Shown in pieces: positions 1 through 41,811 of a DNA stretch of 41,811 nt (position 1 is its first letter; the number at the start of each line of letters is the position of its first letter). Under the pieces are notes generated by a model. That model had not been told where the DNA came from, ran no database searches, and saw only the letters and a list, made by a program, of their open reading frames with translations. The DNA comes from Clostridia bacterium (GTDB lineage: Bacteria > Bacillota > Clostridia > Oscillospirales > CAG-272), in NCBI GenBank assembly GCA_017540175.1, contig JAFYBN010000072.1:1-41811 (forward strand), written 5' to 3'. The position numbers and the translations under genes are program-made.

Positions 1-296
1 CCTATTCCACGATGTCTGTATTGCGGTAAAACAGCAAGATTATTCAATTCGCATTCCCCATTTTCCTGAATCAGGAGAGAGTAGTATCCGCATAAAACAC
101 CGCCCTCTTCAGCAACAAACATGGGCCTGTGTTCTTGATCCATATGCCAATACAGTCTGTCATCTGAAATAGCGAATGCGGTAAATCTCGGTGCGTTTTC
201 CTTTGTAATTCCGTATTCATCTGCGACAGTCATAAAGCTGCTCCGTATTAAGGTAACGCATGTTGGTATGTCTTCTCGTTTCATTTCCCGTATCAT
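1..296 (-). CDS. GNAT-family N-acetyltransferase, 3' end cut off by the window
   Basis: About 98 residues are visible, starting at an ATG at 296-294 behind a good GGAGG site inside the 33-bp gap after the rlmD-like gene. The stretch LAVLPQYRHRGIG at the cut end matches GNAT motif A, the acetyl-CoA pyrophosphate-binding loop (Q/R-x-x-G-x-G/A), preceded by the usual beta strand. The family transfers an acetyl group from acetyl-CoA to an amine; the substrate cannot be told from the fragment. It lies downstream of the methyltransferase on the same strand and is probably cotranscribed with it. The motif makes the family call fairly sure; the function is unknown. Confidence 0.75.
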   Translation of the reverse strand, partial: MIREMKREDIPTCVTLIRSSFMTVADEYGITKENAPRFTAFAISDDRLYWHMDQEHRPMFVAEEGGVLCGYYSLLIQENGECELNNLAVLPQYRHRGI

Positions 297-329
297 ATTT
301 TTCCTCCATAAATCCTGCGTCTGCCACCC

Positions 330-1661
330 TTATTTCATATGTCTCAGATAGTCTGCATTCTTCGGCTCATACGGCACTGAAATGAAGTCCTTTGTTTGGC
401 GGTACAAGCAGCATACCGTCTCCACATGCCTTGTTGCCGGAAACAGATTCACCGGCACGACGCGGCGGACGGAATAGCCGGCTGCGCAAAGCTCAGCCAG
501 ATCCCGCGCGAGGGTCTGCGGGTTGCAGGACACATAAATCATCCTCTCGGGCGCGAGCTGAAGGATTTCAAGGCGCATGTCCGTCGAAAGCCCCGCACGG
601 GGCGGATCGACGACGAGAAGGGAGGGAGTATTGCCGTTTTTCAGATGACTACGGAAGGATGCAGCATCACCGGCGAAAAACGTGATGTTCCCGACCCCGT
701 TCGCTGCGGCATTCCGGCGGGCGTCTTCCACGGCGTCCGGATTGATTTCCACACCATAGAGAGCCGCATCCGGAAAAGCGCGGGCGAGTGCCAGCCCAAT
801 GATGCCGGAGCCGCAATAAAGATCGACGGCGGAGGAAAACGGCTTCTCCCCGGCAAGGGAGATGACGAGTTCGAGCAGTTTTTCAAACATCGGCGTGTTG
901 ACCTGGCGAAAAGCCCGAACCGAGAAGAGCAAATCAAACCCGGCGATCCGGTCGCGCAGAACGGGGCGCTCGTCCGCGTCAAAAGGAGCGGCAAGGACCT
1001 GACAGATTTCCGGAAATGCGCGTCTCAGCTCCTGTGCGAAACCGTCGAACGCCGCTGCGCGCGCGGCGCATTCCAGCAATACGGTGATTCCATCCGTGCC
1101 GGAGCGGATCTCAAGCACGGAGGGCAGAAGGGAAGAAAGCTTTTCCCCACGTTCGTTCGCAAAACGCACGATGGCGCCGAATACATCGGGACACAGGGAA
1201 CACTCGTGAAACGGCAGGATCGCCGTACCGGACGCTTCGCTGTAACCGAAAATCTTTGCTTCGGGATCGAAGCGGACGCTCATCTTGTTGCGGTAGCCGC
1301 GGCGGGTGCCGGATGAAAGCGTTTCTTCAACCGCGACCTGTCCGAGACCGTTTCTTCTCAGCGCCGCTCGAACGGCGTTTGCCTTAATTCTGTTTTCGAG
1401 ATCGAAGGAAACATGCGCAAGGGAACATCCGCCGCATGTGCCGGTATCCGGGCACAAAGGGTCGATCCGTTCGGAGGATATATGAATCAAATTTAGGCAT
1501 TTGGCGTTTGCGTATCTTTTCCTTCGTTCGATGATTTCGATCTCCGCTCGCTCGCCCGCGACCGTATCCGGAACGAACACGACCATGCCGTCCGAAAGCT
1601 TCGCGATACCGACGCCGTCCTCGTTCATATCGACGATTTCGACCGTTCGAATTTCACCCAT
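330..1661 (-). CDS. rlmD: 23S rRNA (uracil-5-)-methyltransferase, RlmD/RumA-like
   Basis: A 443-residue protein of the TrmA/RumA family, which uses S-adenosylmethionine to make 5-methyluridine in 23S rRNA. Residues 1-60 form a TRAM RNA-binding domain. Cys70, Cys76 and Cys79, with a further Cys near residue 154, fit the [4Fe-4S] cluster of RumA. The SAM loop is DLYCGSGIIG, the substrate motif is DPPRAGL, and the catalytic Cys lies in YVSCNPQTLARD. Length is normal. The ATG start at 1661 has GGGAGG about 7 nt upstream and follows a consensus promoter. Firmicutes often have two or three paralogues (RlmCD, RlmD), so the exact uridine modified is uncertain while the family is clear. Confidence 0.9.
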   Translation of the reverse strand: MGEIRTVEIVDMNEDGVGIAKLSDGMVVFVPDTVAGERAEIEIIERRKRYANAKCLNLIHISSERIDPLCPDTGTCGGCSLAHVSFDLENRIKANAVRAALRRNGLGQVAVEETLSSGTRRGYRNKMSVRFDPEAKIFGYSEASGTAILPFHECSLCPDVFGAIVRFANERGEKLSSLLPSVLEIRSGTDGITVLLECAARAAAFDGFAQELRRAFPEICQVLAAPFDADERPVLRDRIAGFDLLFSVRAFRQVNTPMFEKLLELVISLAGEKPFSSAVDLYCGSGIIGLALARAFPDAALYGVEINPDAVEDARRNAAANGVGNITFFAGDAASFRSHLKNGNTPSLLVVDPPRAGLSTDMRLEILQLAPERMIYVSCNPQTLARDLAELCAAGYSVRRVVPVNLFPATRHVETVCCLYRQTKDFISVPYEPKNADYLRHMK

Positions 1662-1690
1662 GAGAATCCTCCCGTCCGCGTATTGACTTT

Positions 1691-1719
1691 ATTATAATCT
1701 ATTTTCCTCCCCGTGTCAA
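1691..1719 (-). promoter_or_regulatory. consensus sigma-A promoter for the rlmD-like gene
   Basis: On the minus strand TTGACA (1719-1714) and TATAAT (1696-1691) are separated by exactly 17 bp, a perfect match to the housekeeping consensus. Initiation near 1684 would give a leader of about 23 nt. No comparable promoter is visible for the divergent DUF3343 gene. Confidence 0.85.
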
Positions 1720-1791
1720 TTCCTCTGACCGAATCCGTTCCCGGAGCATATCCTGTGGCGAGCCTCAAACCATCGGGAAAGGAAAAAAGAA

Positions 1792-2025
1792 ATGTCGGAA
1801 TGTGTCATCACCATGAAATCACAAACGAACGCGGAAGCGGCCCGCAGAACCGCGTCCGGTATGAGGATCGCCGCGCGCGTCGTCTCTGTTGATCCGCATG
1901 TCACGAAGCACGGCTGCTCTTTCGGGCTGAAGACCTCCTGCGCTGAACTTGACCGACTGAAACGCGCGCTGGATCAAAAGGGAATCGCCTACGGAGAAGT
2001 TATCGGAAGAGGAGGGTTCACTTGA
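1792..2025 (+). CDS. DUF3343 small protein, putative sulfur/selenium carrier
   Basis: A 77-residue protein resembling DUF3343: a ferredoxin-like beta-alpha-beta start (CVITMKSQTNAEAAR), a central Cys42 in a KHGCSFGL context and a closing motif around IAYGEVIGR. DUF3343 proteins are known as neighbours of class V aminotransferase/cysteine desulfurase genes in Clostridia and are suspected to accept or carry persulfide sulfur or selenium; no reaction is proven. Cys42 is the natural candidate acceptor. Its stop codon overlaps the TTG start of the desulfurase by four bases, so the two are translationally coupled. The ATG at 1792 follows a GGAAAGGA run. Confidence 0.7.
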   Translation: MSECVITMKSQTNAEAARRTASGMRIAARVVSVDPHVTKHGCSFGLKTSCAELDRLKRALDQKGIAYGEVIGRGGFT

Positions 2026-3146
2026 ATCTCGTTTATCTCGATCACGCCGCGACGTCCTGGCCGAAGCCGCCCTCCGTTCTGCGCGCCGCGGAGAACGCCA
2101 TGATCACGGCGGGCGGGAACCCGGGGAGAGGCGCGCATCCCCTCTCTGAGGCGGCGGAAGAGCTCGTCTACGCCTGCCGGGAGGAGGCGGCGGAAATGTT
2201 TTGCACTGTGCCGGAGCGCGTGGTCTTCACCGCCGGCGCGACGCACGCTTTGAATACCGCCATCCGCGGGCTCGTGACGCCCGGGAGTCATATCCTCTGT
2301 GACAATTTCTGTCACAACGCGGTGCGCAGATGCGTACTCGCGCTCGTCGACGAAGGAATCGCATCCGCGGATCATTACGACGCGTCGGGAACGGAGGAAG
2401 AAACCCTCGACTCGCTCGAAGAAAATCTCCGACCGGAAACCACGCTTGTGATCGCGACACATCAGTCGAATATCTGCTCGAAAACACTGCCCGTCGAACG
2501 CATCGCGGATTTCTGCACCTGCCGCGGATTGTTCCTTGTGATCGACGCGGCGCAGAGCGGGGGAAGGCTGCCCGTCTCCATGAAAAAACTGCCGAATTCA
2601 GCGGTATGTCTTCCCGGTCACAAGGGGCTTTGCGGTCCCGCGGGCGTCGGTATGCTCCTCTTATCCAAAGAAATGCCCGTCCGCCCGCTTCTCTTCGGCG
2701 GCGCTGGGATCGCGTCCCTCGATCGCGGCATGCCCGAGGAGCTTCCGGAACGGCTCGAAGCCGGGACCCTGCCGGTACCGGCAATCGCGGGTTTGCTCGC
2801 CGGGATGCGGCACGTCCGCGCGCTCGGCATCGACGCGATCCGCGCGTGGGAAGAATCCCTTTCGGCAGAATTCACGGCGGGACTCGGCCGGATCGGAGGC
2901 TTTGCGCTCCACGGTGAGACAAGGGGAAGCACCGTCAGCTTTACGCATCCCTCCCGCTCCCCCGCCAAAATCGGTACGGCGCTCGCGGAGCGGGGGATTT
3001 GCGTTCGGACGGGACTTCATTGCGCGCCCGCAGCCCACAGAACGCTCGGTACGGAATCGAGCGGGACGGTCCGGGTCAGCTTCGGCGCGTCGAACACGCG
3101 ATCGGATGTCGCGGGAATTCTTAAGGCGCTCGCTTCGATTGTCTGA
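2022..3146 (+). CDS. cysteine desulfurase family protein (class V aminotransferase fold)
   Basis: A 374-residue PLP enzyme of the NifS/SufS superfamily that removes sulfur (or selenium) from cysteine (selenocysteine) as an enzyme-bound persulfide. Visible marks are the N-terminal YLDHAATSWPKP, the PLP-phosphate and ring contacts around THQSNICSK and LVIDAAQSGG, the Schiff-base lysine in PGHKGLCGP and the persulfide Cys in RTGLHCAPAAHR near residue 333. The short loop around this Cys is of the SufS/Csd (group II) type. The TTG start at 2022 lies 5 nt after GGAGGG and overlaps the DUF3343 stop, which makes DUF3343 the likely partner. No scaffold genes (sufU, sufB, iscU) are nearby, so a dedicated sulfur or selenium delivery role is possible but unproven. 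Confidence 0.85.
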   Translation: MNLVYLDHAATSWPKPPSVLRAAENAMITAGGNPGRGAHPLSEAAEELVYACREEAAEMFCTVPERVVFTAGATHALNTAIRGLVTPGSHILCDNFCHNAVRRCVLALVDEGIASADHYDASGTEEETLDSLEENLRPETTLVIATHQSNICSKTLPVERIADFCTCRGLFLVIDAAQSGGRLPVSMKKLPNSAVCLPGHKGLCGPAGVGMLLLSKEMPVRPLLFGGAGIASLDRGMPEELPERLEAGTLPVPAIAGLLAGMRHVRALGIDAIRAWEESLSAEFTAGLGRIGGFALHGETRGSTVSFTHPSRSPAKIGTALAERGICVRTGLHCAPAAHRTLGTESSGTVRVSFGASNTRSDVAGILKALASIV

Positions 3147-3243
3147 ACGCCGTCCCGCGGCGCGCCCTGCCGCGGCATCTGAATTCCTCCGCGATAAAAA
3201 GATCAAACGAAACCCAAAATCACCTGAAATTCACGGGATGTTC

Positions 3244-3272
3244 TTGACTTCGTGACGGAAATCGTGTATAAT
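3244..3272 (+). promoter_or_regulatory. sigma-A promoter for the 107-residue protein
   Basis: TTGACT (3244-3249) and TATAAT (3267-3272) are spaced by 17 bp. Transcription should begin near 3279, which excludes a start codon at 3252 or 3279 for the downstream gene and favours the ATG at 3309. Confidence 0.8.
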
Positions 3273-3308
3273 ATCCCTATGATCTTAAGCGAAGGAAAGG
3301 ATTATGGT

Positions 3309-3632
3309 ATGGCAGACTGGATCGTAAACAAAGCGGACGTCAAATCGACCGTGGACGGCAATTTCATTCTGTATCGCAACCGTCCGCTCGTGCGTGAAGA
3401 CAACATCATTTGCTACGGCAATGTGTCCGACCCTTACATCGTGCAGATGGTCATCATGTCGGAAAAGGAATTCAAAGGACATAAGGTCCCCGATCAGATT
3501 TATGTTCAGCTTCTCAGCACCGACACCTCGAAGCCCATGAGCGCGCGTGTCGTCAAGGAAAGCATGAAAAGCGGCATGAACGACGCTCTGGACGTCGGCG
3601 TCGCATGGCTCGAACGCTATCTGGCTTCGTAA
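3309..3632 (+). CDS. conserved-looking small cytosolic protein of unknown function
   Basis: A 107-residue protein starting MADWIVNKADVK. I do not recognise a family. It has no signal peptide, membrane segment or cysteine cluster; composition is soluble with alternating beta and alpha segments and a C-terminal amphipathic helix ending in WLERYLAS. The start is set by the promoter at 3244-3272 and the GGAAAGG site at 3293-3299; upstream in-frame ATGs fall at or before the transcription start. It has its own promoter and a following terminator, so it is a monocistronic, probably well expressed gene. Codon use matches its neighbours. Confidence 0.75.
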   Translation: MADWIVNKADVKSTVDGNFILYRNRPLVREDNIICYGNVSDPYIVQMVIMSEKEFKGHKVPDQIYVQLLSTDTSKPMSARVVKESMKSGMNDALDVGVAWLERYLAS

Positions 3633-3656
3633 AGCCGATTGAAATGATTTGCTTGA

Positions 3657-3714
3657 GAAAAGGCTGCAGCCGCTTCTCCCGTGAAAACGGGGAAAACGGT
3701 TCAGCCTTTTTTGC
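3657..3714. terminator. bidirectional terminator between convergent genes
   Basis: AAAAGGCTG and CAGCCTTTTTT form the outer stem, with an inner CCCGT/ACGGG hairpin. T-runs on both ends would stop the small gene on the plus strand and the ABC operon on the minus strand. Confidence 0.75.
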
Positions 3715-3733
3715 GTTATGTGTCCGAGATCGG

Positions 3734-5959
3734 TTACGACGCCGGGCGCGCCTGTTTTTTCGAAGGCATCCTGGACATCTGCCGCTGTGCCATGACGAGT
3801 CCGTAGTAAATCCCCTGCTTGCGCATCAACTCGTCGTGCGTGCCTATTTCGGCGAGTTCGCCCTTGTCGAGCACGAGAATGCGGTTGGCGTTGCGCAGCG
3901 TGGAGAGGCGGTGCGCGATGGCGAGGGTCGTGCGGTCGGCGGTGAGCTTCTGCAGCGCGTCCTGAATCTGCTTTTCCGTCTCGGTGTCGAGCGCGGCGGT
4001 CGCCTCGTCGAGGATCAGGATCCGCGGGTCGTGGAGCAGGGCGCGGGCGATCGCCACTCTCTGCCGTTCGCCGCCGGACAGCGTGTGTCCGCGCTCGCCG
4101 ACCTTCGTGTTGTACGCGTTCGGCAGCTTCATGATAAAGCCGTGCGCTCCGGCGATCTTCGCCGCCGTGATGACCTCGTCGCGTGTGGCGGTCGGCTTGG
4201 CGTAGGCGATGTTGTCATAGATCGTTCCGGAGAAGAGGAAGGTTTCCTGCAGCACCACGCCGATCTGAGACCGGAGAGAATCCTGCGAAATGTCCCGGAT
4301 GTCGATGCCGTCGATGCGGATCGCGCCCTCCGTCACATCGTACATGCGCATCACCAGATTGATGAGGGTGGATTTTCCGACGCCGGATTTGCCGACGATG
4401 CCGATCATCTCCCCGGGCTTGATTTCCACGCTGATGTGCTTCAGAACGGTCGATGTTTTATCATAACCGAAGGATACGTTGTCAAGGGTGATCGTACCGT
4501 CGATGCGGTGATCGATCGCGTCCGTTTTATCCGCGATATCCACGCTTTCGTCCACCACGTCGAAGATCTTCACGATCGAGGTCATGGTGCGGGTCAGACG
4601 GCGGGGGAGCCACGAGAGCCAGCGGAGCGGACCGTAGATGATGCTGACGTAAGCGGAAAACTGGCTCATTTCACCCAGCGTCATCGTTCCGCCGATGATC
4701 TTGTTGCCGACGTAATAAAGCAGGAAGTATTCGCCGACGCTCATGAGGAAGTTGAGAAAGGGCTGGATCTTCGCGAAGAAGTGTTCGGTGAGGATCCGCG
4801 TATCTCTGAGATCGCGAGAAACCTTGTCAAAGCGGCTGATCTCACGCTTTTCCATGCCGAACGCCTTCACGACGCGGATGCCGGAGAAGGTATCGTGCAG
4901 GATGGAATTCTCGCGCGAATCGAGCTGCCAGCCGCGGTGGAAGACGTGCCGCATGAAGCTGTGGAAGAGCCGGTAACTGCTGATGACGATCGGCGTCGGC
5001 AGAATGATCATCAGCGCGAGCCGCCAGTCGTAAGAAAAGAGGTAGATGCTCACGGCGAGCAGGATCAGAATCTGCTCCGTCATCGCGCCGAGATCGTTCG
5101 AGATGAAGCGGGAAAGCTCTCCCGTATCGTTCGAGACGCGGTTCATCAGCTCGCCCGAAGTGCGCTTCGAAATACGCGCGATGGACATCTTCTGGATCTT
5201 GTCGAAAACAAGCTCCCGCAGGGTGACGGTGATCCGGTTGCTCGCTCGGATGAGGAAGATGCTGCGGGTCATGCCGAGCAGCTTCTGCAGAATGTATACG
5301 CCGAACATGGCAGCGATCACGGCGAGATAACCCGCGAGCTTCGGCATTTCCGCCGCCTTGATGTAATCGTCCACGAGGATGCGGTTGATGTACGGCGGGA
5401 CGAGGTTGATCGCGGCGATGACGAAATAGAAAGCGATGGAGAGATAAATCAGGTGATGACTGGATTTCGAGATATCCCACAGCCGCTTGATATAATGCTT
5501 TTTGTCGACACAGTGCTCGCAGACGTTTGAGCCGGGCCGGTATTGACGGTGGCAGATCGGGCATCGGTTGTCGATTTCTTTTTCATAGTCGTAGCTGATC
5601 TCCCCGCCCTCGAGAAAGCGTGAAATCTCCTTTGCCGCCGCCGCGTAGAGATCGACATACTGGTTATCCGCGCGACAGAGAATGTGCCAGCTTCCGTCTT
5701 TTTTCCGATATTCGAGGAAGCAGCAGCCGATCCCCTTACGCAGAGCGACTTCCTCGAGCTCCGACAGGGGGATGTCCCCGGTCTTTTCACCGTCCGCAAA
5801 GACAAGGATGCGGTCCTTTGTGAGAAGGGCGATCCCGTCCGTGCGTCTTTTCTTTGCCGTCGGCGTCAGATTGAAATCGACCGGAAGCAGAATATCTTCT
5901 TCTTTAAGCTCCGGCGCGAGCTGCCTGACGCGGGCAGTCAGCGTTTTTCTGTTTTCCAT
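3734..5959 (-). CDS. ABC exporter half-transporter with N-terminal extra domain and zinc ribbon
   Basis: A 741-residue fused permease/ATPase. Residues 1-125 form a beta-rich cytosolic domain of unknown family. Cys133, Cys136, Cys147 and Cys150 make a CxxC-x10-CxxC zinc ribbon. Six membrane helices follow (about 165-460), and the ATPase has Walker A GKSGVGKST, signature LSGGERQRVAIARA and Walker B ILILDEAT with the catalytic Glu. Typical half-exporters are near 580 residues, so about 150 are additional. It is third in the operon ABC-DUF1854-ABC and probably pairs with the 777-residue exporter at 6528-8861. Both Walker B glutamates are intact, so both ATP sites could be active. I recall such DUF1854 trios annotated as cyanophycin-associated in proteobacteria; no cyanophycin gene is visible here and the substrate is unknown. 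Confidence 0.9.
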   Translation of the reverse strand: MENRKTLTARVRQLAPELKEEDILLPVDFNLTPTAKKRRTDGIALLTKDRILVFADGEKTGDIPLSELEEVALRKGIGCCFLEYRKKDGSWHILCRADNQYVDLYAAAAKEISRFLEGGEISYDYEKEIDNRCPICHRQYRPGSNVCEHCVDKKHYIKRLWDISKSSHHLIYLSIAFYFVIAAINLVPPYINRILVDDYIKAAEMPKLAGYLAVIAAMFGVYILQKLLGMTRSIFLIRASNRITVTLRELVFDKIQKMSIARISKRTSGELMNRVSNDTGELSRFISNDLGAMTEQILILLAVSIYLFSYDWRLALMIILPTPIVISSYRLFHSFMRHVFHRGWQLDSRENSILHDTFSGIRVVKAFGMEKREISRFDKVSRDLRDTRILTEHFFAKIQPFLNFLMSVGEYFLLYYVGNKIIGGTMTLGEMSQFSAYVSIIYGPLRWLSWLPRRLTRTMTSIVKIFDVVDESVDIADKTDAIDHRIDGTITLDNVSFGYDKTSTVLKHISVEIKPGEMIGIVGKSGVGKSTLINLVMRMYDVTEGAIRIDGIDIRDISQDSLRSQIGVVLQETFLFSGTIYDNIAYAKPTATRDEVITAAKIAGAHGFIMKLPNAYNTKVGERGHTLSGGERQRVAIARALLHDPRILILDEATAALDTETEKQIQDALQKLTADRTTLAIAHRLSTLRNANRILVLDKGELAEIGTHDELMRKQGIYYGLVMAQRQMSRMPSKKQARPAS

Positions 5960-5970
5960 CCCATCCTCCG

Positions 5971-6516
5971 TCAGAGAAACAGCTCGATCTTTTTGAAGCT
6001 CTTGTGGTCGAGGGCTTCGATATCGGGGATCTCGTACCGGTTGCCGTCAATGTCGCTTGCGAAAATGCGCGTGCCGCTCACTTTCAGCAGATTGGAAAAC
6101 GTATCCCGCATGGTGAATTCGATCTCACCTTCCTCGGTTTCGACTTTCCAGTAGGAGTAGCCGAATTTGTCCTTGACCGAAAGGATCTTTTTGATCACGG
6201 GCGTATAGTATTTGCGCTCGAGCTCGGCGCGGAGCAGGGAAGCGGTCTCTTCGTCAAAGTCGTCCACGGAGCTGATCATGCCGAGTTCCTTCGTGTCCGC
6301 GTCCAGCACGGAAATGTAGGCGAAGGGAAAATCAAAGGGAAACGCCCTGTGCAGGAAGATGCGGTCCCAGGTCTTTTCCTCCGCGACGCCCTCTTCGTTC
6401 GGGAGGGTCGCCGTCATTTTGATGAAATCGCTCGATTTTTCGAATTTCGCGTTGTCCTTCGTGATGTACGTGACGGAAACGACCTCTTTCAGCGCCGTTC
6501 TGTTCTGTTCAGCCAT
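5971..6516 (-). CDS. DUF1854 domain protein
   Basis: A 181-residue soluble protein. The pattern around DRIFLHRAFPFDFPFAYISV, then LGMI, the ERKYYTPVIKKI helix and the C-terminal IPDIEALDHKSFKKIE fits DUF1854, a family encoded beside ABC exporters. It has no signal peptide or membrane helix. It lies 11 bp from each exporter gene, so the three should be made together and probably act together, perhaps as a regulatory or adaptor subunit on the cytosolic face. That role is inference; the biochemical function of DUF1854 is not known to me. The start has GGAGG at normal distance. Confidence 0.8.
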   Translation of the reverse strand: MAEQNRTALKEVVSVTYITKDNAKFEKSSDFIKMTATLPNEEGVAEEKTWDRIFLHRAFPFDFPFAYISVLDADTKELGMISSVDDFDEETASLLRAELERKYYTPVIKKILSVKDKFGYSYWKVETEEGEIEFTMRDTFSNLLKVSGTRIFASDIDGNRYEIPDIEALDHKSFKKIELFL

Positions 6517-6527
6517 ATTCGCCTCCG

Positions 6528-8861
6528 TTATTCTTCGATGCCGATGTTCTTCATGGCTTCGATCTGCAAGCGGTAAAGATTATAGTAAATGCCCTTTTGG
6601 GCGATCAGCTCGGCGTGGGTTCCCGCCTCCGGGATCTTCCCGTTTTCGATGACGATGAGCTTGTCCGCGTCGCGGAGCGTGGAGAGCCGGTGCGCGATGG
6701 TGATCGTGGTGCGTCCTTCGGAGAGCCGCTCGAGAGCCGTCTGGATCTTGCGTTCGGTTTCGGTATCCATGGCGGCGGTCGCCTCATCGAGGATCAGAAT
6801 CTTCGGATTGCGCAGGATCGCGCGGGCGATGGACACGCGTTGGCGTTCGCCGCCGGAGAGATCCTTGTGGCCGAAGCCGATGACCGTGGCGTAAGCGTCC
6901 GGCAGCTGGATGATGAAATCATGCGCGCCAGCGATTTTCGCCGCTTCGATGACCTCCTCCTCCGTCGCGTCCGGCCGGGCGTAGCGGATGTTGTCAAGGA
7001 TGGATCCCATGAAGAGGTAGGTTTCCTGCGAGACGATGGCGACGTTCTGTCTGAGATCGTCGTAAGCGAGCTTCCTCACGTCGATTCCGTCGATCAGGAT
7101 GGAACCGTTTTCCGTATCGTAAAGCCGTATGAGAAGATTTGCCAGCGTGGATTTTCCCGCGCCCGTGTGTCCGACGATGCCCAGCGCTTCGCCCGGTTCT
7201 ACAAGGAAGGAGACGCCGTCTATGACTTTGCGGTTTTTCTCATAGGAGAAATCGACGTTTTTGAATTCGACCTGTCCGCGGCATACGCCGTCCGGGAAGT
7301 GCTCGGGGTTCTCCGCCTCCTGCACGTCCGGCTTCGCGTCCATGATTTCCACCAGACGGCTCATCGCGTTGAGGCTGTCCGTGAACTCGTAGATCATGTT
7401 GACGAAGCTGCCGAGCGGGGAGAGGATCATGTTCATGTACGCGATGAAGACGAGAAGCGTGCCGTAGGTCATCGTGCCCCGGATGACCATCCAACCGCCC
7501 GCGCCGAGCATGATGAGATTGCTGATGTAAATGCAGAGATCCATGAAGGGGAAGGCGACCGTGGCGAACGTGGAGGTGTCGATCTCGGCGCTGGCGAGCG
7601 CGCGGCTCGATTTGTCGAAGCGTACGGTTTCATCCTTTTCCTTGGAAAACGCCTTGACGACGCGCATGCCGGTGAGGATATCGGAAAGCACGGCGTTCAT
7701 CTGACGGGAACGCGTCCAGCGCTTGATGTGGAATTTGTCCATCTTGCGGAACAGATACCGCATCCCGAAGAAGAAGAGAGGGACGGTCACGACGGTCAGA
7801 AGCGTGAGGAACGCGTTTTTGACGAGCAGAATCACAAGAATGGCGACGATCTGCACGATGTTCACGAGATAGAAGGGAACACCGTCGCAGAAGAACCAGT
7901 AAATTGTGTTCGCGTCGCGCGTGACCTGCGTCATCAGACCGCCGGTCTGGCGGTTGGTGAAGAAGGACAGGGACAGCTTCTCGATGGATGAGAAGATCAC
8001 TTTTTTCAAATCGTAGATCACGTTCGCCGCGATGGTGGTCGTGACAAGGCTGTGGATCACGTTGAAAAACACGTTGAGAAGGCGCGTTCCGATGATGATG
8101 AGGAGAACGAGCAAAATCTGTCCGTAGAACTCGCCCGATTTGTCAAGGACCTCGTCATAATAGAACTCAGAGGAGATGTACGGAGCGAGAACGCCGAGCG
8201 CGCTCGTAAGGATCAGCATCAGAATGAGGAGCACGATCTCTTTTTTGTATTTCAGAACAAATTCCCCGCAGCGCGCGATGATATGACTCTTATCCATGCA
8301 CTTCGGGCAGAGCTTGCGTTCTTCGTCGATGTAGCGCGTTCCGCATTTCGGGCAGAACATGCTGTCCCGGCCGTGCGAAGCGTGTTCGTCCGGCGTGATT
8401 TTCCCGTCCTTCTTAAACTCCCCGAGGAAGCGGGAAAAGGTATAGAAATCGGATTTATAAGAATTCGAAAGATTCGCGAGCAGGATATAGTCGCCGCTCT
8501 CCGTTTTCGCGGTGAAGCGGCAGGACGCGATCTGCTCCTCTACCTTGAAGTCCGAGAGGGCAGACAGGGAAAAAACATCGTATTCATCCGTCTCAAATCG
8601 CCTCTCAAGACGATTTTTGCGGGTGAAAATCGTCGTTCCGGGGCGTCGGAACAGAGATACCGCGCCGGAGATCGAAATCAGATCGTCGTCCCCGCAGAGC
8701 AGGAGATAGGTATCCGAACGGGTCATATTGAGGCTGAGATCGGATTTCACGCAGAGCCGCACATGATCGAGGGGGATGCCTTTGTCTTCCAGTACCGGCA
8801 CGAGGTCGTCGGGAAGCGCCGACGGATTGCTCGCGTCGAAATACCATTTCTTTTCCGTCAT
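6528..8861 (-). CDS. ABC exporter half-transporter with N-terminal extra domain and zinc ribbon
   Basis: A 777-residue fused permease/ATPase and the first gene of the operon. Residues 1-155 are a beta-rich domain similar in layout to that of the partner exporter. A zinc ribbon follows with Cys170, Cys173, Cys185 and Cys188 (CPKCGTRY, CPKCMDK). The membrane domain spans about 205-490, followed by an ATPase with Walker A GHTGAGKST, LSGGERQRVSIARA and ILILDEAT. All catalytic motifs are intact. Expected location is the cytoplasmic membrane with the extra domains in the cytosol. A consensus promoter at 8916-8944 drives the operon. The exporter class is certain; the cargo is not known. Confidence 0.9.
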   Translation of the reverse strand: MTEKKWYFDASNPSALPDDLVPVLEDKGIPLDHVRLCVKSDLSLNMTRSDTYLLLCGDDDLISISGAVSLFRRPGTTIFTRKNRLERRFETDEYDVFSLSALSDFKVEEQIASCRFTAKTESGDYILLANLSNSYKSDFYTFSRFLGEFKKDGKITPDEHASHGRDSMFCPKCGTRYIDEERKLCPKCMDKSHIIARCGEFVLKYKKEIVLLILMLILTSALGVLAPYISSEFYYDEVLDKSGEFYGQILLVLLIIIGTRLLNVFFNVIHSLVTTTIAANVIYDLKKVIFSSIEKLSLSFFTNRQTGGLMTQVTRDANTIYWFFCDGVPFYLVNIVQIVAILVILLVKNAFLTLLTVVTVPLFFFGMRYLFRKMDKFHIKRWTRSRQMNAVLSDILTGMRVVKAFSKEKDETVRFDKSSRALASAEIDTSTFATVAFPFMDLCIYISNLIMLGAGGWMVIRGTMTYGTLLVFIAYMNMILSPLGSFVNMIYEFTDSLNAMSRLVEIMDAKPDVQEAENPEHFPDGVCRGQVEFKNVDFSYEKNRKVIDGVSFLVEPGEALGIVGHTGAGKSTLANLLIRLYDTENGSILIDGIDVRKLAYDDLRQNVAIVSQETYLFMGSILDNIRYARPDATEEEVIEAAKIAGAHDFIIQLPDAYATVIGFGHKDLSGGERQRVSIARAILRNPKILILDEATAAMDTETERKIQTALERLSEGRTTITIAHRLSTLRDADKLIVIENGKIPEAGTHAELIAQKGIYYNLYRLQIEAMKNIGIEE

Positions 8862-8915
8862 GAAAACCTCGATTACAAAAATAGTTCCGTGTCGTTTCAG
8901 ACCATAACCTTTGCC

Positions 8916-8944
8916 ATTATAGCAAAAGCCGCGGGGAATGTCAA
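8916..8944 (-). promoter_or_regulatory. consensus sigma-A promoter for the ABC-DUF1854-ABC operon
   Basis: Minus strand TTGACA (8944-8939), 17 bp, TATAAT (8921-8916). Initiation near 8909 leaves a leader of about 48 nt. The perfect match suggests strong constitutive transcription. Confidence 0.85.
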
Positions 8945-9011
8945 GGGAATCGAGCGGAATAATTAAATCTTTTTCGAAATTTTTAATTTTTGTGTTTTCT
9001 TCCCAGAAGGC

Positions 9012-9040
9012 TTAACAAACGCTCAATTCTGTGGTATAAT
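9012..9040 (+). promoter_or_regulatory. sigma-A promoter for the GH106-like gene and probably the MoxR operon
   Basis: TTAACA (9012-9017), 17 bp, TATAAT (9035-9040). It is divergent from the ABC operon promoter about 70 bp away, with an AT-rich stretch at 8958-9000 between them that could hold an operator, though no clear palindrome is seen. Confidence 0.75.
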
Positions 9041-9073
9041 GAAAAAGAATATGCAGCGCGGAGGTGACGGAAC

Positions 9074-11476
9074 TTGGAAAAAACGCAGACTGCCGATACC
9101 GCGGCACTGAAAAAGGCGTTCCTCGGCGGGCGCAGCGCGTCCAGCCCTTATATTTATCTCCCCCTTGACCCGGAGAGAGATCTGACCCGGCGGGAAAAAA
9201 TTTCGAAATTGTTTGTCGGATACCGCAAGTCCGGTTTTCTCGGCGTGATCCCCTTCACGAACGACAATTTTGCCGTCACGCCGCTCAGCTTGGAGTATTT
9301 TGACGCATACAGAATGATCGCGGAGGAAGCCCGCGCGAACGATCTCAGCCTCGGCTATCTCGACGATACCTACGTCATGCGCGAGTATCTCGCGCTTCGA
9401 GACGATAAAAACGAGATCTGCTGCCGCGTGCTCTCCCTGTACGAGACCGCCTGCACGGAAAAACAGAAAACCAAAATCAAGCTGAAAAAAACGGGCGTGA
9501 GAATGTCCCTCTGCGCGGTGAACGACGACGACCTCACCATTCTCGATCTGAGGGAATTCGCCGCGGACGACATTCTCGAATGGACGCCGCCCGTCGGAAA
9601 CTGGAACGTCATGGAATTCGTGTGCGAACCGGATCCGCTCTCGCATTACGTCAATCTCATGGACTACAAGGCCTCGTCCGAATATCTCAGGGAAACGCTG
9701 GATCCCGTTCGCGAACGGATCGCCGCCGACGGGGAAGAGCCCTTTTCGATCTTCATCTACCGCAACGTGCTTTTTGCCGGAAAGAACCGCAGAATGTGGG
9801 ATACCGCGTTCAACGAGCGGTTCGCGGAGACCTACGGATTCGACCCGGCTCCGTACTACCCCCTGCTTTTCCGCGATTTCGCGGGCGAGTCCCGCCGCTA
9901 CAAGGCTATGCTTCAGTCCTGCCGCTCGAAGATGCTCACGGACGGATATCTCAAGGCGGCGGCGGACATCTGCGCGGCGCGCGGGATCTTCTGCACGGGG
10001 TTTCCGGCGGAAAGCAAAGCGACGTTCTGCTCCTGGCTTTTCGGGGACGGTCAGTTCCTGCACCGTTTCGCCTCCGCGCCCGGAATTTCCATGCCGTTCG
10101 CCTATCTGTACGGTCTGAACGGCGTTAAGGTCGCATCCGGCGCGGCGGATCAGTTCGGATCGGAAATACTTGCCGCCGACCTCTTCAAGTATTTCAAGAC
10201 CCTCACGAAGGACATCATTTATCGCGAATCCATGAACGCCTTCGTGCGCGGCGTGAACATGGTATTCGCGCATCTCGGCGAAGACCGGACCCACGAAGAA
10301 ACCGACATTGTGGAAAACGAGGCGGGGGCGTGGGGATCGATCTTCTCAAAAGGCGACGATCTTTCGGATTTTGCCGGGTACGTCACGCGCGTTCAGTCGC
10401 TTCTGAGGGGCGGGGAACACGTCTGCGAGGCGGCGATCGTCTATCCGATCCACTCCCTGCATTCCTATGTTTATTTCTATCAGTCCGACACCAGGGAATT
10501 TGAATATCCCTCCACGCTCGAAAACGCGGACTATATGGAACTGATGAACAATTTCCTGAACTATGTCGGCGTGGACACCATGTTCCTGCATCCCGACGTC
10601 ATGGCGGAAAAAACCTTCTCGGAAGACGGCGTTCTCTACCTGCCATCCGGGGACGGTGTGATGAAGCTGCGCATGCTCGTGCTGCCGTCCATGTCGATCA
10701 TCAGCCTCAAAACCCTGCGCGTCATCAAGAAGTTTTTCGACGAGGGCGGAAAAGTCCTCGCGATCGACGCGCTCCCGAAGGGCGCCTTTGAGTGTTCCGC
10801 TCCGCCGGATGACGTCAACCGCGCGCTGAGGACAAAGAGCGCGGAGGACGAGGAGGTCCTTTCCCTGATCCGCGATCTCTTCGGGGAAGACGTGATGGAT
10901 CCCCACATCATCCGCAGCTATTATAAAAAAGAAAACGACCGGGGCGGCATTGCCTATTTCCTGCCGGCAAACAAAACCACCATGGACGGAACGGACACCG
11001 TTTCCGCCGATATCCTTTGGCAGGCGGTCAAAAACTTCGGCATACCCGCCGACGTGATCATCGAAAAGAGACCCCGGGTGGAGTTCATGGGGGCGGTCAA
11101 CCAGCATCTGCCGGACTTTCTCAAGATCGGCGTGGATCGGCGGCTTGCCCGCGCCTGCTCCCTGAACTGTCTGCACAAGCGTTACGCAGGTTCCGAGATT
11201 TATTTCTTCTCGAACACGAGGGGAAACGAGTACCGCGGCACCGTACTGCTTAAAGGACGGCTCCAGCCGGAGGAATGGAACCCCATGACCGGAAAGATCC
11301 GCCGATGCAGCTCGGAGCTCGTGCGCATCGGGAACGAAGTCTATACCCGTCTGACCCTCTCCGTCGAAGCGTCGTCCTGCGTTTTCCTCGTCAGCCCCAC
11401 GGCCAGAGGACAAAGGGAACTGATCCGCGATCTGCTGGACGCCGAACCCATCGCCGAATACTTCCCCCGCGACTGA
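9074..11476 (+). CDS. putative glycoside hydrolase, GH106 (alpha-L-rhamnosidase)-like
   Basis: An 800-residue protein without a signal peptide. The order of motifs recalls GH106-type rhamnosidases: WDTAFNERFAETYGFDPAPYY in the barrel, then ASGAADQFGSEILAAD, the DIIYRESMNAFVRGVNMVFAHL stretch, a region read as AIVYPIHSLHSY, and a Rossmann-like segment with LVLPSMSIISLKTL and FFDEGGKVLAID. These are pattern resemblances, not a proven match, and the C-terminal beta domains of long GH106 proteins are missing. Cytosolic action on imported oligosaccharides would follow from the lack of a signal peptide. The TTG start at 9074 lies 6 nt after GGAGGTGA. The MoxR gene starts 50 bp downstream, probably in the same transcript. 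Confidence 0.5.
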   Translation: MEKTQTADTAALKKAFLGGRSASSPYIYLPLDPERDLTRREKISKLFVGYRKSGFLGVIPFTNDNFAVTPLSLEYFDAYRMIAEEARANDLSLGYLDDTYVMREYLALRDDKNEICCRVLSLYETACTEKQKTKIKLKKTGVRMSLCAVNDDDLTILDLREFAADDILEWTPPVGNWNVMEFVCEPDPLSHYVNLMDYKASSEYLRETLDPVRERIAADGEEPFSIFIYRNVLFAGKNRRMWDTAFNERFAETYGFDPAPYYPLLFRDFAGESRRYKAMLQSCRSKMLTDGYLKAAADICAARGIFCTGFPAESKATFCSWLFGDGQFLHRFASAPGISMPFAYLYGLNGVKVASGAADQFGSEILAADLFKYFKTLTKDIIYRESMNAFVRGVNMVFAHLGEDRTHEETDIVENEAGAWGSIFSKGDDLSDFAGYVTRVQSLLRGGEHVCEAAIVYPIHSLHSYVYFYQSDTREFEYPSTLENADYMELMNNFLNYVGVDTMFLHPDVMAEKTFSEDGVLYLPSGDGVMKLRMLVLPSMSIISLKTLRVIKKFFDEGGKVLAIDALPKGAFECSAPPDDVNRALRTKSAEDEEVLSLIRDLFGEDVMDPHIIRSYYKKENDRGGIAYFLPANKTTMDGTDTVSADILWQAVKNFGIPADVIIEKRPRVEFMGAVNQHLPDFLKIGVDRRLARACSLNCLHKRYAGSEIYFFSNTRGNEYRGTVLLKGRLQPEEWNPMTGKIRRCSSELVRIGNEVYTRLTLSVEASSCVFLVSPTARGQRELIRDLLDAEPIAEYFPRD

Positions 11477-11526
11477 AAACCGAATCCCGTCAATCCGAAT
11501 CCGATTTTTAAGCAAGGAGAATTTCC

Positions 11527-12474
11527 ATGTACGCAGAGGTCATTTCGAAACTCGCGGGCGCCGTCGAAGAAAATGTGGCGCGCGCCGTCTACGGTAAGAA
11601 CGAACAGATCCGCCTGATCGTCGCGGCCCTTTTGTGCCGCGGCCACGTTCTTCTCGACGACATTCCCGGAACGGGAAAAACCACGCTCGCGAAGGCGCTG
11701 GCGAAATCCGTTTCCGCGGATTCGAAGCGTATCCAGTTCACCCCCGACCTGCTTCCGTCCGACATCACCGGCGTCAACTATTTCAATCAGAAGACTTCCG
11801 AATTCGTCTTTCGCCGCGGTCCCGTCTTCACGAACATCCTGCTCGCGGACGAAATCAACCGCACCACGCCCCGCACACAGTCCGCCCTGCTCGAATGCAT
11901 GGGCGAGCATCAGGCGACCGTGGACGGCGTGACCTATCCGCTCGACGATCCTTTCTTTGTCATCGCCACGCAGAACCCCATCGAATCCCAGGGCACGTTT
12001 CCGCTCCCCGAAGCGCAGACCGACCGTTTTCTCATGAAGCTGTCGCTTGGGTACCCCGATCACGAAGCGGAAAAGCGCGTCCTGACCGGTTACGGCGCGG
12101 CAAGCCCTCTCGAAGCGCTGACCGCGGTCTGCACGAAGGACGAGCTGAGACGCGCCGCCGACATGACGAGGAACATCACGGTCAGCGAGCCGATCAAGGA
12201 TTATATCGTAAACATCGCAGACGCTACGCGGAAGAGCGAACGGCTCCGCCTCGGCGTATCCCCGCGCGCCTCCCTTGCGCTCATGAACGCCTCCCGGGCT
12301 TACGCGGGCATTCTCGGACGCGACTATGTGATCCCGGACGACGTCAAGCACGTCGCCGTTCCGGTGCTCTCCCACCGCGTGATCACCCGTTCGCAGAATA
12401 CCATCCGGCTGACCGACACGAACGAACAGGTGATTGAGGCGATCGTGGATACCGTCCGCGCTCCCGTCGATTGA
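11527..12474 (+). CDS. MoxR-family AAA+ ATPase
   Basis: A 315-residue AAA+ protein of the MoxR type, chaperone-like ATPases that help mature or activate partner proteins, often together with DUF58 and VWA proteins. Walker A is PGTGKTT (residues 47-53), Walker B is NILLADEINR (103-112), and the sensor region ATQNPIESQGTFPLPEAQ is the MoxR hallmark. The C-terminal lid contains SPRASLALMNASRAYA. It lies 10 bp before the DUF58 gene, the classic MoxR-DUF58-membrane protein order. The AGGAG site precedes ATG 11527. The partner substrate is unknown. Confidence 0.92.
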   Translation: MYAEVISKLAGAVEENVARAVYGKNEQIRLIVAALLCRGHVLLDDIPGTGKTTLAKALAKSVSADSKRIQFTPDLLPSDITGVNYFNQKTSEFVFRRGPVFTNILLADEINRTTPRTQSALLECMGEHQATVDGVTYPLDDPFFVIATQNPIESQGTFPLPEAQTDRFLMKLSLGYPDHEAEKRVLTGYGAASPLEALTAVCTKDELRRAADMTRNITVSEPIKDYIVNIADATRKSERLRLGVSPRASLALMNASRAYAGILGRDYVIPDDVKHVAVPVLSHRVITRSQNTIRLTDTNEQVIEAIVDTVRAPVD

Positions 12475-12483
12475 GAGGGAACC

Positions 12484-13704
12484 ATGATTTTTGCGGCTGT
12501 TTTGATCGCCGCGGTTTTCGTGGTGATCCTCCAGAGCAGGATCTATCGGAAATACATGTTCGACGGACTGGAGTATTCCGTCGAGGTCTCGACGCCGGAG
12601 GTTTTCGAAGACGAGGAGATCTATGTTTACGAAGAGATCCGCAACAACAAACTCCTGCCCCTGCCATATCTCAAAGTCGACACCCAGCTGCCCGACGGTC
12701 TTGCGTTCCACATTTATGAGAAGAACGAGAAAACCGGCGTGAGAAGGGAAACCTATCCCCGCGTCATCCATTCGATCTTCGTTTTGCGCGGAAAGCAGAT
12801 GATCCGCCGCCGCTGGCGCGTAAAATGCGACGTCCGGGGAACCTATACGCTCGGCGAAGTCACCGTTCTCGCAGACGATGTGTTCGGTTCTTCCGCGCGC
12901 GCCAAGGTTTTCGAGCCGACCGCGGGCTCGCGCAACACCGTCGTGGTGCTCCCGAAGGCGATCAGTCTCGAGAAGCGCTTTACCTCTTCGCGCTACACAA
13001 GCGGGGATTATCTCGTGAACGCGAGTCTTCTGACCGATCCGCTTCTGAAAGCGGGCGCGCGAAGCTACGTTCCGGGGGACCCGACCAACCGCATCAACTG
13101 GATCCAGACCGCCGTGCGCGGCGAGCTGATGGTCAACGTCGAGGAATATACGAACCGCCGGCAGTTCAATCTGATCATGAACATGCAGGCGCGGGATATC
13201 GAAAAAATCATTCCCGGTCCTCCGAGCGCGCGCGCGCCGGTCGAGCTCTGCATGACCGTAGTCGCCTCCATCCTTGACAGCATGGCAAACGAAGTCGTTC
13301 CCGTGCGCTTTATCTGCAATACCTCGCCGGAACCCTTCGGAAGCGAGCACAGCGCGGCGTACACCGACGATGACGAAATCGGATCGAAGATCTTTGTTTC
13401 CCCTGCCTACCGCGGAAGATCCGACATGATCGAAGCGCTGAGAATGCTCGCTCAGCTCGATCTGATGATCTCCACGCCGCTCGAAAAAATGATGGATCAC
13501 ATTCTCGAGCATCCCCATGCCTATACGGGCGGCGGAAGCGTCATCTTCGTATCTTCCTATCTCAGCGAGCGCATGATCAACTTCACCTACGCCATGCGGC
13601 GTATCGGCATCACGGTGATTTACTATATCACCTCGTCGAATATCAACGCGTCGATCATTCCGGAGGATATCGAGGTCCACTACAAGACCTACGTGGAGGA
13701 TTAA
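12484..13704 (+). CDS. DUF58 domain protein
   Basis: A 406-residue protein with an N-terminal membrane helix (residues 2-17), a beta-rich extracytoplasmic-type segment, and the DUF58 core. Its hallmark GARSYVPGDPTNRINW corresponds to the conserved Y-x-x-GD-x-R-x-I-x-W signature. It follows a VWA-like fold with MNMQARDIEK as the MIDAS-region counterpart. DUF58 proteins accompany MoxR ATPases and are thought to be their membrane-linked clients or partners. The next gene starts 2 bp after its stop, so the operon is tight. Confidence 0.88.
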   Translation: MIFAAVLIAAVFVVILQSRIYRKYMFDGLEYSVEVSTPEVFEDEEIYVYEEIRNNKLLPLPYLKVDTQLPDGLAFHIYEKNEKTGVRRETYPRVIHSIFVLRGKQMIRRRWRVKCDVRGTYTLGEVTVLADDVFGSSARAKVFEPTAGSRNTVVVLPKAISLEKRFTSSRYTSGDYLVNASLLTDPLLKAGARSYVPGDPTNRINWIQTAVRGELMVNVEEYTNRRQFNLIMNMQARDIEKIIPGPPSARAPVELCMTVVASILDSMANEVVPVRFICNTSPEPFGSEHSAAYTDDDEIGSKIFVSPAYRGRSDMIEALRMLAQLDLMISTPLEKMMDHILEHPHAYTGGGSVIFVSSYLSERMINFTYAMRRIGITVIYYITSSNINASIIPEDIEVHYKTYVED

Positions 13705-13705
13705 C

Positions 13706-15184
13706 ATGCGGGCGGATTTCTATGACCGGATCTTCAATTTGGTATCGATGATCGGCATTGCCATGCTGATGATCCCTCTGTTTTTGATCTTTCTCATCAG
13801 CACGCTGCCGCACAGCGTACCTCTCCTCAGCCTTGCCGCGGTCTTGTCGACCGCGCTCGGGTACGGTCTTCAGTGGCTGTTCGGTGCGCTGACGGGGAAA
13901 AAAGTGTCAAGCGACGGACTGGACCGCGAAGGCGGCGGTATGATGACGGGCTTCCGCGTCGGTTACGCCGCCGTGCCGATCCTTTTGTCCCTGCTTGTCG
14001 CCATTGCCGTATTCTTTCTGTCCCTGCGCTATTGGTCGGGACTTGGAAATGTGCTTCCGGACGGAAGGGTCTTCTATTTCACCTACCTCTATCCCATTCT
14101 TGCCGCCGTTCTCGTGTTCGCCGCGGAATGCGCGGGCTGCGTGATCTGGTTCTATCCCATCGAGCGCCTGTCCAACATCTATCTTCTCATTGCGGGATGC
14201 GTGCTTTTCTTCCTTGAATCCGTGGCGCTCGCCGTCAGCAGCACGGCCGCGGCAAGCGACGGCGCGTCCCCCATCCGTGCGAATCTGGGGATCCCCTTTG
14301 CCGTCTTTTTCGTCTGCGTCCTCGTGATTTACAGTCAGAGCAATCTGCAGAAGAAATACCGCGGTTCCGTCGTTTCGGTCATTACCGGGAAGGAGCGCCG
14401 GTTCAGTCTGCTGCTGGCGTGCGTCCTTCTGCTGCTGTTCCTTGTCGCCGTGGGGATCGCCTATATCCTTGTCTCCGGTGTCACCCTCCTTTTCAGGACG
14501 CTTCTCTTCATTCTCATGTACCGTGTTTTTCGGAGCGGCTCAAGCGATCCCTCCTCCGTCGAATACGAATACGTAGATCCGGAGGAAACGGGCCAGATGT
14601 TCCGCAGGGAAGTCATGTCCCCCGAAAACCAGTACATGCTCGCGAGCTTCTTTCTGCTGATCCTCGGGGTCGTGATCCTGATCGTTCTGATTCGGACGGG
14701 TCTGTGGAAGAAATTCCTTCGGTGGCTGCGCGAGGTGCTCGATACGGTCTTGATCGGCATCGGCATTTTCCGCGTTTCGTTTGACCCGAACAAGGACGAA
14801 GAGGACGAAAGCGAGAACTACAAGGATGAAGTCAAGCGCATTCAAAACGCCGAGGTGCGGGATTTCAGGGCAATGGCGGAGTCGACGGACAGCTATCGCC
14901 TCTTCCTAACAAGGCTTTCCAGACTCAAAACTTACGATGAACAGCTCTGCTTCGCCTACGCCGTGCTGCTCAAGATGTACCGCAAAATGAACGTCGCGCT
15001 GAAAACCTCCGATACGCCGCGGGAAGTGAAGGGGAAAGTGACGCGCGCTCTCGCTGAAAAGGACATCGAGGAAATCACGCGCGATTTCGAACGTGTCCGC
15101 TACGCGGAGGAGGATCCGGGGAGCACCGAATCCGCCGACATTCTGAACCGCATCTGCTCGACCGTCAAGCGCTATATGTATTGA
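13706..15184 (+). CDS. multi-pass membrane protein with DUF4129-like C-terminus
   Basis: A 492-residue protein with roughly ten predicted membrane helices between residues 10 and 345 and a cytosolic tail. The tail carries YRLFLTRLSRLKTYDEQLC and, later, DTPREVKGKV with FERVRYAEED, resembling DUF4129, which commonly ends the transglutaminase-like proteins of MoxR/DUF58 operons. No transglutaminase core (Cys-His-Asp) is present, so this looks like a version that has only the membrane part and tail. A charged run (NKDEEDESENYKDE) links them. It is the third gene of the operon and likely forms a membrane complex with DUF58. Confidence 0.7.
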   Translation: MRADFYDRIFNLVSMIGIAMLMIPLFLIFLISTLPHSVPLLSLAAVLSTALGYGLQWLFGALTGKKVSSDGLDREGGGMMTGFRVGYAAVPILLSLLVAIAVFFLSLRYWSGLGNVLPDGRVFYFTYLYPILAAVLVFAAECAGCVIWFYPIERLSNIYLLIAGCVLFFLESVALAVSSTAAASDGASPIRANLGIPFAVFFVCVLVIYSQSNLQKKYRGSVVSVITGKERRFSLLLACVLLLLFLVAVGIAYILVSGVTLLFRTLLFILMYRVFRSGSSDPSSVEYEYVDPEETGQMFRREVMSPENQYMLASFFLLILGVVILIVLIRTGLWKKFLRWLREVLDTVLIGIGIFRVSFDPNKDEEDESENYKDEVKRIQNAEVRDFRAMAESTDSYRLFLTRLSRLKTYDEQLCFAYAVLLKMYRKMNVALKTSDTPREVKGKVTRALAEKDIEEITRDFERVRYAEEDPGSTESADILNRICSTVKRYMY

Positions 15185-15268
15185 CGATTTCCGTGACGGG
15201 GCGGAATAAAGAATCGCCCTCTCCCGTAAAATAGGGTCAGTAAACCTGATTTTGCCGGAGTGATTTTC

Positions 15269-16432
15269 ATGAATCCGAAAAAGCGGTCCGCCGTTCTCCT
15301 CGCCCTCTTGATCCTGTGCCTGTACTTCCTCCCCATCTCCGCATACGCGACGGACGACAAAGCCCCCTTCGACGTAAACGCGCAGTCCGCGTGTCTTATG
15401 GACGCCTCGACCGGGACCGTGCTGTACGCGAAGAACGCGGATCTTGCCCTGCCGCCCGCGTCCGTCACCAAGATCATGACCCTTCTGCTCTTTATGGAAG
15501 AGGTGGACGCGGGAAATATCGCGCTTGACGAAACAATCTCCGTGAGCGAATACGCCGCCTCCATGGGCGGCTCCCAGGTCTATCTCGAGGCCGGGGAAAG
15601 CATGAAGGCGGAAGAACTCCTCAAATGCGTCATCATCGCCTCCGCCAACGACGCCGCCGTGGCGCTTGCCGAAAAAGTTGCCGGAAGTGAAGAGGCGTTT
15701 GTCTCGCGTATGAACGAACGGGCCGCACAGCTCGGCATGAGCAACACACATTTCGAGAACGTCACCGGACTGGATGACTCCACTACGAAGCATCTCACGA
15801 GCGCGTATGACATCGCCCTGATGTCGCGCGCGCTTCTCGGGCATGAGCTGATCACGAAATACGCGACCATCTGGATGGATTCGATCCGGGACGGCGCTTT
15901 CGGGCTCACGAACACCAACCGCCTTGTACGGTTTTATCAGGGCATTACCGGTCTGAAAACCGGCTCGACCTCCAAGGCAGGCTTCTGCATGAGCGCTACG
16001 GCGAAACGGGACGGACTGCACCTGATCGCGGTCGTCATGGGATCACCGACAAGGGACGTCCGCAATGAAACGGCGAAGCAGCTGCTCGATTACGGTTTCG
16101 CGAATTACTCGATTTACGACGATCCCGGCGGGGAAGCGGGCAGGGTATTCGTTCCGGGCGGCGTTTCCCGGGACTGCGCGGCGGTGTACGGACCATTTTC
16201 CGCGCTCCTTCCGAAAGGGAAGAGCAAAACCGTGACGACGGAGATCCTCCTTGACGAGTCCGCGCCCGCGCCCGTGAAAAAGGGCGACCGGGTCGGCACG
16301 ATCCGTTATCTCTCGGACGGAGAGGTGATCGGGGAAGCGGACATCGTCGCGGCGGAGGATGTACAGCGCATCGGATTGTTCCGGCTCGTTCTTCATTTTC
16401 TCGGAACGGCATTTCTCAAATCCGGCAAATAA
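15269..16432 (+). CDS. D-alanyl-D-alanine carboxypeptidase (low-molecular-weight PBP, DacF/PBP5 type)
   Basis: Starting at ATG 15269 (GGAG 8 nt upstream; an in-frame GTG at 15260 overlaps that site), the 387-residue product has a signal peptide cleaved after about residue 26 (PISAYA-TDD). The SxxK motif is S65-V-T-K68, SxN is S125-A-N127 and KTG is at 230-232, all intact. The enzyme removes the terminal D-alanine from peptidoglycan stem peptides outside the membrane. A PBP5-type C-terminal beta domain and an amphipathic membrane-anchoring end (LFRLVLHFLGTAFLKS) follow. It may be vegetative DacA-like or sporulation DacF-like; the sequence alone does not settle this. Confidence 0.92.
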   Translation: MNPKKRSAVLLALLILCLYFLPISAYATDDKAPFDVNAQSACLMDASTGTVLYAKNADLALPPASVTKIMTLLLFMEEVDAGNIALDETISVSEYAASMGGSQVYLEAGESMKAEELLKCVIIASANDAAVALAEKVAGSEEAFVSRMNERAAQLGMSNTHFENVTGLDDSTTKHLTSAYDIALMSRALLGHELITKYATIWMDSIRDGAFGLTNTNRLVRFYQGITGLKTGSTSKAGFCMSATAKRDGLHLIAVVMGSPTRDVRNETAKQLLDYGFANYSIYDDPGGEAGRVFVPGGVSRDCAAVYGPFSALLPKGKSKTVTTEILLDESAPAPVKKGDRVGTIRYLSDGEVIGEADIVAAEDVQRIGLFRLVLHFLGTAFLKSGK

Positions 16433-16447
16433 TCTTTGAGAAAGGAC

Positions 16448-16476
16448 TTGAAAAGCGGCGAAAAATGTTGTATGAT
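16448..16476 (+). promoter_or_regulatory. sigma-A promoter for pgi
   Basis: TTGAAA (16448-16453), 17 bp, TATGAT (16471-16476). Initiation near 16483 gives a leader of about 30 nt carrying an AAGGAC ribosome site. Confidence 0.75.
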
Positions 16477-16512
16477 ATAGGTGAAATATCAGAGCAACAA
16501 AGGACATGAATC

Positions 16513-17859
16513 ATGGCAATCAAACTGAATGAAACGTATTTGAACGGCTTCGTCTCCGGTGAAGAAATCAAAAAATCCCTTCACCTTGCGGACGCCTCCT
16601 GCGAACTTGTAAAAAACGGCACGGGAGCCGGCTCCGCTTTTCTCGGATGGGTCGATCTCCCCGTCGCCTATGATAAAGAAGAATACGCGCGCATCAAAGC
16701 CGCCGCGAAGAAGATCCAAAACTCCTGTGACGTTTTCGTCGTCATCGGAATCGGCGGCTCCTACCTCGGGGCGCGCGCCGCGATCGAATTCTGCACGTCC
16801 CCCTTATACAACAATCTGAAGAAAGACACCCCCGACATTTATTTCGCCGGCAATACGATTTCGTCTTCCGCGCTTCAAGACGTTCTCCGGCTCTGCGAGG
16901 GCCGCGACGTCTGCGTCAACGTGATCTCCAAATCCGGCACGACGACCGAGCCCGCCGTCACCTTCCGCATTTTCCGTGAACTGCTCGAAAAGAAATACGG
17001 CGAAGAAGGCGCGAGAGAGCGCATCTTCGTCACGACCGACCGCGCTCGCGGCAAGCTCAAGGAATTCTCAACGCAAAAGGGTTACGAAACCTTTGTCGTT
17101 CCGGACGACATCGGCGGCCGCTATTCCGTCCTCACCGCCGTCGGACTTCTGCCCATCGCAGTTGCCGGCATCGACATTGACGCGATGATGAAGGGCGCCG
17201 CCGACGTCAGAGAAGACTGTCTCAGCACCCCCTGCGCGTCAAACGACGCCGTCCGCTACGCCGTTCTCCGCAATGTTCTCTTCAATAAGGGCAAATTCAT
17301 CGAAATCCTCGTCGCCTACGAGGCTGCCGCGCAGATGTTCGCCGAATGGTGGAAACAGCTCTACGGCGAAAGCGAGGGCAAGGACTCAAAGGCGCTCTAC
17401 CCATCGTCCGTCATCTTCTCGACCGACCTGCACTCCCTCGGACAGTACATCCAGGAAGGCATGCGCACCATGTTCGAAACGGTGCTCGATTTCAAGACGT
17501 CCGCCGACACCGTCGTCGTTCCGAACGACCCGAACAACATCGACGGTCTGAACTTCCTCGCCGGAAAAGAACTGCATGACGTCAACCGCACTGCCATGAC
17601 GGCAACGCTCCTCGCACACAACGACGGAGGCGTTCCGAACATCGTCCTCGAAGTTGAAAAGCGCGACGCTTACCACTTCGGCTCCCTTGTTTACTTCTTC
17701 GAATTCGCCTGCGCCGTCTCCGGGTATATGCTCGGCGTCAATCCCTTCGACCAGCCCGGCGTGGAAGCCTATAAGAAAAACATGTACGCCCTGCTCGGAA
17801 AACCCGGGTATGAGGATCACAAAGCATTTCTCGAAACGAAAATGAACGCAAACAACTGA
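16513..17859 (+). CDS. pgi: glucose-6-phosphate isomerase
   Basis: A 448-residue cytosolic enzyme interconverting glucose 6-phosphate and fructose 6-phosphate in glycolysis and gluconeogenesis. The sugar-phosphate loops are [15 protein letters not shown] and [12 protein letters not shown], both diagnostic of Pgi. The length is typical of the short Firmicutes form. The C-terminal half carries the conserved QYIQEG stretch around residue 315 and the [23 protein letters not shown] signature, with the usual late active-site lysine region. It is followed 21 bp later by the small P-loop protein, so the two may share a transcript ending at the terminator at 18307-18336. Confidence 0.95.
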
Positions 17860-17880
17860 AAATAAAGATCGGAGGAAATC

Positions 17881-18291
17881 ATGATCAGACTTATCATCGG
17901 CAGAAAAGGCACCGGCAAAACCAAGACGCTCATCGACCTCGTCAACACCACGATCGACACCACCGACGGCGCGGTCGTCTGCATCGAAAAGGGCGACAAG
18001 CTCAAATTCGACATCCGGTATCAATGCAGACTGATCGACGCGGACAAGTACCTCATCGCGGACGGACAGTCGCTGTTCGGTTTTGTCGCCGGCATCCTTG
18101 CGAGCAACCATGACGTGGGAGACATCTTTATCGATTCCGCTCTGAAAATCTGCCAGAACGATGCCGACAGCTTCGACCGCTTCCTGAACGAGCTTGAAAG
18201 ACTCGTGGCGGAGCACGGCACGAACGTCGTCATCACCTCTTCCCTCGATCCGACTGAGGCGTCGAAAACCGTTCTCAAGTATATCGGTTGA
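17881..18291 (+). CDS. small P-loop NTP-binding protein of unknown function
   Basis: A 136-residue protein consisting almost only of a P-loop fold. Walker A is GRKGTGKTK at residues 7-15 and a Walker B-like strand DIFIDSAL lies in the middle. The C-terminal strand NVVITSSLDPTEAS resembles the sensor strand of RecA/ASCE ATPases. There is no arginine-finger or DNA-binding domain. I do not know an assigned role; such proteins in Clostridia are often labelled simply ATP-binding or twitching-motility-like, a weak label. The GGAGG site precedes ATG 17881, and it is cotranscribed with pgi. Confidence 0.8.
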   Translation: MIRLIIGRKGTGKTKTLIDLVNTTIDTTDGAVVCIEKGDKLKFDIRYQCRLIDADKYLIADGQSLFGFVAGILASNHDVGDIFIDSALKICQNDADSFDRFLNELERLVAEHGTNVVITSSLDPTEASKTVLKYIG

Positions 18292-18306
18292 GTGCAGCTC
18301 CGAGAC

Positions 18307-18336
18307 AAACGTCCGGCATCCGCCGGGCGTTTTTGC
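18307..18336 (+). terminator. intrinsic terminator after the pgi operon
   Basis: A GC stem of the form AACG(T)CCGGC / GCCGG(G)CGTT with a four-base loop is followed by a T-run. Its position also shows that the downstream Cys-rich gene cannot start at 18288. Confidence 0.8.
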
Positions 18337-18437
18337 TGTCAGAACGGCGCGCGCGGGCATATCATGGTGGGGAAGAGAAGTCTGCCGGACTCGCAGCGCT
18401 CTTCGCAACCATCATGATGAAAGGCATGGATACGAAA

Positions 18438-19265
18438 ATGGCTGATCTCAGAAATTGCGGCGGACAGCGGGACATGGTCTGCATCGACACCAACCGCGTT
18501 CTCGATTCCTGCCGGGATAAGGACTGTTTTGAAAATGTCAGGGTCTATCTGACCGGATGCGGCCAGGACATCGTGAATCATTCAAGCGCCGTGCGCGCCA
18601 AAAGCGCGAAAGTCACGTGGGCGTGCATCGATATCGACAGCGTGCCGTTCAATCGCGGGTTTTATCAGCTTCTCATCCGTATATATTCGCGCATTTCCTT
18701 CGAAGCCTGCACGGGTCCGGGCAGCACGCAGGAATTCGACGGGATCGCGGCGGTCGAGAAAAAGGTGATCCTCTTCGGCGGAGAAGGGAATGTCAGCGTC
18801 TTCAAGAGCGAGCTGAACGGAGCGGGGCTCTGCGCGTGCTCGGGCGGAACGACAGCTTCGAACTCCCTCCCCGTCGCGGTGCTTGAAACGGTCGATCCCA
18901 TTATTCTCGACACAAAGGTCGTCGAGCCCCAGCGTCCCTGCCCGTGCTACACCTGCTGCGCCGTCGACGAAATCCCGGAAAGAGTTTGCTCGCTCTTCCA
19001 GACACCTCTGACCGATGCCGCGCCGGTCCTGCTCGTCTCCCTCGGTTTCTTCTCCGTCGTCCGCATCGAAAGACCCGCGCAGTACCTCGTAAACGCGGTC
19101 GAATACAGCGTCCCCGAAAAAGAATGTGTCGCGCCCGCCATGGAGGATCCCTGCTCCCTCTTTCGGCAAATGGCGTTTCCGATCGCCGAATTCTGCCCGT
19201 CCTCCGCGCCTTCCGGTTCAGGTACCTCCCAGGACAGCGGAAGATGCAGCTGCCAGACCCCGTGA
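18438..19265 (+). CDS. Cys-rich conserved clostridial protein of unknown function
   Basis: About 275 residues from ATG 18438 (MADLRNCGGQ). Alternative in-frame ATGs at 18414, 18417 and 18426 cannot be excluded, because the AAAGG at 18420-18424 is badly spaced for all of them; any start must lie beyond the terminator at 18307-18336. The N-terminal motif with a C-x-x-x-D-C pair (RVLDSCRDKDCFENVRVYLT) and the later FNRGFYQLLIRIY are, from memory, conserved in a clostridial family without a name. Further cysteines sit in LCACSGG, RPCPCYTCC and a C-terminal RCSCQTP. It has no signal peptide. The protein is probably cytosolic or in the spore, but that is a guess. A strong terminator follows. Confidence 0.7.
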   Translation: MADLRNCGGQRDMVCIDTNRVLDSCRDKDCFENVRVYLTGCGQDIVNHSSAVRAKSAKVTWACIDIDSVPFNRGFYQLLIRIYSRISFEACTGPGSTQEFDGIAAVEKKVILFGGEGNVSVFKSELNGAGLCACSGGTTASNSLPVAVLETVDPIILDTKVVEPQRPCPCYTCCAVDEIPERVCSLFQTPLTDAAPVLLVSLGFFSVVRIERPAQYLVNAVEYSVPEKECVAPAMEDPCSLFRQMAFPIAEFCPSSAPSGSGTSQDSGRCSCQTP

Positions 19266-19307
19266 CACCATAGGCATGTCCGCGCTATCCGCGTGAACAT
19301 GTTCCAG

Positions 19308-19336
19308 AACGGCTGACCCGGACTCAGCCGTTTTTT
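19308..19336 (+). terminator. strong intrinsic terminator
   Basis: AACGGCTGA and TCAGCCGTT form a nine-pair stem around a seven-base loop, followed by a T-run. It ends the Cys-rich gene. The 19337-19450 stretch behind it holds nothing I can recognise. Confidence 0.85.
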
Positions 19337-19450
19337 GCTGTTTGCAGATTTCGGTTCCGCTGTATTCCGCACTTGATTGCAGTTCCGTGCCCTCTGAACT
19401 TTACGGAGAAAGAATTTACCGTCACGGGATCACGAATTTACGGAAAATAC

Positions 19451-19479
19451 TTGAAATCGTCGCGTGAGTGATATAAAAT
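19451..19479 (+). promoter_or_regulatory. sigma-A promoter for the nucleotidyltransferase-galE-galM operon
   Basis: TTGAAA (19451-19456), 17 bp, TAAAAT (19474-19479). The leader contains a small hairpin (AATGGG, loop TTCGT, CCCATT) at about 19495-19511, ten bases before the GAGGAGG site; it may affect translation, but no known riboswitch class is recognised. Confidence 0.65.
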
Positions 19480-19530
19480 ATAAAATTGAAATTAAATGGG
19501 TTCGTCCCATTCAATCAGAGGAGGCATCTT

Positions 19531-20433
19531 ATGACCTTATTCATCCTGGCTGCCGGTATGGGCTCCCGCTACGGCGGACTGAAACAGATCGATCCGTTTA
19601 CCGAGAACGGCGAGTTCATCATCGATTTTTCGATCTACGACGCCATCCGCGCCGGCTTTGACCGCGTTGTCTTTGTCATTAAAGAAGAGAACTATGAAGT
19701 CTTCAAGAAAACGGTCGGCTCCCGCATCGAAGGGAAAATCAAGGTAGAATACGTTTTCCAGGGACTTGACAGCGGCGTCTGCCCCGACCGGATCCCCGCC
19801 GAGAGAGTCAAGCCCTGGGGCACGACCCACGCGCTGCTCTGCGGAAAGGACGTTTTGGACGATCCCTTTGCCGTCATCAACGCGGATGATTTCTACGGCC
19901 GCGACGCTTTCGTGAAGGCCGCCGAATACCTGAAGAACATCGACGTGAACAGCTCCCACTTCTGCATGGTCGGCTACCGTCTCGGCAACACTCTGACCGA
20001 CAACGGCAGCGTCGCGAGAGGCGAATGCCACGCCACAGCGGACGGCTATCTCGACAAAATCGTGGAGCGCACCAAGCTCTTCAAGGAAGAGGGCGGCGCG
20101 TATTTCACCGATGAAAACGGCGAAACGGTTCACCTGCCCGACGACACCGTCGTCTCCATGAACTTCTGGGGCTTCACGCCGAAGGTCTTCGAAGGGCTTT
20201 CCGAAGATTTCGACGCGTTCCTCGACGATCCCGACCGCGAACCGCTCAAGAGCGAATGCCTGCTGCCGAATACCATCGGAAAGATGATCAAAGCGGGCGA
20301 CTGCGACGTCGAAGTGCTCACCACGACGGCGAAGTGGTTCGGCGTGACCTACGCGAACGACAAGCCCGACGTCATCGCCAAGCTCAAGGCTCTGATCGAG
20401 GCGGGCGAATATCCGAACGGTCTCTGGAAATAA
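19531..20433 (+). CDS. sugar-1-phosphate nucleotidyltransferase family protein
   Basis: A 300-residue protein starting at ATG 19531 directly behind GAGGAGG; an in-frame ATG at 19486 lies too close to the promoter to be useful. The N-terminal [14 protein letters not shown] is the nucleotide-binding loop of NTP_transferase enzymes, and VINADDFYG carries the metal-binding Asp. Such enzymes form an NDP-sugar from NTP and a sugar 1-phosphate. It lies 13 bp from galE, so a UDP-hexose or UDP-N-acetylhexosamine product is plausible. It is not the ordinary UDP-glucose pyrophosphorylase GalU, nor a GalT (HIT-fold) protein. The sugar specificity is inference. Confidence 0.75.
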
Positions 20434-20446
20434 GCGGAGGGAAGCG

Positions 20447-21463
20447 ATGGCTATTCTTGTAACGGGCGGCGCGGGCTATATCGGCTCCCATACCGTCGTG
20501 GAACTGCAGAACGCCGGCTATGACGTCGTTGTGTGCGACAACCTTTCGAATTCCTCCGAAAAATCCCTCAAACGCGTGGAACAGATCACGGGCAAGCCGG
20601 TGAAGTTCTATCTCGCCGATATCCGGAGCCGCGAGGATATGGAACGGATCTTTGAAAACGAAGCGATCGATTCCGTCATTCATTTCGCGGGACTCAAGGC
20701 CGTCGGCGAATCCGTCGCCAAGCCGTGGGAGTATTATACCAACAATATCTCCGGTACGCTCGTCCTTGTCGACGTTATGCGGAAGCACGGCTGCAAAAAC
20801 ATCATTTTCTCGTCCTCCGCGACGGTTTACGGCTCCCCGGCGTTTGTTCCGATCACGGAAGAATGCCCGAAAGGGAACTGCACCAATCCCTACGGCTGGA
20901 CGAAATCCATGCTCGAACAGATCCTTTCCGATATCCAGAAGGCGGATCCGGAATGGAACGTCGTTCTGCTGCGCTATTTCAACCCCATCGGCGCGCACAA
21001 GACCGGTCTCATCGGCGAAAATCCGAACGGCATTCCGAACAACCTCATGCCCTATATCACGCAGGTAGCGGTCGGCAAGCGCGAGAAGCTCACCGTTTTC
21101 GGAAACGATTATAAGACGCATGACGGAACCGGCGTACGCGATTATATCCACGTCGTCGACCTCGCGAAGGGTCACGTCTGCGCGCTGAACAAAATCAAAG
21201 AGGACTGCGGGCTCAAGATTTACAACCTCGGAACCGGCATCGGCTACAGCGTGCTCGATATCGTGAACAATTTCGAAGCGGCGACCGGCGTGAAGATCCC
21301 CTACGTCATCGGCGCCCGCCGTCCCGGCGACATCGACGAATGCTATTCCTCCGCCGCGCTCGCGGAAAAAGAGCTCGGCTGGAAGGCTGAGAACGGCATC
21401 CGCGAAATGTGCGAAGACTCCTGGAGATGGCAGAAGAACAACCCGAACGGGTACGACGACTGA
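20447..21463 (+). CDS. galE: UDP-glucose 4-epimerase
   Basis: A 338-residue SDR-fold enzyme interconverting UDP-galactose and UDP-glucose (possibly also the N-acetyl forms) with bound NAD. The GGAGYIGSH loop (residues 7-15) binds NAD. The catalytic triad is visible as the SSSATVYG serine region and the Y149-x-x-x-K153 pair. The length is standard. The residue that gates N-acetyl sugars (Tyr/Cys near position 300 in other GalE proteins) was not assigned here. It sits between the nucleotidyltransferase and galM, 13 bp and 25 bp apart. Confidence 0.93.
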
Positions 21464-21488
21464 ACGAACTGAAAAGGAGATACACCCC

Positions 21489-22544
21489 ATGATCAAGAAA
21501 GAACTCTTCGGCAAACTCCCCTGCGGCTGCGAAGTTTACGCTTATACGCTTTGCAACTGCGGGATCGCCTCCGTCTGCGTGCTGAATTACGGCGGCATTC
21601 TGAAAAACATCTTTGTCAAGGATAAGAACGGCGTCGAAGCGGACGTGATCTGCGGCTTCGACACCATCGACGGCTATCTGACCTCCGGCGGCTATCAGGG
21701 CGCTCTCATCGGACGCATCGGAAACCGGATCGCGGACAGCAAATTCACGCTCGACGGGAAGGAGTATCAGCTCTTTGCGAACGACGGCAAGAATTCCCTC
21801 CACGGCGGAGAAAAGGGCTTCAACGCGAAGATCTGGGACGTGGAAGAAGCGGGCACGGATGAAGAGCCCGCGCTCATCCTCACCTATACGAGCCCGGACG
21901 GAGAAGAGAACTACCCCGGCACGCTCTCCGTCAAAGTCACCTACACCCTGACGAAGGCTTCCGGTCTCAAGATCCATTACGAAGCCGAGACGGACAAGAC
22001 CACCATCGTGAATCTGACGAACCACGCATATTATAACCTCGGCGGATATGATTCCGGCGTGATCGACGATCAGATGCTCCAGCTCGACTGCTGCGCGATC
22101 AACGGGCTTGACAGCGGGCTCATTCCCGACGGTTCTCTCATCGACGTGACCGGAACGCCCTATGATTTCCGCAAGGCGACTCCCATCGGCGCGGGCTTCG
22201 GCTCCGACTACCCGATGATGAAGGAATTCGGCGGCTACGACAACAATTTCGTCTTCTCCGCGTACAACGGTCAGTTCAGACCGCGCGGGTTCGTCTGCGA
22301 TCCGAAATCCGGCCGGAAGATGACACTGTGGACCGATCTGCCGTGCGTTCAAATCTACACGGCAAATATGATCAACGTGGACGACGCGCCGTTCAAGGGA
22401 GGCGTGAAGCAGTACAGGCACTGCGCAGTCTGCCTTGAGACCCAGTGCACGCCGGACGCTGTGAATCATCCCGAGTTCCCGAGCACCGTTCTGAAACCGG
22501 GAGAGAAGTACGACACTACAACCATGTACGTCTTCGAGAACTGA
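21489..22544 (+). CDS. galM: aldose 1-epimerase (galactose mutarotase)
   Basis: A 351-residue protein converting beta- to alpha-galactose (or glucose) for the first step of sugar use. His105 in NSLHGGEKGF and His179 in LTNHAYYNLGG are the expected active-site histidines, and the catalytic Glu falls in VCLETQ near residue 319. There is no signal peptide, so it is cytosolic. It is the last gene of the operon, ending at the terminator at 22583-22617. No galactokinase or GalT lies in the window. Confidence 0.92.
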   Translation: MIKKELFGKLPCGCEVYAYTLCNCGIASVCVLNYGGILKNIFVKDKNGVEADVICGFDTIDGYLTSGGYQGALIGRIGNRIADSKFTLDGKEYQLFANDGKNSLHGGEKGFNAKIWDVEEAGTDEEPALILTYTSPDGEENYPGTLSVKVTYTLTKASGLKIHYEAETDKTTIVNLTNHAYYNLGGYDSGVIDDQMLQLDCCAINGLDSGLIPDGSLIDVTGTPYDFRKATPIGAGFGSDYPMMKEFGGYDNNFVFSAYNGQFRPRGFVCDPKSGRKMTLWTDLPCVQIYTANMINVDDAPFKGGVKQYRHCAVCLETQCTPDAVNHPEFPSTVLKPGEKYDTTTMYVFEN

Positions 22545-22582
22545 GGATCCTTTCCGATCCTACCGTCACACCTCCGTCCATC

Positions 22583-22617
22583 AGGCTGATCTCCCTTCAA
22601 GGGGGCTCAGCCTTTTT
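22583..22617 (+). terminator. intrinsic terminator after galM
   Basis: AGGCTGA and TCAGCCT enclose an inner CCCTT/AAGGG hairpin and are followed by five Ts. Confidence 0.8.
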
Positions 22618-22685
22618 CGAATGTAAAATCGATGCAGGGAAGGGGGCCCGATTGTCTGCGGGGAAGCGGGTTTTGTCCTTTTACC

Positions 22686-22714
22686 GGAATAAGCTGTTTT
22701 TGATCTCATATACT
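22686..22714 (+). promoter_or_regulatory. sigma-E-like promoter of spoIIID
   Basis: GGAATAA (22686-22692), 14 bp, CATATACT (22707-22714). This fits the sigma-E pattern (an ATA-containing -35 element and a CATACAnT-like -10 element), not sigma-A. SpoIIID in Bacillus is transcribed by mother-cell sigma-E, so the position before spoIIID supports the call. The match is judged by eye. Confidence 0.6.
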
Positions 22715-22742
22715 GAACCGAAGAAACCATTCGGAGGGGATT

Positions 22743-23054
22743 ATGAGATTCGATTACTACGAACGGAGCGCGATTCTCGGACAGTACATTCTTGAAAACA
22801 GCGCGACGGTGCGGGAAACGGCGGCGCAATTCGGTGTCAGCAAATCCACGGTTCACAAGGACGTGACGGAAAAGCTCAGACGGGACAATCCCGCGTTGTA
22901 CCGATCGGTCAAGCATGTGCTCGATATCAACAAGGCGGAGCGCCATCTGCGCGGCGGCGAGGCGACAAGACAGAAGTATCTGCACATGCATGAGCTGCAA
23001 AACACCGCAGAGGCCGTTGATGTTTCGGGAACCGAAGGAAAACCTGAAATCTGA
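22743..23054 (+). CDS. spoIIID: SpoIIID, mother-cell sporulation transcription regulator
   Basis: A 103-residue DNA-binding protein that switches many mother-cell genes during sporulation after sigma-E and before sigma-K. The helix-turn-helix at TVRETAAQFGVSKSTVHKDV and the following RYSPLY-like segment (here PALYRSVKHVLDINKAERH) are diagnostic. The basic C-terminal region HLRGGEATRQKYL matches the second DNA contact. It is slightly longer than the Bacillus protein (93 residues). The GGAGGGG site precedes ATG 22743. The gene stands alone. Confidence 0.93.
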   Translation: MRFDYYERSAILGQYILENSATVRETAAQFGVSKSTVHKDVTEKLRRDNPALYRSVKHVLDINKAERHLRGGEATRQKYLHMHELQNTAEAVDVSGTEGKPEI

Positions 23055-23100
23055 CGAAACTGGGGATGAGTCCGGCGGATAGTTTGTCAATGTTTCAATA

Positions 23101-23130
23101 TTGACAAATCCGCCATTTTTTTGTTATAAT
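23101..23130 (+). promoter_or_regulatory. sigma-A promoter for the ECF transporter gene
   Basis: TTGACA (23101-23106), 18 bp, TATAAT (23125-23130). The next start codon is 160 bp away, so the transcript has an unusually long leader. Confidence 0.8.
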
Positions 23131-23216
23131 AAGAGATGCAGGGAAGGCTTCAACCGCGTGGACGCGGGAAAACTCAGATGTTCGACCGAAGGAGTTGTGC
23201 CCCTGCCGCTCTTGGG
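23131..23216 (+). ncRNA. structured 5' leader, candidate riboswitch of unassigned class
   Basis: The leader of the ECF gene can fold into a three-way junction. The closing stem pairs AAGAG with CTCTT and GCAGGG with CCCTGC across a two-by-two internal loop. The first inner hairpin is CCGCG-TGGA-CGCGG, and the second has AACTC/GAGTT at its base with a TTC-GACC-GAA tip. The unpaired joining segment AAGGCTTCAA is a candidate ligand pocket. It does not match the THF, TPP, FMN, cobalamin, preQ1 or T-box consensus as I remember them. Control of an uptake gene by such a leader is a common arrangement; the ligand and class are unknown. Confidence 0.45.
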
Positions 23217-23217
23217 A

Positions 23218-23249
23218 AAATTATACAAAATGCAAATTTTGTATAATTT
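23218..23249 (+). promoter_or_regulatory. AT-rich 14-bp perfect palindrome before the ECF gene
   Basis: Two 14-base arms (AAATTATACAAAAT and its reverse complement) flank a GCAA loop, a GNRA tetraloop in RNA. No T-run follows at once, so it is not a plain terminator. It sits between the structured leader and the ribosome site (GGAGG at about 23279). It may be a repressor operator, an RNA stability hairpin or an expression-platform element. Confidence 0.55.
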
Positions 23250-23290
23250 AGGGAAGCGATTTTCCAACGGATTCATGTGGAGGACTCTAA

Positions 23291-23887
23291 ATGGAACGCA
23301 AAAAAATTGACGTGCGCAAACTGACGAGAGTCGGTATTTTAATTGCGGTAGTTGTTATTCTTCAACTTCTTCCGATAAGGTTCGGAACAGTTGAGATTAA
23401 TCTTGCGCTGATTCCGATCGTTCTCGGCGCGCTCTTGTACGGACCCATGATCGGCGCTTTTCTCGGTGTTATTGACGGTATTGTCATTTTGCTTCTTCCC
23501 GGGACCGGCGCATTCTTGAGCTTTAATCCCATCTGCACCATTCTGATGTGTCTGCTGAAAACAGGATTGGCAGGTCTTGTTGCCGGGTTCCTTTACAAGT
23601 CCTTGCGCAAGTTTGATGAAACCGTAGGCGTTACGGTCGCGGCTTTTTCCGCACCGATCATCAATACGGGTATCTTTATGATCGGCGTGCTGACGATTTT
23701 CAGCGGAATGTTTGAGGGCGCGGCAGCCGCGGACGGTATGTCCCTGTTCAAGTTTGTCATCGTTTCATTCATCACAACGAATTTCCTCGTTGAGATCATC
23801 GTGACCATGCTGCTTTCTCCCGTTTTGATTCGTCTTGTGGCAATGTACAAGCGTAAAACAAAAACGAAGATCCCTGACGAAGAGTGA
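23291..23887 (+). CDS. ECF transporter S-component (substrate-binding membrane subunit)
   Basis: A 198-residue protein with about six membrane helices, an N-terminal positive stretch (RKKIDVRKLTR) and the ECF S-component layout ALIPIVLGALLYGPMIGAFLG, which recalls the broad PF12822 group that includes pantothenate-type PanT proteins. S-components bind vitamins or other micronutrients and join a shared energising module (EcfT/EcfA), which is not in this window, so this is a group II (shared-module) system. The substrate is not assigned. The long structured leader and AT palindrome upstream suggest regulation by the transported compound or a regulator. A bidirectional terminator follows. Confidence 0.85.
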   Translation: MERKKIDVRKLTRVGILIAVVVILQLLPIRFGTVEINLALIPIVLGALLYGPMIGAFLGVIDGIVILLLPGTGAFLSFNPICTILMCLLKTGLAGLVAGFLYKSLRKFDETVGVTVAAFSAPIINTGIFMIGVLTIFSGMFEGAAAADGMSLFKFVIVSFITTNFLVEIIVTMLLSPVLIRLVAMYKRKTKTKIPDEE

Positions 23888-23933
23888 TCGAAATACAACC
23901 ACCTCAAACGTAGTACACAATTTATTTTACAAT

Positions 23934-23976
23934 AAAAACTGATGCAGACGGAGCTGATCCGTCTGCATCAGTTTTT
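23934..23976. terminator. long perfect bidirectional terminator
   Basis: Two 19-base arms pair perfectly around a five-base loop. The A-run at the left and T-run at the right make it a terminator in both directions, for the ECF gene (plus) and the sulfotransferase gene (minus). Confidence 0.9.
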
Positions 23977-24011
23977 GATCGTTCTGTTTCCGTTTCCTGA
24001 GGCACGCTTTC

Positions 24012-24731
24012 TCAATCGGGTTCGTACCCGAGCTCCTCCATATCCCCTTCAAAGAAATCGAACATATGCGTTCCGCTGTCCGTCTTGTACCGTCCGACGG
24101 AATCGGGGCGCATTTCGATTTTCGCGATCGGAATGCCGAGAAAATCGGAAATCCGCGCGATGGTGTTGTCCTGATCGAACACCATGTCTTCGAAGCGGAC
24201 CTTCAGCGCGTATTTCGGCTCTGGCGTCGCCCGGACGATCTCCCGCTGATACAGCCAGCTCACAGCCCTGTCGTGTCTGACGTCTCCTGTTTTATCGTAC
24301 TTCACCCCGAAATCGCCGAGATCGTCCGTCAGGTGCGCGCCGAGAATGCAGTCGCGCGGGTCGCGCACCCAGAAGATATAACGGATATCCGGGAACATCC
24401 GGACGATCCACGGATAGACGAGCGTCGTCTCCGGGATCTTCCAGCCCTTGTACGGCGCGTCGGAAGACAGCACGCTGTGCAGGTATTCCTCGATCAATGT
24501 TTTGAATTCTGCAGGTATTTCCGCCTCGAGCGCCCGGGTGAAATCCCAGCGGTTGTTTTCCTTATAATCCACATAACGCGCAAAAACGCGGCAGGCGTCG
24601 TACATTTTTCCGGGCGGCAGAAGGTCGCCGGAGACATTGAGCGGCTCTCCCATAAATACGCCGCTGGCGGTGAGCGTGTGCGATATGGAGCGCGTGCCTG
24701 AATGACCGCGCCCGATGACGGTGATGAGCAT
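24012..24731 (-). CDS. sulfotransferase-family protein
   Basis: A 239-residue protein from ATG 24731 (GAGGT about 6 nt upstream; the longer in-frame form would begin inside the promoter). The N-terminal GRGHSGTRSISHTL is the 5'-phosphosulfate loop of PAPS-dependent sulfotransferases, and IFWVRDPRDCILGAH is the 3'-phosphate-binding strand and arginine. The C-terminal FEDMV and FLGI motifs also fit. The family moves sulfate from PAPS to a hydroxyl or amine. The acceptor is unknown, and no PAPS-forming genes are near. Such genes in anaerobic Clostridia are scattered and may act on a polysaccharide or lipid. Confidence 0.75.
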   Translation of the reverse strand: MLITVIGRGHSGTRSISHTLTASGVFMGEPLNVSGDLLPPGKMYDACRVFARYVDYKENNRWDFTRALEAEIPAEFKTLIEEYLHSVLSSDAPYKGWKIPETTLVYPWIVRMFPDIRYIFWVRDPRDCILGAHLTDDLGDFGVKYDKTGDVRHDRAVSWLYQREIVRATPEPKYALKVRFEDMVFDQDNTIARISDFLGIPIAKIEMRPDSVGRYKTDSGTHMFDFFEGDMEELGYEPD

Positions 24732-24763
24732 GCATGTGACCTCTTTTCCGTTGTTCTGTTCTG

Positions 24764-24792
24764 AGTGTAGCACATTCCCCGCCCGATGTCAA
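24764..24792 (-). promoter_or_regulatory. sigma-A promoter for the sulfotransferase gene
   Basis: Minus strand TTGACA (24792-24787), 17 bp, TACACT (24769-24764). The leader is about 25 nt. Confidence 0.7.
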
Positions 24793-24858
24793 GAATTTTC
24801 TCGTTTTCCTTCTTAAAATTGTGCACCCTCACAAAATTCGAAAAAATCGCCGAGGGGC

Positions 24859-24887
24859 TTTCAAAATTGCGGACAATATGCTATAAT
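24859..24887 (+). promoter_or_regulatory. sigma-A promoter for the flavodoxin-like gene
   Basis: TATAAT (24882-24887) with a weak TTTCAA (24859-24864) 17 bp upstream. The promoter pair with the sulfotransferase is divergent. Confidence 0.6.
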
Positions 24888-24929
24888 TTAGAGTGAATTA
24901 TCAATGCTACAAAGGTGGAGGAAACAGCT

Positions 24930-25397
24930 ATGAAAATGAGAGTTATGTATGCAACGAAAAAAGGCAAGATGATCACATACGCCGAAGCGATCGGCGCAGC
25001 GTGCGGATGTCTTGTCAACGATATTCCCCCGGCATATCCCGCCGACAAGGAACGCCTTGTGCTCATCGGGCTCCCCGCGGGAGGCGCTCCCGAGGATCGC
25101 GTCAGACGTTTCTGCAGCGAGCTCTCCTTTGACAAAACCGCGTACGTCGCCCTTTTCATTGACGGTGCGCCGGACTCCGAGACGGAGAATCAGGTCAAGG
25201 AAATTCTGCGCAGCGCGGGCACCAATGTTCTGGAAGAGACCTATTACGTAGACACCGGCCGCTTCAATTTCTCCAAAAAGATCTCTCTTGAAGAGCGTCA
25301 GCACATCGTTGACTGGGCGAGAAAAATGCAGAACTGGGTCATCCAGCTCAACGGCAAGGCCCCGACCACGAAAACCTACGAACCCGAAGCGAAATAA
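24930..25397 (+). CDS. flavodoxin-like fold protein, divergent
   Basis: A 155-residue protein from ATG 24930, 9 nt after GGTGGAGG. The order of strands (MRVMYATKKGKM, RLVLIGLPAGGAP, AYVALFIDGAPD) and the length fit a flavodoxin-like fold. The phosphate-binding loop is not the standard T/S-x-T-G-N-T, so FMN binding is uncertain. The C-terminal residues LEERQHIVDWARKMQNWV form a final helix. The role is probably redox or regulatory, but not assigned. A leaky terminator at 25410-25440 separates it from the YhhN-like gene. Confidence 0.6.
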   Translation: MKMRVMYATKKGKMITYAEAIGAACGCLVNDIPPAYPADKERLVLIGLPAGGAPEDRVRRFCSELSFDKTAYVALFIDGAPDSETENQVKEILRSAGTNVLEETYYVDTGRFNFSKKISLEERQHIVDWARKMQNWVIQLNGKAPTTKTYEPEAK

Positions 25398-25409
25398 TCC
25401 GAACAACAC

Positions 25410-25440
25410 GAGCGGGAGTCACACGGCTCCCCGCTCTTTT
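25410..25440 (+). terminator. imperfect, possibly leaky terminator
   Basis: GAGCGGGAG pairs with CTCCCCGCTC with one bulged base and is followed by TTTTC. The next gene starts 30 bp later with no promoter in between, so some transcripts must pass through. Confidence 0.6.
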
Positions 25441-25469
25441 CATCTTTGCCAAATGAGGAGGAAGTTTTC

Positions 25470-26123
25470 ATGCGATATCTTCTGCTGCTGATTCCGGTTC
25501 TGTTCGCCGTCCTCCATTATTTGACCGGCAAATACCCGTTCAGCGCGCTCGTGACGATCTCGTGCGCCGTCTCTTGTTTCTTTGCGCCGGCCGGCGTCAG
25601 CATGTGGATCATCGCGGCGTATCTTCTCTCCGTGATCGGCGATTATTTCATGGCGCACTCCGACGGAAAGAACGGGGACAAAATGCTCCTCGGCGGCATC
25701 TCGGGCTTTTTCTGCGCGCATGTCTGTTTTTTCGTGTACAGTCTCTTCTCTTCCCTCCTCTTTCAGCCGGGCGACGCATTTCCGTATATCCGAACGGCGG
25801 TCTGCCTGCTGCTGATTGCAGTGTATTCCGTTTTTCTCGGAAAGCAGCTTCTTCCCGCCGTCGAAGAACGTTTTCTCAAAATCGGCGCGGCGGTTTACGC
25901 GTGCATTTCCCTCCTCGTGATGACCTCTTCCCTGCTCTACGCTGTTCCCACGCTGTCCGCGGCGCTTTTCGTTTCCGGGATCGCGTGCATCATGATTTCG
26001 GACACGATCATCGCGTATTCGCGGTTTTTGAAGGTGAAGAAGTGGAACCGCTTGATTTGTCCGCTGTATTTTGCCTGCCACATCCTCGTCGCCGGATCGG
26101 TGTTTGCCCTTCCGAGCCCGTAA
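25470..26123 (+). CDS. YhhN-family membrane protein (lysoplasmalogenase-like)
   Basis: A 217-residue protein with about eight membrane helices. The motifs GDYFMAHSDGKN near residue 65 and SDTIIAYSRFL near residue 180 match the two conserved Asp-containing signatures of YhhN/TMEM86. Family members hydrolyse the vinyl ether of lysoplasmalogen; plasmalogens are common lipids of anaerobic Clostridia, so the activity would make sense. ATG 25470 follows GAGGAGG; an upstream in-frame ATG at 25446 has no such site. It is presumably expressed by read-through from the flavodoxin-like gene. Confidence 0.8.
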   Translation: MRYLLLLIPVLFAVLHYLTGKYPFSALVTISCAVSCFFAPAGVSMWIIAAYLLSVIGDYFMAHSDGKNGDKMLLGGISGFFCAHVCFFVYSLFSSLLFQPGDAFPYIRTAVCLLLIAVYSVFLGKQLLPAVEERFLKIGAAVYACISLLVMTSSLLYAVPTLSAALFVSGIACIMISDTIIAYSRFLKVKKWNRLICPLYFACHILVAGSVFALPSP

Positions 26124-26177
26124 AACCTGTCAGAAACGCAGAAAACGCAGAAATCCGAAATTTTTTTCAAAAACCTC

Positions 26178-26206
26178 TTGCAATCCGGGAACGGATATGT
26201 TATAAT
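26178..26206 (+). promoter_or_regulatory. promoter of tRNA-Glu
   Basis: TTGCAA (26178-26183), 17 bp, TATAAT (26201-26206). Initiation near 26213 would start about 11 bases before the mature tRNA. Confidence 0.75.
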
Positions 26207-26223
26207 AACACCGTTCCCGAAAC

Positions 26224-26295
26224 GGCCTGTTGGTCAAGCGGCTAAGACGACGCCCTCTCACGGCGTAAACGGGGGTTCGATTCCCCCACGGGTCA
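26224..26295 (+). tRNA. tRNA-Glu (anticodon CUC)
   Basis: A 72-nt cloverleaf: acceptor GGCCTGT/ACGGGTC with discriminator A, D stem GTC/GAC, anticodon stem ACGCC/GGCGT with loop CTCTCAC (anticodon CTC, reading GAG), and T arm GGGGG-TTCGATT-CCCCC. CCA is not encoded. Its last 18 bases (26278-26295) are repeated in the downstream array. Confidence 0.92.
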
Positions 26296-26914
26296 GATGA
26301 ATCGGCAGGCTTTACTGCCGATTTTTCATTTCCCGCGGAAGAGAGTTTCACTTAGGGGAATCGAACGGGCGCGTATAGAAAACAGTCCGGTGGACTGTTT
26401 GATCGCGCCCTGACCGAGCCTGCAGGCGAGACCGATTCCCCCACGGGTCAGATGAATCGGCAGGCTTAACTGCCGATTTTTCATTTCCCGCGGAAGAGAG
26501 TTTCACTTAGGGGAATCGAACGGGCGCGTATAGAAAACAGTCCGGTGGACTGTTTGATCGCGCCCTGACCGAGCCCGCAGGCGAGACCGATTCCCCCACG
26601 GGTCAGATGAATCGGCAGGCTTATCTGCCGATTTTTCATTTCTTGCGGAAGAGCGTTTCACTTTGGGGAATCGAACGGGCGCGTATAGAAAACAGTCCGG
26701 TGGACTGTTTGATCGCGCCCTGACCGAGCCCGCAGGCGAGACCGATTCCCCCACGGGTCAGATGAATCGGCAGGCTTTACTGCCGATTTTTCATTTCCCG
26801 CGGAAGAGAGTTTCGCTTTGGGGAATCGAACGGACGCGTATAGAAAACAGTCCGGCGGACTGTTTGATCGCGCCCTGACCGAGCCCGCAGGCGAGACCGA
26901 TCCCCCACGGATCA
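26296..26914 (+). repeat. four tandem 155-bp units derived from the 3' end of tRNA-Glu
   Basis: Units start at 26296, 26451, 26606 and 26761 and end at 26914, with periods of 155, 155, 155 and 154 bp. Each has, in order, a terminator hairpin, about 28 unpaired bases, and a long hairpin that ends in the 18-base tRNA 3' end CGATTCCCCCACGGGTCA. In the first unit the long hairpin is 26355-26441: GGGGAATCG pairs with CGATTCCCC, GGGCGCG with CGCGCCC, and AACAGTCC with GGACTGTT. The left arm continues as GGGGAATCGAAC, an inverted copy of the tRNA T-arm. Units differ by only a few substitutions. No open reading frame with a ribosome site is convincing, and no integrase is near. The function is unknown. 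Confidence 0.85.
26300..26326 (+). terminator. terminator of tRNA-Glu, founding copy of the array hairpin
   Basis: AATCGGCAG, loop GCTTTA, CTGCCGATT, then more Ts. The same hairpin recurs near 26455, 26610, 26765, 26919, 27002 and 27083, the last two diverged. Confidence 0.85.
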
Positions 26915-27118
26915 GATGAATCGGCAGGCTTAACTGCCGATTTTTCATTTCCTTCGGACGGTGACACGGTTTCAAGGGTCTCACTCCCCGCGTGTCGGAT
27001 GAATCGCCGGGTTTCCCTGTCGGTTTTTCATTTCTTGGGATGGTGACGCGTTTTCCCGGGGGATCACCCCGCGCGTCCGGTGAATCGGCAGGCATGATCG
27101 GTCGATTTTTTATTTCGG
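26915..27118 (+). repeat. second, shorter array type (about 82 bp) sharing the same terminator hairpin
   Basis: After the 155-bp units the hairpin recurs at 26919, 27002 and 27083 with spacings of 83 and 81 bp. The segments between hairpins (26954-26997 and 27036-27078) resemble each other (GGACGGTGAC... and GGATGGTGAC..., each with a TCAC block and a GCGTG/GCGTC end) but not the long hairpin of the first type. Divergence is higher than in the 155-bp units, so this part looks older. The remaining bases up to the Nudix gene hold no promoter I can see. Confidence 0.7.
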
Positions 27119-27151
27119 GACAATCTCAAGGCACGGCGATTGAAGGGTAAC

Positions 27152-27577
27152 ATGAAACACGAAAAATCCTGCGGTGCGGTCGTCTTTCTGAGAACGGACG
27201 ACGGTATCCGCTATTATATCATACGAAGCAAGACCGGAATCTGGGGCTTTCCGAAAGGTCACATGGAAGCCGGGGAATCCGAGCGACAGACGGCGCTCAG
27301 GGAGATCAAGGAAGAGACCGGCCTTGACGTGAAGCTCGTCGACGGCTTCCTGCGAACCGAGAAATACTGTCTCAGACACGGCGATCAGGACATCGTCAAA
27401 AAGGTTGTCTATTTTCTCGCCGAGACAAAATCCCAGACGCCGAAGCGCCAGAAAAGCGAAATTTCCGAGATCCGTCTCATGACGTATGAGGAAGCGAACG
27501 AAATCTTCCGTTTCGAAAGCAGCCGCCGCATTCTGACCGAGGCCGACAGCTTTCTCTCAAGACGTTTCCGTAAATGA
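27152..27577 (+). CDS. Nudix hydrolase, diadenosine tetraphosphate hydrolase-like
   Basis: A 141-residue protein from ATG 27152, 5 nt after GAAGGG; an in-frame TTG at 27140 overlaps that site. The Nudix box G-x5-E-x7-REUxEExGU is complete in GHMEAGESERQTALREIKEE. Its flanking SCGAVVF start and WGFPKGHMEAGE run are typical of Ap4A-type hydrolases, which split dinucleoside polyphosphates and other nucleoside diphosphate derivatives. No promoter is visible in the 200 bp upstream, which hold the array. It ends without any gap against the convergent flippase gene; its terminator lies inside that gene. Confidence 0.85.
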   Translation: MKHEKSCGAVVFLRTDDGIRYYIIRSKTGIWGFPKGHMEAGESERQTALREIKEETGLDVKLVDGFLRTEKYCLRHGDQDIVKKVVYFLAETKSQTPKRQKSEISEIRLMTYEEANEIFRFESSRRILTEADSFLSRRFRK

Positions 27578-29125
27578 TCAACCACCGCTTTCCCGGGAAA
27601 CCTTCCTTACGATTGGTTTCCCTTTTTTAATTGGATAGAGCGCAAGTACGGCGTAGCCCGACGCGAAGACCAGCATCGACGGGACCGGTGCCCAGCCGCG
27701 CATGAGAAAGATGCGCGCAAGCGTCATCGCGCCGGCCGCCGAGATGGGCCGGATATAATCGCGAAGCGTTTCCGTGAGCCCCGCTCCCGCGACGCGCGAG
27801 AGTCTCAGATAGCTCGCCGCGAGATTGCCGACTTCGCAGAGCCAGATCGTCAGGATGTATCCCCCGATACCCATGCGGGGCGTGAGAAGCATCACGAGGA
27901 TCAGCCCCGCTCCCGCGTCCGCCATGTTGACCTTCATGCACCACACCTGTTCCCCGAGTCCCTTGAGGAGCGCGTCCACCGCCGTGTCGAGGTACATGAA
28001 CGGCACAAGAGCGCCGAGCAGCAGCGTATAAACAGCGGCTTGTTCCGAACGGTAAACCAGCAGTCCGAGGGCGTCCGAATAATTCACGTATATGCCGAAC
28101 GCCGCGAGAGAAAACAGCGCGGATACCCGCGTCACCGCTCCGACGGTTCGGCGGATCCCTTCCTTATCGCCGCGTTCCCGCAGTTCCGCCGTTTCGGGTA
28201 TGAGCAGGGACGTGAACGAGCCGATCACGGCATAGGGGAACATCACAAGCGGAAATGCGATCCCCTGCAGCAGTCCGTACACGGAAAGCGCCCCTTCCCT
28301 TGTCAGTCCGCTCTTCACGAGTCCCCGCGGGATCGCGAGATGCTCGAGCGTCGTCAGGCCCTGCCGCGCATAGGTCCCGAGCGCGGACGGAAGAGCGATG
28401 TTCGCCGCGTCTCTGAATCCCGTATCGAGCCGTACGCTCCTTTTGCCCGGCTTCGTTCCCGCCGGGCGCTTGGTATCGAAGATCCAGATCGCAAAATGAA
28501 GCAGCAGCGTCCATGCTTCCGAGATCGCCGATCCTCCCACCACGGCAAAGCAGGCAGATTCCACATTCCCGGGCAGGATCATACAGAGAGCGGCCGATGT
28601 AACGGCGATTTTCACAAACTGTTCGGCGACGGATGCGGCGGCGTTCTTTGAGACCTTTCGAATCCCCGTGAAATACCCCGACAGCGCGGAGGACAATGAA
28701 ATCGCCGGGAGGGAGAAACCGAGCGCGCGGACGGAGCTGAGGGTCCGAACGTCCCCGAGCAGGCGTCGGGCGATGAATCCCGCAGAAAGCTCCACGGCAG
28801 CGCCGCTCGCCGTCCCGAAGAGTAGGCTGTACAAGCAAACGGCGCGCATGACACGCCGCATGGCAAACCGCCAGGACGCCGCGTCCGCTCCGTCGAGCTT
28901 CGCGCACCGCTCGGAAGTGAGGCGCACCGAAGCGAGATTCACGCACGAGAGAGCGACCGTGACGGCGAATCCGTAAACGCTCATGACGAGCGTGAAAAGC
29001 CCCATGCTTTCCGCGCCGATCTTGCGGTTCACATAGGCGTTGAAGCTGACGGCGACGCCCCGGAGCAGAATACTGACCGCCGAAAGCATCACGGCATTGA
29101 CGAGAAATTGTTTTCGGTTTTTCAA
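27578..29125 (-). CDS. polysaccharide/lipid flippase of the SpoVB/MurJ-like MOP superfamily
   Basis: A 515-residue membrane protein with about 13-14 predicted helices. The start VNAVMLSAVSILLRGVAVSFNAYVNRKIGAESMGLF and the later FPYAVIGSFTSLLIPETAE are typical of SpoVB-type (MurJ-related) proteins, which flip lipid-linked precursors across the cytoplasmic membrane. In spore formers SpoVB works in spore cortex synthesis; several paralogues exist per genome, so the exact role is open. The TTG start at 29125 lies 6 nt after GGAGG. Its stop abuts the Nudix stop. No clear sigma-A promoter is seen upstream on the minus strand; a sporulation promoter is possible but I could not identify one. Confidence 0.8.
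   Translation of the reverse strand: MKNRKQFLVNAVMLSAVSILLRGVAVSFNAYVNRKIGAESMGLFTLVMSVYGFAVTVALSCVNLASVRLTSERCAKLDGADAASWRFAMRRVMRAVCLYSLLFGTASGAAVELSAGFIARRLLGDVRTLSSVRALGFSLPAISLSSALSGYFTGIRKVSKNAAASVAEQFVKIAVTSAALCMILPGNVESACFAVVGGSAISEAWTLLLHFAIWIFDTKRPAGTKPGKRSVRLDTGFRDAANIALPSALGTYARQGLTTLEHLAIPRGLVKSGLTREGALSVYGLLQGIAFPLVMFPYAVIGSFTSLLIPETAELRERGDKEGIRRTVGAVTRVSALFSLAAFGIYVNYSDALGLLVYRSEQAAVYTLLLGALVPFMYLDTAVDALLKGLGEQVWCMKVNMADAGAGLILVMLLTPRMGIGGYILTIWLCEVGNLAASYLRLSRVAGAGLTETLRDYIRPISAAGAMTLARIFLMRGWAPVPSMLVFASGYAVLALYPIKKGKPIVRKVSRESGG
27595..27628 (+). terminator. terminator of the Nudix gene, inside the convergent gene's coding end
   Basis: GGGAAACC, a 12-base loop, GGTTTCCC and six Ts. 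The same bases encode the C-terminal KKGKPIVRKVSR part of the SpoVB-like protein on the minus strand. Confidence 0.75.
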
Positions 29126-29184
29126 GAAATGCCTCCGGTATCACGATTTCTCGGAAAAATCTTCCCCGAGCGTGCGTCTATGTC

Positions 29185-29214
29185 TTGATTTTTTCATAAT
29201 CCGTAGTGTATAAT
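29185..29214 (+). promoter_or_regulatory. promoter of the dCMP deaminase-tsaD-dnaC operon
   Basis: TTGATT (29185-29190), 18 bp, TATAAT (29209-29214). The only promoter I see for the genes up to 33916. Confidence 0.7.
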
Positions 29215-29241
29215 AAAGAGAATTAAGATCGGGAGGCTGTC

Positions 29242-29730
29242 ATGGAACGAGTCAGCAAGCACAATTATTATCTCGATATCGCGCAGACCGTTTCCGAGCG
29301 GAGCACCTGTCTTCGCCGGCGTTTCGGTGCGATCATCGTCAAAAACGACGTCATTATATCCACCGGCTACAACGGAGCGCCGCGCGGGCGCGAAAACTGC
29401 TCCGATCTCGGAACATGCTACCGGGAACAGCTGAAAATTCCGCGCGGGCAGCGCTATGAGCTCTGCCGCTCGGTTCACAGCGAGGCGAACGCCATCATCG
29501 CCGCGGCGCGCGAAAACATGCTCGGCGCGTCTCTATACATGTGCTGCACAAGCCCCGTCACCGGCGAGGTGCTTCCCTCGACCAATTCCTGTATGATGTG
29601 CAAAAAGCTCATCATCAACGCCGGGATCTCGACCGTTTACATCCGCGACGATGCCGAGAATTACCGCGTCATTCCCGTATCCGACTGGGTTCAAAACGAT
29701 GACTCCCTCTCCGGAGAGCTCGGCTACTGA
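29242..29730 (+). CDS. deoxycytidylate deaminase (dCMP deaminase/ComEB family)
   Basis: A 162-residue zinc enzyme that deaminates dCMP to dUMP for dTTP supply. His79 and Glu81 in VHSEANAI (a serine replaces the common Ala between them) and Cys117/Cys120 in SCMMC form the zinc site. The insert with CSDLGTCYREQL is normal for this family and has extra cysteines. The GGAGG-like site precedes ATG 29242. First gene of the operon. Confidence 0.9.
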   Translation: MERVSKHNYYLDIAQTVSERSTCLRRRFGAIIVKNDVIISTGYNGAPRGRENCSDLGTCYREQLKIPRGQRYELCRSVHSEANAIIAAARENMLGASLYMCCTSPVTGEVLPSTNSCMMCKKLIINAGISTVYIRDDAENYRVIPVSDWVQNDDSLSGELGY

Positions 29731-29768
29731 TTCCCGCGCTTGCATACTATGAAAGGATCGCTCCCTTT

Positions 29769-30380
29769 ATGAAAAAACTCTGCGTTCTGCTTTCCCTTCT
29801 CCTGCTTCTCCCCGTTTTTGCGTCGTGCGATTCCACGATCATCGTGTCCTATCAGGACGGGCATCTTGTCGATAAAAAACACAACTTGGCATATAACCCC
29901 GCGCCGCTGAACTACGAGCCCGTTTCCGTCGGAGAAGAATTTGCATATTATAAGAAAGCGGACATCAAGCTCTACGAGATCATCGGTCTCGAACCCGAAA
30001 AATGGCTGACCGAAGCATACGCCGGGTCCGCGACGACCATCTTCTACTCGGACGGAGAGATCCTTCCGACACTTAGGGAAATGGAGCCGAGGGCGGTTCA
30101 TATCTGCGTCAGCTCGAATCGGACAATGTCCATTGCGACCATTCGCGATGCGGAGATCATCGACAAACTGATCGATCTTTACGAGAACGGCGAGAGTTCT
30201 GAGTATCCGCTTGTCGGCTCGACGCTCACCTGCGAGCTGAAATTCGAATCCGCTCTTTATCCTTGCATTTATTACAACATCATCTACGCGATTTTCCCCG
30301 AGGGGAAATTCCTCTATGACCGCCAGACGAAGCGCGCCGTCGAAATCGGCGACCTTCTCGACAAGTGGGTCAACGTATGA
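29769..30380 (+). CDS. lipoprotein of unknown function
   Basis: A 203-residue protein with a lipoprotein signal peptide: MKK, a Leu-rich core and a FASC lipobox with Cys20 as the lipid-attached residue. The mature part has no domain that I recognise; it is beta-rich with tyrosines and a late cysteine. It should be anchored on the outer face of the cytoplasmic membrane. It sits 38 bp after the deaminase, and its stop overlaps the rimI start (ATGA), so it is made with the tRNA modification and replication genes although no functional link is known. It occupies the place where tsaB often lies. Confidence 0.75.
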   Translation: MKKLCVLLSLLLLLPVFASCDSTIIVSYQDGHLVDKKHNLAYNPAPLNYEPVSVGEEFAYYKKADIKLYEIIGLEPEKWLTEAYAGSATTIFYSDGEILPTLREMEPRAVHICVSSNRTMSIATIRDAEIIDKLIDLYENGESSEYPLVGSTLTCELKFESALYPCIYYNIIYAIFPEGKFLYDRQTKRAVEIGDLLDKWVNV

Positions 30381-30826
30381 ACGTCGAACCGATCGGAGAG
30401 GAGTATTTGCGCGACGTAGTCGCCGTTGAGAACGCCTCTTTCGCGAATCCGTGGTCGGAGCAGAGCTTTCAGAACGCCTTTCGGTCCGATCTGACGACGA
30501 TATACGGCGCGTTCGGCGACGACGGCATCTTAAGCGGCTTTGCCTGTCTGTTCGTGATCGGGGAAGAAGCGGAGATACTCGACATCGCGGCGAAGCCGGA
30601 CCAGAGACGGCAGGGCGTCGGACGGGCGCTGATGCTTCGCATGATCGAAGACTGCGAAAAGCTCGGTGTGAAAAGCGTATATCTCGAGGTCCGCGTCTCC
30701 AATTCCGCCGCGCGCTCCCTTTATGAGAAAAACGGTTTTATTCCGCAGGGTATCAGGCGTCGGTACTATACCGAACCGACTGAAGACGCCGTCGTTATGA
30801 AAAAAACCATCAAGGAAGATTTATGA
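30377..30826 (+). CDS. rimI: ribosomal protein bS18 N-alpha-acetyltransferase RimI
   Basis: A 149-residue GNAT enzyme from ATG 30377, overlapping the lipoprotein stop by four bases. The segment VENASFANPWSEQSF and the acetyl-CoA loop QRRQGVGRAL with later NSAARSLYEKNGF are those of RimI, which acetylates the N-terminal Ala of bS18. In Firmicutes rimI usually lies in the tsaB-rimI-tsaD cluster, as here except that tsaB is absent. Its stop overlaps the tsaD start. Confidence 0.88.
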   Translation: MNVEPIGEEYLRDVVAVENASFANPWSEQSFQNAFRSDLTTIYGAFGDDGILSGFACLFVIGEEAEILDIAAKPDQRRQGVGRALMLRMIEDCEKLGVKSVYLEVRVSNSAARSLYEKNGFIPQGIRRRYYTEPTEDAVVMKKTIKEDL

Positions 30827-31929
30827 CCATCTTTGCCATTGAAAGCTCCTGTGACGAAACCTCCGCCGCCGTCGTCACGCGGACGGACGGAAAGCTCGTC
30901 GTGCGCTCGAATGTCGTCGCGTCCCAAATCGCGACGCATGCGCTCTACGGCGGAGTCGTGCCGGAAATCGCGAGCCGCGCTCACTGTGAAGCCATAACCG
31001 GAGTCGCGCGGGAAGCGTTCCGCCTCGCGGGGGCGGAGCCGTCCGAAATCGACGCGGTCGCCGTGACCTTCGCGCCCGGGCTCATCGGTTCCCTGCTGGT
31101 GGGCGTCAGCTTCGCGAAAGCGCTTGCGTCCACACTCGGCGCGCCGCTCATCCCCGTCAATCACATCGAGGGACATGTCGCGGCTGCGTACCTTGAGCAT
31201 GAGGAGCTTGCCCCGCCCTATCTTGCCCTCGTCGTTTCCGGCGGACACACCTCGCTCTATCATGTAAAGGATTATATCACCTTCGAGGAGATTGGCTCGT
31301 CCCGCGACGACGCGTGCGGAGAGGCTTTCGATAAGGTCGGGCGCGTGCTCGGACTTCCCTATCCCGGCGGCGCGGCCATGGACAAACTCGCCGCGGAATA
31401 CTTCTGGAAGGCGGCGCCGGGTGAAAAGAACCCGATCGTCTTCCCCTCTCCTGCCGTCGGGGACACATCGTTCGACTTCTCATTCAGCGGGCTGAAAACC
31501 GCCGTGATCAATCTCATTCAAAACGAGCGCCAGCGGCGCAAAACCGACGAACTGGAGCACGGGCTTCGCCTTCAAATCGCCGGAGCGTTTACCGCCGCGG
31601 TAACGGACGGCATCGGAAAGAAGCTCAAAGCGGCGCTGAAGGAAACCGGAGCGGGGACCCTCGTTATGGCGGGCGGGGTCGCCGCGAATTCCCACCTGCG
31701 CACGTCCGTCGCGGAGATCTGCCGCCGCAGGAAGGTAAGTTTTGCCGTTCCGTCCCTTGCGTTGTGCGGGGACAACGCCGCCATGATCGCCGCGGCCGGC
31801 ATTCATATGTTCGACGCCGGAATCGTCGCCGACTCTTCCCTGAACGCTTCTGCGTCGGACGAATCGGCGGAAATCACACTTGCGCGCCTGAAAGAAAAAG
31901 CGCGCATAAGGAATCGGAAAGCAACATGA
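30823..31929 (+). CDS. tsaD: tRNA N6-adenosine threonylcarbamoyltransferase TsaD
   Basis: A 368-residue ASKHA-fold enzyme that puts the threonylcarbamoyl group on A37 of ANN-decoding tRNAs. The start FAIESSCDETSAAVV and the metal-binding HIEGHVAAAYLEH (H-x3-H) are diagnostic, and the nucleotide pocket VVSGGHTSLYH and VMAGGVAANSHLR are intact. It is about 25 residues longer than usual, mostly at the C-terminus. It needs TsaB and TsaE, which are elsewhere. It overlaps rimI and the DnaD-like gene by ATGA. Confidence 0.95.
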   Translation: MTIFAIESSCDETSAAVVTRTDGKLVVRSNVVASQIATHALYGGVVPEIASRAHCEAITGVAREAFRLAGAEPSEIDAVAVTFAPGLIGSLLVGVSFAKALASTLGAPLIPVNHIEGHVAAAYLEHEELAPPYLALVVSGGHTSLYHVKDYITFEEIGSSRDDACGEAFDKVGRVLGLPYPGGAAMDKLAAEYFWKAAPGEKNPIVFPSPAVGDTSFDFSFSGLKTAVINLIQNERQRRKTDELEHGLRLQIAGAFTAAVTDGIGKKLKAALKETGAGTLVMAGGVAANSHLRTSVAEICRRRKVSFAVPSLALCGDNAAMIAAAGIHMFDAGIVADSSLNASASDESAEITLARLKEKARIRNRKAT

Positions 31930-32942
31930 AAATCGTACCGATCTATAAGAACAAAGTGCTGTCCCTCCCGGCGGAGGCCGTGGAGGAAAAGCTCGCCTCC
32001 GCGTCGCAGGACGAGCTGCGGGTGCTTCTTTCGGTATTCCTCGATCCGGAATTCGAGGTTCCGGAGCGCGCCGCCGTTCTCGATATGACGGAAAACGCGT
32101 TTGTGCGCGCTCTCGCCGCATGGCAGGACGCGGGTGTGTTCCGCGCGGAAAGCAAAAACGCGGCTGTCCGGACCCGTGTGAAAAAGAAGGACGACGGTCA
32201 GGTTTCCATGACGGTTGAGGTGCCGGAGCCGATCAAAAAAGAAAAGAAACGCACGCCCATCCGCACGACTCTGCCGGTCTATTCCGCGGACGAGCTGTCC
32301 GGACTGGTGGAGGGCGGCGGTCAATACAGGGAACTGATCGATTCCTGTCAGCAAATACTCGGAAAGATCTTCAATACCGGCGAAGCGGCGATCATCGTCG
32401 GCCTCGCGGATCATCTGGCGCTCACGCCCGATTACATCCTTCTTCTGTGCTCCTACGCTGCGGGAATGGGAAAGCGTTCAGTCCGCTATGTCGAAAAAAC
32501 CGCGATCGAGTTTTATGACAACGATATTTCAACCTATCAGGAGCTGGAGGACGAGCTGAAACGCCGGGAAGAAAGAAATTCGATGGAAGGCTTTGTCCGA
32601 GAGCTTTTCGGGATCGGACGGCGCGCCACCATCAAAAAAGAGCGCGAATTCATTGAGAATTGGGCATGCCGCTATCATTTTTCCCGCGAGCTGATCCGCA
32701 AGGCGTTTGAAATCACCGTGGCGAAGACCCACGAAGCAAACATGAACTATACGAACGCCATTCTCGAAAACTGGTACGCCGCCGGGCTGAACACGCCGGA
32801 GGACGTCGACGGCGCGGAGGAGGAACGCTCCAAGCAGCGCGACAACCGTCCGCCGGGAACCAGCTTCAATACCGACGATTTCTTTGAAGCGGCTCTGCGC
32901 CGGTCCTACGGCGACACGAAAAAGGAGGGCGAGGGAGCATGA
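31926..32942 (+). CDS. DnaD-domain replication protein
   Basis: A 338-residue protein from ATG 31926, which overlaps the tsaD stop; an upstream extension in the same frame would lie within tsaD. An N-terminal winged-helix-like part (residues 20-80) is followed by a basic, KK-rich linker and a DnaD domain (about 130-290). That domain includes YRELIDSCQQILGKIFN and the terminal ILENWYAAGLNT with the conserved YxxxIxxxW-type motif. DnaD/DnaB proteins help load the replicative helicase at the origin in Firmicutes. The next gene is a DnaC/DnaI-like loader, the classic partner. Confidence 0.85.
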   Translation: MKIVPIYKNKVLSLPAEAVEEKLASASQDELRVLLSVFLDPEFEVPERAAVLDMTENAFVRALAAWQDAGVFRAESKNAAVRTRVKKKDDGQVSMTVEVPEPIKKEKKRTPIRTTLPVYSADELSGLVEGGGQYRELIDSCQQILGKIFNTGEAAIIVGLADHLALTPDYILLLCSYAAGMGKRSVRYVEKTAIEFYDNDISTYQELEDELKRREERNSMEGFVRELFGIGRRATIKKEREFIENWACRYHFSRELIRKAFEITVAKTHEANMNYTNAILENWYAAGLNTPEDVDGAEEERSKQRDNRPPGTSFNTDDFFEAALRRSYGDTKKEGEGA

Positions 32943-33916
32943 GAAGAAGCGAAAGCATACGGCTGGCGAAGGAAGCGATTGCCGCGCGGCGCGCGCAAAA
33001 CGTCGAGAACTGGGAGCGCCGCATCGCCGAGGTCTCAGCCAAGGTTCCCGAATTCCGCGAGATCGACCGTGCGCTTGCCGCGACCGGAACGAAGATCTTC
33101 GCCGCGTCCCTGAACCGCGAAAACCGTGAGGCGGAGCTCGAAGCGGTCCGAAGCGAATACGAAGCTCTCTCCGCTCGCCGACGCCGCGTTCTCGCCGAAA
33201 ACGGCTACCCGGATGATTACTGCGACATTCGCTATACCTGCCCCGTCTGCTCCGATTCCGGATATGTCGGCATCCGGATGTGCGACTGCCTCCGGAAGGA
33301 AATCGTCGCACGGTTCCTCGAAAGCTCGGGACTCTACGCTCTGACCGAGACGCAGACGTTCGACACCTTCTCCCTCGATTATTACGAGAAGGACAACAAA
33401 AAGCTCATGGAGCAGAACGTGGAGATCCTGAAGCGCTACGCCGAGAGCTTCGAGGTCGGCACATCACCGAGCTTTCTCTTTCTCGGCGCGACGGGACTCG
33501 GCAAGACGCACCTCTCCTCAGCGGTCGCGCGCGCGGTGATCGAGGGCGGGCATTATGTCGTGTATGAATCCGCGCAGGGGCTGTTCGGAGAATACGAACA
33601 AAGGCGGTTCGGGAACAGGAGCTTCGGCGCGGCGGAGGACGAAGGCGACACGGAACGGTTTGAGGACTGCGATCTGCTCATCATCGACGATCTTGGCGCT
33701 GAAATCACGAACCAGTTCACCGTCTCCTGCCTGTATCATCTTCTGAACACCCGCATGATCCGGAAGAAGCCGACCGTCATCAGCACGAATCTCACACACG
33801 ACGAGCTGCGCAAGCGCTATTCCGAGCGCATTACCAGCCGCATCTTCGGGGAATTCCATCCCCTTCTCTTCTCAGGTTACGACGTCCGGATGCAGAAGAT
33901 CCGGCGCGGACAATAA
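32939..33916 (+). CDS. DnaC/DnaI-like helicase loader ATPase
   Basis: A 325-residue AAA+ protein that loads the replicative helicase. The N-terminal half has a zinc-binding set Cys101, Cys104, Cys115 and Cys117 (CPVCSDSGYV, MCDC). The ATPase has Walker A GATGLGKTH (183-191), Walker B LLIIDDLG, a sensor STNLTHDEL and the arginine-finger region YSERITSRIF. The start overlaps the DnaD-like stop by ATGA, so the pair are translationally coupled, as expected for partners at replication initiation. Confidence 0.9.
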   Translation: MRRSESIRLAKEAIAARRAQNVENWERRIAEVSAKVPEFREIDRALAATGTKIFAASLNRENREAELEAVRSEYEALSARRRRVLAENGYPDDYCDIRYTCPVCSDSGYVGIRMCDCLRKEIVARFLESSGLYALTETQTFDTFSLDYYEKDNKKLMEQNVEILKRYAESFEVGTSPSFLFLGATGLGKTHLSSAVARAVIEGGHYVVYESAQGLFGEYEQRRFGNRSFGAAEDEGDTERFEDCDLLIIDDLGAEITNQFTVSCLYHLLNTRMIRKKPTVISTNLTHDELRKRYSERITSRIFGEFHPLLFSGYDVRMQKIRRGQ

Positions 33917-33955
33917 ACGTTATCCCATCACTTCTTTACATCAGGAGGATCCAAT

Positions 33956-34816
33956 ATGAAAATCGGCGCAATGGTAGAATCCTTCCGTCTCGGCTTCCGC
34001 GGCGGCGTGGAAAAAGCGGCAGAGCTCGGCGTCGCTGGCATTCAGGCCTACGCGACCTACGGCGAGCTCGCTCCCGAAAACATGACGGCGGATAAGGTGA
34101 AAGAGACCCTCGATATCGTAAAGTCGAACGGGCTCGTCTTCTCCGCTCTCTGCGGTGATTTCGGGCACGGCTTCATGAACCCCGACGAAAACAAGATCTA
34201 CGTCGAAAAGTCAAAGCGCGTTCTCGATCTCGCGAAGAAACTCGAGTGCAGCGTAGTCACCACCCACATCGGCGTCGTTCCCGCGGAAGAGAACGAAACC
34301 AAGGAAATCATGAGAAAAGCCTGCCGCGAGCTCGCGGAATACGCGGATTCCGTCGAAGCCGCGTTCGCGGTAGAAACCGGTCCGGAACCTGGCCAGGTGC
34401 TGGGCGAATTCCTCGATTCCCTCGGCGCGGGCGGCGTGCGCGTCAACTTCGACCCCGCCAACCTCGTCATGTGCGTGGATGACCGTCCCGAAAACGCTCT
34501 GAAGTATCTCGGCAAGTACGTCGTTCACACCCACGCGAAGGACGGCATCATGCTGAAGAAGAAAATCGAGGAAGCCCTCTCCATCGGCGAAGAGGCAAAG
34601 GAACATCAGGCTCTGCTCGGCATGGGACGCACCTATCTCGAGCTCCCGCTCGGCAAGGGCGATGTGGACTTCGACACCTACCTCCCCGCTCTCGCCGCGA
34701 CCGGCTTCAACGGCTTCCTCACCATCGAGCGTGAAGTCGGCGATTCTCCCGAAAAGGATATCGCGCTGGCGGTTGAGTTCCTTCGCGAAAAGATCGCGAA
34801 ATTCAATCTGAACTGA
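33956..34816 (+). CDS. sugar phosphate isomerase/epimerase (xylose isomerase-like TIM barrel)
   Basis: A 286-residue TIM-barrel protein of the AP endonuclease 2/xylose isomerase-like group. Metal-binding residues are expected at the barrel mouth: VTTHIG, the AVETGPE glutamate, NFDPAN and VVHTHAKDG aspartate/histidines, and the last ERE glutamate in LTIEREVG. These enzymes isomerise or epimerise sugars and polyols; the substrate is not clear. An AGGAGG site precedes ATG 33956. It lies 39 bp after dnaC and may be expressed from the same promoter or a weak one I cannot see. Confidence 0.8.
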   Translation: MKIGAMVESFRLGFRGGVEKAAELGVAGIQAYATYGELAPENMTADKVKETLDIVKSNGLVFSALCGDFGHGFMNPDENKIYVEKSKRVLDLAKKLECSVVTTHIGVVPAEENETKEIMRKACRELAEYADSVEAAFAVETGPEPGQVLGEFLDSLGAGGVRVNFDPANLVMCVDDRPENALKYLGKYVVHTHAKDGIMLKKKIEEALSIGEEAKEHQALLGMGRTYLELPLGKGDVDFDTYLPALAATGFNGFLTIEREVGDSPEKDIALAVEFLREKIAKFNLN

Positions 34817-34869
34817 GATATTCACGCGCCCGGAAAGCATGAGCGATACCGGCGCGGGAAAGGACTGCC

Positions 34870-35322
34870 ATGAAATTAGCATTAGCCCTGACCGAGCGCT
34901 CCGATCTTCAGAAGCGGCTCGATCAGCTTGAGGAACGACTCCAGAGCAACGCGCTTGTGCAGGAGGGCGAGGAGCCCGCGGAGGCCCCCGCTTCCCTTCT
35001 CACCGAGCTCGACGCTCTCTCGACCCGGCTTGAAGATTTGATCACGAGGATCAACCTGACCAACGCGAATACCGTAGCGGACGGGCTCTCGCTCACAGCT
35101 TGGATCGCGAAGCGCGACTGCCTGACGAAGAAGATCCGCATCGTGCGCCGCTTCCTGAACACGGCGAGCCAGACTGCCATGAGAAGCCGCGGCTCGGAGA
35201 TCAAAATCCGCCCGACGGTAACAGTGCGCGAGCTTCAGAAGGGGCTTGACGATCTTTCGAGGGAGCTGCGCGAAATCGACGCACGGATCCAGGAAGCCAA
35301 CTGGTCTACCGATCTTCTGTAA
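34870..35322 (+). CDS. DIP1984-family protein of unknown function
   Basis: A 150-residue, almost wholly alpha-helical protein. The start MKLALALTERSDLQKRLDQLEERL with QEGEEPAE and RINLTN matches the DIP1984 family (also labelled septicolysin-like). There is no signal peptide, and coiled-coil heptads occupy residues 10-65 and 120-145. The function is unknown. It is in line with the isomerase gene with 53 bp between. Confidence 0.85.
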   Translation: MKLALALTERSDLQKRLDQLEERLQSNALVQEGEEPAEAPASLLTELDALSTRLEDLITRINLTNANTVADGLSLTAWIAKRDCLTKKIRIVRRFLNTASQTAMRSRGSEIKIRPTVTVRELQKGLDDLSRELREIDARIQEANWSTDLL

Positions 35323-35328
35323 CATCCC

Positions 35329-35445
35329 TGTGCGTAGCGGGACGGGCGAATGCCGCCTCAGCGTTTGAGAATGAGACGCGCTGCTCGCAAGAGCTTATGG
35401 GTGGTAAGGCAAGGAGCTGCCGTAAGGTTCGAATCCTTTCGCATG
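35329..35445 (+). ncRNA. structured RNA candidate with tRNA T-arm-like hairpin, class unassigned
   Basis: The 117 bases after the DIP1984 gene can form a multibranched fold closed by TGTGCG/CGCATG. Inner stems are GCGG/CCGC (35337-35356), AGCG/CGCT (35360-35382), GCTC-GCAA-GAGC with a GNRA loop (35383-35394), GGCA/TGCC (35408-35421), and AAGG-TTCGAAT-CCTT (35424-35438), whose seven-base loop matches a tRNA T-loop. No open reading frame explains it. It is not a tRNA (no anticodon arm in place) and not tmRNA. It could be a leftover right end of an IS200/IS605-like element with its omega-type RNA, or an unrelated small RNA. No transposase gene is present. Confidence 0.4.
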
Positions 35446-35535
35446 TTTATGCTCGGCATTTTCACATCCGCACCTTTACCGTTCTTCTCACTACCTGGCA
35501 TTGACGTTTCGTGAGGGTGGGGCTGGGGACAAACA

Positions 35536-35570
35536 ACAAAAAACAGGCGTACCCGTTTTGGGCGCGCCTG
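35536..35570 (-). terminator. terminator of the small membrane peptide gene
   Basis: On the minus strand CAGGCG, a 15-base loop with GCCC/GGGT pairing, CGCCTG and six Ts. It lies 41 bp after the peptide's stop. Confidence 0.8.
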
Positions 35571-35610
35571 ATTTGTTTATAGGGCAGGATCCTTTGTGAA
35601 AGCAATCCCC

Positions 35611-35697
35611 TCAGTTGTGAAGGATGACGAGGAGCAGGATGATGACGATGACCCAAATGATGAGGTCGTTGTCAAACAGATTGCATAAGCATCCCAT
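35611..35697 (-). CDS. 28-residue membrane peptide
   Basis: From ATG 35697 (GGAGG with 7-nt spacing) to TGA at 35611. The peptide begins MGCLCNLFDNDLIIWV and continues as an uninterrupted Ile/Val/Leu helix ending in LHN. It has two cysteines near the start, possibly lipid-attached or disulfide-linked. The strong ribosome site and a proper terminator directly downstream support a real gene. Very short peptides of this layout occur in Clostridia, sometimes in spores; the role is unknown. It follows the zinc-ribbon protein by 96 bp on the same strand, with no clear promoter between. Confidence 0.6.
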   Translation of the reverse strand: MGCLCNLFDNDLIIWVIVIILLLVILHN

Positions 35698-35793
35698 GAT
35701 GAACCTCCTTGCCTTTCGGCTGTCCGGTATTTGAGCGCCGGCCGTGATGCCGCCGCTCTGTTCTCATGGTATGCGCAACCCTCCAAAAGGGTT

Positions 35794-36429
35794 CTAACTC
35801 AATTCAAGGTGATCGCAGCTCAGAAAATCCGTCGCCGCGGTCAAACTGTTTGTCGGGATCTCGACCGAGTCGCCGCACTGCTTGCATCGTACGGTGAGGG
35901 ATTCGTCCCCGACCTCCACCTCGTAATCGCCGCCGTCCGGACAGGAGCAGGTGATCTTTCCCTCGTCCGCCAGATCGCGCACGACGTACATCACGATTTC
36001 GAGGACCTGCGGATCGGTCAGCTCGGCGTCCTCCCCTCTGTGCTTCGCGAGCTCGTCAAAGCTCACGTCGCCGAGCATGTCGATCAGCTCCTGCTCGGAT
36101 TCCTTCATGGCCTTCTGCACATGATCCTTCTTGCCGATATAACAGATGTCGATGCCGGAATAACTGCACGGAAGCGTGAAAAGATCGCGGTCGAAGAACA
36201 TCTGAGAGGAAATGAGGTAACTGTGGGGCGACGGGCAGAGGAAGCAAGGTACGTTCAGCCGGATCTTTTTATCCTTGGTATAGATGATCTCCATTTCGGA
36301 CTGTCCGCACGGGCATTTGAGCCGGATCATGTCCGCCGTCAGCGTGAAAATGCCGACCAGACTCATCACTGACGCGCCGCATTCCGGACAGCGATAAGCG
36401 ACAGTCGTTTCTTTCTGATTCAACACCAT
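35794..36429 (-). CDS. CpXC-like zinc-ribbon protein of unknown function
   Basis: A 211-residue soluble protein with many CxxC-type pairs: CPECG (N-terminal), CPCG, CFLC in the middle, and CSCPDGG and CKQCG at the C-terminus. This fits the CpXC group of zinc-binding proteins. A central helical region (KESEQELIDMLG) separates the two ribbons. The function is unknown, perhaps zinc sensing or nucleic acid binding. The ATG at 36429 has GAGGT 8 nt upstream and a good promoter. Confidence 0.7.
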   Translation of the reverse strand: MVLNQKETTVAYRCPECGASVMSLVGIFTLTADMIRLKCPCGQSEMEIIYTKDKKIRLNVPCFLCPSPHSYLISSQMFFDRDLFTLPCSYSGIDICYIGKKDHVQKAMKESEQELIDMLGDVSFDELAKHRGEDAELTDPQVLEIVMYVVRDLADEGKITCSCPDGGDYEVEVGDESLTVRCKQCGDSVEIPTNSLTAATDFLSCDHLELS

Positions 36430-36458
36430 GGTTCATACCTCGACATTCAGTTTAGGCT

Positions 36459-36487
36459 ATTATACCACCGCGCTCGCAAAAAAGCAA
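36459..36487 (-). promoter_or_regulatory. sigma-A promoter for the zinc-ribbon protein
   Basis: Minus strand TTGCTT (36487-36482), 17 bp, TATAAT (36464-36459). Confidence 0.7.
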
Positions 36488-36570
36488 GGAATTTCGCGCC
36501 GCAGAGCGTTATTTTCCTTCTTTTCGATTCGGCAGCTGTTCATCTTTATTCGTCTTCGGCGGCCGGGCGG

Positions 36571-36599
36571 TTGATTTTTCGCTCCGTTTATGCTATAAT
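36571..36599 (+). promoter_or_regulatory. sigma-A promoter for the helicase gene
   Basis: TTGATT (36571-36576), 17 bp, TATAAT (36594-36599). Divergent from the zinc-ribbon promoter, about 85 bp apart. Confidence 0.75.
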
Positions 36600-36631
36600 C
36601 GGTTGAAGAACAGCGGAAAGGAGATCGGGCC

Positions 36632-39169
36632 ATGCGATTCAGCACCGAAGACAACCGCATATATCTCTCCGTCTCGGAGCTTGCGCGCTATGCGTTTCAG
36701 CGGGAAAATCCCCGCTTGCTCGCGCAGAAGCTCGGTTTCCGGCTTGTTCAAAACGACGCGGAGCCGGATGGCAATACGTTCACTGTACAGGAGAACCGCG
36801 AAGAACTTCCCGCCTCCGAACGAGAACACGGGGTCCTGCTGCATAGTGTGATCGAAACAGACGCGCGGGCGGTCGAGGGCTCTCAGACGGAAGTTCCGCT
36901 CTCGCGCGATCTCGTCTGCGGCGCTTACCGTCTCACCGTTCAGGGATACGCGGATATTATATCCTTTGACGGCAGTCTTCATACGGTGGAGGAAATCAAG
37001 ACCGTCCGCTCGGCTGTTCAGAATCCCTTATCCGATCCGGCTCACTTCGCGCAGGCGGCGGTTTACGCCGCGCTCTATGCCGAACGGGAAGCGCTCCCGA
37101 AGCTTATCGTTCGTCTGACCTTCGTGCGCCGCTCGGATTCGAGCCGGGCGAGCTATGAAGCCGAATTCACCCGGGTCGCGCTGGAGCGCATGCTCGACGC
37201 GCTGATCTCGCGAGCCTCGCCCTTCCTCGTGACCTACGCGGAACGCTTTACGGTCTTTCGGTCCGAGGCGGAAGCCCTTCCCTTTCCGTATCCGAAAATC
37301 CGGGAAGGACAGGCGCAGTTCATTCAGGCGGCGTACCGCTCGATCCGCGCCGGAAAGAATCTTCTCGTAAACGCCCCGACCGGGATCGGCAAAACGATCT
37401 CCGTTCTGTATCCGGCTGTCAAGGCGCTCGGAGAGGGTCGGATCGACCGGATCTTCTATTTCACCGCGAAAAACATCACGGGTCAGGCGGCCATGGAGAC
37501 CGCGGCGCGTCTGTCCGCTCACGCGCCTCATCTGTGCACGGTCATGGTTCTCTCGAAGGACAATCTCTGCCCGTACCGGAATGGTGATGCCCCACGGCCG
37601 CAGTGCCGCTCCTGCGAACTGATGTCCGGCGTCACCGAGGATTTCGGACTGACGTATCGATCCTTCCGGGAACGGGAGCTTGACGCGCTTGCCGAACTGA
37701 TCGCGGACGAAGACAGGGTCTATACCGCCGACCGTCTCTTGAAGACAGCACAGCGGTACAAGGTCTGCCCGCACGAGCTGTCCCTCGATCTCTCCGAATT
37801 GTGCATGATCATCGTCTGCGATTACAACTATGTGCTGGATGACCGGTCCAGATTCCGGCGGTATTTCAAGAATCCCGAAAACGAGGAGCGGTATGTCTTC
37901 CTGTTCGATGAGGCGCACAATCTGCCCGACCGCGTCCGCGACGCGTATTCCGCTTCCCTGCCCTTTGATTTTCTCGAAGGACTCGGTGCGCTCGCGGAAA
38001 ACGAGCTTTGCGACGAGCTTTCGTTTCGGGCAAAGCTGAAGGACTTTGCCGACGCGCTCGGCGAGGTCGCCGACCTGTGCGACGAGAACGAATATGCGAT
38101 CACCGATCGGGACGGAGAAAAATCCGGCGCGTTCGGAACGTCCGCCTTCACGCCGCCCCGCCTGCTGCGCGCGTGCACCGATCTCTCGCGGGAGCTCTCG
38201 CCGATCATGAATGACGATCCGGAGCTTGAGCTGAAGCTGAAGCCTTACGACGAGATTTTGAAGCAGTTCGCCTACGCGGGCGGGTATTCCGATGAGAGAT
38301 TCCGCTTCTTTGCCCATCGCGAAAACGGCCGCGTGCTGTGCGAGCTTTTGTGTCTCGACCCGTCGGGACTCATCGGCAGAATGCTTTCCCCCGGCGTCTG
38401 TTCCGTTCTTTTTTCCGCGACTCTGTCCCCCATCGATTATTTCCGTGAGGTCACGGGGATGGAAAGCGCGTCCGTACTCGAGCTCGATTCCCCGTACGAA
38501 CGCGACAATCTCTGTCTCGTCGCCTACGACGGTCTGAGCACGCGTTTTTCCGACCGAAGGAACACCGCTTCGGACTGCGCCGAGCTCATTCTTACCGTCG
38601 TCTCAGGACGCGAGGGACACTATATTGCCTACTTCCCCTCCTACGATTATATGAAACGGGTCTGCCGCGCGTTCGTATCCGCCGCGCCGGATGTGGCGCT
38701 CGTCATGCAGAAGCCCGGAATGAGCCGGAAGGAACGGGAGCGATTCATCCGGGTATTCCGCGAGAAGCGGGACTGCACCGTCGTGGGATTCTGCGTTCTC
38801 GGCGGGATGTTTTCCGAGGGGATCGACCTGCAGGGCGAGAGCCTGATCGGAGCGATCGTCTTCGGCACGGGAATGCCGCAGCTTTCCGCGGAGCGCAATC
38901 TCATGTCCGCGTACTATGAGGAAAAGACGGAACGGGGCTTTGATTTCGCCTATGTGTGTCCCGGCATGAACAAGGTCCAGCAGGCGGCGGGGCGCGTCAT
39001 CCGTTCGGAAAGCGACCGCGGCGTGATCGTGCTCGCGGACGATCGGCTGGGGAATCCGAACATGCGCGCGCTCTTTCCGAAGCATTGGCGTCACATGCGC
39101 TTCACCGCCGACCTCGATTCGCTCGCCTATCTCATCGAAGACTTCTGGAGCTCGCAGGATCGCTCCTGA
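36632..39169 (+). CDS. XPD/DinG-like Fe-S helicase with N-terminal PD-(D/E)XK nuclease-like domain
   Basis: An 845-residue protein. Residues 1-210 look like a PD-(D/E)XK nuclease: Asp108 in GYADII, Glu121 and Lys123 in VEEIKT, and Q141-x3-Y145 as in Cas4/AddB-type enzymes. The superfamily 2 helicase part has Walker A NAPTGIGKT (247-255), a DEAH box at 426-429 and a C-terminal motif VI QQAAGRVIRSESDRG. Cys313, Cys325, Cys328 and Cys379 match the XPD-type [4Fe-4S] site. It should unwind DNA 5' to 3' and may also cut or sense ends. Such fused proteins are known in Firmicutes; the precise repair role is not. The AAAGGAG site precedes ATG 36632. Confidence 0.85.
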   Translation: MRFSTEDNRIYLSVSELARYAFQRENPRLLAQKLGFRLVQNDAEPDGNTFTVQENREELPASEREHGVLLHSVIETDARAVEGSQTEVPLSRDLVCGAYRLTVQGYADIISFDGSLHTVEEIKTVRSAVQNPLSDPAHFAQAAVYAALYAEREALPKLIVRLTFVRRSDSSRASYEAEFTRVALERMLDALISRASPFLVTYAERFTVFRSEAEALPFPYPKIREGQAQFIQAAYRSIRAGKNLLVNAPTGIGKTISVLYPAVKALGEGRIDRIFYFTAKNITGQAAMETAARLSAHAPHLCTVMVLSKDNLCPYRNGDAPRPQCRSCELMSGVTEDFGLTYRSFRERELDALAELIADEDRVYTADRLLKTAQRYKVCPHELSLDLSELCMIIVCDYNYVLDDRSRFRRYFKNPENEERYVFLFDEAHNLPDRVRDAYSASLPFDFLEGLGALAENELCDELSFRAKLKDFADALGEVADLCDENEYAITDRDGEKSGAFGTSAFTPPRLLRACTDLSRELSPIMNDDPELELKLKPYDEILKQFAYAGGYSDERFRFFAHRENGRVLCELLCLDPSGLIGRMLSPGVCSVLFSATLSPIDYFREVTGMESASVLELDSPYERDNLCLVAYDGLSTRFSDRRNTASDCAELILTVVSGREGHYIAYFPSYDYMKRVCRAFVSAAPDVALVMQKPGMSRKERERFIRVFREKRDCTVVGFCVLGGMFSEGIDLQGESLIGAIVFGTGMPQLSAERNLMSAYYEEKTERGFDFAYVCPGMNKVQQAAGRVIRSESDRGVIVLADDRLGNPNMRALFPKHWRHMRFTADLDSLAYLIEDFWSSQDRS

Positions 39170-39191
39170 AGGTCATCGCGATTCTTTTTGG

Positions 39192-39236
39192 GCTTCCCGC
39201 CGTGTCAAAAAAACAACCGGCGCGGAAGCTGTTTTT
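39192..39236 (+). terminator. terminator between the helicase gene and typA
   Basis: GCTTCC(C)GCCG and CGGC(GC)GGAAGC pair across a loop of about 15 A-rich bases and are followed by TGTTTTT. Confidence 0.75.
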
Positions 39237-39275
39237 ACTCAAATCGCCGAAATTTGATTTTTTCTCTTCCGACGC

Positions 39276-39304
39276 TTTTCATCGGGCACGGAATGTGCTA
39301 TAAT
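39276..39304 (+). promoter_or_regulatory. promoter of typA
   Basis: TATAAT (39299-39304) with a weak TTTTCA (39276-39281) 17 bp upstream. Transcription from here would start near 39311, excluding any start codon upstream. Confidence 0.6.
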
Positions 39305-39361
39305 TGCAAGGTTGATATAGATTTGAAAGGAACTGCCTACGGGCAAGAACGGGTTTTTGTT

Positions 39362-41194
39362 TTGATCAGAGAAGACCTCCGCAACGTCGCCATCATCGCG
39401 CACGTTGACCACGGCAAGACGACCCTCGTCGATCAGATGCTGAAACAATGCGACACCTACCATGAGAATCAGGTCGTTCGTGAACGCGTCATGGACTCCG
39501 GAGATCTGGAACGTGAGCGCGGCATCACGATCCTCGCGAAGAACACCTCCGTTGTGCGCAACGGCGTGAAAATCAACATCGTGGACACCCCCGGTCACGC
39601 GGATTTCGGCGGCGAGGTCGAACGCATCCTGAAGATGGTCAACGGCGTCATTCTGCTCGTGGACGCGGCGGAAGGACCGATGCCGCAGACGCGCTTTGTT
39701 CTGAAGCGCGCGATGGAGCTCGGGCATCCCATCATCGTCGTGATCAACAAGATCGACCGCCCGGACGCGCGTCTAGACGAGGTTCCGGACGAAGTGCTGG
39801 AACTGCTTCTCGACCTGGACGCCTCGGACGAGCAGCTCGACTCCCCCGTTCTGTTCTGCAGCGGGCGGACGGGCAAGGCTTCTCTCAATCCCTATGAGAT
39901 GGGCGAGAACCTCGATCCGCTGTTCGACACCATTCTTTCCCATATTCCCGCGCCCGAAGGAGACCCGGACGGTCCTCTGCAGCTCCTCGTCTCCTCCATC
40001 GACTACAACGATTACGTCGGGCGCATCGGCATCGGCCGCATCGAGCGCGGCGTGATCCGTCAGGGCGAGGAAGCGGTGATCGTGAACTATCACACGCCCG
40101 ACGCACCGCCGAAGAAAACGAAGATCGTCTCCCTCTACGAGATCGACGGTCTTGTGAGAACGCCAGTGACCGAGGCGAAGATGGGCGACATCGTCTGCTT
40201 CTCCGGCGCCGCGGACATCACCATCGGCGACACCATCACCTCCCCGCTCGACCCCACCCCGCTTGAGTTCGTCAAGGTCTCCGAGCCGACGCTCGAAATG
40301 ACCTTCTCCGTCAACGACAGCCCCTTCGCGGGCAGAGAGGGCAAATTCGTCACCTCCCGTCAGATCCGCGAGCGGCTTTACAAGGAGACTTTGAAAGATG
40401 TTTCCCTCCGCGTGGAGGACGGCGAAACGACCGACTGCTTCAAGGTCGCCGGACGGGGCGAAATGCACCTCTCCATCCTGATCGAGACCATGCGTCGCGA
40501 GGGTTATGAGGTATGCTGCTCCACGCCCCGCGTGATTTATCGTGAAATCGACGGCAAGCGCTGCGAACCGATGGAAAAGGTCACCATCGACGTTCCGGAG
40601 GATTCCGTAGGTCCCGTTGTGGAAAAGCTCGGCGCGCGCAAGGGCGAGCTGCTCGAGATGGGCCTCCACGGCTCGCGCATGCGCATCGAATACTCCATTC
40701 CCTCCCGCTGTCTCTTCGGCTACCGCAGCGAATTCATGACCGACACCCGCGGCGAAGGCATCATGAATACGATCTTCGACGGATACCAGCCCTATAAGGG
40801 AGAGGTCGTCACGCGTTTCACAGGCTCCCTTGTCGCCTCCGAGGACGGTGAAGCGACCTCCTACGGTCTCTTCAACGCGCAGGATCGCGGCGTCATGTTC
40901 ATCGGCGTCCAGACCCCCGTTTACGAGGGGATGCTCGTCGGAGAATGCCCGAAGAAGGTCGACATCGCCGTCAACGTGTGCAAGAAAAAGCACCTCACCG
41001 CCATCCGTTCCGCCGGAGCCGACGAAGCGCTCCGCCTCGTGCCGCCGAAAGTCTTCTCTCTCGAGCAGGCGATCGAATTCATCGCGGAGGACGAGCTGAT
41101 CGAGGTCACGCCGAAGTCCATCCGTCTGCGCAAGAAGATCCTCAACACCGAAAACCGCCTGAAAGCGCAGGCCGCCGCTCTGAAAAAAGGATGA
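39362..41194 (+). CDS. typA: GTPase TypA/BipA
   Basis: A 610-residue ribosome-binding translational GTPase related to EF-G, needed under stress and in late ribosome assembly. G-domain motifs are AHVDHGKTT (P-loop), [12 protein letters not shown] and NKID. The later EF-G-like domains and the TypA-specific C-terminus follow. The length agrees with the family when TTG 39362 ([15 protein letters not shown]) is used; longer frames would add more than 50 unrelated residues and cross the promoter. The site before this TTG is poor (ACGGG at about 39348-39353), which is odd for a conserved gene; a TTG at 39324 behind no better site is the only close alternative. Confidence 0.92.
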
Positions 41195-41206
41195 TGTACT
41201 CCCGCA

Positions 41207-41811
<605 letters not shown>

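Follow-up and report, generated by a model that had tools for sequence, protein, structure and literature searches.

The window, that is, the whole stretch of 41,811 nucleotides analysed here, carries a tRNA-Glu(CTC) gene on the forward strand (26224..26295; ARAGORN, and Rfam RF00005 at 60.3 bits) that is followed by a tandem array on the same strand. According to TRF, 26278-26952 is a repeat with a period of 155, 4.4 copies and 96% matches. Unit 1 (26296-26450), unit 2 (26451..26605) and unit 3 (26606..26760) are 155 bp long, unit 4 (26761..26914) is 154 bp long, and one further terminator copy follows unit 4. Every unit starts with the terminator-like hairpin of tRNA-Glu (ATGAATCGGCAG..CTGCCGATTTTTCAT; first copy at 26297..26329), continues with a spacer of ~25 bp, a left arm (GGGGAATCGAAC) and a core, and closes with a right arm and tail (CGATTCCCCCACGGGTCA; altered to CGATCCCCCACGGATCA in unit 4). 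The repeated tail is the last 18 bases of tRNA-Glu(CTC), 26278-26295. The left arm (26355..26366 in unit 1) repeats the T-loop and 3′ T-stem of the same tRNA in inverted form, both arms thereby matching the T-arm and tail of 26224-26295. Tandem units opened by the terminator and closed by the 18-base tail, with an inverted T-arm as left arm, had been described in the initial annotation, and TRF and the sequence confirm this layout. The source genome is a draft assembly of 125 contigs, and the four copies are therefore those of the assembly.

Between the inverted and the direct T-arm copies lies a conserved core, which consists of a helix, P2/P2b, with a conserved internal loop, and a P3 hairpin. 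In unit 1, P2/P2b (GGGCGCG..AAACAGTCC..GGACTGTTT..CGCGCCC) occupies 26367..26410, as supported by RNA and DNA folds, covariation and a covariance model of the core; the P3 motif TGACCGAGCCTGCAGGCGAGA, used for a pattern search of the genome, occupies 26411..26431, and the right arm with the tRNA tail copy occupies 26433..26450. The RNA and DNA folds of the unit both show the long helix P2/P2b, the short P3 hairpin and an outer stem in which the two arms pair. The RNA fold of 26340-26450 has −47.2 kcal/mol (z −3.5) and the DNA fold of 26353-26441 a z of −5.1, and in each case 0 of 200 shuffles equalled it. The covariance model, R1, spans 69 positions with several hairpins and matches unit 1 at 26364-26431 (E=1.8e-14) and units 2 to 4 at 26519-26586, 26674-26741 and 26829-26896.

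Downstream of the array, 26915..27116 holds diverged, terminator-bearing repeats of ~83 bp on the same strand that lack the core (TRF: 2.5 copies, 72% matches). Their folds have a z of −2.65 for the first repeat and −0.39 for the second, and they are perhaps older tail duplications. The two tail-like repeats contain short hairpins, which look like an acceptor plus T-arm minihelix, and their ends differ by a complementary change (GACACG/CGTGTC, GACGCG/CGCGTC).

Near-identical units had been taken as a sign of recent or ongoing amplification. Their near-identity stands; however, the congeners G002, G018 and G024 carry units of this kind at tRNA-Glu(CTC) whose stem sequences differ, and we read the arrays as concerted evolution by recombination or slippage between direct repeats rather than as proof of a single recent burst. 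G002 has three units with the same core, two of which lie at a contig end with no tRNA in view. Through the gene downstream, a NUDIX gene, 7 of the 25 congeneric genomes could be matched; in the six besides the source genome, the sequence covered has no tRNA-Glu directly upstream on the same strand.

Recurrence of the core across tRNA genes and genomes

A DNA search of the source genome returned copies on further contigs, and those that were read stand behind other tRNAs. The 21-base P3 motif has 13 sites in the genome at up to one mismatch and one more, on contig C26, with three; the pattern read backwards has no site in the genome. With E up to 0.05, model R1 matches 18 places, 17 of which are credible: the four units at tRNA-Glu(CTC); three behind tRNA-Glu(TTC); two each behind tRNA-Leu(GAG) and tRNA-Leu(CAG); one each behind tRNA-Val(CAC), tRNA-Leu(TAG) and tRNA-Tyr; one behind another tRNA-Tyr, cut off by the contig end; and two at the end of contig C119, flanked by tRNA-Tyr tail sequence. 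All 17 credible matches are therefore at tRNA tails, the two on C119 being assigned from their flanks alone. The eighteenth (E=0.024) has no tRNA near it and is read as chance. Contigs C16 and C119 probably each end in a part of one tRNA-Tyr array. A lone 5′ half of the core is also found behind another tRNA-Leu(GAG), at locus L013. The units at tRNA-Tyr (L280 on C46, L281 on C119 and L286 on C16) have a different P3 hairpin, which reads GCCGGCTCGGAAGCCGGC in L280.

Beyond this genome, the exact P3 motif occurs in at least 116 stretches in named genomes. Nearly all of the 80 motif matches listed are metagenome-assembled Clostridia, many from ruminants and other animals; a motif match in Saccharibacillus (L073) was discarded as a family member, no core being recognisable there. 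At E up to 0.001, 50 of 147 relatives, one of them the source genome, have a match to model R1. Under stricter filters and with E up to 1e-5, 298 further genomes sampled across the phylum gave no match. In these searches, the core family turned up in this order and among the Clostridia of the motif search and nowhere else. Its presence is patchy: 10 of 25 genomes of the genus carry it, the source genome counted and many genomes being incomplete. The fetched loci contain 156 distinct motif sites at up to one mismatch. Among these, 62 lie within 620 bp downstream of a same-strand tRNA, at 49 loci and behind 18 anticodons, which bears out the recurrence beside tRNA genes of relatives that the initial annotation had proposed to look for; the remaining 94 have no same-strand tRNA within 1 kb upstream, some of them only since the contig ends. 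In one unit behind tRNA-Gln (L147, genome G005), a long hairpin takes the place of P3, and TGACCGA and the GAG after it are kept.

A tandem array in a draft assembly could be a product of local replication slippage at one tRNA, or an artefact of assembly, with no mobile element involved. Recurrence of the core at many tRNAs and elsewhere in many genomes refutes this as a full account and leaves it next to no probability; slippage or recombination is nonetheless the likely way in which the array grows. Full-text searches of open-licence papers showed, in titles and abstract openings, no description of the Clostridial family. The earlier statement that no named family exists holds for the Clostridial family in this sense, but not for its plan, which is that of the tyrT/RtT array of E. 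coli discussed below. We hold, with about even confidence, that the array represents a mobile hairpin element, formed at the level of DNA, which settles at tRNA tails and is stacked locally here.

Arm matching and base pairing

Arms were compared with the neighbouring tRNA over the 62 tRNA-linked units. The longest inverted match between the left arm and the tail of its tRNA averaged 10.9 nt, against 6.3 nt when tRNAs were swapped between isotypes (highest of 200 swaps, 7.3). For the right arm, the direct match averaged 16.9 nt, against 5.8 nt with swapped tRNAs (highest of 200 swaps, 6.5). Both arms fit their own neighbouring tRNA far better than other tRNAs, and the direct copy continues to the tRNA end and, in the arrays that were read, into the terminator. 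Counting against an element that settles at tRNA tails, the left-arm match is shorter than 7 nt in 7 of the 62 units. Four of these (L009 twice, L108 and L112) have the inverted T-arm further upstream, outside the scanned stretch; the other three (L021, L031 and L099) are without one, L031 and L099 sitting within a partial tRNA-Cys copy. A variant order, judged by eye, occurs at L047: tail, terminator, complete inverted tail, core, tail. L011 has, on its reverse strand at ~1920-1941, part of the T-arm region of tRNA-Gly(CCC) in inverted orientation, directly upstream of tRNA-Leu(CAG) and without a core.

For the analysis of pairing, we started from 145 sites with enough upstream sequence and dropped 15 named loci with missing or interrupted helices as well as sites without GAA in the loop. 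Removal of near-duplicates left 62, and 56 were aligned after six more odd ones had been left out. In these 56 cores, 96.3% of cells pair, a percentage that is not a fair test since the selection favours structure. More telling is the kind of change: 155 changes are two-sided and 2 one-sided, in agreement with the stem covariation expected of the initial annotation's long hairpin. The constancy of P3 is partly by construction, because the loci were found by a P3 motif match. None of 500 shuffles reached the percentage paired, the two-sided count or the score; two other of the five covariation measures were less extreme, being reached by 10 and 6 of 500 shuffles.

G.T makes up 4 of 691 standard pairs in P2/P2b. 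It also makes up only 4 of 38 departures from Watson-Crick pairing there, and G.T is thus no better tolerated than other mismatches. By comparison, the stems of 97 tRNAs from the fetched loci contain 175 wobble (G.U) pairs in 2140; the P value of this comparison is only indicative, because the cells are related by descent. The near absence of G.T pairs points to a palindrome at the DNA level. DNA folds of three elements from elsewhere gave an uneven picture. The fold of L030 (z −5.7) is as convincing as that of unit 1; L145 has a z of −2.0, with 10 of 200 shuffles as good, and L212 a z of −0.6, with 50 of 200. Two of the four whole elements folded as DNA, L145 and L212, are therefore little better than shuffles, which counts against a DNA-level hairpin element.

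The same data bear on a different reading, in which selection acts on the unit as a structured RNA, co-transcribed with the tRNA and serving as a processed small RNA, a decoy or a stacked terminator. The stable RNA folds of the window units, the covariation, the conserved loops and the co-directional placement of units behind tRNAs agree with it, as does the annotation of RtT as an RNA processed from the tyrT transcript. We nevertheless consider it unlikely: wobble pairs are almost missing, 94 of the 156 motif sites are without a tRNA within 1 kb upstream (some from contig ends), a terminator separates the units, and the core is carried by only 10 of the 25 congeneric genomes, source included, though many of these are incomplete. 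The lack of wobble pairs is also a warning of a more general kind, in that strong covariation can stem from template switching on DNA and not necessarily from a selected RNA. A hammerhead-like reading of the junction (CTGACCGA..GAGA) was dropped, with no Rfam ribozyme match.

Insertion sites and candidate enzymes

Many copies away from tRNA tails begin with GTAGCGNAGC or similar mini-hairpins. An empty site was found for 5 of 36 insertions with a recognisable start, not always from the same genome. At L145 (reverse complement, ~1410-1525), the core interrupts the D-loop of a tRNA-Leu(CAG) copy that is complete with CCA and terminator. An intact copy nearby reads TTGCGCG-T-CTACC, and the occupied one TTGCGCGT[AGCGG...GCGAGAC]CTACC; comparison of the two gives no target duplication at the insertion. 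Similarly, 5′ fragments of tRNA-Leu(CAA) at L032, L040 and L065 are interrupted at the same point. Where the core sits in palindromic repeats, the host stem seems to have lost a few bases. These interruptions of palindromic repeats and tRNA D-loops without target duplication indicate that the core moves. In genome G073, like cores stand in unlike surroundings, two of seven sharing theirs. Copies in G087, the carrier with the most matches, share longer flanks, and a larger repeat may be what spreads there. At L095 (~4720-4830), a tRNA-Arg(CCT)-like sequence, named by eye, is interrupted in its D-loop by the core; at L257, L258 and L259, the P2b hairpin of the core has a further palindrome (GGTTAGGGGTTCCCCGAGC..) nested inside it.

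Based on these findings, we propose a plausible route by which a mobile hairpin element would come to stand in arrays at tRNA tails. First, the core would enter single-stranded DNA at a site able to form a hairpin. If that site is a tRNA T-loop, strand switching at the join would leave the element between inverted copies of the tRNA tail. Template switching in replication would keep arms and stems exact complements and would explain compensatory change without G.T intermediates; one-step double changes in inverted repeats through template switching are described in passages of PMC8794818. The unit may then be multiplied and homogenised as the repeated tails and terminators recombine or slip against one another. 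No benefit to the host need be assumed. The very small mobile element, bounded by the tRNA tail and its inverse and amplified in tandem, that the initial annotation had considered is supported in this form.

A tyrosine recombinase supplied in trans, with the tRNA tail as attachment site of a miniature element, had also been suggested, and the 18-base direct repeats of the tRNA tail that bound each unit would suit such an enzyme. Nothing else in the sequences examined points to one. The left end is an inverted T-arm and no crossover site, and the five insertions whose empty sites are known have, by eye, no obvious attachment sequence in common. A search of 50,697 phage and 72,556 plasmid records gave no match. 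We regard this origin as very improbable.

The 5′ ends (GTAGCGNAGC) and the clean insertion into palindromes without target duplication could be explained by a non-autonomous, REP-like transposon that an HUH (Y1) transposase moves in single-stranded form. Outside tRNA tails, copies often have GTAG and a GNA mini-hairpin at their start, RAYT-like ORFs occur in a few relatives, and some GTAG repeats likewise sit inside palindromes, as a passage of PMC3733652 records. Candidate enzymes were compared between 26 carriers and 26 non-carriers, hand-picked from relatives, many of whose genomes are incomplete. Y1_Tnp is present in 10 of the 26 carriers and 12 of the 26 non-carriers, without association, and at E up to 1e-5 it has no match in the source genome or in G087. 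Reverse transcriptase (PF00078) was found in 6 carriers, with one match in the source genome, and in 11 non-carriers; IS110-type transposase (PF01548) was found in 4 carriers, one of them below the cut-off, and in 6 non-carriers. All three were set aside as cognate enzymes, none being associated with the core in this comparison. Moreover, the core is absent at the 12 Y1 and 6 reverse-transcriptase loci fetched, and at 6 loci with weak, RAYT-like Y1 matches. Copies at tRNA tails do not start with GTAG, and the Clostridial cores are almost free of the G-T pairs that PMC3733652 describes as frequent in GTAG repeats. Taken together, we consider a REP-like transposon possible, if somewhat unlikely.

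Searches for an autonomous copy gave none among the 5′ and 3′ halves mapped in seven genomes. In G087, ~170 bases beyond each lone 5′ half, judged by eye, hold nothing like an element end, and three longer copies contain only the nested palindrome. A long ORF behind tRNA-Ser in L047 was rejected as cargo; by eye it encodes a helix-turn-helix membrane protein, with no evident link to the core. That neither a mobilising enzyme nor an autonomous copy was found counts against the proposed route. So does the clean insertion into palindromes, a hint of a dedicated enzyme for which a purely host-driven model has no place, and the conserved internal loop suggests that a folded strand is recognised by some factor. 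At L243 (1746-2354), a RAYT-like transposase ORF contains a long inverted repeat inside its coding sequence, with arms at 1934-1959 and 2104-2129.

Relation to RtT of E. coli and GTAG-type repeats

The repeats of the E. coli tyrT locus have been known since the late 1970s, and RtT has been proposed as a processed small RNA, a decoy or a stacked terminator. We know of no account of the origin of these repeats. The K-12 tyrT locus has 3.1 copies of 178 bp. Each unit carries GGGGAAGGAT, which by eye is the inverse of the 3′ strand of the tRNA-Tyr T-arm and stands opposite the direct tail copy; we have not seen this inverted T-arm stated before. Behind tRNA-Pro of E. coli, RtT (Rfam, 101 bits) has the arms GAGGAT/ATCCTC and a duplicated terminator. 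The tRNA-Pro locus measures 185 bp in E. coli HS and 353 bp in carriers, a difference of one 168-bp unit, and in a Salmonella record RtT is annotated twice behind tRNA-Pro (annotation only). Among 5426 E. coli genomes, the tyrT core is present in 4692, at 1 to 10 places each, and the tRNA-Pro core in 3324; 666 of the latter match at 80-90% identity and are probably of the tyrT type.

RtT and the Clostridial unit share tandem units that end in the tRNA 3′ end, a hairpin core between arms, and an inverted T-arm as left arm facing a direct copy of the tail; the copy number of RtT also varies. Judged from these sequences, RtT behind tRNA-Tyr and tRNA-Pro has the same plan, matched arms being a criterion found here and not part of a published definition, with the E. 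coli arms assigned by eye. Sequence and fold of the cores differ, and the likeness is one of plan: the RtT model (RF00391) has no match in the window at 26200-27130 up to E=10, and, up to the same E, model R1 finds none in the E. coli tyrT locus. In this analysis, RtT stood behind tRNA-Tyr and tRNA-Pro alone, whereas the Clostridial core occurs at 18 anticodons and away from tRNAs. The Clostridial core is a new family on a known, unexplained plan: a real and widespread element family that shares the plan of RtT and has a different core, and for which we infer the mechanism given above. By eye alone, short stretches of the two look alike, namely GGCCCGCAGGGCGAG and GAGCCCGCAGGCGAG, and at the core ends GGCGAGTA and GGCGAGA.

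Like GTAG-type REP/BIME sequences, which are RAYT-associated, the Clostridial core is palindromic, dispersed and inserted in palindromes, and its copies outside tRNA tails often have GTAG at one end (by eye). It differs from them in being longer, in having several hairpins, hardly any G.T pairs and arms matched to tRNAs, and in its lack of association with Y1 transposases. A passage of PMC3733652 describes GTAG-type REPs as palindromes of 20-40 bp with a terminal GTAG; R1 has 69 positions, and GTAG is present in only part of the non-tRNA copies. Correction of quasipalindromes by template switching, by which exact inverted repeats are made or repaired in one step and double substitutions arise without intermediates (described in passages of PMC8794818), is a mutation process and not an element, and it is invoked here for the arms and stems of an element that moves.

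With a second, non-matching core that has tRNA-matched arms at many tRNA genes, the tyrT curiosity becomes a repeatable pattern with a testable origin: the puzzling tRNA repeats of E. coli are built like hairpin elements behind many tRNA genes in a group of gut Clostridia. We tentatively entertain, with some doubt, a cross-phylum class of ‘tRNA-tail elements’ comprising RtT and the Clostridial family. Its members would be enzyme-less hairpins that take the T-arm of the target tRNA as inverted arms through strand-switching synthesis and then form arrays with tail and terminator. In Salmonella serovars, a table in PMC2658671 lists a 175-bp VNTR at rtT; the same table has a 220-bp VNTR at tRNA-Gly, which may be another such array.
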